From the NCBI RefSeq assembly GCF_003812745.1, contig NZ_CP033831.1, positions 1,860,001 to 1,924,000 of the forward strand: 64,000 nucleotides of DNA, in the 5' to 3' direction. A program made the translations under genes and the position numbers. A model generated the notes under the pieces. That model did no database searches. It was not told where the DNA came from and saw only the letters and a program-made list of their open reading frames with translations. The DNA comes from Serratia sp. FDAARGOS_506. GTDB taxonomy: Bacteria > Pseudomonadota > Gammaproteobacteria > Enterobacterales > Enterobacteriaceae. Shown piece after piece: positions 1-64,000 of the stretch (its first letter is position 1; every line of letters starts with the position of its first letter).

Positions 1-624
1 GCTGATGCGCCCGGCCAGCGCCTGTTCGAATTCCGCCATGCCTTCCCGCGTCTGGCTGGAGACTTCCAGCACCCGATAGCCAATCTTGCGATAGATATCC
101 ATCATACCGTCGACCAGCTTGCGCGCTTCGGCGTCCAGCAGGTCAATTTTGTTGAGCACAATCAGCGGCTCGACTTCGAGCGTTTCGCAGGCCACCAGAT
201 AACGGTCGATGATGTTCAGCGACAGCTCGGGCAGGATCGCCGACACGATGACGATCTGATTGATATTGGCGGCGATCGGCTTCACGCCGTCGTAGAAGTC
301 CGGGCGCGTCAGCACCGAGGTGCGCTCGTGCACCGCTTCCACGATGCCTTTTACCCCTTCATGGGTGCCCAGGCCGGGTCGCCACACCACGCGATCGCCG
401 GTGACCAGCGAACGCAGCGTGCGGCGGATATTGCAGCGGTGCTGAGTGCCATCCGGCGCCTCAACGTCGGCGTGCATGCCGAAACGGCTGATGACGACGC
501 CTTCCTGCGGCTCGCCCAGCTGGGAATCATCCGGTTCCGGTTTGTTATCAGCGCGCTTCAGACGGCGCTGATGGTTCGCCTGCACGCGGCGTTGCTGACC
601 TTTGGACAGTTTGTTCTTACTCAC
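1..624 (-). CDS. rsgA: Ribosome small-subunit-dependent GTPase RsgA, N-terminal part (cut by window edge)
   Basis: This is the first 208 codons of the circularly permuted GTPase that checks late 30S subunit maturation. The reading starts at a GTG at 624 with the basic N-terminus [20 protein letters not shown], typical of the family. An OB-fold region follows, and then the G4 motif VLNKID, encoded around 147-164. The G1 and G3 motifs and the zinc-finger C-terminus lie beyond the left edge. It is divergent from orn, as in E. coli. The spacer of about 245 bp carries AT-rich promoter-like sequence that I do not resolve into defined sites. Confidence 0.93.
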
Positions 625-869
625 TGCGCCTCACTTGAATCGGTTTTATACCTTTACGTATACGCACAGCTGCGGTGAGGGACTTGCCCCGGGCGCAGCC
701 TTGAACCCGTCAGGGTATATGTCGCCCATGGCGACCAAAAAGACTATGATACACGCTATTTTATATTAAATAACCGTTGTTAGCCGCCGGCTGCGGCGCG
801 TCGCCACCGGCGGCGCCCGCCGTCTCGCCCGCACAGCGTTTTTCTCTCGGCTTTTAGGCAGGAAACATC

Positions 870-1415
870 ATGACAGGAAACGAAAATAACCTGATTTGGA
901 TCGATTTGGAGATGACCGGGCTGGATCCCGAGCGTGACCGTATTATCGAGATCGCCACGCTGGTCACCGACGCCAACCTGAATATCCTGGCGGAAGGGCC
1001 GGTAATCGCCGTGCACCAGTCCGATGAGCAGCTGGCCTTGATGGACGAGTGGAATGTGCGCACCCATACCGGCAGCGGGCTGGTGGAGCGGGTGAAGGCC
1101 AGCCGTCAGGACGATCGCGCCGCCGAGCTGGAAACGTTAGCCTTCCTGCAGCAGTGGGTACCTGCCGGCAAATCGCCGATCTGCGGCAACAGCGTGGGGC
1201 AGGACCGGCGTTTCCTGTTCCGCTATATGCCGGAGCTGGAGGCCTACTTCCATTACCGTTATCTGGACGTCAGCACGCTTAAAGAGTTAGCGCGCCGTTG
1301 GAAGCCGGAAATTCTCGGCGGCTTTAAGAAGCAGGGTACCCATCAGGCGCTGGACGACATTCGCGAATCGGTGGCCGAATTGGCTTATTACCGCGAACAT
1401 TTCATTCAGCTTTAA
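870..1415 (+). CDS. orn: Oligoribonuclease
   Basis: A 181-residue DEDDh 3'-5' exoribonuclease that degrades 2-5-nt RNAs, and pGpG from c-di-GMP turnover, to mononucleotides. The DEDD signature is visible: IDLEMTGLD near the N-terminus, a central conserved Asp, and [10 protein letters not shown] near the C-terminus. Length matches E. coli Orn (181 aa). An AGGAAA ribosome binding site lies just before the ATG. It stands between divergent rsgA and the tRNA-Gly cluster, the same order as in E. coli. The function is essential in gamma-proteobacteria, so the intact frame is expected. Confidence 0.97.
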
Positions 1416-1526
1416 GGTGATGACGGCCCCTGCGGGGAAAAAACGCCGTTTTTAGTCGCTTAATTCGCCAATCTGGCGCTTTAATCGGCAATCAAACAAA
1501 AATCGCGTTTTTTTGCTTTCAGGGGC

Positions 1527-1554
1527 TTGCGACAAAAAGGATTTCTCGTATAAT
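1527..1554 (+). promoter_or_regulatory. Sigma-70 promoter of the tRNA-Gly operon
   Basis: The -35 TTGCGA (1527-1532) and a perfect -10 TATAAT (1549-1554) are 16 bp apart. A GC-rich discriminator (GCGCACCCCG) follows, which is typical of stringently controlled stable-RNA promoters. It lies about 50 bp before the first tRNA-Gly. Confidence 0.85.
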
Positions 1555-1607
1555 GCGCACCCCGTACCGATGAAGAATTTCGTAACGTTCCACCATCGAT
1601 ACGCCGG

Positions 1608-1683
<76 letters not shown>

Positions 1684-1749
1684 AATTCAACAATGTCGCA
1701 ATGCGGCATGATGAATAAATAAAGCAGTATCAAGCAGTACCTATGCGAC

Positions 1750-1825
1750 GCGGGAATAGCTCAGTTGGTAGAGCGCAACCTTGCCAAGGTTGAGGTCGCG
1801 AGTTCGAGCCTCGTTTCCCGCTCCA
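1750..1825 (+). tRNA. glyX: tRNA-Gly(GCC), copy 2 (variant)
   Basis: Same fold, anticodon GCC and encoded CCA as its neighbours, but with five substitutions. In canonical numbering, G28-C42 becomes A28-U42 (a compensatory stem change), A26/G44 becomes G26/A44 (a swapped hinge pair), and U60 becomes C. All changes keep the structure, so the copy should be functional. Confidence 0.97.
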
Positions 1826-1879
1826 AAAATTCAAAGGTCACGCCAATGTTTGGTGGCCGGATGCCGAAAGCATCTCAAT

Positions 1880-1955
<76 letters not shown>

Positions 1956-2048
1956 ATTTTCTCTTCGTTTCAAACTCAAATCCAACGCCTTATCCGGCGG
2001 GGATTTATGTCTCGTTTTACACGCCTGGTAAAAATGTTGTAAACAGAG

Positions 2049-2057
2049 TTATCCACA
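2049..2057 (+). promoter_or_regulatory. DnaA box TTATCCACA
   Basis: Perfect match to the high-affinity DnaA box TTATNCACA. It is the left box of the datA-like cluster. Confidence 0.85.
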
Positions 2058-2087
2058 ACCTATGTACATAAACCCGCCTGCCTGAAA

Positions 2088-2100
2088 AATCAACGTCATA
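2088..2100 (+). promoter_or_regulatory. Candidate IHF site
   Basis: AATCAACGTCATA matches WATCAANNNNTTR at all but one defined position. It lies between the two perfect DnaA boxes, as the IHF site does in E. coli datA. Confidence 0.5.
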
Positions 2101-2209
2101 CAAATTAAATATTTATCTGTTTGATTTGTAATGATATTTATTTATCCCAAAACGTTATCCCGATCACTTGCTCTTTTTGTTGCAGTTGAAAGACAACGTG
2201 TTTTTATTT

Positions 2210-2218
2210 TTATGCACA
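2210..2218 (+). promoter_or_regulatory. DnaA box TTATGCACA
   Basis: Perfect match to TTATNCACA, in the same orientation as the box at 2049. A weaker half-match overlaps its right end. Confidence 0.8.
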
Positions 2219-2266
2219 AATCCACAGAGTGAGACATCTGGCGATCTCGCCGCGCGGCGCATGTCG

Positions 2267-3406
2267 TCAGGCATCCCTCGGCAAACCTTTTTCCACAGCC
2301 CGTATCAGCCGTTTTTTCTGCGCCGTCTGCACCTCGATGCCCTGCGCTTGGCGGCGGGCGAGCTGTTGCGCCAGCGCCCAGTGGATATGTTCGTCCAGCA
2401 TGGCGTCCTGACTCAGGCGCGAGCGCAGCGCGAGCACGATATCGTCCTCGTAGGGTGCATTGCCCAGCGCCACGGCGATATTGCGCAGCCAGCGCAGGTG
2501 GCCGATACGGCGTATCGCCGAGCCTTCGGTGATGCGCAGAAATTTTTCTTCCGTCCAGTTGAACAGATCGATCAGCTGCGGCGCATGCAGCGCGGCGCGT
2601 GGGCTGAAATCGTCTTCGTCGGTGAGCTGCGAAAAGCGGTTCCACGGGCAGATCAACTGGCAGTCGTCGCAGCCGTAGATGCGGTTCCCAAGCAGCGGTC
2701 GGAATTCCTCCGGGATCGCGCCTTCCAGCTCGATGGTCAGGTAGGAGATGCAGCGCCGGGCGTCTACGGTATAGGGGGCGACGATAGCACCGGTCGGGCA
2801 GGTAGTGATGCAGGCGACGCAGCGGCCGCACTGCTCTTCCTGCGGCTGATCCACCGGCAGCGGCAGATCGATCAGCAATTCGCCAAGGAAGAACCACGAC
2901 CCGGCTTCACGGTTGAGAATTAGTGAGTGTTTACCAACCCAACCGATGCCCGCCTTGGCGGCCAGCGCGCGTTCCATCACCGGCGCTGAATCGACAAAGG
3001 GGCGGAAATTCAACTCGCCGCAGTATTCCTGGATTTGATCGCCCAGCTTTTTCAGGCGCTGGCGCAATAGCTTGTGATAGTCGCGCCCCAGCGCGTAGCG
3101 GCTGACGTAACCCAGCTGTGGATTTTGCAAGGTGCTGGCAAACGCCGCCTTGGCCGGCAGATAGTTCATACGTACGCTGATCACCCGCAGCGTGCCTGGC
3201 AACAGTTCATGGGGGCGCGCGCGCAACATGCCGTGGCGTGCCATCCATTCCATCTCGCCGTGGTACTGCTTATCGAGCCAGGCCTGCAGCTTAGGCTCTT
3301 CGAGGCTCAGGTCGGTATCGCAGATGCCAACCTGTTGGAATCCTAGCGATTGCCCCCATTGCTTGATATGTTGGGCGAGTTGATGGAGATCGAGGGGGTG
3401 CGTCAT
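2267..3406 (-). CDS. queG: Epoxyqueuosine reductase QueG
   Basis: A 379-residue cobalamin- and iron-sulfur-dependent enzyme that reduces epoxyqueuosine to queuosine at the tRNA wobble position. The catalytic aspartate sits in FVDSAPV (about residue 139). Two ferredoxin-type 4Fe-4S motifs follow: C193, C196, C199, C203 and C246, C249, C253, the last ending in CPWN. Length matches the family. It is divergent from nnr and the two start codons overlap: this ATG is read from 3406 while nnr begins at 3405. The same head-to-head pair exists in E. coli. Confidence 0.96.
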   Translation of the reverse strand: MTHPLDLHQLAQHIKQWGQSLGFQQVGICDTDLSLEEPKLQAWLDKQYHGEMEWMARHGMLRARPHELLPGTLRVISVRMNYLPAKAAFASTLQNPQLGYVSRYALGRDYHKLLRQRLKKLGDQIQEYCGELNFRPFVDSAPVMERALAAKAGIGWVGKHSLILNREAGSWFFLGELLIDLPLPVDQPQEEQCGRCVACITTCPTGAIVAPYTVDARRCISYLTIELEGAIPEEFRPLLGNRIYGCDDCQLICPWNRFSQLTDEDDFSPRAALHAPQLIDLFNWTEEKFLRITEGSAIRRIGHLRWLRNIAVALGNAPYEDDIVLALRSRLSQDAMLDEHIHWALAQQLARRQAQGIEVQTAQKKRLIRAVEKGLPRDA

Positions 3407-4919
3407 GACGGGCCACAGTGAAAAAGCATACGCTGACAGTTTACCACACTCTGTCTGGCCTGCGGATTGGATCCGTCGCTCGGAACCCGCGGCGGCGGCC
3501 TCGCTCGGTATTTCTCTTTACGACTTGATGCAGCGCGCCGGTCAGGCTGCCTACGCATTGGCGCGCAACGCGTACCCTTCCCGCGACCACTGGCTGGTGT
3601 TGTGCGGCCACGGCAACAACGGCGGCGACGGATATGTGGTGGCGCGCCTGGCGAAGGCGGCGGGCGTGCAGGTGACGCTGATCGCTTGCGAAGGCGCGCG
3701 GCCTTTGCCGCCGGAAGCCGCTGCGGCCCGCCAGGCCTGGCTGGCTGCCGGCGGTGATATTCTGCCGGCGAACAGCCGCTGGCCGGCGTCTGTCTCTCTC
3801 ATCATCGACGGCCTGCTAGGTACTGGCCTGGGCAGCGCGCCGCGTGCGCCTTATGACGCGCTGATCGAGGCCGCCAACCGCCATTCGGCGCCGGTGGTCG
3901 CGCTCGATATCCCGTCCGGCCTGCTGGCGGAAAGCGGCGCGGTGCCGGGCGCGGTCGTGCGTGCCGCACACACCGTCACGTTCATCGGCCTCAAACCGGG
4001 GCTGCTGACCGGCCAGGCGCGCGACTGGGTCGGGCAACTTCATCAGAATGCGCTAGGCTTATCGGGTTGGCTGGCGAAGCAACCGGAGCAGATTCAGCGG
4101 CTTACCGCCGAGGTGTTGCCGCGCTGGCTGCATCCGCGCCATCCCTGCGCCCATAAAGGCGAGCATGGCCGCCTGCTGTTGGTGGGCGGTGACCGCGGAT
4201 TCGGCGGCGCCATTCGCATGGCGGCGGAAGCGGCGCTGCGCAGCGGGGCTGGGTTGGTGCGAGTGCTTACTCACATTGAGCACGTCGCACCGCTGCTGGC
4301 GGCCCGACCGGAGCTGATGGCGCAGGCGCTGGACGAGGCGACGCTGTGGCAGGCGATACAATGGGCGGATGTGCTGGTGATTGGTCCGGGGCTGGGCCAG
4401 GCTGAATGGGGCAAAAACGCCTTGAATGTGTTGCAAACCAGCGATAAACCGGCCTTGTGGGACGCCGATGCGCTGAACTTGCTGGCATTAAATCCCGAGA
4501 AACGGCAGAATCGCGTGATGACTCCGCATCCTGGAGAGGCGGCGCGGCTGTTGAGCTGCAGCACTGCTGACATCGAGAGTGATCGCTTACTTGCCGTGCG
4601 CAACCTAGTGGCGCGCTACGGCGGCGTGGCGGTGCTGAAAGGCGCCGGTACGCTGATCGCCGATGAGCAAGGGCAGATGGCGATCGCCGACGTCGGCAAC
4701 GCCGGTATGGCCTCCGGCGGCATGGGCGATGTGTTGTCGGGTATCATCGGCGGTTTGCTGGCGCAAAAGCTCCCGCTGTATGATGCCGCCTGTGCGGGCT
4801 GCGTCGTACATGGCGCGGCCGGCGATCGCGTAGCGGAAAGACAAGGAACAAGAGGCATGTTGGCGACCGATTTACTGCCGGACATCCTTCATTTCGTTAA
4901 CCCTGAGTGGGCAAAATAG
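3405..4919 (+). CDS. nnr: Bifunctional NAD(P)H-hydrate repair enzyme (epimerase and ADP-dependent dehydratase)
   Basis: A 504-residue two-domain enzyme that repairs hydrated NADH and NADPH. The N-terminal YjeF_N domain (about 20-220) has the nucleotide-binding run [10 protein letters not shown] and epimerizes hydrate isomers. The C-terminal ribokinase-like domain (about 235-500) has [15 protein letters not shown] and performs ADP-dependent dehydration. It heads the superoperon running through tsaE, amiB, mutL, miaA, hfq and hflXKC. Its start codon overlaps that of divergent queG, so the promoter of each gene must lie within the other's coding sequence. Confidence 0.96.
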
Positions 4920-4929
4920 ACTTTATCGA

Positions 4930-5400
4930 ATGAAAGAACTCGTTTTACCTCTGCCGGACGAGGCAGCGACTGTCGCATTGGGCACCACTTTGGCCAAGGC
5001 CTGCGATCGCGCCAGCGTCATCTATCTCTACGGCGACCTGGGCGCCGGTAAAACCACCTTCAGCCGCGGTTTCCTGCAGGCGTTAGGGCATCAGGGCAAC
5101 GTCAAAAGCCCGACCTACACGCTGGTAGAGCCTTATGCCTTGCAGCCGCTGGCGGTATATCACTTCGATCTGTATCGCCTGGCCGATCCTGAAGAGCTTG
5201 AATTCATGGGCATTCGCGATTACTTCGCGCAAGATGCCATCTGCCTGGTCGAATGGCCGCAGCAGGGTATCGGCGTGCTGCCGGAGCCGGATCTGGCGCT
5301 GCATCTTTGCTATCAGGGCGAGGGGCGAGAGGCGAAGATCGAGGCGATTTCCGCTTACGGCAGCCAGCTGTTAGACCGCATTCATGGATCACAGGGATGA
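4930..5400 (+). CDS. tsaE: tRNA threonylcarbamoyladenosine biosynthesis ATPase TsaE
   Basis: A 156-residue P-loop ATPase that works with TsaB and TsaD to place t6A at position 37 of ANN-decoding tRNAs. The Walker A motif GDLGAGKTT is at residues 35-43, and the family sequence [10 protein letters not shown] follows. It starts 10 nt after nnr and ends just before the chosen amiB start, which suggests translational coupling in the operon. Confidence 0.96.
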
Positions 5401-5407
5401 TGCTGTA

Positions 5408-7204
5408 ATGACGCACGTGTTGAAAAAATTTGCGGTCATCATGCTGATCGCCGTGCTGGGGCCGCTCGGCGCGCTGAACGCGCTGGCGGCGTCCTCGCTG
5501 TCCGATATCAAAGTGTCCAACGCCCAGCGTGAGGCGACGGTATCGGTGAGCTTCAATGGCCCGCCGGACTATGCGTTTTTCCCGCTGCACGGCCCGGATC
5601 GCGTGGTGCTGGACGTTAACCAGAAGGGCAAGGTCGGCGGTCTGCCGCTCAACTTCAGCGGCCAAAACCTGGTGAAAAGTATTCGCTCCAGCGCACCGAA
5701 AGACGCTCAGAGCGTTCGCCTGGTCTTCGACCTGACCCAGCGCGCCAAAACCCGCGTTTCCACCCGTCAAAACGGCAGCGTGCATACCGTGGTGTTCACC
5801 ATTACGGCCGAAGGCAGTGCCAATACCGTGGTGCGCAAAGCGCCGGTGCAAACGCCTGCGCCGGTTGCGGTCAACCCACCGCCGCGTCAGGCGCCGGTCG
5901 CGGTGCGTGACGCGCCGGAGCCGCCGCTGCGCAAAGCGCCGACGGGATCGAATCCCTTTACCAATAAACAGACCGTCGTCGCAGGCACCGCCACAGAGGT
6001 CACGCCGCGCAGCAGCCGTGTTTCCGCCGGTTCCGGCGATCGGGTGGTGGTGGCGATCGACGCCGGCCACGGCGGCCAGGATCCGGGCGCCATTGGCCCG
6101 AGCGGGCTGAAAGAAAAGAATGTCACTATCGCCATCGCGCGCCGTCTGCAGGCGATGTTGGACGCCGATCCGCAGTTCAAACCGGTGCTGACGCGTAACG
6201 GCGACTACTTCATCTCGGTGATGGGGCGTTCCGACGTCGCACGCAAACAGGGCGCCAACGTGCTGGTCTCCATCCACGCCGACGCCGCGCCAAACCGCAG
6301 CGCCAGCGGGGCTTCCGTTTGGGTGCTATCCAACCGCCGTGCCAACAGCGAAATGGCCGGCTGGCTGGAACAGCATGAGAAACAGTCTGAGCTGCTCGGC
6401 GGCGCCGGCGATCTGCTGGCCAACAGCCAGGCCGACCCTTACCTGAGCCAGGCGGTACTGGATCTGCAGTTCGGCCACTCGCAGCGCGTGGGATACGACG
6501 TGGCGGTGAAAGTGCTGCAGCAGCTGCAAAGCGTCGGATCGCTGCACAAACGCCGGCCGGAGCACGCCAGTTTGGGCGTGCTGCGTTCGCCGGATATTCC
6601 ATCGCTGCTGGTGGAAACAGGATTTATCAGTAATAGCACGGAGGAGCGGCTGCTGGGCAGTAGCGCGTATCAGGAGAAGATTGCCAAGGCCATTCATAAC
6701 GGCCTGCGCAGTTACTTCCTGGCGCATCCGCTGCAAGCCGACCCAAAGGTGGAAAACCGACCGCTGGACGTCGCAGCGGCGGTTAACACCTCAACACCAG
6801 ACGTGCGCCAGCCTGAGCCTATCGTCAGCTCGGCCGGCGCGAGCCGCAGCGTAAGCGGCAAGACCCAGATCCACGTGGTGAAGCGGGCGGAAACGCTGTC
6901 CGGCATTGCCGACAGCTACGGCACGACCATGGCGGCGCTGCGGGATCTGAACAAACTGAAAAAAGACGGCGTGTGGGTCGGGCAACGCCTGAAGGTGCCG
7001 GCGGGGAAAACCGCCGCCGTCACCACCGTCGCCAAGGCGAAAACGCCGGCGAAGAAGCCGTCTAAACATAAAGTGGCCCGCGGGGATACGCTCTCCTCCA
7101 TCGCTTCTCGCTACGGGGTCAGCGTCGGCGATCTGAAACGGGTCAATAATCTGAAGTCGGACGTCGCGCCGCTGGATCGGACGCTGACCATTCCGCAGGC
7201 CTAG
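5408..7204 (+). CDS. amiB: N-acetylmuramoyl-L-alanine amidase AmiB with two LysM domains
   Basis: A periplasmic zinc amidase that splits septal peptidoglycan during daughter-cell separation, activated in E. coli by EnvC. I chose the ATG at 5408 because it gives a clean signal peptide (basic MTHVLKK, then a hydrophobic core ending in ALAA), about 598 residues in all. An AMIN domain (about 28-125) is followed by a Pro/Ala-rich linker and an Amidase_3 domain (about 215-440). The domain contains AIDAGHGG with His221, SIHADA and the catalytic LVETGFIS. Two LysM domains close the protein (about 488-530 and 554-597). E. coli AmiB (445 aa) has a single LysM. Confidence 0.95.
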
Positions 7205-7226
7205 CGCCACCGCTACAGGAGTCAGT

Positions 7227-9110
7227 ATGCCTATCCAGGTGTTACCACCACAGCTCGCCAACCAGATCGCCGCCGGAGAGGTGGTTGAACGCCCCGCGTC
7301 GGTCGTCAAAGAGCTGGTGGAAAACAGCCTGGATGCCGGTGCGACGCGCATCGATATCGATATTGAACGTGGCGGCGCCAAGCTGATCCGCATTCGCGAC
7401 AACGGCTGCGGCATCGGCAAGGACGATCTGGCACTGGCGCTGGCGCGGCACGCCACCAGTAAAATCAGCACGCTCGACGACCTGGAGGCGATCGTCAGCC
7501 TCGGTTTTCGCGGCGAAGCGCTGGCCAGTATCAGCTCGGTTTCCCGTTTGACCCTGACGTCGCGCACCGCCGAGCAGAGCGAGGCGTGGCAAGCCTATGC
7601 CGAAGGGCGCGAGCAGGCGGTCACCGTCAAACCCGCCGCGCACCCGGTCGGCAGCACGCTGGAAGTGCTTGATCTGTTTTACAACACCCCGGCGCGCCGC
7701 AAGTTCATGCGCACCGAGAAAACCGAATTCGGCCATATCGACGAAGTGGTGCGGCGCATCGCGCTGGCGCGTTTCGATGTGGCGATCAACCTCAGCCACA
7801 ACGGCAAACTGATCCGCCAATACCGGGCAGCGAAAGAAGAAAGCCAGCACGAGCGCCGTTTGGGCAGCATCTGCGGCCCGGCGTTTTTGCAGCATGCGCT
7901 GAATATCGACTGGCAGCATGGCGATCTGAGCATCCGCGGTTGGGTGGCGGATCCGGCCGGGGCGCGCCAGCTGGGTGAAATGCAGTACTGCTACGTCAAC
8001 TGCCGCATGATGCGCGATCGTTTGATCAACCACGCCATTCGTCAGGCCTATCAGGATCAGCTGAAAGACGATCAGCAGCCCGCTTACGTGCTGTATCTGG
8101 AAGTCGATCCGCACCAGGTGGATGTCAACGTTCATCCCGCCAAGCACGAGGTGCGTTTTCATCAGGCGCGGTTGGTGCACGATTTTATCTATCAGGCGGT
8201 AACCACCGTGCTGCAGCAGGCCGGTCAGACGCCGCCGCTGCCGCTGGCGGATACGCCTGACGAAGCGCCCGCGCCGGTCTGGCAGCAGGAAAACCGCGTC
8301 GCTGCCGGCGGCAACCATTTTTCTCAGCCTGCGCCGCGTCGCGAAACACCGCCACCGGCCGGCGCCGCCCGCGAGCGCGCACCGCAGCCGGGCTGGCAAA
8401 CGACCGGTGGTTACCAGAAACGTGAAGGCGAGCTGTACGGTAAATTGATGCAGCCCGCTGCCGAGCCACAGGCCGATGCCGCGCCGGAAGTCCCGAGCAA
8501 ACCGCCGTTGTTCCCACCGGCGAAAACCGCAGCGGAAGCGCCGCTGGCGGGCGGCTTGCACAGTTTTGGTCGAGTGCTGATGGTTCATCCGCCGTGTTAC
8601 GCGTTGCTTGAACAGCGCCAGCAGCCGGCGTTGATCAACCTGACGGTGGCGGAGCGTTGGCTGCGCCAGGCGCAACTTAACCCGCCGGCGGAAGGGCTGC
8701 GGCCGCAACCGCTGCTGATCCCAGTCAAGCTGACGTTGGACAAGCGCGAAGCGGCGGCCATCGCGCGGCATCAGGCGCTGTTGGCGGCGATGGGGCTGGA
8801 TCTGCAGACGGATCACGGCCGTGTGACGCTGCGCGCAGTGCCTTTACCATTACGCCAACAAAATTTACAAAAACTGATACCCGAACTGTTAGGCTATCTG
8901 GCCGAACATCAGGAGATGTCGCCCGCGGTGCTGGCCACCTGGCTCGCTCGCCGCCTTGGCAGCGAACATGAACAGTGGAACACCTCGCAAGCGATACAAT
9001 TGCTGACCGACGTTGAACGACTTTGCCCGCAGCTGGTCAAATCGCCACCGAGCGGACTTTTACAACCCGTTGATTTACAGGCTGCACTGGCGGCCCTCAA
9101 GCATGACTGA
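7227..9110 (+). CDS. mutL: DNA mismatch repair protein MutL
   Basis: A 627-residue GHKL-ATPase that links MutS mismatch recognition to MutH nicking and UvrD unwinding. The N-terminal ATPase motifs are clear: [20 protein letters not shown] and [10 protein letters not shown] within the first 105 residues. A long Pro/Gln/Ala-rich linker (about 335-425) leads to the C-terminal dimerization domain. The metal-binding endonuclease motif of MutH-less bacteria is absent, as usual for enterobacteria. An AGGAG site precedes the ATG. Its end overlaps the miaA start by 8 nt. Confidence 0.97.
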
Positions 9111-10044
9111 AACTGAAATGACACCACGTCCCCCGGCTATTTTCATCATGGGGCCGACCGCCTCGGGCAAAACCGCGCTGGCGATCGCGCTGCGCGAACG
9201 CCTGCCGGTGGAACTGATCAGCGTCGATTCCGCGCTGATTTATCGCGGCATGGATATCGGCACCGCCAAGCCGAGCGCCGAAGAATTGGCGCAGGCGCCG
9301 CATCGGCTGATCGATATTCGCGATCCCTCCGAAGCCTACTCGGCCGCGGAGTTCCGCGCCGACGCGCTGAAGGAAATGGCTGACATCACCGCCGCCGGGC
9401 GCATTCCGCTGCTGGTCGGCGGCACCATGTTGTATTTCAAGGCGTTGCTGGAAGGATTGTCGCCGCTGCCGTCTGCCGATCCCGCGGTGCGCGAGCGCAT
9501 CGAACAGCAAGCGGCTGAGCAGGGCTGGGAGGCGTTGCACCGGCAGTTGCAGGCGATCGATCCGGTCGCGGCATTGAGAATTCATCCGAATGATCCGCAG
9601 AGACTGTCCAGAGCACTGGAAGTTTTTTTTATTTCGGGTAAAACTTTAACGGAACTGACTAAAATTTCGGGTGAATCGTTACCGTATCAAGTTCACCAAT
9701 TTGCGATAGCGCCGACCAGCCGTGAGTTGATTCATCAACGCATCGAGCTGCGGTACCATCAAATGTTGGCGGCGGGTTTTGAGACGGAAGCGCGTGCACT
9801 TTTCGCACGGGGTGATTTGCATACGGACTTGCCCTCCATTCGCTGTGTCGGTTACCGCCAGATGTGGTCATACTTGTCTGGTGAAATTAGTTACGATGAG
9901 ATGGTTTATCGTGGTATTTGCGCAACACGTCAGTTGGCTAAACGCCAGATGACCTGGTTACGGGGTTGGGAGTCGGTCCATTGGTTGGACAGTGAAAAGC
10001 CGGGAGAGGCTTTGGACTCGGTGACACAGGTTGTTAGTGCATAG
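9103..10044 (+). CDS. miaA: tRNA dimethylallyltransferase
   Basis: A 313-residue enzyme that transfers dimethylallyl from DMAPP to A37 of UNN-reading tRNAs, the first step to ms2i6A. The P-loop GPTASGKT is at residues 17-24 and is followed by [20 protein letters not shown] chose the ATG at 9103, inside the mutL stop region, because it gives the family N-terminus; an upstream in-frame start at 9013 would only add mutL-overlapping residues. The 8-nt overlap suggests coupled translation. hfq follows after 114 nt that should carry the hfq promoters known from E. coli. Confidence 0.96.
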
Positions 10045-10146
10045 GTTGGGTGATTGTGTACAATTGCTGAGTATTCAGCGCGCAAATTTTTTACGTCGTT
10101 TATTTTAGAGCCGACAGGTTCTTAGTTACAAACAACAAGCAAATAA

Positions 10147-10467
<321 letters not shown>

Positions 10468-10565
10468 AGCGCGTTGCAAGTCAACCATGACGGGGAGCAT
10501 AAGCAGCCGTGGGCTGTTTATGTCCCCCAAACTCACGGTGAGTGTCCGTTTGAGAGGTTGCACGC

Positions 10566-11846
10566 TTGTTTGACCGTTATGAAGCCGGTGAGCAGGCCGT
10601 ACTGGTTCATATCTATTTCTCGCAAGACAAAGATACGGAAGACCTCAACGAGTTCGAATCGTTGGTTTCCTCAGCCGGTGTCGAAGCTTTGCAAGTGGTG
10701 ACTGGTAGCCGCAAAGCCCCGCATCCGAAATACTTTGTCGGCGAAGGAAAGGCCGAAGAAATTGCAGATGCGGTGAAAGCCAGCGGCGCGTCTGTTGTCC
10801 TGTTTGATCATTCCCTTTCCCCGGCGCAGGAAAGAAACCTCGAGCGCCTGTGCGAATGCCGGGTGATCGATCGCACCGGGCTGATTTTAGACATTTTCGC
10901 CCAGCGTGCCCGTACCCATGAAGGTAAGCTGCAGGTGGAGCTGGCGCAGTTGCGCCACATCGCCACGCGTCTGGTGCGTGGCTGGACGCACCTGGAGCGG
11001 CAAAAAGGGGGGATTGGCCTGCGCGGGCCGGGGGAAACCCAGCTTGAGACCGACCGTCGCCTGTTACGCGATCGCATCAGCTTGATTCTGCGCCGCCTGG
11101 GGCGGGTAGAAAAGCAGCGTGAACAAGGCCGACGCGCGCGGACCCGCGCCGATGTGCCGACCGTATCGCTGGTGGGCTACACCAACGCCGGCAAATCCAC
11201 CCTGTTTAACCGAATAACGTCTGCCGAGGTGTATGCGGCGGACCAGCTATTTGCCACCCTGGATCCTACGTTGCGGCGCATTGACGTGCCGGACGTGGGG
11301 GATACCGTGTTGGCGGATACCGTAGGCTTTATCCGGCACCTGCCGCACGATCTGGTGGCCGCCTTCAAGGCGACGCTGCAGGAAACGCGCCAGGCATCTC
11401 TGCTGCTGCACGTCATCGACGCGGCGGATCCGCGCGTCGATGAGAACATCGAAGCGGTGAACACCGTGCTGGCGGAGATCGACTCGGATGAAATCCCTAC
11501 ACTGTTAGTGATGAACAAAATAGATATGCTGGACGATTTTGTGCCGCGTATCGACCGCAACGACGAAAACTTGCCGATCCGGGTGTGGCTGTCCGCCGCC
11601 AGCGGAGAGGGTATTCCGTTGCTGTATCAGGCGTTGACGGAGCGCTTATCGGGGGAGATCGCGCATTACGAATTGCGCTTACCGCCACGGGCAGGCCGTC
11701 TTCGCAGCCGTTTTTACCAGCTTCAGGCGATTGAAAAAGAGTGGAACGAAGAGGACGGCAGCATTGGCGTGGTGGTGCGAATGCCGATCGTCGAATGGCG
11801 TCGTCTCTGCAAGCAAGAACAGGACCTGATTGACTTTATCGTATGA
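10566..11846 (+). CDS. hflX: Ribosome-associated GTPase HflX (TTG start)
   Basis: A 426-residue Obg-HflX GTPase that splits stalled 70S ribosomes, notably after heat stress. It has an N-terminal nucleotide-binding-like domain with [10 protein letters not shown], a helical segment with [14 protein letters not shown], and the G1 motif GYTNAGKS at 204-211. DTVGF and NKID follow. The frame opens with TTG at 10566, giving [10 protein letters not shown], which matches the E. coli N-terminus. The non-ATG start suggests modest translation. It lies between hfq and hflK in the superoperon. Confidence 0.96.
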
Positions 11847-11914
11847 TCATATCCTGTTACATTTATGCTTCGCGAAAGCCTGAAGTACCCAATCACAGAA
11901 TATGGAGCTAAAAC

Positions 11915-13165
11915 ATGGCGTGGAATCAGCCCGGTAATAACGGACAGGACCGCGACCCGTGGGGGAGCAGCAATAACAATGGCGGCAACTCTGGCGGTAA
12001 CAACAAAGGCGGTCGTGATCAAGGGCCACCTGATTTGGACGATATCTTCCGCAAACTGAGCAAGAAATTGAGCGGTTTCGGCGGGGGCAAAGGCTCCAAC
12101 AGCAATAGCGGCGGCACCGGCACCTCTGGTCCGGGCTTCAGCGGCCGCATTATCGGTATCGCGGCGGTTGCCGTGGTGGTGATTTGGGCCGCCAGCGGCT
12201 TCTACACCATCAAGGAAGCCGAGCGCGGCGTCGTGACGCGTTTCGGCAAGTTCAGCCACCTGGTGCAGCCGGGCCTGAACTGGAAGCCGACCTTCATCGA
12301 CGACGTGCGTCCGGTGAACGTGGAATCCGTGCGCGAGCTGGCGGCATCCGGCGTGATGCTGACCTCCGATGAAAACGTGGTGCGCGTGGAAATGAACGTG
12401 CAGTACCGCGTGACCAACCCGGAAGCGTACCTGTTCAGCGTCGTCAATGCCGACGACAGCCTGAGCCAGGCGACCGACAGCGCCCTGCGTGGCGTGATCG
12501 GCAAATACTCGATGGATCGCATCCTGACCGAAGGCCGTACCGTGGTGCGTAACGATACGCAGCGCATGCTGGAAGAGACCATTCGTCCTTACAACATGGG
12601 CATCACGCTGCTGGACGTCAACTTCCAGGCGGCGCGTCCACCGGAAGAGGTGAAGGCGTCGTTCGACGATGCGATCGCCGCGCGTGAGAACGAGCAGCAA
12701 TACATCCGTGAAGCGGAAGCGTACGCCAACGAAGTTCAGCCGCGTGCGAACGGCCAGGCGCAGCGTCTGCTGGAAGACTCCAAGGCTTATAAAGACCGTA
12801 CCGTCCTGGAAGCCCAGGGTGAGGTGGCGCGCTTTGCCAAACTGTTGCCGGAATACAAGTCCGCTCCGCAGATCACCCGCGAGCGTCTGTATATCGAAAC
12901 CATGGAAAAAGTGCTGGGCCATACCCGTAAGGTGTTGGTGAGCGACAAAGGCAACAACCTGATGGTGTTGCCGCTGGATCAGATGCTGCGCGGCCAAGGC
13001 GCGGCGCCGGAGAGCGGTAATAAGGATACCAGCCTGATTCGCCTCAATCCGAATTCTGCGCCGGCTGCCAACAGCAGCGCTCCGCGCACCAGCGGCGGTT
13101 CGATTATGGATCAGCGCCGGGCGAATGCGCAGCGTGACGACACCACTCGCGTAGGGAGAGAGTAA
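11915..13165 (+). CDS. hflK: FtsH protease modulator HflK
   Basis: A 416-residue SPFH (band 7) membrane protein that forms with HflC a large periplasmic cage around FtsH hexamers and limits access of membrane substrates. The first 75 residues are rich in Gly, Asn and Ser. One transmembrane segment (about 79-98) follows, then the SPFH domain with GVVTRFGKF, a long charged coiled region (about 245-300) and a Ser/Ala-rich tail. hflC begins 3 nt after its stop. FtsH, the partner, is encoded at the far end of this window. Confidence 0.96.
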   Translation: MAWNQPGNNGQDRDPWGSSNNNGGNSGGNNKGGRDQGPPDLDDIFRKLSKKLSGFGGGKGSNSNSGGTGTSGPGFSGRIIGIAAVAVVVIWAASGFYTIKEAERGVVTRFGKFSHLVQPGLNWKPTFIDDVRPVNVESVRELAASGVMLTSDENVVRVEMNVQYRVTNPEAYLFSVVNADDSLSQATDSALRGVIGKYSMDRILTEGRTVVRNDTQRMLEETIRPYNMGITLLDVNFQAARPPEEVKASFDDAIAARENEQQYIREAEAYANEVQPRANGQAQRLLEDSKAYKDRTVLEAQGEVARFAKLLPEYKSAPQITRERLYIETMEKVLGHTRKVLVSDKGNNLMVLPLDQMLRGQGAAPESGNKDTSLIRLNPNSAPAANSSAPRTSGGSIMDQRRANAQRDDTTRVGRE

Positions 13166-13168
13166 TCA

Positions 13169-14173
13169 ATGCGTAAGTCTTTTGTAGTTATTGTCCTCGC
13201 GGTGCTGGTGGTGCTGTACGCTTCGCTGTTCGTGGTGCAGGAAGGCCAGCGCGGCATCGTGCTGCGCTTCGGCAAGGTTCTGCGCGACGGCGAAAACAAG
13301 CCGCTGGTGTATGCGCCGGGTCTGCACCTCAAGATCCCGTTCATTGAGACCGTGAAGAACCTGGATGCGCGCATCCAGACCATGGACAACCAGGCCGATC
13401 GCTTCGTGACCAGCGAGAAGAAAGACCTGATCGTCGACTCCTATCTGAAATGGCGCATCAGCGACTTCAGCCGTTACTATCTGGCGACCGGCGGCGGCGA
13501 CGTCTCCCAGGCCGAAGTGCTGCTGAAACGCAAGTTCAGCGACCGTCTGCGTTCCGAAATCGGCCGCCTGGACGTGAAAGACATCGTGACCGACTCGCGC
13601 GGCAAGCTGATGTCCGACGTGCGTGACGCGCTGAACACCGGCACCGTGGGTGACGGCGAAGAAGTGGCGACCACCGAAGCCGATGACGCTATCGCCTCTG
13701 CGGCGGCGCGCGTCGAGCGGGAAACCACCGGCAAACAGCCGCAGGTGAACCCGAACAGCATGGCGGCGCTGGGCATCGAAGTGATCGACGTGCGTATCAA
13801 GCAGATCAACCTGCCGGCGGAAGTGTCCGACGCCATCTACCAGCGTATGCGCGCCGAGCGTGAAGCGGTAGCCCGTCGTCTGCGCTCGCAGGGCCAGGAA
13901 GAAGCCGAGAAGCTGCGCGCCAGCGCGGACTACGAAGTGACCCGTACTCTGGCGGAAGCTGAGCGTCAGGCGCGTATCACCCGCGGTGAAGGCGATGCCG
14001 AAGCGGCCAAGCTGTTCGCCAACGCGTTCAGCCAGGATCCGGACTTCTATGCCTTTATCCGCAGCCTGCGTGCCTATGAAGCCAGCTTCAAGGACAACCA
14101 GGACGTGCTGGTACTGAGCCCGGACAGCGATTTCTTCCGCTACATGAAGTCGCCTGATACCCTGCGCAAGTAA
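13169..14173 (+). CDS. hflC: FtsH protease modulator HflC
   Basis: A 334-residue SPFH partner of HflK. A single N-terminal membrane anchor (about 4-22, FVVIVLAVLVVLYASLFVV) is followed by EGQRGIVLRFGK, the SPFH domain, and a coiled segment of alternating Glu, Arg and Ala around 225-285. It follows hflK by 3 nt and is the last gene of the nnr-hflC superoperon, which is closed by a strong terminator just downstream. Confidence 0.96.
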   Translation: MRKSFVVIVLAVLVVLYASLFVVQEGQRGIVLRFGKVLRDGENKPLVYAPGLHLKIPFIETVKNLDARIQTMDNQADRFVTSEKKDLIVDSYLKWRISDFSRYYLATGGGDVSQAEVLLKRKFSDRLRSEIGRLDVKDIVTDSRGKLMSDVRDALNTGTVGDGEEVATTEADDAIASAAARVERETTGKQPQVNPNSMAALGIEVIDVRIKQINLPAEVSDAIYQRMRAEREAVARRLRSQGQEEAEKLRASADYEVTRTLAEAERQARITRGEGDAEAAKLFANAFSQDPDFYAFIRSLRAYEASFKDNQDVLVLSPDSDFFRYMKSPDTLRK

Positions 14174-14194
14174 GCGCGGCAGGCAATCTGATCG

Positions 14195-14220
14195 AGGGCC
14201 CGTTTACGCGGGCCCTTTCT
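14195..14220 (+). terminator. Intrinsic terminator after hflC
   Basis: The 8-bp GC-rich stem AGGGCCCG / CGGGCCCT with a 6-nt loop is followed by TTTCT. It marks the end of the nnr-hflC operon. yjeT starts 17 nt later. Confidence 0.8.
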
Positions 14221-14236
14221 CGTTTTTGGGGGATGC

Positions 14237-14437
14237 ATGAACTCAACGATTTGGCTGGCGCTCGGGCTGGTTCTGGTGCTGGAAGGATTAGGTCCGATGC
14301 TGTTTCCGCAGGCCTGGCGCAAAATGATTGTGGCGATGTCACAGTTGCCGGATGCGACGCTGCGGCGATTTGGCGGTGGAATAGTGGTTGCGGGCTGCGT
14401 GATCTACTACATGTTGAGCGGCCGCACGGGTCTTTAA
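14237..14437 (+). CDS. yjeT: Small inner-membrane protein YjeT (DUF2065)
   Basis: A 66-residue hydrophobic protein with two likely transmembrane helices: residues about 3-21 (STIWLALGLVLVLEGLGPM) and about 45-62 (FGGGIVVAGCVIYYML). A GGGGGA ribosome binding site is well placed. It matches YjeT of E. coli in sequence, size and position between hflC and purA. The function is not established. Confidence 0.9.
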   Translation: MNSTIWLALGLVLVLEGLGPMLFPQAWRKMIVAMSQLPDATLRRFGGGIVVAGCVIYYMLSGRTGL

Positions 14438-14532
14438 AGTCTAGACCAAAATTTATGCAATCGTATGCTAAAAGTGCTGAAAATCGAAAATTACGGTGGT
14501 AGAATCCATTTTTAAGCAATCGGTGATTTTGA

Positions 14533-15834
<1,302 letters not shown>

Positions 15835-15851
15835 TCAGGCTTTGCGGCATT

Positions 15852-15882
15852 AAACAAACCGGGCGTGTCCCGGTTTGTTTTT
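15852..15882 (+). terminator. Intrinsic terminator after purA
   Basis: A perfect 12-bp stem (15852-15863 with 15869-15880), loop CGTGT, runs into a T-rich tail. It separates purA from nsrR. Confidence 0.92.
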
Positions 15883-15952
15883 ATCCTGACTCCCTCCGAT
15901 TGCGGTTTCACGTCAAAAAATCCTTTCATAAACCCGCCTTAGGGCGCGGGAT

Positions 15953-15970
15953 TCGCTAAATAATTAGCGA
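15953..15970. repeat. Perfect inverted repeat upstream of nsrR
   Basis: TCGCTAA-ATAA-TTAGCGA, two perfect 7-bp arms around 4 nt, lies about 100 bp before the nsrR start. It resembles an operator more than a terminator. It is not the NsrR consensus; the bound protein, if any, is unknown. Confidence 0.5.
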
Positions 15971-16067
15971 CGAACTCTCCGGCTGGTTTATTATCCAATG
16001 AGTAATCTTTTGAATAGCGCCGAAAAGCGGCGTATCAGACGGGTAAAGTAATACCCAGAGGTAAGAT

Positions 16068-16493
16068 GTGCAGTTAACAAGTTTTACTGATTATGGCCTA
16101 CGGGCGTTGATCTACATGGCCTCGTTGCCGCAGGACAAAATGACCAGTATCTCGGAAGTAACCGAGGTTTATGGCGTGTCTCGCAACCATATGGTGAAGA
16201 TCATCAATCAGTTGAGCCGGGTAGGTTTTGTCACGGCGGTGCGCGGTAAGCATGGCGGTATTCGCTTGGGCAAACCGGCCGAGAGCATTCGCCTTGGTGA
16301 CGTGGTGCGGGCGCTGGAGCCGCTCGCGTTGGTTAACTGCAGCAGTGATTTTTGCCACATCACCCCTGCCTGCCGATTGAAGCAGGTGCTCCACCAGGGC
16401 GTACAGAATTTCCTTGAAGAGCTGGATAAGCATACGTTGGCCGATATGGTCGAAGACAATCCGCCGCTCTACAAGCTATTGCTTGTCGAATAA
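16068..16493 (+). CDS. nsrR: Nitric-oxide-sensing transcriptional repressor NsrR (GTG start)
   Basis: A 141-residue Rrf2-family repressor holding a NO-sensitive iron-sulfur cluster. The N-terminal winged helix includes [18 protein letters not shown]. The three cluster cysteines are C91, C96 and C102. Initiation is at the GTG at 16068, which yields the family start [18 protein letters not shown]. It precedes rnr by 59 nt, probably in one operon as in E. coli. A consensus NsrR site lies before ytfE in this window, so regulator and target are both present. Confidence 0.96.
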
Positions 16494-16552
16494 AACGACG
16501 TTGAGAAGACAAGGCTCAACGTCATCCTGCTGATGACAACGGAGGAACCGCA

Positions 16553-19027
16553 ATGTCACAAGATCCATTCCTGGAACGAGAAGCAGAAAAATACGAATCC
16601 CCTATCCCCAGTCGTGAATATATCCTGGCCCATTTGGCGAAAAGAGAAACCCCGGCCAGCCGCGAAGAACTGGGCAACGAACTGGGCCTCAGCGGTGAAG
16701 AGCAGCTGGAAGCGCTGCGCCGCCGCCTGCGCGCCATGGAGCGCGATGGCCAGTTAGTGTTTACTCGCCGCCAGTGCTACGCGCTGCCGGAACGTTTGGA
16801 CCTGCTGCGCGGCACGGTGATCGGCCACCGCGACGGCTACGGCTTCCTGCGCGTTGAAGGCAGCAAGGACGATCTGTACCTGTCTGCCGAACAGATGAAA
16901 ATGGCGATCCACGGTGACGTGGTGCTGGCGCAGGCCTTGGGCGCGGATCGCAAAGGGCGCCGTGAAGCGCGCATCGTGCGCGTGCTGGTGCCGAAAACCA
17001 GCCAGATTGTCGGCCGCTTCTTCATGGACGCCGGTACCGGCTTCGTGGTGCCGGACGACAGCCGTCTGAGCTTCGATATTCTGATCCCGGCGGACAGCGT
17101 CAGCGGCGCGCGCATGGGCTTTATGGTGGTGGTGGAGCTGACTCAGCGTCCAACCCGTCGCACCAAGGCGGTCGGCAAGATCGTCGAGATCCTCGGCGAC
17201 AAGATGGGCACCAGCATGGCGGTGGATATCGCGCTACGCACCCATGAGATCCCGCATACCTGGCCGCCGCAGGTGGAAAAACAGGTGGCCGATCTCAGCG
17301 AGCAGGTGCCGGAAGCGGCCAAGAAGGGCCGTGTCGATCTGCGCAAGCTGCCGTTGGTCACTATCGACGGCGAAGACGCGCGCGACTTCGATGACGCCGT
17401 ATACTGCGAGAAAAAACGCGGTGGTGGCTGGCGCCTGTGGGTGGCGATCGCCGACGTCAGTTACTACGTGCGTCCGCGCACCGCGCTGGACGATGAAGCG
17501 CGCAGCCGCGGCAACTCGGTGTACTTCCCGTCGCAGGTGATCCCGATGCTGCCGGAAGTGCTGTCCAACGGGCTGTGCTCCTTGAATCCGCAGGTCGATC
17601 GCCTGTGCATGGTGTGCGAGATGACCATCTCCGCCCAAGGGCGCCTGTCCACGGCCAAGTTCTACGAGGCGGTGATGAGTTCGCACGCCCGCCTGACCTA
17701 CAATAAGGTGTGGCACATTCTGCAGGGCGATCAGGAGCTGCGCGAGCACTACCATCCGCTGGTCAAGCACCTGGAAGAGCTGCACGCGATGTACAAGGTG
17801 CTGGATAAGGCGCGCGCCGAGCGCGGCGGCATCGCGTTTGAAACCGAAGAAGCCAAATTCATCTTTAACGCCGAACGCCGCATCGAGCGCGTGGAGCCGA
17901 CGGTGCGCAATGACGCCCACAAGCTGATCGAAGAGTGCATGATCATGGCCAACGTGGCGGCAGCGCGCTTCGTCGAGAAACGCAACGAGCCGGCGCTGTA
18001 CCGCGTGCACGATCGTCCGAGCGACGACCATATCTCCGCGCTGCGCAGCGTGCTGAGCGAGCTGGGGCTGACGCTGGGCGGCGGCAACAAGCCGCAGCCG
18101 AAGGACTATGCGGTGCTGATGGATGAAGTGTCCGAGCGCCCTGACCACGAAATGCTGCAAACCATGTTGCTGCGTTCGATGAAGCAGGCGATTTACGATC
18201 CGGAAAACCGCGGCCACTTCGGCCTGGCGCTGGCGTCTTACGGCCACTTCACTTCTCCTATCCGCCGTTATCCGGATCTGGCGCTGCACCGCGCGATCAA
18301 ATATCAGCTGGCCAAAGAACACGGCGAGCCGAAAGAGCGCTGGACGCCGACCGGCGGCTGGCACAGCGAATTCGAAGAGATGCTGCAGCTGGGCGAACAC
18401 TGCTCGATGACCGAGCGCCGCGCGGATGAAGCGACGCGCAACGTCGCCGACTGGCTGAAGTGCGACTTCATGCAGGATCACGTCGGTGAAGTGTTCAGCG
18501 GCATCATCTCCAGCGTTACCGGCTTCGGCTTCTTTGTGCGCCTGAACGATCTGTTCATCGACGGGCTGGTGCACGTATCAACGCTGGATAATGATTACTA
18601 TCGCTACGATAATATCGGCCAGCGCCTGATCGGCGAGTCTTCCGGCACGGTCTATCGTCTGGGGGATACGGTGGAGATCCGCGTGGACGCGGTGCATATG
18701 GACGAGCGCAAGATCGACTTCGCGCTGGTGTCCAGCACCCGCAAAGCGCGCGGTGAAGGCAAAACCGAGCGCGATCGCGCCAAGAAGGGCGGCCAGCGTA
18801 CGCTGCGCGACAACGGTAACGCGGGGCGCGGCAAGCGCCGCGGTGGCAAACCGCCGGCTAACTTCGAACCGGACAGCGCCTTCCGCAAGCAGGATGACGC
18901 CAAACCCGCCGACAAGGTGAAGAAGGCGAAGAAGAAAGCCAAGAAAGCGTCCGACAAAACGCGGAAAATCGCGGCGGCGACCAAAGCCAAACGCGCAGCC
19001 AAGAAGAAAGGTGCCGAGCAGGCCTAA
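16553..19027 (+). CDS. rnr: Exoribonuclease R
   Basis: An 824-residue processive 3'-5' RNase that degrades structured RNA and acts in tmRNA-linked quality control and stress. Domains in order are an N-terminal helix-turn-helix (about 20-90), two cold-shock domains (about 90-230), the RNB catalytic domain (about 260-590), S1 (about 640-725) and a Lys/Arg/Ala-rich tail to the end. The RNB motif [15 protein letters not shown] holds the catalytic aspartates. An ATG with GGAGG is well placed. rlmB follows after 61 nt, the nsrR-rnr-rlmB order of E. coli. Confidence 0.97.
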
Positions 19028-19088
19028 CCTGCCGCACATCGTTATCATCGGCCGGTTATCACCGGCCGCACGAATTTAAAAGAGCATC

Positions 19089-19820
19089 ATGAGCGAAATT
19101 ATTTACGGCATCCACGCCGTCAAAGCCCTGTTAGAGCGCGATCCGCAACGCTTCCTGGAAGTGTTTATCCTGAAAGGCCGCGAAGATCGCCGCCTGCAAC
19201 CGCTGATCGCCGAGCTGGAAGCGACCGGCATCGTGATCCAGGTGGCGAGCCGCCAGTGGCTGGATGACAAGGTTGAAGGCGCGGTTCACCAGGGGATCAT
19301 CGCCCGGGTGCGCGAAGGGCGTCAGTATCAGGAGAACGACCTGCCGGGTCTGTTGGAGAGCGTGGAAACGCCATTCCTGCTGGTGCTGGATGGCGTGACG
19401 GACCCGCATAACCTCGGCGCCTGCCTGCGCAGCGCCGACGCCGCCGGCGTGCACGCGGTGATCGTACCGCGCGATCGTTCCGCCCAACTGAACGCCACCG
19501 CCAAGAAAGTGGCCTGTGGCGCCGCCGAGAGCGTGCCGCTGATCCGCGTGACCAACCTGGCGCGCACGCTGCGTCTGCTGCAGGAAATGAACGTCTGGGT
19601 GGTGGGCACCGCCGGTGAAGCCGACCATACGCTGTATCAGAGCAAAATGACCGGCCCGATGGCACTGGTGATGGGCGCGGAAGGCGAAGGCATGCGCCGT
19701 CTGACCCGCGAACACTGCGACGAGCTGATCAGCATCCCGATGGCCGGTACCGTTTCTTCGCTGAACGTGTCGGTCGCCACCGGCATCTGCCTGTTCGAAG
19801 CGGTGCGCCAGCGCGGCTGA
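19089..19820 (+). CDS. rlmB: 23S rRNA (guanosine-2251-2'-O)-methyltransferase
   Basis: A 243-residue SPOUT methyltransferase that modifies G2251 in the peptidyl-transferase P loop of 23S rRNA. An N-terminal L30e-like RNA-binding domain (about 1-75) precedes the knotted SPOUT domain. The three signature motifs are [24 protein letters not shown] and [19 protein letters not shown], the last forming the knot and SAM site. It ends the nsrR-rnr-rlmB group and is followed by a weak hairpin terminator. Confidence 0.96.
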
Positions 19821-19829
19821 TTCTCCTGG

Positions 19830-19850
19830 CGGGGGCCTTGTGCCCCCGTT
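19830..19850 (+). terminator. Candidate terminator after rlmB
   Basis: The 7-bp stem CGGGGGC / GCCCCCG with loop CTTGT is followed by only two T residues before AA. The stem is strong but the tail is poor. Confidence 0.5.
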
Positions 19851-19936
19851 AATTCCTCCTCTTGTGATCCCGCCTTCGGCAGAAATCTATGCGCCGACCA
19901 TACTTACTCCTGACGCTTTTCTCAGGGAGCACTCTC

Positions 19937-21565
19937 ATGGTCTGGACTACGCACACCGTTTTTAACCAACCCAAGCCGCTGGGCAACAGCAACCTGTTTC
20001 TCTCCGATACGCCGCTGCGCGAAGCGTTGCTGCGCGAACAGGGCGGCTGGGACGCCGAGGTATTGGCCTCGCTGGGCCAGCAGCTCGGTACCCAGGAGTC
20101 GCTGGAGCTGGGGCGTCTGGCTAACGCCAACCCGCCGGAGCTGCTGCGCTACGACGCCACCGGCCAGCGGCTGGACGACGTTCGCTTTCATCCCGCCTGG
20201 CATATTCTGATGCAGGGGCTGATCGCCAATCGGGTGCACAACCTGCCCTGGCAGGAGGATGCGCGCATCGGTTCCTTCGTGGCGCGCGCCGCGCGCTTTA
20301 TGCTGCATGCGCAGGTTGAGGCCGGCACGCTGTGCCCGGTGACCATGACCTTCGGCGCCACGCCGCTGTTGCTGCAGGCGTTGCCGGCCGAGTTTCGCAC
20401 CTGGCTGTCGCCGTTGCTGTCGGATCGTTATGACGCTCACCTGCTGCCGGGGGGGCAAAAGCGCGGCCTGCTGATCGGCATGGGCATGACGGAGAAGCAG
20501 GGCGGCTCCGATGTCTTGAGCAATACCACCACCGCCACGCCGCTCGGCGCGCGCGGGCCGGGTGAAGCCTACCGGCTTGTAGGGCACAAGTGGTTCTTCT
20601 CGGTGCCGCAGAGCGATGCGCACCTGGTGCTGGCGCAGGCCGAAGGCGGGTTGTCCTGCTTCTTCCTGCCGCGCATTTTGCCGGACGGTAGCCGCAACGC
20701 CATTCGCCTGGAGCGGTTGAAAGACAAACTGGGCAACCGCTCCAACGCCAGCAGCGAAGTGGAGTTTCAGGACGCCACCGCCTGGCTGCTGGGGGAGGAA
20801 GGTGATGGCGTGCGGCATATCCTGAAGATGGGCGGCCTGACCCGTTTCGACTGCTCGCTCGGCAGCCACGGCCTGATGCGCCGCGGACTGTCGGTGGCGC
20901 TGTATCATGCGCTACAGCGGCAGGCGTTCGGCAAGCTCTTGATCGAACAGCCGTTGATGCGCCAGGTCTTGGCGCGGATGGCGCTGCGGCTGGAAGGACA
21001 CACCGCGTTGCTGTTCCGGCTGGCCCGCGCCTGGGAAAGCCGCAGCAATGAGGGCGAGCTGATTTACAGCCGCCTGCTGACCCCGGCAGCCAAATACAGC
21101 ATCTGCCGCCAGGGCATGCCGTTCATCGCCGAAGCGATGGAGGTGTTGGGCGGTATCGGCTACTGCGAAGAGAGCGAGCTGCCGCGCCTGTATCGCGAGA
21201 TGCCGGTCAACAGCATCTGGGAAGGTTCCGGCAACATCATGTGTCTGGACGTGTTGCGCAGCCTGCACAAACTGCCGGGCGCGCTCGAAATGCTGCAGTT
21301 CGAACTGCAGCCGGTGCGCGGCCAGAATCGCTTGTTCGATCACGCCTGGCGGCAGTGGCAGCAGCGCGCCCGACAACCGAGTGAAGAGATGGGGCGGTTG
21401 TTGACCCAGCAGCTGTTCGACCTGTGCTGCGCCGCGCAGCTGCTACAGCACGCCAGCCCGCAGATTGCCGATGCCTGGTGTCACATGACGCTGGATCACC
21501 GTGGCGAGAGCCTGCTGTCGGCCGAGGTGTGCGAACTGCTGTTGAATCGCGCTATCGGCGGTTAG
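19937..21565 (+). CDS. aidB: AidB, acyl-CoA dehydrogenase-family alkylation response protein
   Basis: A 542-residue flavoprotein of the acyl-CoA dehydrogenase superfamily. In E. coli AidB is induced by Ada during alkylation stress and binds DNA non-specifically. The ATG at 19937 was chosen: it has AGGGAG 7 nt upstream and gives MVWTTHTVFNQP, matching the family. Central motifs include MTEKQGGSDV (FAD and substrate region), GHKWFFS and, near the C-terminus, EVLGGIGYCEESELPRLYRE and WEGSGNIMCLDVLR. I see no Ada box in the short upstream region. Confidence 0.95.
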   Translation: MVWTTHTVFNQPKPLGNSNLFLSDTPLREALLREQGGWDAEVLASLGQQLGTQESLELGRLANANPPELLRYDATGQRLDDVRFHPAWHILMQGLIANRVHNLPWQEDARIGSFVARAARFMLHAQVEAGTLCPVTMTFGATPLLLQALPAEFRTWLSPLLSDRYDAHLLPGGQKRGLLIGMGMTEKQGGSDVLSNTTTATPLGARGPGEAYRLVGHKWFFSVPQSDAHLVLAQAEGGLSCFFLPRILPDGSRNAIRLERLKDKLGNRSNASSEVEFQDATAWLLGEEGDGVRHILKMGGLTRFDCSLGSHGLMRRGLSVALYHALQRQAFGKLLIEQPLMRQVLARMALRLEGHTALLFRLARAWESRSNEGELIYSRLLTPAAKYSICRQGMPFIAEAMEVLGGIGYCEESELPRLYREMPVNSIWEGSGNIMCLDVLRSLHKLPGALEMLQFELQPVRGQNRLFDHAWRQWQQRARQPSEEMGRLLTQQLFDLCCAAQLLQHASPQIADAWCHMTLDHRGESLLSAEVCELLLNRAIGG

Positions 21566-21631
21566 GGAAAAGGGTGGCGCGCGGCGGCGAAAACCTTTTT
21601 AATTCAGCCTCACTCTGACAGGAAAATGCAC

Positions 21632-22030
21632 ATGGATATTCTCAGCGCGTTGGCAGCGTTCGCCTCTTATTTCTTCAGCGGTTTCGCCATGATTTTGGTG
21701 TTTCTGTTCGTCTATACCCGCATCACCCCGCACGATGAATGGACGCTGATCAAGGCCGATAATCAATCCGCTGCCTTTGCTTTCATCGGCGCCTGCCTGG
21801 GGTATGTGATCCCGTTGGCCAGCGCGGCGATCAACTCGATCAGCCTGCTGGATTACCTGCTGTGGGGCGTGGTGGCGCTGGTTGTGCAACTGCTGCTGTT
21901 CGCGGCCGTGAAGATCTACATGCCGCGCATCAGCGAAAAAATCGAAGCGAATCACCTGGCCGCCGGGATTTTCTTGGGGGGCGTCTCCGTCAGCGGCGGC
22001 GTGTTGAATGCGGCTTGCATGAGTTACTAA
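21632..22030 (+). CDS. yjfL: DUF350 inner-membrane protein YjfL
   Basis: A protein of about 132 residues with four predicted membrane helices: AFASYFFSGFAMILVFLFVY, AFIGACLGYVIPLASAAI, LLDYLLWGVVALVVQLLLFAAV and AAGIFLGGVSVSGGVLNAA. DUF350 family members of unknown function look like this. The ATG at 21632 is better spaced from AGGA than the ATG at 21626. It follows aidB and its stop codon overlaps the stop of convergent yjfN. Function is not established. Confidence 0.85.
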   Translation: MDILSALAAFASYFFSGFAMILVFLFVYTRITPHDEWTLIKADNQSAAFAFIGACLGYVIPLASAAINSISLLDYLLWGVVALVVQLLLFAAVKIYMPRISEKIEANHLAAGIFLGGVSVSGGVLNAACMSY

Positions 22031-22302
22031 AGGTATAAAATGGCCGAGGCGCGCCAGCCAAGCGGGTGCGCCTGTTCTTCCATCCGCAGGATGCGGTAAT
22101 AGCTGGCGCCGTGTTGGCCGGCGGTACGGGCGATGGTCTGCTCCGCCTCCTGTGGTGAACCGGGCAGATCGTTAAAGGTGATCTCGGCGATTTCACTGAG
22201 CGGCGTCACGCGATCGGCGGGCGCCAGCTCGGCGGACTGTGCGCCGGTGCTGAGCAGCCCTACCGAAAGCAGGAGGGAGGTGAGTGCGGCGGAGCGTTTC
22301 AT
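22027..22302 (-). CDS. yjfN: DUF1471 periplasmic protein YjfN
   Basis: A 91-residue secreted protein: a signal peptide (MKRSAALTSLLLSVGLLSTG...QSA) followed by one DUF1471 domain. The domain has the family signature HGASYYRILRMEE and the C-terminal ILYL. The gene matches YjfN of E. coli in size and position; that protein has been linked to activation of periplasmic DegP. It is convergent with yjfL, and their stop codons overlap (TAG at 22027-22029 on this strand, TAA at 22028-22030 on the other). Confidence 0.88.
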   Translation of the reverse strand: MKRSAALTSLLLSVGLLSTGAQSAELAPADRVTPLSEIAEITFNDLPGSPQEAEQTIARTAGQHGASYYRILRMEEQAHPLGWRASAILYL

Positions 22303-22424
22303 GGCGTTCCCCTTCGTCAGATCCTGAATCGACACCCGCAACATGCGGCATGCTGTCCGCCAGTGTGCAGCACCCAACTTCAGCCTGTGCAAAGGCAGTG
22401 TAAATCTGCTTAAAAATCCCCGCC

Positions 22425-22733
22425 TTACCGATACAGGATCGCCTGGGAATACCATTGGCCCGGCACGATGGTCTCGCTGTTCATGATGATCACGTAATAC
22501 CGGGCGCCGGCGGCGGTGGCCTTGCGTTGGATCTCTGCTTCTACGTCCATCGGGCTGCCGCGCACTACGGCGGTAACGGTACCGATTTTCACCAGCTCGG
22601 CGGTCTGCGCGCGGACGATTTCCTGCGCCTGTGCAGTGGGCGGCGGTGGCAGTTTCGGCGTGGTGGTCATGAGGCCGCAGGCGGAAAGCTGTGCGGCCAG
22701 CGTCAGGGCAATGAGTGTGCGGACAAGCGTCAT
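22425..22733 (-). CDS. bsmA: BsmA (YjfO), DUF1471 lipoprotein of biofilm and peroxide stress
   Basis: A 102-residue lipoprotein. The signal peptide ends in the lipobox LSAC, giving a lipidated Cys19. A Pro-rich spacer and a DUF1471 domain with VVRGSPMDVEAEI and AGARYYVIIMNSE follow. In E. coli BsmA affects biofilm maturation and peroxide resistance. The start at 22733 gives the lipoprotein signal; longer forms upstream lack one. It is separated by about 120 bp from yjfN, on the same strand. Confidence 0.88.
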   Translation of the reverse strand: MTLVRTLIALTLAAQLSACGLMTTTPKLPPPPTAQAQEIVRAQTAELVKIGTVTAVVRGSPMDVEAEIQRKATAAGARYYVIIMNSETIVPGQWYSQAILYR

Positions 22734-22859
22734 GGTGACCTCTGAAAAGCCGGTAGATGGCTTCAGTGTAACGCAATATAAGCTGGAACAGATTGAGCTA
22801 ACGCTGGCTGGCGCAAGTTTGTCATGATGAATGCCAACAGGTGAGCAGAGGATAAACGG

Positions 22860-23612
22860 ATGATCGAAATTCATGACGAGCGGGCGGGCGATATTGCGGT
22901 GATCCACGCCGTCCCCGCAGGACACTATCACCGGCCCTTGCCAACGGTGTTCTTTTGTCATGGCTATACCTCATCGAAAGAGGTGTACGCCTACTTCGCC
23001 TATGCGCTGGCGCGAGTTGGTTTTCGGGTGGTATTGCCGGATGCCGATCGGCACGGCGAGCGGTTCGACGGCGATGAGGCGCGGCGTCTGGCCACGTTTT
23101 GGGAGATCCTGCGCAGTAATATCGACGAGTTACCGCAGATCAAGGCGCATTTCGAGCGGCTCGGCCTGATTGCCGACGGGCGTATCGGCGTTGCCGGCGC
23201 CTCTATGGGGGGCATGACCGCGCTTGGCGCCTTCGCACGCTTCCCGTGGATCCGGGCGGCCGCCAGCCTGATGGGTTCCGGCTATTATCGGGCGCTGGCG
23301 CAAACGCTGTATCCGCCGTTGGACGAAGAGGGCGAGGCGCTCTCGCCGGCGGCGTTTGCGGCGCGCACCGCCGTGCTGGCGGAATATGAGCTGGAAGGGC
23401 GTTTGGAGACGATCGTCGGGCGGCCGCTGCTGCTGTGGCACGGCGAGACGGACGACGTGGTGCCGGCGGCGGACAGCCTGCGTTTGGCGGCTGAATTGCG
23501 GTTACATGGCGCGGACGGCCGTTTGACGTCGCTCATCGAACCGGGGGTGAAGCACCGCATCACGCCGCTGGCGCTGTCCGCCACGGCCGACTTCTTCCGC
23601 CGCGAGCTGTAA
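22860..23612 (+). CDS. yjfP: Alpha/beta-hydrolase esterase YjfP
   Basis: A 250-residue serine hydrolase. The oxyanion-side motif FFCHGYTSSKE, the nucleophile elbow GASMGG (about residue 119), the acid in HGETDDVVP and the catalytic His in GVKHRITP form a complete triad. E. coli YjfP is a carboxylesterase acting on short p-nitrophenyl esters; the natural substrate is not known. It is divergent from bsmA. In E. coli the ula ascorbate genes come next; here they are absent. Confidence 0.9.
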   Translation: MIEIHDERAGDIAVIHAVPAGHYHRPLPTVFFCHGYTSSKEVYAYFAYALARVGFRVVLPDADRHGERFDGDEARRLATFWEILRSNIDELPQIKAHFERLGLIADGRIGVAGASMGGMTALGAFARFPWIRAAASLMGSGYYRALAQTLYPPLDEEGEALSPAAFAARTAVLAEYELEGRLETIVGRPLLLWHGETDDVVPAADSLRLAAELRLHGADGRLTSLIEPGVKHRITPLALSATADFFRREL

Positions 23613-23949
23613 TGCGCGCCGGGCGTGTTGCATGGAATTGCACCGCTCTGTGCGGGCTGTTTCACCCATCGTTTGGTCGAGTGAAGGGGAGAATGTCTGC
23701 GTGAGTTCTTTCAGAGCCGCAAGGCGCAGAGGGCATGATGACGAGCGTCAGCAGTACGGCCGAGACCGATCGCGGTTTAATGGGAACGATGAAAGCGCGC
23801 GCCGAGCTTAACTCAGCGGCGTTCAGCATGCCGGCGTTGCTCAAGCTGTGACGGGTGAGAAAGTGGAGCGCCCAACGGGCGGCGCTCCGGTGCTGGCTGA
23901 ACGGGCTTTCTGATGAAGCCCTGGGGAGTCCCTGGCGTGGCGCGTCTCT
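23613..23949. other. Gene-free interval between yjfP and yjfY
   Basis: These 337 bp hold no gene I can support. Small open frames occur on both strands but lack a convincing ribosome binding site or family match. It contains the hairpin listed at 23865-23888. In E. coli the ula regulon lies at this point, so the interval may be the remnant or boundary of a lineage difference. Confidence 0.6.
23865..23888 (-). terminator. Candidate terminator after yjfY
   Basis: The 8-bp stem GGAGCGCC / GGCGCTCC, read on the minus strand, is followed by ACTTTCTC. It lies about 60 bp past the yjfY stop. The T tail is weak. Confidence 0.45.
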
Positions 23950-24216
23950 TTAGCGGTACAGTTCGGCGCTGACGTGCATCGTGCTGTTGTCGCCCGGTTC
24001 GTGCAGGGCGATGATGCGATAAGAGCTTGCGCCGCGTTGATCGGCGATTTTACTGACCTGGCTGCTGGCGTCATCTGGCGAAACCACGTTCTGGTTCAGG
24101 GTGACGAAGCCGACGCTCTGGCGTTGATCGGCCTGGTGCGTGCTGATCTCCGTCGCGGCCATCACGTTGGCGGAGAACAAGGCGGTCAGCGCCGTCGCGA
24201 GAATGATGCGTTTCAT
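23950..24216 (-). CDS. yjfY: DUF1471 periplasmic protein YjfY
   Basis: An 88-residue secreted protein. The signal peptide (MKRIILATALTALFSANVMAA) is followed by one DUF1471 domain with VGFVTLNQNVVSPDDA, QRGASSYRIIALHEPG and the C-terminal MHVSAELYR. It matches YjfY of E. coli in sequence and in position before rpsF. The role is unknown; relatives respond to acid, peroxide or envelope stress. Another DUF1471 gene cannot be excluded as the true orthologue. Confidence 0.85.
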   Translation of the reverse strand: MKRIILATALTALFSANVMAATEISTHQADQRQSVGFVTLNQNVVSPDDASSQVSKIADQRGASSYRIIALHEPGDNSTMHVSAELYR

Positions 24217-24542
24217 AGTGCCTCTCTTAACCTCTTGCCGTTACGGCCTGACAGCGAGTGTCGCTGCGGCAAAAAGTCATTTATCTGCATTGAATAACCT
24301 GGAAACTTTTTCGTCGCGCTGTCTGCGGCGGATATGGTTAATTTTAGTCCGTTGCAGCGGATTAAAAAGCGGGTGCTTTTGATGACCTCTTTCAAAAAAA
24401 ATGAAATAGATTTGTGACTCAGCGCTGATTTCATTGAAAGATTTTTGAAACCGATGGATCGGCGTACATAGGTTCTCCCACGAGCAAATCGTGCTATTTC
24501 CCATAGAGCCTTGCATTAACGCGAATAAAACCCACGCAGTCC
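24217..24542. other. Intergenic region between yjfY and the rpsF promoter
   Basis: A 326-bp AT-richer region with no gene I can support. It should hold the yjfY promoter on the minus strand, but I could not fix its elements. The rpsF promoter starts at its right end. Confidence 0.6.
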
Positions 24543-24571
24543 TTGAGTTTCCCGCCCTGCGTCAGTATGAT
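24543..24571 (+). promoter_or_regulatory. Sigma-70 promoter of rpsF-priB-rpsR-rplI
   Basis: The -35 TTGAGT (24543-24548) and -10 TATGAT (24566-24571) are separated by 17 bp. The expected start is near 24578, giving a leader of about 90 nt. Confidence 0.75.
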
Positions 24572-24599
24572 TACGCGTCATTTTTCAGCCGCACACTAA

Positions 24600-25069
<470 letters not shown>

Positions 25070-25077
25070 TTGCCGCC

Positions 25078-25627
<550 letters not shown>

Positions 25628-25654
25628 TCGGCCACTGTCCATTAACGACTTTGA

Positions 25655-26119
<465 letters not shown>

Positions 26120-26142
26120 TTTACGCGGCTGTTAACCCGGTT

Positions 26143-26174
26143 AAAACGCCAGCCTCGCGCTGGCGTTTTGCTTT
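26143..26174 (+). terminator. Intrinsic terminator after rplI
   Basis: The 11-bp stem AAAACGCCAGC / GCTGGCGTTTT with loop CTCGC is followed by GCTTTT. It ends the S6 operon. Confidence 0.9.
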
Positions 26175-26230
26175 TCTGCGCCCGGCAAAACGCGCTACGC
26201 TTGAAGACGGGATGAAAAGGAGAGCGTGCG

Positions 26231-26584
26231 ATGGCAAAAATTACGCTACAGCGGGTTTACGATTTCAGCGCGCCGGCGCCGGAACACTGTTATCTGATAG
26301 ACAGGCTATGGCCGCGCGGCATCAGCAAGGAACGGCTGACGGGCGTGCAGTGGCTGAAACAGGTAGCGCCGGATGACGAGCTGCGCAAGTGGTTCCATCA
26401 GCATACCGACCAGTGGGCGCTCTTCGAGGAGCGTTACCGGCGACAGCTGGCGGCCAACGATGCCTGGCAGCCGCTGGTGGCTCTGTTACGGCAGGGGCAA
26501 GCGCTGACGCTGCTGTATGGCAGCAAAGATACCGAGCACAATCAGGGCGTGGTGCTGCGCGAGTTTTTGCTGGCGCAGCTGTAG
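26231..26584 (+). CDS. DUF488 family protein (YeaO-like)
   Basis: A 117-residue cytoplasmic protein. The N-terminus ITLQRVYDF and the conserved YLIDRLWPRGISKE, then WLKQVAPDDELRKWFHQH and LLYGSKDTEHNQ, are hallmarks of the YeaO-type DUF488 family. No activity is established. The gene stands alone between the S6 operon and convergent ytfB, only 3 nt from the ytfB stop. No E. coli gene that I recall lies here. Confidence 0.8.
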   Translation: MAKITLQRVYDFSAPAPEHCYLIDRLWPRGISKERLTGVQWLKQVAPDDELRKWFHQHTDQWALFEERYRRQLAANDAWQPLVALLRQGQALTLLYGSKDTEHNQGVVLREFLLAQL

Positions 26585-26587
26585 GGA

Positions 26588-27259
26588 TTAGCGTTCCCGG
26601 CGGTAGCTGCCGTCGGCCTGGCGGCGGAACAGCGCCTGGTTGTTGTCCACCGTGGTGACCGACAGCGCGTTAATCACGCCGTTGGCGTCGCGTTCGATGC
26701 GCACTTCCTGGCCGGCTTTCATGTTGCTCAGCGGCTTGTCGCCGCCTTCCACCTGCGCCATGGCGAACACGTCATTCACCGGCAGATTGTTGTCGCGAAA
26801 CAGCTGGGCCAGGGTTTGGCCGGGCTGGATCTGATAACGCTGCCAGTTGCCCGCCGGCGCCGGTTCGTTGGCTGAAGCGGCGCCGCCGCCGTTTTGCAGG
26901 TCGGCCTGCAGCGGCACGCTGGTTTCCTGCTGGGAAACCGGGAACGGCTGTCTTTCGGGCGAGTAGGGCCACAGCAGGGCCAGCAGCAGGATGATGCCGA
27001 AGATCAGCACCCAGCGGCGATGAAAGTAGGGCAGCGGCTCCATCCAATGGAAACCGTCCGGCAGATGCCAGACTTTGGCCAGCAGCGCTTTGACCTGCTG
27101 CATTTTGTCGTTGGCCGATGGTGGCTCCGATGGCGGTTCCGCGCCTTCAGACGTGGGTGCGGCGCCCGGTTTCAGGCGCTGGCTGACGTTCAGCCAGGTG
27201 CGCAGCAGCGGCTGGTAGATGCGGGTGGTTTTCCTTCTCCTGGGCGCGATTCTGCCCAT
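26588..27259 (-). CDS. ytfB: OapA-family cell-surface and division protein YtfB
   Basis: A 223-residue single-pass membrane protein. A basic, Pro-rich cytoplasmic part (1-80) precedes the membrane helix (about 83-99, WVLIFGIILLLALLWPY). The periplasmic OapA domain (about 135-223) has a LysM-like glycan-binding core, YQIQPGQTLAQLFRDNNLP. E. coli YtfB localizes to the septum and binds peptidoglycan; OapA of Haemophilus affects adhesion. It is divergent from fklB, the E. coli arrangement. Confidence 0.9.
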   Translation of the reverse strand: MGRIAPRRRKTTRIYQPLLRTWLNVSQRLKPGAAPTSEGAEPPSEPPSANDKMQQVKALLAKVWHLPDGFHWMEPLPYFHRRWVLIFGIILLLALLWPYSPERQPFPVSQQETSVPLQADLQNGGGAASANEPAPAGNWQRYQIQPGQTLAQLFRDNNLPVNDVFAMAQVEGGDKPLSNMKAGQEVRIERDANGVINALSVTTVDNNQALFRRQADGSYRRER

Positions 27260-27526
27260 GGTGACCTCTCTTCGACGGCGTAGTAATTAGCGCGGCGCGG
27301 CAAGCGCCTCGCCTGCCCGATATCCTGCTTTCAGTATAGTCCGCTAACTGATTGAAGCGAAAGGCAGCTGAGCGGCAGAGCCGGGGTTTGCGGCTGCGGG
27401 CGTTAACAGAAGGTTATTGTTTCTTTTTCTACGACAAAAGTCATCATTCTCCACACAAGATTTTACCCGGCATTGACGCGCTGTTATGCTGCGCTTTCGA
27501 CTTTTTACAGACTTAAGGAAAACCCC

Positions 27527-28147
27527 ATGACAACCCCTTCTTTTGACAGCGTTGAAGCGCAAGCAAGTTACGGGATTGGTTTACAGGTCGGCCAGCAGCT
27601 GCAAGAGTCCGGGCTGGAAGGTTTGCAACCGGAAGCTTTGCTGGCGGGTTTGCGTGACGCGCTGGAAGGGAATGCCCCGGCGGTTCCGGTAGACGTGGTG
27701 CACCGTGCGCTGCGTGAAATCCATGAGCGTGCGGACGCGGTGCGCCGTGAGCGTCAGCAGGCGATGGCCGTTGAAGGCCAGAAATTCCTGGATGACAACG
27801 CCAAGCGCGACGACGTGACGCTGACCGAGTCCGGCCTGCAGTTCTCCGTGCTGGAGCAGGGCAACGGCCCGATCCCGTCCCGTCAGGACCGCGTGCGTGT
27901 GCACTACACCGGTCGTCTGATCAATGGCGACGTGTTCGACAGCTCGGTCGAGCGCGGTCAGCCGGCAGAATTCCCGGTCAGCGGTGTGATCCCTGGCTGG
28001 ATTGAAGCGCTGACCCTGATGCCGGTCGGCTCCAAATGGCAGCTGTATATCCCGCACAACCTGGCCTACGGCGAGCGTGGTGCAGGCGCGTCCATCCCGC
28101 CGTTCAGCGCGCTGGTGTTCGACGTCGAGCTGCTGGAAATCCTGTAA
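27527..28147 (+). CDS. fklB: FKBP-type peptidyl-prolyl cis-trans isomerase FklB (FKBP22)
   Basis: A 206-residue dimeric prolyl isomerase. An N-terminal helical dimerization domain (about 1-90, with [13 protein letters not shown]) is followed by an FKBP domain (about 100-206) with [38 protein letters not shown] and AYGERGAG in sequence. The ATG at 27527, after TTAAGGAAAA, gives the known N-terminus. It has no signal peptide, so it is cytosolic. In E. coli cycA follows; here ytfE does. Confidence 0.95.
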
Positions 28148-28166
28148 TCCCACCGAGGATTGCGCT

Positions 28167-28192
28167 GGGCGCCTTCGTGGCGCCCTTATTTT
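28167..28192 (+). terminator. Terminator after fklB
   Basis: The 7-bp stem GGGCGCC / GGCGCCC with loop TTCGT runs into TTATTTTA. It lies between convergent fklB and ytfE and overlaps the ytfE stop. Confidence 0.75.
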
Positions 28193-28856
28193 ATGCGCCG
28201 CGCAGTGCGCGCGGGAACAGCAGATTGTTTTCCAGGCTGATGTGCTCCATCAGATCGCCGATGAACTCGTCGATGCCGGTGTACAGCGCTCGCCAGGTGG
28301 TGCAGGCGCCCTCCGGCGGCGTTACGTTATCGGTGAGGAACTTCACCACTTCCAGCTGCTCGCCCGCCTCGTCATGTTCATGCTCCATCACCGAGATCGG
28401 TCCGGCGGCCTGCGGCCCCATGCCCTGTTTGATCAGCGGGAACAGGATCTGCTCTTCTTTCATCATGTGATTCTCCAAATCCAGGCGGATCAGATTCAGC
28501 TGCTTCGCCAACCCGCGCGGGCAGCTGGGCTTGTCGCCGTGCACGCGTTCGACCTTTTCCGCCATCAGCACCAGCTCTGCCAGCTGCTCGCGATGCCGCT
28601 GATGAAAGCGCGGCAGAATGTAATCGATCACCTCACCGAGCGGCGCCGTGCGCCAGTCCCGGCTTTGCTCCGGCGTGGCGGCGAGCGCGGCCAACGCGTT
28701 CTCCAACTGGTCGATGTTCAGCCCTTTGCGCTCGGCGGCGCGTGCCAGCGATTGCCGGCCGCCGCAGCAGAAATCCAGCTGATGCTGGCGAAACAGACGG
28801 GATGCACGGGGAATGGCGATAGCGAGCGCGCCAAGGGATTGATTGCGGTAATCCAT
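28191..28856 (-). CDS. ytfE: Iron-sulfur cluster repair di-iron protein YtfE (RIC)
   Basis: A 221-residue hemerythrin-like protein that restores Fe-S clusters after nitric oxide or peroxide damage. The N-terminal ScdA domain carries the paired cysteines C30-C31 (DFCCGG). The di-iron ligands are His and Glu in [21 protein letters not shown] and HISLENN. An NsrR-type palindrome lies about 35 bp before the start, overlapping a plausible promoter, so expression should rise on NO exposure. The nsrR gene is about 12 kb away. Confidence 0.96.
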
Positions 28857-28888
28857 GGTAGTGCCTCTTTAAACGAAGGAATCTAATA

Positions 28889-28909
28889 ACATGCATTTTA
28901 AATGCAATT
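28889..28909 (-). promoter_or_regulatory. NsrR operator of ytfE
   Basis: Core TGCATTT-T-AAATGCA at 28892-28906, a perfect 7-1-7 palindrome, matches the NsrR consensus (TGCATTTNAAATGCA core). On the minus strand it overlaps a likely -35 TTGCAT with TAGATT 16 bp downstream. Confidence 0.85.
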
Positions 28910-28945
28910 TAAAGGGCGCACCAGCGGGAAAATCGAAGAGGAGAT

Positions 28946-28970
28946 GGCCGGGGTGGGTGAGGCCCCGGCC
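28946..28970 (-). terminator. Candidate terminator after cpdB
   Basis: The 8-bp stem GGCCGGGG / CCCCGGCC with a 9-nt loop lies just past the cpdB stop. On the minus strand it is followed by a pyrimidine-rich but mixed tail, so its efficiency is uncertain. Confidence 0.5.
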
Positions 28971-28976
28971 GGGTGA

Positions 28977-30929
28977 TTATTTCGCGCTGAGATCGATACG
29001 ATACACCGCGAAGCCGATGCGGTCATTGCCCTCGGCGGTCATCGGATATTGAGCGTGCTCCTTGATAAACGCTGTCGCTTTGTCCGACGGCGAGGTCTCG
29101 AAGCGGATATCCAGCGGCTGCTGGCTGCTGAAGGTCGCCAAACGCCAGTTGTTGTCCGCCTGCGGATGCACCGCGCCGCGCCGTTGGGTTTCGGCGCTGA
29201 TGTAGGCTGCCAGCACTGAGCGGTTCTCGTCCGGCGAAGCGAAGGCGATGTGTTTGTCGCCGGTGCCGGCAAATTTGCCGCCGTAGGCGCGGTAATTGTT
29301 GGTGGCGACCAGGAAGGTGGCGTTCGGATCGATCGGCTTGCCGTTGAAGGTCAGCTGCTTGATGCGCTCCGCTTTATCGTTGATCAGTTGGCATTCGCCG
29401 TCGTAGCGCGCCGGCTGGCTGACGTCGATCTGGTAGTTGACGCCGTCGATCACGTCGAAGTTATAGGTGCGGAAGCCGTCCCAGTTGATCAAGCCTTGCG
29501 GTTTACCGCTGTTGACGTCGATCTGGTTGAACTGGCCTGCGGAGCACTCCAGCCACTCTTTCACCTCTTTGCCGCTGGCCTTCACCACCACCAGGGTATT
29601 GGGGTAGAGATAGAGATCGGCGGCGTTGCGGAAGGTAAGTTGGCCCTTTTCCACTTCGACGAAGCTGGCCGGATCGTTCTTGCGGCCGCCGACTTTGAAC
29701 GGCGCCGCCGCAGAAAGTACCGGCAGATCGGCCAGATCCGGGTCGCCCTGGATGTAATGTTCGACGTAGGCCTTCTGTGCATTGTTGACGATTTGCACCG
29801 TCGGATCGTCCTGCACCAGCGCCAGGTAGCTATACATGTTGCCGTCGGATTTGCCGATCGGCTGGCTGACGAACTCGCGCGTGCCCTTGTGATCGTCCGC
29901 CAACACATTCACCAGCGCAGCGTCTTCCGCCGCCAGCGATTTCTTGTTCTCTTTGTCGTAGATCGGCCGTGCTTCCGCTTTGGCGGCGGTCACTTTCCAG
30001 CTGCCGCTATCGTTGTTGAGCTGCAGGTCGACCACGCCGAGATGATCGCCCCATTGGCCCGGCATCACCGCCGGTACGCCGTTCAGCAGGCCCTTCTCGA
30101 TATCCGCGCCTTTGATGTTGGCGAAGTCCTTGCTCGGGAACACCGCATGGGCGTGGCCGAACATGATGGCGTCGATGCCCGGTACCTGGCTGAGGTAGTA
30201 GACCGAGTTTTCCGCCATCGCCTTGTAAGGCTCGCTGGACAGCCCGGAATGCGGGATCGCCACCACCAGATCGGCGCCCTGTTTACGCATTTCCGGCACG
30301 TAGCGTTTGGCGGTGGCGGTGATGTCATCCACCGTCACCTTGCCCTGCAGGTTAGCCTTGTCCCACACCAGGATCTGCGGCGGCACGAAGCCGATGTAGC
30401 CGATGCGCAGCGTATGCGCCTTGCCGTCGCGGTCTTTCACCGGTGTATCGACGATGATGTACGGCGTGAACAGCGGTTTTTGCGTTTTGGCGTCGATGAC
30501 GTTGGCGTTGATATACGGGAACTTGGCGCCGGCGATGGCGTTCTTCAGGTAGTCCAGCCCGTAGTTGAATTCATGGTTGCCGATGTTGCCGACCACGTAG
30601 TCCAGCGTATTCATCGCCTTATAGACCGGATGCACGTCGCCCGGTTTCAGCCCTTTGGCCGCCATGTAGTCGCCGAGCGGGCTGCCCTGAATGATGTCGC
30701 CGTTGTCCACCAACACTGCGTTGGCGGCCTGTTGGCGCGCCTGCTGGATCAAGCTGGCGGTGCGCACCAGGCCGAATTTATCGGTCGGTGTGTCCTTGTA
30801 GTAATCGAAGTCCATCATGTTGCTGTGCAAGTCGGTGGTTTCCAGCACGCGCAGGTCGACGGTGGCCGCCTGCGCCGAGGCGCACACCAGCAGCGCAAGC
30901 GCGGACAGCGTCAGTGGATGCTTCATCAT
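28977..30929 (-). CDS. cpdB: Periplasmic 2',3'-cyclic-nucleotide 2'-phosphodiesterase / 3'-nucleotidase
   Basis: A 650-residue periplasmic enzyme that hydrolyses 2',3'-cyclic nucleotides and 3'-nucleotides for scavenging. The signal peptide [21 protein letters not shown] supports a start at 30929 (or 30926); reading further upstream destroys it. The metallophosphatase domain has [24 protein letters not shown] and FGHAHAVFP. The C-terminal 5'-nucleotidase domain has [15 protein letters not shown]. Divergent from cysQ across about 255 bp that should hold both promoters. Confidence 0.95.
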
Positions 30930-31184
30930 TTTGAGCTCTCTCCATTCCATTATTCGAGTGTTATCGCAGAGGGAAATGTAATTAACATTGCTTGCCACAG
31001 CAAACTGTGAAGTGTGGCAGAAAACGGCGGCAGGTAACGCGGGGAAGTTCACAGTTGTGCCCAACAAGATCTGAGGAATTCCCGGGGGTTAGCCGGTTGA
31101 GATGGATATTCGGCGTAAAAAAAACTAGTCTGCTAGCAGAGACAGAGGGAAATTTCCCACGGAGATGCAGAGTTGAGGTGCATG

Positions 31185-31925
31185 ATGTTAGAGCGAATTT
31201 GCCAACTGTCCCGCGAGGCGGGGGCGGCGATCATGGCGGTGTACGACGGTGAACAACCGCTTGATGTCGCACAGAAAAAAGATGATTCACCGGTGACGGC
31301 GGCCGATCTGGCGGCACATCACATCATCAAGCGCGGCCTGGCGGCGCTGACGCCTGAGGTGCCGCTGTTGTCGGAAGAAGATCCGCCGGCGTGGGAAGAA
31401 CGCCGCAACTGGACGCGCTACTGGCTGGTCGATCCATTGGACGGCACCAAAGAGTTCTTGCACCGCAACGGTGAGTTCACGGTCAATATCGCCCTGATTG
31501 AAGACGGACAGGCGGTGATGGGGGTGGTGTACGCCCCGGCGATCGACGTGTTGTATCTGGCGGAGCGCGGCAAGGCCTGGAAAGAGGAGAAGGGCGTGCG
31601 GCAGGCGATCGGCGTCAGCAACGCGCATCCGCCGCTGGTGGTGGTGAGCCGTTCGCATATCGACGACGAACTGAAAGACTATTTGCAGCAGCTGGGCGAG
31701 CACCAGACCGTATCCGTCGGTTCCTCGCTGAAGTTCTGCCTGGTGGCGGAAGGCAAGGCGCAGCTCTATCCGCGCTTCGGGCCGACCAACATTTGGGACA
31801 CCGCCGCAGGGCATGCGGTGGCGGTGGCCGCCGGGGCACAAATTCACGATTGGCAGGGCAAGCCGCTGCTCTATACCCCGCGTGAATCCTTCCTCAACCC
31901 CGGCTTCCGGGTTTCGCTATTTTGA
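31185..31925 (+). CDS. cysQ: 3'(2'),5'-bisphosphate nucleotidase CysQ
   Basis: A 246-residue Mg-dependent, Li-sensitive phosphatase that converts PAP to AMP and controls PAPS levels in sulfate assimilation. The inositol-monophosphatase motifs are [20 protein letters not shown] and, near the end, [17 protein letters not shown]. The ATG at 31185 is 6 nt from GAGG and gives the E. coli length; the ATG at 31182 is a close alternative. It is convergent with ytfJ, with one base between the two stops. Confidence 0.96.
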
Positions 31926-31926
31926 G

Positions 31927-32484
31927 TTAGTTCGCCAACAGCTGGTGCAGCTTGGACATTACCTGCTGCACCTCTTCCGGTGTCAGCGCGCCATCTTTGG
32001 CGAACTGAATGCGCCCTTGCTTATCCAGCACCACAATAGCTGAGCCTTTTGGCTGCAGATCCCAGGCTTTGCGCACGTTACCGTCGCTGTCGACGATGAA
32101 CTGCGACCACGGGAACTCCTTCTTGCTGTCTTCAATGCTGCTGCGCACGAACATCGCGGTGCCCATCAGGGCATCGTCGGTGTTGACGATTGTCGTCGTT
32201 TGGTAACGATCGTGTGGTAGCTTCGCTTTCTTGATCGCTTCAATCAGTGGGTCGTTCATGTCTTTGGCGGAGCTGCGGCCGGCAATATGTTGTATCACTC
32301 GCACTTTTCCACTGAGCTGCGCGCTGTTCCAGTTCTTGTAGCTAAAATTACCATCAGCGTAATTGAGCTCTCCTTTGTCGCTGACGCCGACCGGCGCCAC
32401 GCGCTGTTGGAGCTGGAAGTTGTGCGCGGAAGCGAAAAGCGGGGCGAGCAGCAGGGATACCATCAGCATGCGACTTGTTTTCAT
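31927..32484 (-). CDS. ytfJ: Periplasmic thioredoxin-fold protein YtfJ
   Basis: A 185-residue secreted protein. The start at 32484 gives the signal peptide MKTSRMLMVSLLLAPLFASA, cut before HNFQ. The remainder resembles the YtfJ family, a redoxin-like fold without a CXXC pair, and contains GKVRVIQHIAGRSSAKDMN and GSAIVVLDKQGRIQF. Function is unknown. Longer starts upstream lack a signal sequence. Confidence 0.88.
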   Translation of the reverse strand: MKTSRMLMVSLLLAPLFASAHNFQLQQRVAPVGVSDKGELNYADGNFSYKNWNSAQLSGKVRVIQHIAGRSSAKDMNDPLIEAIKKAKLPHDRYQTTTIVNTDDALMGTAMFVRSSIEDSKKEFPWSQFIVDSDGNVRKAWDLQPKGSAIVVLDKQGRIQFAKDGALTPEEVQQVMSKLHQLLAN

Positions 32485-32814
32485 GCTTTCTCCTTGTAAT
32501 GAGTGGAATTTGTGCGACAGCACTTCGACAGCCTAAAGCATAGGATGTGATAAGAGGTCTGTCCTGTTAACCGGATCGCAGATTTTCCCTTGGTTCGCTA
32601 ATCATCAGATTTTGAAGGGATATCCTGAAAACGTTATAAATTATCATATACAATTCTGTCAAAAAGTGTAAATCCAGCGTAGATCTCCGGGCAGAAGTGA
32701 ACGTTCTGGTCTTTACTGGGTCTACTACATGCAATCAAGTTGCGTTCTGAATTTCGAGGCTGCCACCTTTGGCGGCTCGCTGAGCGCATGGATCAACGGG
32801 AGGAGCGTAAAAGA
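32485..32814. other. Divergent intergenic region ytfJ/ytfK
   Basis: A 330-bp gene-free region. The central AT-rich part around 32625-32660 (GTTATAAATTATCATATAC) is promoter-like. A PhoB-like half box CTGTCA occurs at 32656-32661, but its partner is misspaced by one base. GGGAGGAG before ytfK is a strong ribosome binding site. Confidence 0.55.
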
Positions 32815-33021
32815 ATGAGAATCTTCCAGCGTTATAACCCTTTGAAAGTGGCAAAGTACGTTAAGACCCTGTTTCGCGGAAGGCTGTATATCAAGGACGT
32901 GGGCGCATTTGAATTCGACGAAGGGAAAATCCTGCCGCCGAAGATCCGTGACAAGCGCCATTTCAGCGTGATGTCTGAAGTAAACCGTCAGGTGCTGCTG
33001 TTGCAGACCGAGATGGGTTGA
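32815..33021 (+). CDS. ytfK: YtfK (DUF1107), activator of SpoT-dependent stringent response
   Basis: A 68-residue basic protein, [20 protein letters not shown], then [17 protein letters not shown] and [13 protein letters not shown]. It is nearly identical to E. coli YtfK, which stimulates SpoT to raise (p)ppGpp under phosphate or fatty-acid starvation. The ATG at 32815 follows GGGAGGAGCG. A longer in-frame reading upstream has no support. It is single-gene, closed by a strong bidirectional terminator shared with ytfL. Confidence 0.92.
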
Positions 33022-33040
33022 ACACCACGCTGACAGCGGT

Positions 33041-33076
33041 AAAAAAATGCGGCCCCGAGGGGGCCGCTGATGTTTT
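33041..33076. terminator. Bidirectional terminator between ytfK and ytfL
   Basis: The 8-bp stem GCGGCCCC / GGGGCCGC with loop GAG is flanked by an A run (33041-33047) and a T run (33072-33076), so it can serve both convergent genes. Confidence 0.88.
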
Positions 33077-33088
33077 TGCCGGCTGCCG

Positions 33089-34420
33089 TCAAGACGCCGG
33101 GGAGTCTTCCGGCGCCTTCGGCAGCACCGCTGCCGGTTTGTCGCTCAGCCGGGTGACCAGCAGCTGGTCTATCTTGTAGCTGTCGATATCCACCACTTCG
33201 AACTTGTAGCCGGCGTATTTGACGAAGTCGGTGCGTTTCGGGATCTTGCGCAGCATATACATCATAAAGCCGCCGATGGTCTCGTAGTTGCCCGCCTGCG
33301 GGAACTCGTCGATGTCCAGCACGCGCATCACGTCGTCGATCGGCGTGCCGCCTTCAATCAGCCATGAGCTTTCGTCGCGCGCCACGATCTGCTCTTCCTG
33401 GCCCTGGCCAACCAAATCCCCCATCAGCGTGGTCATCACGTCGTTAAGGGTGATGATGCCCACCACCAACGCATATTCATTGAGGATCACCGCGAAGTCT
33501 TCGCCGGCGGTCTTGAAGCTTTCCAGCGCTTCGGACAGCGTCAGCGTATCCGGCACGATCAGCGCCGAGCGGATCTGCACGCCGCTGCTCAGCACCAGGC
33601 TCTGGTTGCCCAGCACGCGGTTCAGCAGGTCTTTGGAATCGACGTAGCCGACTACCTGATCGATATGGCCGTCGCACACCAGGAACTTGGAGTGCGGGTG
33701 GGTCGAGACCTTCTCTTTGATGCTCTCTTCGCTTTCGCGCAGATCGAAGTACACCACGCTTTCGCGCGAGGTCATCGAAGACGGCACGGTGCGCGATTCC
33801 AGTTCGAACACGTTTTCAATCAGCTCATGCTCTTGCTTGCGCAGCACGCCCGCCAGGGCGCCGGCTTCCACCACGGCGTAGATGTCGTCGGAGGTGATGT
33901 CGTCCTTGCGCACCATCGGCAACTTGAACATGCGGAAGATCAGGTTGGCCATGCCGTTGAAGAACCACACCAGCGGGCGGAAGATCATGATGGAGAAACG
34001 CATCGGGTTGATGATCCGGACGGCGACCGTCTCTGGTGCAATCATACCGATGCGCTTCGGGGTCAAATCGGCGAACAGGATGAACAGGCTGGTCACCAGC
34101 ACGAAGGAGCAGATGAAGCTGACCTGTTCCGCCAGTTCGGGCGACAGGAAGCGATCAAACAACACCTTGAAGGTGGGAGAAAAAGCCGCGTCGCCGACGA
34201 TACCGCCGAGGATAGCCACGGCGTTCAGGCCGATCTGCACCACGGTGAAGAAGATGCCTGGGGTTTCTTGCAGTTTAAGCACTCTGGCGGCGTTGACGTT
34301 ACCTTCGTCCGCCATCAGCTTCAGTTTGATCTTGCGCGAGGCGGCCAGAGAGATTTCCGACAGTGAGAAGAACGCACTCACCGCGATCAGAAAAAGAATC
34401 AGTAAAATACTGTTTAACAT
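33089..34420 (-). CDS. ytfL: Inner-membrane CNNM/CBS transporter YtfL (PaeA)
   Basis: A 443-residue protein of the CNNM-CBS-CorC_HlyC group. The N-terminal CNNM domain (about 1-190) holds roughly four membrane helices (LLILFLIAVSAFFSLSEISL, FFTVVQIGLNAVAILGGIVG and others). Two CBS modules (about 210-340) and a C-terminal CorC-like domain follow. In E. coli and Salmonella YtfL (PaeA) exports putrescine and cadaverine. Its leader contains a strong hairpin (34515-34534), possibly regulatory. Confidence 0.92.
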   Translation of the reverse strand: MLNSILLILFLIAVSAFFSLSEISLAASRKIKLKLMADEGNVNAARVLKLQETPGIFFTVVQIGLNAVAILGGIVGDAAFSPTFKVLFDRFLSPELAEQVSFICSFVLVTSLFILFADLTPKRIGMIAPETVAVRIINPMRFSIMIFRPLVWFFNGMANLIFRMFKLPMVRKDDITSDDIYAVVEAGALAGVLRKQEHELIENVFELESRTVPSSMTSRESVVYFDLRESEESIKEKVSTHPHSKFLVCDGHIDQVVGYVDSKDLLNRVLGNQSLVLSSGVQIRSALIVPDTLTLSEALESFKTAGEDFAVILNEYALVVGIITLNDVMTTLMGDLVGQGQEEQIVARDESSWLIEGGTPIDDVMRVLDIDEFPQAGNYETIGGFMMYMLRKIPKRTDFVKYAGYKFEVVDIDSYKIDQLLVTRLSDKPAAVLPKAPEDSPAS

Positions 34421-34514
34421 AATCTATCCATACGTGCCGACGGGATGCCGGCGCTCTTGAGGAAGGGTAGTACATAGTAAAAAAAGCAGCGATAACAACC
34501 AGAAGGGAAGCTAT

Positions 34515-34534
34515 CGGGCCGCAGAAGCGGCCCG
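34515..34534 (-). repeat. Hairpin in the ytfL leader
   Basis: A perfect 8-bp palindromic stem CGGGCCGC / GCGGCCCG around AGAA lies about 95 bp before ytfL. No U run follows directly, although a seven-T run lies about 30 nt downstream. Leader regulation or an msrA-side boundary are both possible. Confidence 0.6.
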
Positions 34535-34601
34535 CATAGTATAGCAGTTGCCCCACAAGGGCCGCCAGCGGTTAAAAAAAGTGCCGCCGGCCGGCGTCAA
34601 A

Positions 34602-35243
34602 TCAGCCCTGCGGCGGCAGGCAAACGCCGATGCCGCCCAGCCCGCAGTAGCCTTCCGGGTTCTTGAACAGGTACTGCTGATGATCGTCTTCCGCGTAATA
34701 GAACGGCAGCGCCGGCGCGATTTCGGTAGTGATGACGCGCTTGTCGCCCGCTGCGTCCATCGCCTGCTGGAAGCGCTGCAGGCTGCTTTGCGCCTCGGCC
34801 TGCTGCGCTGGGCTCAGCGTGTAAATCGCCGAACGGTACTGCGTGCCAACGTCGCCGCCCTGGCGCATGCCTTGCGCCGGATCGTGATTTTCCCAGAACA
34901 GCTGCAGCAGCTGCTTGTAGCTGACGACCTGCGGATCGAACACTACGCGCACCACTTCGGCGTGGCCGGTCTGGCCGCTGCACACTTCGCGGTAGGTCGG
35001 GTTCGGCGTGTAGCCGCCGCTGTAGCCGGCGGCGGTGCTGTAGACGCCCGGCTGCTGCCAGAACAGGCGCTCAACGCCCCAGAAACAGCCCATGGCGAAA
35101 ATCGCCACCTCCATGCCTGCCGGCACCTGGGTCATCGAGTGCTCGGTGACCACGTTGAGCGTTGCGACAGGCATTGGCGTGGTGCGGCCAGGCAGCGCGC
35201 TCGCCTTATCGACGGTTTGTGATTTATCAAAAAATGGCACCAC
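34602..35243 (-). CDS. msrA: Peptide-methionine (S)-S-oxide reductase MsrA
   Basis: A 213-residue enzyme that repairs methionine S-sulfoxides in proteins. The catalytic cysteine C53 is in GCFWGVE. The resolving cysteines are near the C-terminus in [11 protein letters not shown]. Other family blocks include [19 protein letters not shown] and YHxQYL-like [12 protein letters not shown]. No signal peptide, so cytoplasmic. Divergent from tamA as in E. coli. Confidence 0.96.
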
Positions 35244-35530
35244 GGTTGACTCCTGTTGTCACAGTAAGAATTGACCCTACATGGGGGCGGTTCGGTTGTA
35301 TCTCACCGCGTCTTTGCCCACAATAAGTGGCAAGTTGGGTTTATGTATCAGCTTAACGCAGTATTTTGAGCGCCAAAAGTGAAGAATTCGCCTGTTGCGC
35401 GGCGGTGGCAAAGCGCGGCGGGCGGCGTCCGGAACAAGGCTGAAGAGGGCTGCCGTCATGATAGCGCGGAGTCTGCCCTGGCCCCGGAGCGAACACCATA
35501 CCAGGAAAGTAAAATCAATAAGGAGAACAC

Positions 35531-37267
35531 GTGCCAAAGTACCCGGTCATGTGCTTGTTATCTGTGCTGCTTGCGGCACCTGCAGCCTACGCGGCGAATG
35601 TGCGGCTGCAGGTGGAGGGGTTAAGCGGAGAGTTGGAAAAAAACGTCCGGGTGCGGCTGTCGTCGATCACGCCTGAAGAGGTCGGCACCGACGGCCGCTT
35701 CCGCGCTCGAGTGGATGAGGCGGTGCGCCAGGGGCTGCGCGCGCTCGGCTATTACCAGCCGACCATCGAGTTTACGCTGGACGATCGGCCGGGGATGTCG
35801 CGCCCGGTGCTGCACGCCAAGGTCAATCCGGGCGAGCCGGTGCGTATCGCCGGCGCCAACATCGTGCTGGAAGGTGGCGCGAAGACCGATGAGGACTATC
35901 TGACGCTGGTAAAGAAGGGGCGGCCGACCATCGGCGAGATCCTCAACCACGGCAAGTATGACAGTTTCAAAGGCTCGTTGACCGGCCTGGCGCTGCGTAA
36001 AGGCTACTTCGACGCCGACATGACCAAAAGCCAGCTCGGCGTGGCCGAAGATTTGCATAAGGCGTTTTGGGATATCGATTTCAACAGTGGCGAACGTTAT
36101 CGCTTCGGCAAGGTGAAATTTACCGGCTCGCAAATCCGCGAAGACTATCTGCAAAATCTGGTGCCCTTTCATCAGGGGGATTACTACAGTTCGGAGGATT
36201 TGGCCGAGCTGAACCGCCGTTTGTCCGCCACCAACTGGTTCAACTCGGTGGTGGTGTCCCCTGATTTCAACGATGCCAAAGAGAACAAGATTTTGCCGTT
36301 GGACGCGCTGGTGACGCCGCGCACGCGTAACACCGTCGAAACCGGTATCGGTTATTCCACCGACGTCGGTCCGCGGGTGAAAGGTACCTGGAAAAAGCCC
36401 TGGCTCAACGATCGCGGGCATAGCCTGGAAACCAGCGCCAGCGTATCGGCTCCGGAGCAGCAGCTGGATCTGACCTACAAGATCCCGCTGCTCAAGAACC
36501 CCCTGGAGCAGTATTACCTGTTGCAAGGCGGGCTCAAGAACGTCGATCTTAACGACACCAAGTCCGTCACCTCCAAAGTGGTGGCCTCGCGCAACTGGGA
36601 TCTCTCCAGCGGCTGGCAGCGGGCGATCAACCTGACCTGGCGCTGGGATAACTTTACCCAGGGTAACGTCAGCAACACCACCATGCTGCTGTACCCTGGC
36701 GTCAGCTTCAACCGCACCCGTTCGCGCGGCGGCCTGATGCCGACCTGGGGCGACAGCCAGCGTTACTCCATCGACGTGTCCGACACCTCCTGGGGATCCG
36801 GCGTGGACTTCGCGTTGATGCAGGCGCAGAACGTCTGGATCCGCACTTTGGCGGACAAGCACCGCTTCGTGGCGCGCGGGCAGGTGGGCTGGATCGAAAC
36901 CAACGACTTCGACAAAGTGCCACCGGATCTGCGCTTCTTCGCCGGCGGTGACCGCAGCATTCGCGGCTACAAGTACAAAGACATTTCGCCGCGCGGTGAC
37001 GACGGCAAGCTGACCGGCGCTTCCAAGATGCTGACCGGTTCGCTGGAGTATCAATATAACGTGACCGGCAAATGGTGGGGGGCGATGTTCGTCGACTCCG
37101 GTGAAGCGGTGAACGATATCAAGCAGAGCAACTTCAAGACCGGCGCAGGCGTAGGCGTGCGCTGGCAGTCGCCGGTAGGGCCGGTGAAGCTGGATATCGC
37201 CGCACCTGTGGGGGACAAGGACACCCACGGGATGCAGTTCTACATCGGTTTGGGGCCTGAACTATGA
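35531..37267 (+). CDS. tamA: Translocation and assembly module outer-membrane subunit TamA (GTG start)
   Basis: A 578-residue Omp85-family protein. It starts at GTG (35531) after AAGGAG and has the signal peptide [21 protein letters not shown]. Three POTRA domains (about 22-265) precede a 16-strand barrel whose signature RGY ([16 protein letters not shown]) is lid-lock related. The final strand ends FYIGLGPEL. With TamB it spans the envelope and assists autotransporter assembly and lipid transport. Its stop overlaps the tamB start (ATGA). Confidence 0.95.
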
Positions 37268-40200
37268 GCCTGGTTAAAAAGATTTGTCTTGGATTTCTGG
37301 TCGTTCTGCTGTTGCTGATCGGTGGCTTGGCCTTCCTGATAGGTACCACCACCGGTTTGCATATGGTCATCAACGGCGCGGCGCGCTGGGTGCCGGGGCT
37401 GGAGATCGCCGGCGTCAGCGGCGGTTGGCGCGATCTGACGCTGAAGGGCGTGAAATATCAGATGCCGGGCGTGACGGTCAACGCCGGGCAGTTCCATCTC
37501 TCCCTTGACCTGTCTTGCTTTAAACGCAGCTCGCTGTGTGTCAACGCCTTGACCGCCCAGGATGTGGACGTGGCGGTGAACACCAAAGAGATGGCGCCCT
37601 CCGCGCCGGTGGAAGAGAGCAGTGAGCCGACCACCAATCTCAGCACCCCTTATCCGATCACCCTGCGTCTGTTGGCGCTGAACAACGTCAAGGTCACCGT
37701 CGACGACACCGCCATCTCGCTGGCCGAGTTCCGCACCGGCGCGCAGTGGCAAGAGCGTGCGCTGACGTTGATGCCCACCAAGATCGGCTCGCTGCTGATC
37801 GCCTTACCGAAAACCCCGCAAAACCCGTTGCCGGAAGCGGTGCAACCGGCGGTCGAGGTGGCGAAAAAGGTCGGTGAGCAGGTTGCCGACGCGGCGAAGC
37901 CGGCGCCGGCGCAGCCGCCGGAAGAGAAGCCGCTGGGCGAAACGCTGAAAGAACTGTTCGCCAAACCGCTGTTGCCGGATCTGCCGGATATCCGCCTGCC
38001 GTTGGATATCACCGTCAAAGAGATCAGCGGCGAGCAGCTGCGGTTGACCGGAGATACCGACGTGCTGATCACGAGCCTGTTGCTGCAGGCCAGCACGCAG
38101 GATCAGCATATCCAGCTGGACAACTTCGACGTGAAGTCGCCGCAGGGCATGCTGTCGGTGCAGGGGCAGGCGACTCTGACCGGCGATTGGCCGGTGGCCC
38201 TGACCGCCAACAGCGCGTTGAATATCGAACCGCTGAAGGGCGAGAAGGTGAAGCTGAACATCGGCGGCGGGCTGCGTGACGAGCTGAAGGTGGCGCTGAA
38301 CCTGTCCGGCCCGGTCGGCGCCCAACTCGATGTGCAAACCCGGCTGGCCGAAGCCGGCCTGCCGCTGGCGCTGACGTTGCAGAGCAAGCAGCTGAAATGG
38401 CCGCTGAGCGGCGAGGCGCAGTATCAGGTTAATGACTTCCGCCTGCGCTTTAACGGCAAGGCGACCGACTACGCGCTGTCGACGCGCGCCAATCTGAAAG
38501 GCCAGGATCTGCCGCCGGCGGTGCTGACGCTGGACGGCAAAGGCAACGTCGAGCAGTTCAAGCTGGAGCGCCTGCGGCTGGCGGCGCTGCAGGGCAATAC
38601 CGATCTTACCGCGCTGGTGGACTGGAGCAAGGCGATCAGCTGGACCTCGCAATTGACGCTGAGCGGCATCAATACCGCCAAGCAGTGGCCGGAATGGCCG
38701 GCGAAGCTGGATGGCAAGATCACCACGCGCGGCAGCTTGCACGGCGGCAGCTGGCAGCTGCAGGTGCCGGTGCTGCAGTTGGATGGCAACGTGAAGCAGA
38801 ACAAGGTCACGGCGCGCGGTACGCTGAGCGGCAACGCCGCCGGGCAGTGGAAAATCCCCGGCATCGATCTGGCGCTGGGGCGTAACCAACTGAACATCAA
38901 AGGGCAGCTGGACGAGAAGAGCTGGAACCTGGACGCCAACATTGACGCGCCGCGTCTGGACGGCGCGCTGCCGGGCCTCGGCGGCACCGCCAAAGGGCTG
39001 TTGAAACTGCGCGGTAATCTGCAGGCGCCGCAGCTGCTGGCGGACTTGACCGCTTCCGGCCTGCAGTGGCAGGCACTGCGTATCAACCGCGTGAAAATCG
39101 ACGGCGACGTGCGCTCCACGGATCAGATTCAGGGGCAGTTGGCGGTACGCGTCGAACAACTGAAGCAGGACGCGCTGGAGGTCAGCCTGCTGACCCTCGA
39201 CGCCAAAGGCAGCGAGAAGCAGCATCAGCTGCAGCTGAAGATTGACGGTAAGCCGGTCTCCGGCCAGCTGGCGCTGCAGGGCAGCTTCGATCGTCAGCAG
39301 CAGCGTTGGCGCGGCAATCTGAACAATACCCGCTTCGATACGCCGGTCGGGGAATGGCGCCTGACGCGCGCCATCGCGCTGGACTACCTGAACACCGAGC
39401 AGAAAATCAGCGTCGGGCCGCACTGTTGGCAGAATCCGAACGCCGAGCTGTGTGTGCCTAAGACCATCGAAGCCGGCCAGAGCGGCCAGGCCAGCGTGGT
39501 GCTCAACCGGTTCGACCTGGCGATGATCAAGCCGTTCCTTGGCCCGGAAACCGCACTGAGCGGCGTGTTCACCGGCCGGGCCGACGTCAGCTGGAAGCCG
39601 GGCGGCGCGCTGCCGGAGGCGAAAGTCACGCTGGCCGGCAACGGCGTCAAGGTGGTGCAGCAGGTGCAGGGCAACGCGCTGCCGATCGCCTTCGATACGC
39701 TGACCCTCAACGCCGGCCTGAACAACGGCCGCGCGCAGGCCGACTGGCGGATCAAACTGACCAACAACGGCCAGTTCGACGGCAATATCCAGGTGGCGGA
39801 TCCGCAGGTGCGGCGCACCATCAGTGGCAACGTCAACATCACCAATATCTCGCTGGCGATGATCAACCCGGCGCTGATGAAGGGCGAAAGCGCGGCGGGC
39901 ATGCTGAACGCCAACCTGCGCCTGGGCGGCAGCGCGCAGAAGCCGCTGGTGTTTGGGCGCCTGGCGTTGGATCGGGCGAAGGTGCAGGGGCACTGGATGC
40001 CGTTCGACATGACCGACGCGCGGCTGGCGGTGAATTTCAACGGCATGACCTCGACGCTGGAGGGGCTGCTCAGCACCACGCGCGGTCAGCTGAATCTGGC
40101 GGGCGATGCCGACTGGCGTGATATCAACGCCTGGCGTGCACGCATTTCCGCCAAGGGCGACAAGCTGCGGGTGACGGTGCCGCCGATGATCCGTATCGAC

Positions 40201-41088
40201 GTGTCGCCGGATCTGGTGTTCGAAGCCACGCCTCAGCTGTTCTCCCTCAACGGCAAGGTCGACATTCCCTGGGCGCGCATCACGGTGCAGGAGCTGCCGG
40301 AAAGCGCGGTGGGCGTCTCTTCCGACGAAGTGATGCTGGACGACCAACTGAAGCCGATTCAACCGAAGACCGCCTCGATCCCGATCAACAGCAATCTGAT
40401 GATCCACGTCGGCAACGACGTACGGCTGGACGCCTTCGGCCTTAAAGCCCGCCTGAAGGGCGATTTGAAAGTGGTGCAGGACAAGAAAGGGCTGGGCCTC
40501 AATGGCCAGATTGACATCCCTTCCGGCCGCTTCCATGCTTATGGTCAGGATTTGATCGTGCGTAAAGGGCAGCTGATGTTCTCCGGCCCACCGGATCAGC
40601 CGTTGCTCAATATCGAAGCGATCCGCAACCCGGACTCTACCGAGGACGATGTGACCGCCGGCGTGCGCGTGACTGGCCTGGCGGATGCACCGAAGCTGGA
40701 AGTGTTCTCCGATCCGGCCAAATCACAACAGGAAGCGTTGTCTTACCTGCTGCGCGGCCAGGGCTTGAGCAGCTCCGGCGCCGATGGCAACGCCATGACC
40801 TCGATGTTAATCGGCATGGGGGTTGCACAAAGTGGTCAACTTGTGGGTAAAATCGGCGAGGCATTCGGCGTGAGTAATTTGGCTCTGGACACCCAAGGGG
40901 TTGGCGACAGTTCCCAGGTTGTCGTGAGCGGCTATGTCCTCCCAGGCTTACAAGTAAAATATGGGGTGGGCATTTTCGACTCGCTGGCCACGCTGACGTT
41001 GCGTTATCGCCTGATGCCTAAGTTGTATCTTGAAGCGGTGTCTGGTCTCGATCAGGCATTAGATTTGCTCTATCAGTTTGAGTTTTAG
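37264..41088 (+). CDS. tamB: Translocation and assembly module inner-membrane subunit TamB
   Basis: A 1274-residue AsmA-like bridge protein. One N-terminal membrane anchor (about 5-28, [21 protein letters not shown]) is followed by a long beta-rich periplasmic part thought to form a hydrophobic groove. The C-terminal DUF490 (about 940-1274) ends in DLLYQFEF and contacts TamA. TamB family proteins are implicated in phospholipid transport to the outer membrane. Start overlaps tamA by 4 nt. A 910-codon open frame on the opposite strand (37804-40536) is a shadow. Confidence 0.95.
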
Positions 41089-41090
41089 CG

Positions 41091-41438
41091 ATGCGAATAA
41101 TTGTCTACGGCAGTTTACGGCGCAAACAGGGAAACAGCCATTGGATGACCAACGCCCAATGGCTCGGCGAGCACGAGCTCGAAGGCTATCAGATTTATAA
41201 TCTGGGCCATTACCCGGCGGCGATCCCTGGAGAGGGCACGATACATTGCGAAGTGTATCGTATTAACTCATCGATTCTGGCAGAGCTGGACGAACTGAAA
41301 AGCAACACCAAGGACTATAAGCGCGAGCTGATTCAGACGCCTTATGGGAGTGCGTGGATCTACCTGTACAAACACAGCGTGGACGGTTACCCGCGAATTA
41401 CCAGCGGCGACTGGCTGAAGCGTCTCGACGATCAGTAA
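41091..41438 (+). CDS. ytfP: Gamma-glutamylcyclotransferase-like protein YtfP
   Basis: A 115-residue protein of the GGCT-like fold. The substrate-pocket motif YGSLR (residues 5-9), then N, and a conserved acidic residue near ELDELKS are present. The substrate in bacteria has not been shown. It begins 2 nt after tamB and completes the tamA-tamB-ytfP operon, as in E. coli; a strong bidirectional terminator follows. Confidence 0.92.
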   Translation: MRIIVYGSLRRKQGNSHWMTNAQWLGEHELEGYQIYNLGHYPAAIPGEGTIHCEVYRINSSILAELDELKSNTKDYKRELIQTPYGSAWIYLYKHSVDGYPRITSGDWLKRLDDQ

Positions 41439-41440
41439 AA

Positions 41441-41471
41441 AAAAAACACCGCTCATTGAGCGGTGTTTTTT
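41441..41471. terminator. Bidirectional terminator between ytfP and ppa
   Basis: A 14-bp stem (41441-41454 with 41458-41471) with a 3-nt loop starts in an A run and ends in a T run. It serves ytfP and, on the other strand, ppa. Confidence 0.93.
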
Positions 41472-41490
41472 CATCGGACGGCGGCAGGAA

Positions 41491-42021
41491 TTACTTCTTG
41501 GCGGCGCGTTCGAAGGAGGCAATGATTTCCGCTTTAGCCGCGGCAGCGTCTGCCCAGCCTTCCACTTTCACCCATTTGCCTTTTTCCAGATCTTTGTAGT
41601 GCTCGAAGAAGTGAGCGATCTGAGCTTTCAGCAGTTCCGGCAGGTCGTTCACGTCTTTCACGTGATCGTACTCTTTGGTCAGCTTGCTGTGCGGAACCGC
41701 AACCAGCTTGGCGTCTTCGCCGGCTTCGTCGGTCATCTTCAGTACGCCAACCGGACGGCAGCGGATCACGGAGCCCGGCTGCAGTGGGTATGGGGTTGGA
41801 ACCAGCACGTCAACCGGGTCACCGTCCAGAGACAGGGTGTGGTTGATGTAGCCGTAGTTGCACGGGTAGAACATTGCGGTGGACATGAAGCGGTCAACGA
41901 ACAGCGCGCCGGTTTCTTTGTCGATTTCGTATTTGATTGGATCGGCGTTGGCCGGGATTTCGATTACTACGTAGATGTCTTCCGGCAGGTCTTTGCCAGC
42001 AGGGACCAGATTCAAGCTCAT
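41491..42021 (-). CDS. ppa: Inorganic pyrophosphatase
   Basis: A 176-residue class I soluble pyrophosphatase that pulls biosynthetic reactions forward by hydrolysing PPi. Family sequence includes [18 protein letters not shown], the metal-binding DGDPVDVLV and [13 protein letters not shown]. Length equals E. coli Ppa after Met. Preceded on its strand by AAAGGAAAC. In E. coli ytfQRT-yjfF and fbp follow; here a chemoreceptor gene comes between ppa and fbp. Confidence 0.97.
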
Positions 42022-42161
42022 GTCGGTTTCCTTTAATCATCAAACCAGAAATGGAGTGGCGGCTATTATAGCGGACTCTTTTACGATTTCCTGCCCTTTT
42101 CATCGTTGAAAACCCCGCGTGCCGGCGCACGGAGTATTTCCAGATTAATCCCGCCGCGGCA

Positions 42162-42188
42162 TGAAGTTTTGCCTCTGCCTGCCGATAA
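42162..42188 (+). promoter_or_regulatory. Sigma-28 (FliA) promoter of the chemoreceptor gene
   Basis: TGAAGTTT (42162-42169), an 11-bp spacer and GCCGATAA (42181-42188) match the enterobacterial FliA consensus TAAAGTTT-N11-GCCGATAA at 15 of 16 defined bases. Transcription should start near 42195, about 90 nt before the gene. Confidence 0.9.
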
Positions 42189-42281
42189 CTTCAACAAACA
42201 ATAATGAGCTAGCAAAGCTGGCTCCGCGTTTTACCTCTCCTACTACGTCTGATCTCACTATTCTGAAGCCGGGAAGAACTC

Positions 42282-43835
42282 ATGCTAAAAAAGATTACGG
42301 TGAAGGCTGGGCTGATCGCCCTGCTGAGCCTGATGACCATGCTGCTGATCATGGTCAGCGTTATTGGCGTCAATGCGATTAACGAAGGATCGCGTTCGAT
42401 CCATACCCTCAACCAGATCCTTGGCGAAGAGCTGGGCTCGCTGGCCAACAGCTCCAACCTGACGCTGCGTGCCAGAACCGCCGCTTCGCTGGCGGTGCGC
42501 CAACGGGAGATTGGCCAGATCGATGTTTCCGACGCCACCGTGGGCCGTATTTACGGTTACCTCGAGCAGTCGAACAAGGAAATGGCGCGCTTTGTCGGCG
42601 TCGGTACCGTGACCGATCGTGGCCGCGAACTTTCCAATCGTCTGCAAAACAGCTATCGCACCTATCTGGAACAGGGGGTGAAGCCGATGGCTGCCGCCAT
42701 CAAGGCCGGCAAGATCGATGAGTATTATCACATTCAGGAGACGCGCATCTCCGCGTTGAGCATCGCTTTCGAAAAGGATCTCACCGATTTCCGCAGCTTC
42801 GCCATGAAGCTTGGCGAGAAGCAGGTGTATGACGCGGAAAGCAACGCCAGCACCAAGATCTCGCTGATCGTCGTGGCGGGCCTGCTCAGCGTTCTGTTGG
42901 CGCTGCTGGCCTGGTTTGCGCTGCGCGTGATCATTCTGCGTCCGCTGGATGAGTCTATCGCGCAACTGGAGCACATCGCCGGCGGCGATCTGACCCATGA
43001 GATCCGCGGCGAGGGCGATACCGAGATGGGCCGTCTGGTGCGGGCGATGCAGCGCATGCAGCAGGCGCTGGCCAGTTCGGTCAGCAAAGTGCGCGATGCC
43101 AGCAGCCAGATTGACACCGGTTCACGCGAACTGGCGGCCGGCAACCTGCATCTGGCGCAGCGCACCGAAGAGTCGGCCGCTTCGCTGGAAGAGACCGCCG
43201 CCAGCATGGAACAGCTGACCTCGACGGTGAAAATGAACGCCGAGAACTGCGAACAGGCCAACCAGCTGGCGCTGAGCGTGTCCGATATCGCTAACCAGGG
43301 CAGCGAGGTAGTCAGCCAGGTGATGAGCAAGATGCAGGCGATCACCGACAGTTCACGCCGCATCGCAGACATCATCAGCGTGATGGACGGCATCGCCTTC
43401 CAGACCAATATCCTGGCGCTGAACGCGGCGGTAGAAGCGGCGCGCGCCGGCGAACAGGGCCGCGGTTTCGCGGTGGTGGCCGGTGAAGTGCGAAACCTGG
43501 CGCAGCGCAGCGCCCAGTCGGCGAAAGAGATCAAAGGGCTGATCGAAGCGTCGCAGAACCGGGTGCAGGAAGGCGAACAGATGGTGGAGTCGGCGGCGCA
43601 GACCATGAGCGGCATCACTGGCGAAGTGGGCCGGGTAACGGCGCTGATGCGTGAGATCTCGGCGGCGACGCGCGAACAAAGCAGCGGTATCGAACAGGTG
43701 AACCTGGCGGTGGCGCAGATGGATCAGGTGGCGCAACAGAACGCGGCGCTGGTGGAAGAGTCGGCTGCGGCGACGCGCTCGCTGGAAGATCAGGCTCAGC
43801 TGCTGGCGCAGAGCATGGCGGCGTTCAAACTGTAA
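42282..43835 (+). CDS. Methyl-accepting chemotaxis protein
   Basis: A 517-residue transmembrane chemoreceptor. TM1 is about 10-31. A four-helix periplasmic ligand domain follows (about 32-186, TarH-like, with [15 protein letters not shown] on its first helix). TM2 is about 187-212, then HAMP (about 213-265) and the methyl-accepting signalling coil. The hairpin tip has the highly conserved [16 protein letters not shown]-type sequence (here [20 protein letters not shown]). The C-terminus MAAFKL lacks the NWETF pentapeptide, so adaptation would need help from other receptors. Ligand unknown. Its FliA-type promoter ties it to motility. Confidence 0.93.
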
Positions 43836-43841
43836 GGCGAT

Positions 43842-43868
43842 AAGGGTTCGGCGCCGCGCCGAACCCTT
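43842..43868. terminator. Hairpin between the chemoreceptor gene and fbp
   Basis: The 11-bp stem AAGGGTTCGGC / GCCGAACCCTT with a 5-nt loop lies between convergent genes. T tails are short on both sides. Confidence 0.65.
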
Positions 43869-43880
43869 GCAAAGAACGCG

Positions 43881-44885
43881 TTACTCGTCCGGGTTTTCGG
43901 CGATGAAGCGTTCCGCGTCTTCTACCATCGACTTGGTGCCGACGAAGAATGGCGCGCGCTGGTGCAGTTTCACCGGCGTGATGTCCAGAATGCGGTTTTT
44001 GCCGTCGCTGGCCTTGCCGCCGGCCTGTTCAGCCAGGAACGCCATCGGGTTGCATTCGTACAGCAGGCGCAGCTTGCCTTGCGGATGGCTGGCGGTGCTT
44101 GGGTAGATGTAGATGCCGCCTTTCAGCAGGTTGCGGTGGAAGTCCGCCACCAGAGAACCGATGTAGCGCGAGGTGTAAGGGCGCTGCGTCGCTTCATCCT
44201 GCTCCTGGCAGTACTTGATGTATTTCTTCACGCCGAGAGGGAACTTGATGTAGTTGCCTTCGTTGATGGAATACATGTTGCCGCTCGCCGGGAAGCGTAC
44301 TTTCTCGTGGGAGAGGCAGAATACGCCCAGAGACGGGTCGTAAGTAAAGGCGTGGACGCCGTAACCGGTGGTGTACACCAGCATGGTGGACGAACCGTAA
44401 ACCACATAACCTGCTGCGACCTGGGCGCTGCCCGGCTGCAGGAAGTCTTCTTCGGTCACCGGCGTGCCGACCGGCGTGATGCGACGGTAGATAGAGAAAA
44501 TCGTACCGACCGAGACGTTGACATCGATGTTGGACGAACCGTCCAACGGATCCATCAATACGACATACTTGGCATTTTCAGCTCGCTCGCCGTCGAATAT
44601 CACGATTTCATCTTCTTCTTCGGAAGCGATACCCGCAACTTCACCACGCGCTTTCAACGCCGCTTTCAGCTTTTCGTTCGCGTACAGGTCCAGTTTCATC
44701 TGAACTTCGCCCTGTACGTTGGACACACCGCTGGTTCCCAGAATATCAACCAGGCCGGCCTTGTTGATGTCGCGGTGGATGATTTTGGCGCCCAGTTTAA
44801 TTGCAGAAAGTAACGCGGTCAGCTCGCCGGTGGCGTGAGAGAAGTCGTGCTGTTTCTCGACGATAAATTCGCCTAACGTTTTCAT
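43881..44885 (-). CDS. fbp: Fructose-1,6-bisphosphatase class I
   Basis: A 334-residue gluconeogenic phosphatase converting fructose-1,6-bisphosphate to fructose-6-phosphate. The start at 44885 gives [15 protein letters not shown]. Active-site motifs are [32 protein letters not shown] (in two overlapping blocks) and GGIYIYPS. It is divergent from mpl across about 170 bp, as in E. coli. Confidence 0.97.
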
Positions 44886-45054
44886 GACACAATCCCTGAA
44901 TCTACGGATGGATAGCGGCCTGTTAACAAACCGCCAACGTTTTCGCGTGCAGTGTAGCCCAAAGATGCGCGCCATTCATAGGCAAATCCATTTCTTCTGG
45001 ACGATTCTGAGCGTTAGAATATGCCGACATTCGATGCACTCACATGAGAAACCT

Positions 45055-46434
45055 ATGCGCATTCACATTCTTGGGATCTGTGGCACCTTTATGGGCGGGC
45101 TAGCGATGCTGGCGCGCTCACTGGGGCATGACGTCACCGGTTCGGACGCCAACGTCTATCCGCCGATGAGCACGCTGCTGGAGAACCAGGGGATCGATCT
45201 TATTCAGGGTTATGATCCAGCCCAGCTGGATCCGGCGCCGGATCTGGTGATCATCGGCAACGCCATGACGCGCGGCAACCCGTGCGTGGAGGCGGTGCTG
45301 GAGCGTGGCATCCCTTACGTTTCCGGCCCGCAGTGGCTGCACGACGCCGTGTTGCGCGATCGCTGGGTACTGGCGGTCGCCGGCACCCACGGCAAAACCA
45401 CCACCGCCGGCATGGCGACCTGGATCCTCGAAGCCTGCGGCTACCAGCCCGGCTTCGTCATCGGCGGCGTACCGGGTAACTTCGACGTATCGGCCCGCCT
45501 CGGCGGCAGCCCGTTCTTCGTGATCGAGGCCGACGAGTATGACTGCGCGTTCTTCGACAAGCGCTCCAAGTTCGTGCATTACAGCCCGCGCACGCTGATC
45601 ATGAATAACCTGGAGTTCGATCACGCCGATATCTTCGACGATCTTAAAGCCATCCAGAAACAGTTCCACCACCTGGTGCGTCTGGTGCCGGGCAAAGGCA
45701 AGATCATCCTGCCGGACAACGACAGCCACCTGAAGCAGGTGATGGCGATGGGCTGCTGGAGCGAGCAGGAGCTGGTGGGGGAAGAGGGCACCTGGCGCGC
45801 GCAGAAGCTGACGCCGGACGCCAGCCATTACGCGGTATTCCTCGACGGCGAACAGGTCGGCGAAGTGAACTGGGCGCTGGTGGGCGAGCACAACATGCAT
45901 AATGGCCTGATGGCCATCGCCGCCACCCGTCATGTCGGCGTGCAGCCGGCGGATGCCTGCCGCGCGTTGGGCGATTTCATCAATGCCCGCCGCCGCCTGG
46001 AACTGCGTGGCGAAGCCAACGGCGTCACGGTTTACGACGACTTCGCACACCACCCGACGGCGATCCTCGCCACTCTGGCCGCGCTGCGCGGTAAAGTCGG
46101 CGGCACGGCGCGCATTCTGGCGGTGCTGGAACCGCGTTCCAACACCATGAAAATGGGCATCAGCAAAAACGATCTGGCACCTTCGCTCGGTCGCGCCGAC
46201 GAAGTGTTCCTGTTCCAGCCGCACCACATTCCGTGGCAGGTGGCGGAAGTGGCGGATGCCTGCGTGCAGCCGGCGCATTGGAGCGCCGATCTCGACACGC
46301 TGGTGGATATGGTGGTGAAAACCGCACAGCCGGGCGATCACATTCTGGTGATGAGCAACGGCGGTTTCGGCGGCATTCACGATCGTCTGCTGGAAGCGTT
46401 GGCGAAAAAGCAGGAACCGAAGGTGACCTACTGA
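45055..46434 (+). CDS. mpl: UDP-N-acetylmuramate:L-alanyl-gamma-D-glutamyl-meso-diaminopimelate ligase
   Basis: A 459-residue Mur ligase that reattaches the recycled tripeptide L-Ala-gamma-D-Glu-mDAP to UDP-MurNAc. The ATG at 45055 gives MRIHILGICGTFMGGLA, the family start. The ATP loop GTHGKTTT is at residues 110-117, with EADEYDCAFFDKRSKF and VYDDFAHHPTAI as further Mur signatures. Upstream in-frame starts reach into the fbp promoter and are unlikely. The mpl end is where synteny with E. coli breaks. Confidence 0.96.
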   Translation: MRIHILGICGTFMGGLAMLARSLGHDVTGSDANVYPPMSTLLENQGIDLIQGYDPAQLDPAPDLVIIGNAMTRGNPCVEAVLERGIPYVSGPQWLHDAVLRDRWVLAVAGTHGKTTTAGMATWILEACGYQPGFVIGGVPGNFDVSARLGGSPFFVIEADEYDCAFFDKRSKFVHYSPRTLIMNNLEFDHADIFDDLKAIQKQFHHLVRLVPGKGKIILPDNDSHLKQVMAMGCWSEQELVGEEGTWRAQKLTPDASHYAVFLDGEQVGEVNWALVGEHNMHNGLMAIAATRHVGVQPADACRALGDFINARRRLELRGEANGVTVYDDFAHHPTAILATLAALRGKVGGTARILAVLEPRSNTMKMGISKNDLAPSLGRADEVFLFQPHHIPWQVAEVADACVQPAHWSADLDTLVDMVVKTAQPGDHILVMSNGGFGGIHDRLLEALAKKQEPKVTY

Positions 46435-46458
46435 TCGCTCAGCCGCATCAGACAACCC

Positions 46459-46484
46459 AAGGGCCGCATTAGCGGCCTTTTTTA
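46459..46484 (+). terminator. Intrinsic terminator after mpl
   Basis: AAGGGCCGC pairs with GCGGCCTTTT around ATTA (one G-U pair), with a run of six T residues. Confidence 0.88.
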
Positions 46485-46490
46485 CAGGCG

Positions 46491-46515
46491 TAAAAAAGCC
46501 CTCGCGAGCGAGGGC
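46491..46515 (-). terminator. Intrinsic terminator on the minus strand
   Basis: The stem GCCCTCG / CGAGGGC with loop CGAG is followed on the minus strand by six T residues (46492-46497). It would stop transcription from the yhcN-like genes to the right. Confidence 0.85.
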
Positions 46516-46631
46516 AACGGGGTTCGTCGGATAGGACGACGAGAGGGTCTCTGGGAAATCGGCGTTTGCGTCAGAACTCGGCAGTGGCAGTGACGAGGGT
46601 AATCAGCTCTGCAAAGCCGTCCCCAGAGTTG

Positions 46632-46895
46632 TTATTTATAAATCTCGGCGGTGGCGTGGTAGTTGCCTTCATTACGCGCTTCGATCACGCGGTAGGCGGT
46701 CGCGCCTTTAGCGTCGGCTTTCTCCGACAGCGCCTGGCGAATGTCGGTCGGTGCGCCGTCGATACCGCTGACGGTAATGGTGCCGATAGATTGCAGGCTA
46801 GCGGTCTGATCGTTAGTCACCAGCTGGGCGGCAGAAGCGCCGAAGGAGATGACAGACAGCAGGCCGAGTGCAGCGAGAGTAGTTTTCATGTTCAT
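46632..46895 (-). CDS. DUF1471 periplasmic protein, YhcN-like, copy 1
   Basis: An 87-residue secreted protein. The signal peptide MNMKTTLAALGLLSVISFGASA is followed by a DUF1471 domain with IGTITVSGIDGAPTDIRQAL, KGATAYRVIEARN and HATAEIYK. AAGGA lies 8 nt before the ATG. It is about 70% identical to the next gene on the left-running strand, so the two form a tandem duplication. E. coli YhcN responds to acid and peroxide stress. This copy is the more diverged of the two from E. coli YhcN. Confidence 0.88.
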   Translation of the reverse strand: MNMKTTLAALGLLSVISFGASAAQLVTNDQTASLQSIGTITVSGIDGAPTDIRQALSEKADAKGATAYRVIEARNEGNYHATAEIYK

Positions 46896-47015
46896 GATAG
46901 CGATCCTTGGTCATAACAGCCTGGAAGGGCTTGGCAGCGATTTTTATTCTTGAAGGCCGTTACGACAGCGTTTGATTCCAGAGATGTATTGCCCGTTGCC
47001 GGGTAACGTCGGTAC

Positions 47016-47279
47016 TTATTTGTAGATTTCAGCCGTTGCGTGGAAGTTGCCGTCATTGCGGGCTTCGATCACGCGGTAAGCGGTCGCCCCTTTGGCGTCG
47101 GCTTTATCTGACAGCGCCTGGCGGATGTCGGAAGGTGCAGCGGCAACGCCACTCACGGTAATCACACCGGCCGGCTGCAGTTTTGCGGCCTGAGTTGCGT
47201 CAACAGATTGTGCTGCGAACGCGCCAAATGAAAGCATGGACAGAACGCTCAGGGTTGCAACGGTAGTTTTAATTTTCAT
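47016..47279 (-). CDS. yhcN: DUF1471 periplasmic protein YhcN, copy 2
   Basis: An 87-residue secreted protein whose N-terminus MKIKTTVATLSVLSMLSFGAF matches E. coli YhcN closely. DUF1471 domain with AGVITVSGVAAAPSDIRQAL, KGATAYRVIEARN and HATAEIYK. The start at 47279 is better spaced from GAGG than the adjacent ATG at 47282. It lies beside argR, as in E. coli, so this copy is the positional orthologue. In E. coli YhcN is tied to cytoplasmic acid and hydrogen peroxide stress. Confidence 0.9.
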   Translation of the reverse strand: MKIKTTVATLSVLSMLSFGAFAAQSVDATQAAKLQPAGVITVSGVAAAPSDIRQALSDKADAKGATAYRVIEARNDGNFHATAEIYK

Positions 47280-47682
47280 CATCTCACCTCATCGTATTCT
47301 TTTATCAGTTCCAACGAACTGTGACTTAGTTCACGGAAATGAGTATACAGCTAGTAACGCGAAAAATTAATAGTTCGCTAACAGTTTCTAGTGAAACTTT
47401 AACCTCGTGATCCCTATTTTTTATAACTGTAAGGAATAAAAAACGCTTATAAAACGATCTTTTGATGTTAAATTTATGTAATTTCAATGAGGTAAGTGCT
47501 TTTGACCAAAAGTGCGGAAGATCACAGTCGGTACTGCTGGTTACATGTAGATGTCATGGAAATGTGTTGCTGAGGGATAAAAAAGCAGTGTTAAACGCGG
47601 CTGAGGGCAGGAAAGGTTACGTGAGGGTTAAAGCAGCGCTAACAAAATGCGGGCTACAGCCGCACTTTGTTAGCACCAGGTT
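47280..47682. other. Gene-free region between yhcN and argR
   Basis: A 403-bp AT-rich region. The left part should hold the yhcN promoter. The right part holds a large imperfect inverted repeat at 47638-47674. The 9-mer AAAGTGCGG occurs once directly (47514-47522 region) and once in reverse complement inside the repeat. I see no gene I can support. Confidence 0.6.
47638..47674. repeat. 37-bp inverted repeat next to argR end
   Basis: GCTAACAAA pairs with TTTGTTAGC and TGCGG with CCGCA, with one A/C mismatch and loop GCTACAG. It lies 8 bp past the argR stop. No T run follows on the minus strand, so if it terminates argR it does so without the classic tail. Confidence 0.7.
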
Positions 47683-49556
<1,874 letters not shown>

Positions 49557-49583
49557 TTGCCGCCGATAGTCAGCCGATAAACG

Positions 49584-49615
49584 CCGCCGGACGCTGTTCC
49601 GGCGGTTTTTTTTTG
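49584..49615 (+). terminator. Intrinsic terminator after mdh
   Basis: The 8-bp stem CCGCCGGA / TCCGGCGG with a 6-nt loop is followed by nine T residues. It lies between convergent mdh and sfsB. Confidence 0.92.
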
Positions 49616-49623
49616 CTTAGCGT

Positions 49624-49884
49624 TCACGATTTGATGCGAGCCTTGCGATCCAGCAGGCAATCATTGTGCGGATCGTAATAACGGCTTGGCCAGATCTCCG
49701 AAGGGTGGATGCCTATCGCTTCGGCGATCAGCCATTCCCCTTTTGGCCACGGGCGCGACAGCGCGTTGGCCAGCGTTGATGAGCTTAATCCGGCCTTGCG
49801 CGACACTGCCGCCAGCGTGGTGCCCTGCTTGCGTAGCGCCGCGATGATATCCGCCGGATGCCAATCTGGGTTCCTTGAATTCAT
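49624..49884 (-). CDS. sfsB: Ner-like DNA-binding regulator SfsB (Nlp)
   Basis: An 86-residue helix-turn-helix protein of the Ner family. It reads MNSRNPDWHPADIIAALRK, then TTLAAVSRKAGLSSSTLANAL and RPWPKGEWLIAEAIG...PSEIWPSRY. The family is named for phage Mu Ner, which represses early transcription. E. coli SfsB (Nlp) affects maltose gene expression. The start at 49884 follows AAGGA by 8 nt. It lies head-to-head with a Mu-repressor-like gene across 172 bp of repeats. Its partner ispB is also its E. coli neighbour. Confidence 0.92.
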   Translation of the reverse strand: MNSRNPDWHPADIIAALRKQGTTLAAVSRKAGLSSSTLANALSRPWPKGEWLIAEAIGIHPSEIWPSRYYDPHNDCLLDRKARIKS

Positions 49885-50056
49885 GTTTACATTCCTTTTC
49901 TGATTAGCCAAAGTTGCGTTAGTGGTATAACTAACGGGTCAAGGTTAGGCGTTTGAACAACATGAAACGCTTATTCGGAAATCAGAATACCATTAAATTT
50001 CTTAAAAAATACCCAAGTAATTTCTAAAAAATGACATTGCCCACTATTGCCCAGAG
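49885..50056. promoter_or_regulatory. Repeat-rich divergent control region sfsB / Mu-repressor-like gene
   Basis: 172 bp with four repeat sets: inverted repeat CGTTAGT-N6-ACTAACG (49917-49936); inverted repeat GCGTTT-N10-AAACGC (49949-49970); direct repeats AATTTCTTAAAAAAT and AATTTCTAAAAAAT (49996-50010 and 50019-50032); and ATTGCCCA twice, 10 bp apart (50036-50043 and 50046-50053). The last pair abuts the downstream start codon. The layout suggests operators for both proteins. Promoter elements are not clear, though TATAAC/GTTATA lies inside the first repeat. Confidence 0.65.
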
Positions 50057-50422
50057 ATGATGGCTATGAAAAACGAGTGGTTTGCCGCCAAGGAGCTGAC
50101 AGGCATCGCAGGATTACCTTCCTCACCACAGGGAATCAATCTGATGGCCCGGCGCGAAGGCTGGATCAGCCGCAGGCGTAAAGGCGTGCAGGGAAAAGCG
50201 TTGGAGTACCATATCGACAGCCTGCCTTCAGATGCGCGTAACCTGCTGGTGCTGAAGGAAGACGGGGCGACATATGACGTAGAGCGGCAGGATCCGTTGG
50301 CGGTCTGGATCGAGTATTACTACCATTTGACGGAGAGCGAGCGCGCGAAAATGCTGGCTTTCCTGATGCGGGAAGGGATCGGTGGCCTGCTGGCGCGCAT
50401 CGACGAAGAGAGCAATACGTAG
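50057..50422 (+). CDS. Mu repressor / MuA N-terminal-like DNA-binding protein
   Basis: A 121-residue protein. Residues about 5-70 (WFAAKELTGIAGLPSSPQGI, then ARREGWISRRRKGVQGKALE and YHIDSLP) match the winged-helix domain shared by phage Mu repressor c and the transposase MuA N-terminus, as I remember both. The C-terminal part, LTESERAKMLAFLMREGIGGLLA, recalls the oligomerization segment of c rather than MuA. No transposase catalytic domain follows. Starts at 50057, 50060 or 50066 are possible. Divergent from Ner-like sfsB. Its role is unknown; a regulator of itself and sfsB is my inference. Confidence 0.8.
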   Translation: MMAMKNEWFAAKELTGIAGLPSSPQGINLMARREGWISRRRKGVQGKALEYHIDSLPSDARNLLVLKEDGATYDVERQDPLAVWIEYYYHLTESERAKMLAFLMREGIGGLLARIDEESNT

Positions 50423-50427
50423 GTAGG

Positions 50428-50449
50428 CAGGCCCGCGAGCGCGGGCCTG
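50428..50449 (+). terminator. Hairpin after the Mu-repressor-like gene
   Basis: The perfect 9-bp stem CAGGCCCGC / GCGGGCCTG with loop GAGC lies 6 bp past the stop. No T run follows directly. A second AT hairpin (50459-50480) overlaps the end of ispB. Confidence 0.6.
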
Positions 50450-50476
50450 ATGAATATATTAAGAAATTTTTGTTTC

Positions 50477-51448
50477 TTAAAAGTCGCGTTGTACCGCCAG
50501 ATGGGCCAAGCCTTCCAGCGCCGTACGGTGCTCCGATGCCGGCAATACCTGCAGCGCAGCGATCGCTTTGTCGGCTTCTTCTTCGGCGCGTTTGCGGGTG
50601 TATTCCAGCGAACCGCATTGCTGCATCGCCTGCAGTACCGGCTCTAACAGATGACGGCCGTTGCCCTGCTCAATCGCGCCACGGATCATGTCACGCTGCG
50701 CGTCGTCGCCGTTGTGCATCGCGTGCAGCAGCGGCAGGGTCGGTTTCCCTTCGTTCAGATCGTCACCGGTGTTTTTACCCAGGGTGCTGCCGTCGGCGCT
50801 GTAGTCGAGCAGATCGTCGATCAGCTGGAAAGCGGTGCCGAGGTAGCGGCCATAGTCTTGCAGCGCCTGTTCTTGCTCGGCGTTGGCACCGGACAGGATA
50901 GCCGACGATTGCGCCGCCGCTTCAAACAGACGGGCAGTTTTGCTGTAGATCACCCGCATATAGCTTTCTTCGCTGATGTCGGGATCGTGCACGTTCATCA
51001 ACTGCAGCACTTCACCTTCGGCGATGACGTTGACCGCCTCCGACATTAGCGCCAGTACGCGCAGGGATTCCAGGCTGGTCATCATCTGGAAAGCGCGGGT
51101 ATAGATAAAGTCGCCCACCAGCACGCTGGCGGCGTTGCCGAACGCCGCGTTGGCGGTGGCTTTGCCGCGGCGCATGTCCGATTCGTCGACGACGTCATCA
51201 TGCAGCAGCGTGGCGGTATGAATGAATTCGATCAGGGCGGCGACGGTGACGTGCTTGTTCCCTTCATAGCCCAACGCCCGCGCCGCCAGGACGGCGATCA
51301 TCGGCCGGATGCGCTTACCGCCACCGCTGATAATGTAATAGCCAAGCTGATTGATGAGCGTGACATCGGAATTCAGCTGTTCGAGAATTGTTGCGTTCAC
51401 GGCCGCCATATCTTGCGCGGTTAACTCGGTAATTTGCTCTAGGTTCAT
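50477..51448 (-). CDS. ispB: Octaprenyl diphosphate synthase
   Basis: A 323-residue trans-prenyltransferase that builds the C40 side chain of ubiquinone and menaquinone from FPP and IPP. The first aspartate-rich motif is LLHDDVVDESD and the second is QLIDDLLDYSAD. The start at 51448 gives MNLEQITELTAQDM, as in E. coli; the in-frame upstream start adds a stretch that is not conserved. Divergent from rplU. Essential in E. coli. Confidence 0.96.
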   Translation of the reverse strand: MNLEQITELTAQDMAAVNATILEQLNSDVTLINQLGYYIISGGGKRIRPMIAVLAARALGYEGNKHVTVAALIEFIHTATLLHDDVVDESDMRRGKATANAAFGNAASVLVGDFIYTRAFQMMTSLESLRVLALMSEAVNVIAEGEVLQLMNVHDPDISEESYMRVIYSKTARLFEAAAQSSAILSGANAEQEQALQDYGRYLGTAFQLIDDLLDYSADGSTLGKNTGDDLNEGKPTLPLLHAMHNGDDAQRDMIRGAIEQGNGRHLLEPVLQAMQQCGSLEYTRKRAEEEADKAIAALQVLPASEHRTALEGLAHLAVQRDF

Positions 51449-51616
51449 TGTGTTTTTTTCAGCTGTGTTTCTCTTCACCGCGTTGAGATCGCTGCTCACA
51501 TCGGTACATGGCGGTAACTGTCCCTATGATTGTACTTGAAAAACGGTTCAGATAAACGCCACGAAAGAAACTGTGCTTTTTTTCTTCTTTTTTCTACTTC
51601 TGGTCTTATTCTGCTC

Positions 51617-51645
51617 TTGTCATGCGCCGCTTTTTTGCGTAGAAT
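51617..51645 (+). promoter_or_regulatory. Sigma-70 promoter of rplU-rpmA
   Basis: The -35 TTGTCA (51617-51622) and -10 TAGAAT (51640-51645) are exactly 17 bp apart. A GC-rich discriminator (TCGCGCCC) follows, fitting growth-rate control. Leader about 65 nt. Confidence 0.85.
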
Positions 51646-51661
51646 TCGCGCCCTATTGTGA

Positions 51662-52030
<369 letters not shown>

Positions 52031-52035
52031 GTTAG

Positions 52036-52305
<270 letters not shown>

Positions 52306-52331
52306 TTTTTCGAGCCTTACGAAATAGATGT

Positions 52332-52361
52332 AAGCCCCGCAATTCGTTGCGGGGCTTTTTA
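52332..52361 (+). terminator. Intrinsic terminator after rpmA
   Basis: The 11-bp stem AAGCCCCGCAA / TTGCGGGGCTT with a TTCG tetraloop is followed by a T run. It likely separates high ribosomal expression from yhbE-obgE. Confidence 0.93.
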
Positions 52362-52407
52362 CATTTATGGGCTGCCTGGCAGGCCCGTCAGCGTTGGCAA
52401 AGGTGAT

Positions 52408-53379
52408 ATGGATACGAAACAGCAGGTCGGCGTTGGCATTTCCCTGGCGTTAACCACGGCGGTTTGTTGGGGCGCGTTGCCGATCGCGATGAAAGAAGTA
52501 TTGGCGGTGATGGAGCCGTTTACCATCGTCTGGTATCGCTTTACCATAGCCGCCATCGGTTTGGGCGTGATCCTTGCGGTACGCGGCAAGCTGCCGCCGC
52601 TGACGATGTTCCGCCAGCCGCGCTGGCTGCTGCTGTTGGCGATCGCCACGGCAGGGCTGCTGGGCAACTTTGTGTTCTTCAGCTCCTCGCTGCAATACCT
52701 GAGCCCGACAGCGTCGCAGGTGATTGGCCAGCTGTCGCCGGTGGGCATGATGTTCGCCAGCGTGCTGATTTTAAAAGAACGCATGCGCATTACCCAGGTC
52801 ATTGGTGCCTTGATGCTGATTTGCGGACTGATGCTGTTTTTCAACGTCAGCCTGATTGAGATCTTCACCCGGCTGACGGACTACACGCTGGGCGTCATGC
52901 TGGGTGTGTGTGCGGCGATGGTCTGGGTGAGCTACGGCGTGGCGCAAAAGGTGTTGCTGCGCCGACTGGCCTCGCCGCAGATCCTGGTTATGTTGTACAC
53001 TTTATGTGCGATAGCGTTGTTCCCTCTGGCCAAACCCGAGGTGATTTTCCAGCTTAGTGGCTGGCAATTGGCGTGCCTGCTGTTTTGCGGCGCCAACACG
53101 CTGATCGGCTACGGTGCGTTGGCAGAGGCGATGGCGCGCTGGCAGGCGGCGCAGGTGAGCGCGTTGGTGACGCTGACCCCGCTGTTTACCCTGCTGTTTT
53201 CAGATTTATTGGCGTTGGCCTGGCCCCAGGCATTCGCCGCACCGACGTTGAATATCGTCGGTTATGTTGGCGCGTTTGTGGTTGTGGCGGGCGCTATGTT
53301 TTCCGCAATTGGTCACCGGTGGTGGCCGCGACGGGCAGAACCCCCCCAGGTTGCTCCTTTGAAGCAGCCCGGTGAATGA
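52408..53379 (+). CDS. yhbE: EamA-family transporter YhbE
   Basis: A 323-residue integral membrane protein with about ten helices arranged as two EamA (DMT) repeats. Typical features are the first-helix GISLALTTAVCWGALPIAMKE, YRFTIAAIGLG, and in repeat two ALAEAMARWQAAQVSALVTLTPLF in parts. Substrate unknown. It sits between rpmA and obgE as in E. coli, 17 nt before obgE, so the two are likely co-transcribed. Confidence 0.9.
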   Translation: MDTKQQVGVGISLALTTAVCWGALPIAMKEVLAVMEPFTIVWYRFTIAAIGLGVILAVRGKLPPLTMFRQPRWLLLLAIATAGLLGNFVFFSSSLQYLSPTASQVIGQLSPVGMMFASVLILKERMRITQVIGALMLICGLMLFFNVSLIEIFTRLTDYTLGVMLGVCAAMVWVSYGVAQKVLLRRLASPQILVMLYTLCAIALFPLAKPEVIFQLSGWQLACLLFCGANTLIGYGALAEAMARWQAAQVSALVTLTPLFTLLFSDLLALAWPQAFAAPTLNIVGYVGAFVVVAGAMFSAIGHRWWPRRAEPPQVAPLKQPGE

Positions 53380-53395
53380 TTTACGGAGACGGTAA

Positions 53396-54568
<1,173 letters not shown>

Positions 54569-54578
54569 TTCGGTGATA

Positions 54579-54611
54579 AAGGGCTCAGCAACGCTGGGCC
54601 CTTATTATTTG
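54579..54611. terminator. Terminator between obgE and basS
   Basis: The 11-bp stem AAGGGCTCAGC / GCTGGGCCCTT (one G-U pair) with loop AAC leads into TTATTATTT. The right part touches the basS stop codon. Confidence 0.82.
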
Positions 54612-55666
54612 AGCGCCTTTTCCGGCAGCCAGCACTGGGCGTTCAAGCCGCGGGCATCGCGGCGGTTTTCCAGCGTCAAACGCCCCTGGTGCAGTTGCAC
54701 GATGCGGATCACGATATTCAAGCCCAGTCCGCTGCCGCCGTAGCGTTGATCCATGCGGCGAAATGCCTGCGTCAGCTCCCCGACCATCTCTTCCTTGATC
54801 CCCGGGCCATCGTCGATGACCTGCAGCAGATAGCCGTTGTCCTGCGGCGTTAACCGCACCTGTATCGCGCTGCCTTCCGGGCCGTAACGGTGGGCATTTT
54901 CGACCAGGTTGCGCAGCAGCAGCCGCAGCAGCACCGGATCGCCGTTCACTGCGGCGGTGCTCGGCAATCGCCAATCCAGCGTCTGCGCGCGTTGGGCGGT
55001 CATTTCGCCGAGTTCTTCCTGCAGTGGCTGAATCACATCGGCCACCCAATCGAAATGCTGATAATGGCCGCTGGCGAAGTCTTGCCCGGCGCGCGACAGC
55101 ATCAGCAGTTGCTCAACGGTGTGCATCAACTGATCGATGCGGGCGATCAGCGCCTGGCTGCCCTTGACGCCCTGTTTTTCCATCAGTTCCAGATGCAGGC
55201 GAATGCCGGCCAGCGGCGTGCGCAGCTCGTGGGCAGCGTCGGCGGTGAACAGGCGTTCCTGCTGAATGGTGTTGTCCAGCCGTGAGAACAGCTGATTGAG
55301 CGCATTGGTGACCGCCACCATCTCCAGGCTGTCGCTGTTGATCGGCAGCGGCGTCAGGTTATCGGCAGAGCGTTTTTCCAGCCGCTGCTGCAATTGGTTG
55401 AGCGGGCGGGTGATCCAGCTGATGGCCCAGAACGACGCCAGCAGCGTGACGATCATCATGATCAGCGAAGGCGCCAACAGCGACGCGATGGCCTCGGCGA
55501 TCTCGGTATCGACGCGCTCGCTGCGCACTTTGGCGGACAAGGTCTCGTCTACGAGAAAGCTGATCTGTTCCTGGCTTTCGTGCCACAGCCAGAAGGCGCT
55601 GATGAGTTGCGTGACCAGCAGGATCAGCGCCAGCATCAGCAACAGGCGGCGGCGCATGCTAATCAT
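54605..55666 (-). CDS. basS: Sensor histidine kinase BasS (PmrB)
   Basis: A 353-residue inner-membrane kinase. TM1 (about 8-27) and TM2 (about 63-85) enclose a short periplasmic loop. The loop keeps WHESQEQ and an ExxE pair (E55, E58), the ferric-iron-sensing motif of PmrB. HAMP, the phospho-acceptor H146 (AAHELRTP), NLVENAHRYGP (N box) and GGSGLGL (G box) follow. The start overlaps the basR stop (ATGA). PmrB with PmrA controls lipid A modification and polymyxin resistance in relatives. In E. coli basRS lies with eptA, not here. Confidence 0.92.
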   Translation of the reverse strand: MISMRRRLLLMLALILLVTQLISAFWLWHESQEQISFLVDETLSAKVRSERVDTEIAEAIASLLAPSLIMMIVTLLASFWAISWITRPLNQLQQRLEKRSADNLTPLPINSDSLEMVAVTNALNQLFSRLDNTIQQERLFTADAAHELRTPLAGIRLHLELMEKQGVKGSQALIARIDQLMHTVEQLLMLSRAGQDFASGHYQHFDWVADVIQPLQEELGEMTAQRAQTLDWRLPSTAAVNGDPVLLRLLLRNLVENAHRYGPEGSAIQVRLTPQDNGYLLQVIDDGPGIKEEMVGELTQAFRRMDQRYGGSGLGLNIVIRIVQLHQGRLTLENRRDARGLNAQCWLPEKALK

Positions 55667-56325
55667 GACGAAGGTTCCAGACGGTAGCCGATGCCGCGCA
55701 CGGTACGGATGCGATCCTTGCCCAGCTTGCGACGCAGGTTGTGGATGTGTACTTCCAGCGTGTTGGAGCCCAAGTCGTCCTGCCAGGTGTAGAGATCTTG
55801 CTGCAGGAGTTCGCGGTTGACCGTTTGTCCGGCACGCATGATCAGACGCGCCAGAATGGCGAACTCTTTCGGCGTGACCTCCACCGGCTGCTGTTGCAGG
55901 TAGACCTGCTGGCTGGAGAGGTTCAACTGCAGGTCATCCACCTGCATCAGATTGTCGCTGTGGCCCTGGTAGCGTCGCAGGAGAGCGCGCACGCGTGCCT
56001 GCAGCTCGACCAGCGCGAAGGGTTTGACCAGGTAGTCGTCGGCGCCGGCGTCCAGCCCGTCGACGCGATCTTCCAGGGCGTCGCGGGCGGTCAGGATAAG
56101 CACCGGCAGATCGATCTGCTGGCGACGCCACTGCCGCAACAGCGCGGCGCCGTCCATGTCCGGCAGGCCGAGATCCAGGATCACCATGCTGTATTGGCTG
56201 GTGATGAGCAGGCTGTTGGCCTCCGCCGCCGTGGCGGCGCAGTCGCAGACGTAGCCTTCGCCGGTCAGCGCCAGCGCCAGCCCCTGTTGCAGCAGTTCAT
56301 CATCTTCAACGACCAGCAGCTTCAT
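55663..56325 (-). CDS. basR: Response regulator BasR (PmrA)
   Basis: A 220-residue OmpR-family regulator. Receiver with the phospho-acceptor D51 (VILDLGLPDMDG) and K in VKPF; the C-terminal winged helix contains TPKEFAILARLI and SNTLEVHIHNLRRKLG. Sequence is closest to PmrA/BasR among OmpR-type regulators I recall. It lies 8 nt after dacB and overlaps basS by 4 nt, so dacB-basR-basS looks like one transcript. No PmrA box was seen before dacB. Confidence 0.92.
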   Translation of the reverse strand: MKLLVVEDDELLQQGLALALTGEGYVCDCAATAAEANSLLITSQYSMVILDLGLPDMDGAALLRQWRRQQIDLPVLILTARDALEDRVDGLDAGADDYLVKPFALVELQARVRALLRRYQGHSDNLMQVDDLQLNLSSQQVYLQQQPVEVTPKEFAILARLIMRAGQTVNRELLQQDLYTWQDDLGSNTLEVHIHNLRRKLGKDRIRTVRGIGYRLEPSS

Positions 56326-56333
56326 GACGATCC

Positions 56334-57767
56334 TCAGTTGTTTTGGTAAATATCCCGATACAGGCGGCTTTCGAAGCGTACCAGCGGTGCGCGGCGCTGT
56401 TTCTGATCTTCCGGCGGCACGGCGTAGCCGGAGAGGTACTGCACGAAGGCCATGCGTTGGCCGCTGGCGGTGGTGATGAAGCCCGCCAGGTTGTACACGC
56501 CCTGCAGCGCGCCGGTCTTGGCCGACACTTTGCCGTCGACGCCGGCTTCGTGCAGGCCGCCGCGGTAGCGCAGGGTGCCGTCATAGCCGGACAGCGGCAG
56601 CATCGAGATGAAATTCAGCTCGTTGTCGTGCTGTGCGATGTACTGCAGCGCCTGCATCATGGTCGCCGGCGCCAGCAGGTTATGGCGTGACAGGCCGGAG
56701 CCGTCGGCGATGATGGTATTGCCCAGATCGATGCCGGCTTTCTGGCGCAGCACCTGGCGCACCGCATCGGAACCCGCTCGCCAGGTGCCCGGCACGCCGA
56801 AGCGTTCGTGGCCGATGGTGCGGAAGACGGTATCGGCGATCATGTTGTCCGATTTCTTCAGCATGATCTTCAACAGATCGTGCAGCGGCGCCGACTGGGT
56901 TTGCGCGATCACCGTGCCGGTGATGCCGGGACGGGTCTGGCGTTTCAAATGTCCGTCGATCTGGATGCCGGCCTGCATCAACTCGTCTTTAAGAATGGCA
57001 CCCGCATAGCTGGCACCATCCTGGATGGCGAAGGCCAACGGCAGCGGTTCGCTGCGCTGCGTTAGGCAGCCGGTCAGGGTAAAGCGGTTCAGCTCGCCCG
57101 GCACCACGTCCAGTTCGCAGTATTGCGCGTCTGCAGAGCCGCGCGCCAGGGTGCGCACCTGGCTAAACATATTGACCGGATAATAGGAAGCGACGCGGAT
57201 AAACGCCATGTCGCCCGGGTTCGGCGCGCTGTAGAGCGAGACCGAGAAACAGTTGCGATCGACGATGGCGGCGGCCGGCGGCGCGCTGAAGCACTGTGTC
57301 AGATCGTTCCACGGCCAGCCGGGCGCTTTGTCATGGCTGGCGAAGACCGAGGTATCGACCAGCACGTCGCCGCTGATTTGGCGCACGCCCTGTTTCTTCA
57401 GGACGGCCACCATATTGCGCAGGCTCTGACGTTTGAAGGTGGGGTCGCCGCTGAAGCGGGCGATCAGGTTGCCGCGCAGCACGCCGTCGCGGATATCGCC
57501 CTGGCTTTCCAGCGTAGTGGTGAAACGGTAATCGGGCCCGAGTTGCAATAGCGCCGCCAGCGCCGTCAGTACTTTTTGGGTACTGGCCGGCAGCGCCATC
57601 TGCTGAGAGTGGTAATCGATCGTCGGCGTGCCGGCGCCGATCTTTTGAACGACCAGGGCAAGGTTGGCCCCATCAGGCAGATATTGTGTGTACTCTTCAA
57701 CCGGGGCTGCATTCGCATTCAGAACAAATGCGCAAGCCAATGCACTGACAATTCGTGAAAAACGCAT
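56334..57767 (-). CDS. dacB: D-alanyl-D-alanine carboxypeptidase/endopeptidase PBP4
   Basis: A 477-residue periplasmic PBP of class C. Signal peptide MRFSRIVSALACAFVLNANA. Active-site motifs are STQK (S62-K65), SDN (KKSDNM) and KTG (SAKTGAL). It trims pentapeptides and cleaves D-Ala-mDAP crosslinks in septation and recycling. Unlike E. coli, basRS follows 8 nt downstream on the same strand. Divergent from greA. Confidence 0.96.
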   Translation of the reverse strand: MRFSRIVSALACAFVLNANAAPVEEYTQYLPDGANLALVVQKIGAGTPTIDYHSQQMALPASTQKVLTALAALLQLGPDYRFTTTLESQGDIRDGVLRGNLIARFSGDPTFKRQSLRNMVAVLKKQGVRQISGDVLVDTSVFASHDKAPGWPWNDLTQCFSAPPAAAIVDRNCFSVSLYSAPNPGDMAFIRVASYYPVNMFSQVRTLARGSADAQYCELDVVPGELNRFTLTGCLTQRSEPLPLAFAIQDGASYAGAILKDELMQAGIQIDGHLKRQTRPGITGTVIAQTQSAPLHDLLKIMLKKSDNMIADTVFRTIGHERFGVPGTWRAGSDAVRQVLRQKAGIDLGNTIIADGSGLSRHNLLAPATMMQALQYIAQHDNELNFISMLPLSGYDGTLRYRGGLHEAGVDGKVSAKTGALQGVYNLAGFITTASGQRMAFVQYLSGYAVPPEDQKQRRAPLVRFESRLYRDIYQNN

Positions 57768-57843
57768 AATCTCGGGATAACAGCTGGATAACGTGCCGTC
57801 ATACTACGGTGCAATCAGGGAAAAAGTAAACGATGACCCTCAA

Positions 57844-57871
57844 GGAACTCTAGGCTAAAATGCGTATCAAA
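57844..57871 (+). promoter_or_regulatory. Candidate sigma-E promoter upstream of greA
   Basis: GGAACTC (57844-57850), 16-bp spacer and TCAAA (57867-57871) match the sigma-E pattern GGAACTT-N16-TCAAA with one change. E. coli greA is known to have a sigma-E promoter. The resulting leader would be about 146 nt. Confidence 0.65.
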
Positions 57872-58023
57872 ATGCAAAACCGATCTTGGCTTGGGCCCCG
57901 TTCCGAGTCAGGTTTCTTTTGTTTGTCGCCTGGAGGCGGGTGGCGGTATGCCAACCGTGTTTTCATACGAATACGTCAGGATGACGGTTATTTGAACAGG
58001 AAAGATTTAGAGGTATTTATACG

Positions 58024-58500
58024 ATGAACCAAATTCCGATGACCTTGTTTGGCGCTGAAAAACTGCGCGAAGAGCTCGAATATCTGAAAAGCGTGCGCCG
58101 CCCGAAAATCATTGCGGACATCGCTGAAGCGCGCGAGCACGGCGATTTGAAAGAGAACGCCGAGTACCACGCCGCCCGCGAACAGCAGGGTTTCTGCGAA
58201 GGCCGCATTCAGGAAATCGAAGCCAAGTTGTCCAATGCTCAGGTGATCGATATCACCAAGATGCCGAACACCGGACGGGTGATCTTCGGTGCCACCGTAT
58301 CGGTAATGAATCTGGACAGTGAAGAAGAAGTGACTTACCGCATCGTTGGCGACGATGAGGCTGATTTCAAGAAAAATCTGATTTCGGTAAACTCGCCGAT
58401 GGCGCGCGGTCTGATCGGCAAAGAGCAAGACGATGTGGTGGTGATCAAGACCCCTGGCGGCGACGTGGAGTACGAGATCCTGAAGGTCGAGTATCTCTGA
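58024..58500 (+). CDS. greA: Transcription elongation factor GreA
   Basis: A 158-residue factor that enters the RNA polymerase secondary channel and stimulates cleavage of backtracked RNA. The N-terminal coiled coil (about 1-75) has the tip acidic residues in [17 protein letters not shown]. The C-terminal globular domain ends [12 protein letters not shown]. Long leader with a candidate sigma-E promoter. E. coli carries the GraL small RNA in its leader; I could not identify it here. Confidence 0.97.
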
Positions 58501-58546
58501 TCGAGACCGTTGGTCATTAATGCGCCAACGTTTTGTAAAGATAGGA

Positions 58547-58569
58547 AAAAGGCCGCAAGCGGCCTTTTA
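58547..58569. terminator. Terminator between greA and yhbY
   Basis: The 9-bp stem AAAAGGCCG / CGGCCTTTT with loop CAAG, flanked by A and T runs, can act on both strands. Confidence 0.85.
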
Positions 58570-58612
58570 TCTTCGTCAGGCGCATGGCACCTTTTCGTTA
58601 ACCTGATGGTTA

Positions 58613-58906
58613 TTAACGCGGTAGACTGATCTTGCGCTCTTTCGACGGGCGGTAAAGAATGAGCGTGCTGCCGATAACTTGCACATTGCAGGCGCCCGTT
58701 TCACGCACGATAGCGTCGGCGATCAGGGTTTTGGTTTCGCGATCTTCAGCGGCGATTTTCACCTTGATCAGCTCATGATGCTCCAGAGCCTGTTCAATTT
58801 CAGCCAGCACCCCTTCGGTAAGACCGTTATTGCCCAGCATCACCACCGGTTTTAACGGATGTGCCAGGCCTTTCAGGTGCTGTTTTTGTTTGTTATTCAG
58901 ATTCAT
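58613..58906 (-). CDS. yhbY: Ribosome assembly RNA-binding protein YhbY
   Basis: A 97-residue single CRM (KH-like) domain protein. The CRM hallmark is present as GNNGLTEGVLAEIEQALEHHELIKVK, in the family pattern with GxxG. In E. coli YhbY binds pre-50S particles. Divergent from rlmE, with the E. coli neighbour order greA-yhbY-rlmE. Confidence 0.95.
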   Translation of the reverse strand: MNLNNKQKQHLKGLAHPLKPVVMLGNNGLTEGVLAEIEQALEHHELIKVKIAAEDRETKTLIADAIVRETGACNVQVIGSTLILYRPSKERKISLPR

Positions 58907-58928
58907 TGTCTTTTTTGCTTAAGTTGGG

Positions 58929-58957
58929 ATTGAAAACGGTACATTCTACCGCCATCT
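58929..58957 (+). promoter_or_regulatory. Candidate sigma-32 heat-shock promoter of rlmE-ftsH
   Basis: ATTGAAA (58929-58935), 14-bp spacer and CGCCATCT (58950-58957) match CTTGAAA-N13-17-CCCCATNT with one change in each element. In E. coli rlmE-ftsH (rrmJ-hflB) is a sigma-32 operon. Confidence 0.75.
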
Positions 58958-59050
58958 CATGTATATCACCAAATCGGTCTTCACCGGTGTGAGTCTACGT
59001 GAGCAGCGAACCTGACATTAAGACTCTTTTTATGATAGTTGGAAAACGAG

Positions 59051-59680
59051 ATGGCTAATAAAAAGCGTTCGGCTAGCTCCAGTCGCTGGTTACAAGAACA
59101 CTTTAGCGATAAATATGTGCAGCAGGCGCAGAAAAAAGGACTGCGTTCGCGCGCCTGGTTTAAACTTGATGAAATACAGCAGAGCGACAAACTGTTCAAG
59201 CCGGGCATGACCGTGGTTGACCTCGGCGCCGCGCCGGGTGGCTGGTCGCAGTATGTGGTCACCCAAATCGGCGGTACCGGGCGCATCATCGCCTGTGATA
59301 TTTTGCCAATGGATCCTATCGTTGGCGTCGATTTCCTTCAGGGCGATTTTCGTGATGAACTGGTGCTGAAGGCGCTGTTGGAACGAGTAGGTGAGAGTAA
59401 GGTTCAGGTGGTCATGTCCGATATGGCCCCGAATATGAGTGGCACCCCGGCCGTCGATATTCCAAGGTCGATGTATCTGGTGGAGTTGGCGCTGGATATG
59501 TGTCGTGATGTCCTCGCACCAGGCGGAAGTTTCCTGGTGAAGGTGTTCCAGGGAGATGGCTTTGACGAGTACCTACGGGAAATTCGCTCCCTGTTTACGA
59601 AGGTTAAGATTCGTAAGCCAGACGCTTCCCGCGCCCGTTCGCGCGAAGTGTACATTGTAGCGACAGGGCGCAAACTGTAG
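59051..59680 (+). CDS. rlmE: 23S rRNA (uridine-2552-2'-O)-methyltransferase RlmE (FtsJ)
   Basis: A 209-residue heat-shock methyltransferase that modifies U2552 in the A loop. The K-D-K-E catalytic set is present: K38 in RAWFKLDE, D in [11 protein letters not shown] in LVKVFQG and E in SREVYIV. SAM motif [11 protein letters not shown]. The start at 59051 gives [13 protein letters not shown]; four upstream residues in frame are unlikely to be used. First gene of a likely sigma-32 operon with ftsH. Confidence 0.97.
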
Positions 59681-59727
59681 TACCCTAACGCTGTTTGTTA
59701 ACACAGTTGTAAGATGAGGTTAATCCC

Positions 59728-61668
59728 TTGAGTGACATGGCGAAAAACCTAATTCTCTGGTTAGTCATCGCGGTAGTGTTGATGTCTGTATTCCAGAGCT
59801 TTGGGCCCAGCGAGTCGAATGGCCGTAGGGTGGATTACTCTACCTTCATGTCCGAACTGACCCAGGACCAGGTTCGCGAAGCGCGAATCAACGGACGTGA
59901 AATTAACGTTACCAAGAAAGACAGTAACAAATACACGACCTACATCCCTGTCAACGATCCTAAGTTGCTGGATACGTTGTTAACGAAGAATGTGAAAGTT
60001 GTCGGCGAGCCGCCTGAAGAGCCGAGCCTGCTGGCTTCTATCTTTATCTCTTGGTTCCCGATGCTGTTGCTGATCGGGGTCTGGATCTTCTTTATGCGGC
60101 AAATGCAGGGCGGCGGCGGCAAGGGCGCGATGTCCTTCGGTAAGAGCAAGGCCCGCATGCTGACGGAAGACCAAATCAAGACCACTTTCGCCGATGTCGC
60201 CGGTTGTGACGAAGCGAAAGAAGAGGTGAGCGAACTGGTGGAATACCTGCGCGAACCGAGCCGTTTCCAGAAATTGGGCGGCAAGATCCCGAAAGGCGTG
60301 CTGATGGTTGGCCCGCCGGGGACCGGTAAAACGCTGTTGGCGAAAGCGATCGCCGGCGAGGCGAAGGTGCCGTTCTTCACCATTTCCGGTTCCGACTTCG
60401 TCGAAATGTTCGTCGGCGTGGGTGCATCCCGCGTGCGCGACATGTTCGAACAAGCGAAGAAAGCTGCGCCGTGCATCATCTTCATCGATGAAATCGACGC
60501 CGTCGGTCGCCAGCGTGGCGCCGGCCTGGGCGGCGGTCACGATGAGCGCGAACAGACTCTGAACCAGATGCTGGTTGAGATGGACGGTTTTGAAGGCAAC
60601 GAAGGCATCATCGTCATCGCGGCCACCAACCGTCCGGACGTGCTTGACCCTGCGCTGCTGCGTCCAGGGCGTTTCGACCGTCAGGTCGTGGTTGGGCTGC
60701 CGGATGTGCGTGGCCGTGAGCAGATCCTGAAGGTGCACATGCGCCGCGTGCCGTTGGCTGCCGACATCGACGCCTCCGTCATTGCGCGCGGTACGCCGGG
60801 CTTCTCCGGTGCCGATCTGGCTAACCTGGTCAACGAAGCGGCGTTGTTCGCCGCCCGCGGCAACAAGCGCGTGGTGTCGATGGTGGAGTTCGAGAAAGCC
60901 AAAGACAAGATCATGATGGGTGCGGAACGTCGCTCCATGGTGATGACCGAAGCGCAGAAAGAGTCGACCGCGTATCACGAAGCGGGCCACGCCATCATTG
61001 GCCGCCTGGTTCCTGAACACGACCCGGTACACAAAGTGACGATCATTCCTCGTGGTCGTGCGCTCGGCGTGACCTTCTTCCTGCCGGAAGGAGACGCGAT
61101 CAGCGCGAGCCGTCAGAAGCTGGAGAGCCAAATATCCACCCTGTACGGCGGCCGTCTGGCGGAAGAGATCATCTACGGGCCGGAAAAAGTGTCTACCGGT
61201 GCGTCGAACGACATCAAAGTGGCGACCTCCATCGCCCGTAACATGGTGACCCAATGGGGCTTCTCCGAGAAGCTGGGGCCGCTGCTGTATGCGGAAGAAG
61301 AGGGCGAAGTGTTCCTGGGCCGCTCCGTGGCCAAGGCGAAGCACATGTCGGATGAAACCGCGCGTATCATCGACCAGGAAGTGAAGTCGCTGATCGAACG
61401 CAACTACGTCCGCGCACGTACGCTACTGATGGAAAACATGGACATCCTGCACTCGATGAAGGATGCGCTGATGAAGTATGAAACCATCGATGCGCCGCAG
61501 ATCGACGATCTGATGAACCGCAAAGACGTGCGTCCGCCGGCGGGCTGGGACGATGCGAACAAAGGCAACAGCTCCGACAACGGTGGCACCCCGAAAGCCC
61601 CGACGCCGGTAGATGAGCCGCGTACCCCAACGCCGGGCAACACCATGTCCGAACAGCTCGACAAGTAA
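59728..61668 (+). CDS. ftsH: ATP-dependent zinc metalloprotease FtsH (TTG start)
   Basis: A 646-residue membrane AAA+ protease that degrades LpxC, sigma-32, SecY and other substrates. Two N-terminal membrane helices (about 8-26 and 100-122) flank a periplasmic domain. Walker A GPPGTGKT is about 195-202, the second region of homology ends RPGRFDRQ, and the zinc motif HEAGH is about 417-421. GAGG lies 8 nt before a TTG (59728), so I take this start over the ATG at 59737. Its modulators HflK and HflC are in this window. By controlling LpxC it sets LPS synthesis. Confidence 0.97.
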
Positions 61669-61690
61669 CTGCGGCTGTGTAATAACATCA

Positions 61691-61717
61691 AACCCCGGTA
61701 TGCCGGGGTTTTTTTTT
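61691..61717 (+). terminator. Intrinsic terminator after ftsH
   Basis: The 8-bp stem AACCCCGG / CCGGGGTT with loop TATG and a run of nine T residues. It may allow some read-through into folP. Confidence 0.92.
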
Positions 61718-61760
61718 GCCCGGCGGGCAGTGAACCAGGCAACAGTAAGGTGGATCAACC

Positions 61761-62597
61761 ATGCAGTTAACCGTGCGCGACATGACGCTCAACCTCTCCC
61801 ATCCGCAGGTTATGGGTATTCTCAACGTAACGCCGGATTCGTTTTCAGACGGCGGCCGTCACAACACTCTGAACCAGGCGCTGCTGCACGCACATGCGCT
61901 GATTTCGGCCGGCGCCACGATGATCGATATCGGCGGTGAATCGACCCGGCCGGGAGCGGCGGAGGTGAGTGAAGAGGAAGAGTTGGAACGGGTCGTGCCG
62001 GTGGTGGAAGCGCTGGCGCAGCGCTTTGAAGTCTTTATCTCGGTCGATACTTCGAAAGCCGGCGTGATCCGCGAATCTGCGCACGCCGGTGCTCATCTGA
62101 TCAACGACATTCGTTCTCTGCAGGAGCCTGGCGCCCTGGCGGCGGCGGCGGAAAGCGGCCTGCCGGTCTGCCTGATGCACATGCAGGGGCAGCCGCGTAC
62201 CATGCAACAGGCGCCGCACTACGACGATCTGATCGCCGACGTTCAGGCGTTTTTCGAACACCATATCCAGCGCTGTAACGAGGCGGGGATAACAAATCAG
62301 AAATTGCTGCTCGACCCAGGCTTCGGTTTCGGTAAAAATTTGTCGCACAACTATCAGCTTCTGGCCCGGTTGTCGGAGTTTCATCGTTTTGGTTTGCCGC
62401 TGTTGGTCGGCATGTCGCGCAAATCGATGATCGGACAACTGCTGAACGTGCCGCCGGATCAACGGGTTATCGGCAGTGTGGCCTGCGCGGTGATCGCGGC
62501 GATGCAGGGCGCACAGATTGTCAGAGTGCATGACGTTAAAGAAACCGTCGAGGCGATGCGTGTCGTCGAGGCAACACTTTCAGCTAAGGGACAGTAG
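61761..62597 (+). CDS. folP: Dihydropteroate synthase
   Basis: A 278-residue TIM-barrel enzyme that joins p-aminobenzoate to dihydropterin pyrophosphate in folate synthesis; it is the sulfonamide target. Signatures are [23 protein letters not shown], the VDTSK loop, LDPGFGFGK and MSRKSMIG. No insertions of the kind found in sulfonamide-resistant forms were noticed. glmM begins 4 nt after its stop. Confidence 0.96.
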
Positions 62598-62601
62598 AGA
62601 C

Positions 62602-63939
62602 ATGAGCGAGCGCAAATATTTTGGCACCGACGGCATCCGTGGCAAGGTCGGGGACAGCCCCATCACGCCGGACTTCGTGCTGAAGCTGGGCTGGGCGGCG
62701 GGTAAAGTGCTGGCGCGTCACGGTTCGCGCAAAATCATCATCGGTAAGGACACGCGCATCTCCGGCTATATGCTGGAGTCCGCTCTGGAAGCCGGCCTGG
62801 CGGCCGCAGGGTTGTCCGCCTCTTTCACCGGGCCGATGCCAACTCCGGCGGTGGCTTATCTGACGCGCACCTTCCGCGCCGAAGCGGGTATCGTCATCTC
62901 CGCGTCGCATAACCCGTTCTATGACAACGGCATCAAGTTCTTCTCGATCGACGGCGCCAAGCTGCCGGACAACGTCGAAGAAGCGATCGAAGCCGAGATG
63001 GAAAAGCCGCTGACCTGCGTGGAGTCCGCCGAGCTGGGTAAAGCCAGCCGCATCATCGACGCCGCCGGCCGCTACATCGAATTCTGCAAAGGCACCTTCC
63101 CGAGCGAGCTGAGCCTGAAGGGGCTGAAAATCGTGGTCGACTGCGCCAACGGGGCGACTTACCACATCGCGCCGAGCGTGCTGCGCGAACTGGGCGCCAC
63201 GGTGATCGCCATCGGCGTTGAGCCGGATGGCATGAACATCAACGAAAAATGCGGCGCCACTGACGTGCGTCAGCTGCAAGAGCGCGTACTGAAGGAAAAA
63301 GCGCACGTTGGCCTGGCGTTCGACGGCGACGGCGATCGCGTGATGATGGTGGACCACCTGGGCAACAAGGTGGACGGCGATCAGATCCTGTACATTATCG
63401 CCCGTGAAGGCCTGCGTCAGGGCCAGTTGCGCGGCGGTGCGGTCGGCACCCTGATGAGCAATATGGGCCTGGAACTGGCGTTGAAACAGCTGGGCATTCC
63501 GTTCGCTCGCGCCAAAGTGGGCGACCGCTACGTGCTGGAGAAGCTGCAGGAACTGGGCTGGCGCATCGGTGCGGAAAACTCCGGTCATGTGATCCTGCTG
63601 GACAAAACCACCACCGGCGACGGCATCGTGGCCGGGCTGCAGGTGCTGACCGCCATGGTGCGCAATCACATGAGCCTGCATGACCTGTGCAGCGGCATGA
63701 AGCTGCTGCCGCAGATCCTGGTCAACGTGCGCTTCGCCGGCGATCACAATCCGCTGGAGTCCGACGCGGTGCGTAAAATCACCGAGCAGGTGGAAGCCGA
63801 GCTGGCAGGCCGCGGCCGGGTGCTGCTGCGCAAATCGGGCACCGAACCGCTGATCCGCGTGATGGTGGAAGGCGAGGACGAACAGCAGGTGAGCGCGCTG
63901 GCGCATCGCATCGCCGACGCGGTGAAATCCGCAGGTTAA
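62602..63939 (+). CDS. glmM: Phosphoglucosamine mutase
   Basis: A 445-residue alpha-D-phosphohexomutase turning glucosamine-6-phosphate into glucosamine-1-phosphate, which feeds UDP-GlcNAc for peptidoglycan and LPS. Active-site serine in [15 protein letters not shown] (about residue 102), metal loop DGDGDR (about 241-246), and the phosphate-binding [15 protein letters not shown] near the end. Full length. Co-transcribed with folP. In E. coli secG follows just beyond this edge. Confidence 0.97.
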
Positions 63940-63956
63940 AACAGACAGTTAGCTGC

Positions 63957-63979
63957 CGGGCTCGGCGAAGCTGAGCCCG
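63957..63979 (+). terminator. Hairpin after glmM at the window edge
   Basis: The 10-bp stem CGGGCTCGGC / GCTGAGCCCG (one G-U pair) with a GAA loop lies 17 nt past glmM. No T run follows, so it may be a leader hairpin of the next gene or a weak terminator. Confidence 0.45.
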
Positions 63980-64000
63980 AGCAGGCGATTGTTGGCGTTT

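Follow-up and report, generated by a model that had tools for sequence, protein, structure and literature searches.

In phage Mu (AF083977), the c and ner genes diverge from a spacer of 169 bp. It carries a pair of TTAG-N8-CTAA sites whose centres lie 42.5 and 68.5 bp from the start of ner. The early promoter features annotated around these sites in the Mu record form part of the Ner binding region, and we take the sites to be those that were found protected by Ner in older work. Relatives of both Mu proteins are encoded by host chromosomes. SfsB (Nlp) of Escherichia coli has been discussed, on its own, as a recruited Ner (PMC8987985), E. coli YfeC is a characterised regulator, reported to bind inverted repeats rich in TTC and to act mostly as a repressor (PMC8464067), and EnrR of Edwardsiella has been reported to be a host H-NS counter-silencer (PMC10899749). 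While SfsB as a recruited Ner and YfeC as a regulator are thus already known, the retention of a partner gene together with a Mu-type operator geometry, as described here, appears to be undescribed; a literature search of limited coverage returned no account of a divergent pair with this geometry, and an earlier description is possible.

Within a window of 64,000 nucleotides from Serratia sp. FDAARGOS_506 (contig NZ_CP033831.1), the locus lies between mdh and ispB, as it does in several other genera. The closest named matches to its sfsB come from S. ureilytica and S. nevei. On the minus strand, sfsB (49624-49884, ATG at 49884) encodes a Ner-family HTH_35 protein of 86 amino acids; on the plus strand, an ORF of 121 amino acids (50057-50422, conserved start probably at 50060 or 50066) encodes a protein resembling the Mu c repressor. 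The regulatory region between the sfsB start codon and the repressor-like gene is 172 bp long. SfsB contains the Pfam HTH_35 domain (5.5e-37) and matches the structure of phage Mu Ner (1neq, 3.4e-20). It scores 126 bits against the SfsB equivalog NF007670 of NCBIfam, below the curated cut-off of 150 bits, and the name sfsB is used here on grounds of synteny and family only (the gene adjoins ispB, as does E. coli sfsB). The repressor-like protein has YfeC-like and HTH_Tnp_Mu_1 (PF02316) domains that score above their Pfam cut-offs (54.2 versus 23.3 and 37 versus 22.9 bits), and PHROG 7148 (transcriptional repressor) covers its residues 1-118. A profile search of the PDB matched it to the DNA-binding domains of the Mu c repressor (1g4d) and of MuA (1tns), and it shares 34% identity with D108 c across 95% of the query. 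Elsewhere in the window, a tandem paralogous gene pair (46632-47282, minus strand) encodes small secreted-looking proteins of 87 and 88 amino acids that by eye are YhcN/BhsA-like.

An initial annotation of the spacer described four repeat sets and read them as separate operators for two proteins. All four are present at the positions reported: an inverted repeat with 7-bp arms (IR1, CGTTAGT/ACTAACG, 49917-49923 and 49930-49936), one with 6-bp arms (IR2, GCGTTT/AAACGC, 49949-49954 and 49965-49970), a 13-mer direct repeat with a spacing of 23 bp (DR1, AATTTCTTAAAAA/AATTTCTAAAAAA, 49996-50008 and 50019-50031), and two copies of ATTGCCCA starting at 50036 and 50046, a spacing of 10 bp (DR2). When the AT-rich spacer was subjected to dinucleotide shuffling, an exact inverted repeat with 7-bp arms arose in 28% of shuffles, which means that neither palindrome stands out by itself; 8% of shuffles contained a direct repeat of 8 bp within 40 bp, which makes the DR2 pair borderline. 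The DR1 13-mer pair occurred in none of 500 shuffles and is the sole repeat set clearly beyond chance. Conservation was assessed in 28 aligned Serratia spacers. IR1 is the most conserved stretch: 16 of its 18 columns do not vary, and its arms are perfect in 25 of the 28. At least two copies of DR1 are found in 26. The arms of IR2 are perfect in just 6 of these spacers; TTGCCCA is duplicated in 10, and 3 of the 18 columns of the DR2 pair (50036-50053) are invariant. Related genomes that have the two genes side by side conserve neither IR2 nor the ATTGCCCA pair, and by the annotation's own refutation criterion the operator reading fails for both. IR2 (49949-49970) is unsupported as an element, its left half merely overlapping a second Ner-type site. 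The proposal of separate operators for two proteins agrees in outline with the comparisons: IR1 behaves like a Ner-type operator of SfsB, and DR1 tracks the presence of the repressor-like gene next to sfsB. Three further features had escaped the initial annotation: the second Ner-type site (49944-49961), a minus-strand TTARTGGTAT that is conserved (49987-49996), and a copy of IR1 at a paralogous gene. It had also drawn no link between the locus and the c/ner region of phage Mu.

The suggestion that the first palindrome encloses a -10 element also held: TATAAC (49926-49931) lies within IR1, is conserved, and forms part of an extended -10 on the plus strand. Together with a weak -35 (TTAGCC, 49904-49909) at a distance of 16 bp, this extended -10, TGGTATAAC, constitutes a putative promoter of the repressor-like gene (49904-49931) that Serratia spacers retain, as does the paralogous gene. 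A putative leftward promoter of sfsB (49984-49996, minus strand) has the extended -10 TTAATGGTATTCT at 49984-49992, which is conserved in Serratia spacers linked to sfsB and missing in all 17 paralogous copies without sfsB; sfsB promoter activity at this position is a prediction. The two putative promoters face one another, about 60 bp apart. Both are weak by consensus, neither being listed by a strict sigma-70 consensus scan of the spacer, and their assignment is based on conservation and extended -10 sequence.

The paralogous gene is a second repressor-like gene that Serratia genomes carry elsewhere, with no adjacent sfsB. One example (G000:C2:227507-227967, L073) is 69% identical and lies in another neighbourhood behind the same upstream operator block. 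All of the 17 copies examined have the first palindrome (or a close variant of it), the second site 26 bp away and a promoter-like block, but the leftward TTARTGGTAT and the DR1 pair are absent (0-1 box). This pattern implies that the first palindrome serves the promoter of the repressor-like gene, and that TTARTGGTAT and DR1 go with expression of sfsB.

DR1 (49996-50031) consists of two TTTCYtAAA boxes over the putative sfsB promoter, where it overlaps the expected -35 region, a sensible placement for repression. At least two TTTCY(N0-2)AA boxes were found at 50 of 53 Enterobacterales loci with a repressor-like gene, versus 1 of 27 without; the pattern was picked after inspection of the sequences and the loci without the gene are more GC-rich, for which reasons these counts are supportive but short of conclusive. 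The boxes conserved in this way are well placed but not recognisable as the operator sequence of Mu c. That E. coli YfeC, from the same family as the repressor-like protein, is reported to bind TTC-rich repeats speaks for an operator role of the boxes. DR1 is the best candidate for a site of the repressor-like protein, and we rate the chance that this protein reads it as about even. A possible, though less probable, explanation is that DR1 is an A/T-rich upstream element of the promoter, or a site for a bending or silencing protein of the IHF or H-NS type, as would suit an AT-rich sequence upstream of the putative sfsB -10. Against this, the order of letters within the word matters, since loci have a mean of 2.3 boxes (mostly on one strand) versus 0.2 in shuffles and 0-0.5 for permuted words of the same letters, and DR1 vanishes together with the repressor-like gene.

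The core of IR1, here termed O1 (49918-49935, GTTAGTGGTATAACTAAC), is a TTAG-N8-CTAA palindrome whose centre lies 42.5 bp ahead of the start codon of sfsB. A weaker Ner-type site, O2 (49944-49961, TTAGGCGTTTGAACAA), is centred at -68.5, 26 bp from O1. These are the offsets of the two sites of Mu from ner. The Serratia sequence at 42.5 bp, TTAGTGGTATAACTAA, is identical to the Mu site at 12 of 16 positions in the same reading direction; the second site, perfect in Mu, is degenerate in Serratia. Mismatches to TTAG-N8-CTAA number 0 at -42.5 and 2 at -68.5 (shuffling P = 0.00025 and 0.007, respectively), O2 having 2-3 mismatches overall, and in one genome (G033) no second Ner-type site was found. 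At the G033 locus (L090), sfsB is flanked by two repressor-like genes, the second of which has its own promoter-proximal palindrome, TTTAATGTTATACATTAAA. Within the genome from which the window was taken, GTTAG-N8-CTAAC occurs once, at O1, and the sole other conserved near-copy of O1 assigned to the same family lies at the paralogous gene.

A survey of 80 named Enterobacterales loci, in which a divergent repressor-like gene was scored within 400 bp, found that 43 of the 48 loci with such a gene have a site at -39.5 to -45.5, as against 3 of the remaining 32 (Fisher 2e-13, a value that overstates independence because the loci are related by descent). The three exceptions are Providencia loci in which the repressor-like gene is further away. 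The distance between sfsB and the repressor-like genes is about 490-560 bp in four Providencia loci (L209, L216, L245, L246) and one of Moellerella (L228), as compared with about 185 bp usually. In Providencia rettgeri and strain B14, the TTAG and CTAA arms are kept while the -10 is destroyed (TACATC, GACAGC); persistence of the arms without the -10 core argues for an operator, beyond a mere promoter. In the f27 lineage, the gene pair is retained and the site at -42.5 is absent. Loci of this lineage (L050, L051, L055-L057, L132-L135, L137, L139, L140; genomes of 2.2-2.9 Mb) have TTTCY boxes beside the divergent pair, and in several of them a TTACT/AGTAA palindrome is found near -60 instead, which may be a Ner site that has diverged. 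One locus titled Serratia marcescens (L201, 1001295B_180824_A7) has an sfsB of just 78% identity and another operator variant; the title may be wrong.

The site also accompanies a particular recognition helix. TLANAL is found in SfsB, in Mu Ner and in the SfsB-like Ners of Shewanella phage MuM16-2 and Vibrio phages ZX4290 and 1.028. Each of these three phages has the site at -42.5 and a 2-mismatch site at -68.5. The site is absent from phages with TLKNAL, TVKNAL or TVRNAL Ners (D108, PhiR68_1, SuMu and Mannheimia phage 3927AP2); in these Ners, Lys or Arg occupies the position of the Ala in TLANAL. The TLANAL helix is also that of E. coli SfsB, yet no such site was found at its own gene. The repressors of MuM16-2, ZX4290 and 1.028 are annotated as Cro/CI, HTH or S24-peptidase types. 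Given the Mu geometry, the phages with unrelated repressors, and the covariation with the Ner helix, O1 is most likely a Ner-type operator for SfsB that covers the repressor-like gene's extended -10, and that SfsB reads it we consider highly probable. The gene identities, the operator geometry, its conservation, and its covariation with gene content and recognition helix can all be read directly from the sequences.

It is unlikely that O1 is instead an autoregulatory operator of the repressor-like protein, SfsB binding elsewhere in the spacer or nowhere. O1 does overlie the promoter of the repressor-like gene, it is lost where sfsB stands alone, and its presence at the paralogue, where there is no sfsB, would be explained just as well if the repressor-like protein read it. 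The recurrence at the paralogue was the origin of our first reading, in which O1 was the repressor-like protein's own site; this was dropped because phages with unrelated repressors have that very site, equally far from ner. The covariation of O1 with the Ner helix likewise speaks against autoregulation. The inverted arms of O1, 6 nt apart, approach the layout reported for YfeC, but YfeC arms are TTC-rich, unlike the GTTAG of O1 (PMC8464067).

The next recurring near-match to O1, TAAGTGGTATAACAAA (L033:1501-1516, G000:C2:887436), is present in most Serratia genomes. It is located between genes for an MFS transporter and a GntR-type regulator that look like exuT and exuR, and is probably the GntR-type regulator's own site. 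GntR regulators of the ExuR/PdhR kind have sites that contain TGGTATAAC-like cores. That O1 is itself such a site, or only a conserved extended -10, for which TGGTATAAC is a good match, with the palindrome incidental, is very improbable, since its conserved part is the outer TTAG/CTAA arms, which persist where the core is destroyed, and since TGGTATAAC is absent from the phage Mu and Vibrio sites.

With O1 most likely assigned to SfsB and DR1 a candidate for its partner, the spacer is probably the control region of a domesticated, host-borne c/ner switch of the phage Mu type, for which mutual repression would be expected. We infer binding, repression, promoter activity and mutual repression from sequence comparison, as follows. 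Bound to O1 and O2, SfsB would keep RNA polymerase from the extended -10 of the repressor-like gene, in the way that Ner acts on Mu c. The repressor-like protein would most likely bind DR1 and block the opposed sfsB promoter. The outcome would be mutual repression, on the same principle as the decision switch of Mu but in a host, with SfsB expected to act in trans also on the paralogous repressor-like gene that carries the same operator.

With phage Mu, the Serratia locus shares divergent c-type and Ner genes, and paired sites 26 bp apart at a fixed distance from the start of the ner-type gene. The Mu repressor is longer than the Serratia protein. Unlike in Mu, there is no transposase A downstream of the ner-type gene and no other phage gene, and the locus therefore resembles a Mu control region rather than a prophage. 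Both Serratia genes are under purifying selection of the kind seen in host genes, again unlike Mu (median dN/dS of 0.095 for the repressor-like gene and 0.063 for sfsB). Edwardsiella EnrR is a Ner-family relative, its structure (7f9h) matching SfsB at 4e-20; unlike Serratia SfsB, it is not described as half of a repressor/Ner pair (PMC10899749).

In E. coli, SfsB belongs to the same family and occupies the same place next to ispB, but unlike in Serratia its locus is without a repressor-like partner and without both operator sets. YfeC and YfeD belong to the same family as the Serratia repressor-like protein; their genes lie in tandem beside gltX, with no adjacent sfsB and no O1-type site identified. 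Many genera other than Serratia have two repressor-like genes at the sfsB locus, Yersinia has mostly one, and none is present there in Pantoea, Erwinia, Tatumella or E. coli. Tentatively, and with somewhat less than even confidence, we propose that a full phage switch, with repressor, anti-repressor, both operator sets and the original geometry, was captured before the diversification of the Enterobacterales and kept as a bistable host circuit, and that lineages such as E. coli, Pantoea and Erwinia have since been left with an orphan SfsB, the repressor half having disappeared along with both operator sets. If true, an old phage decision switch has been turned into a host circuit whose bistability is open to direct test. 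SfsB and YfeC are poorly understood regulators in well-studied bacteria, and the comparison provides SfsB with a predicted operator, its likeliest first target genes, and a predicted partner. It also suggests that E. coli SfsB and YfeC are separated remnants of a single phage switch, the operator geometry of which has been retained from phage Mu to the host chromosomes of many genera.
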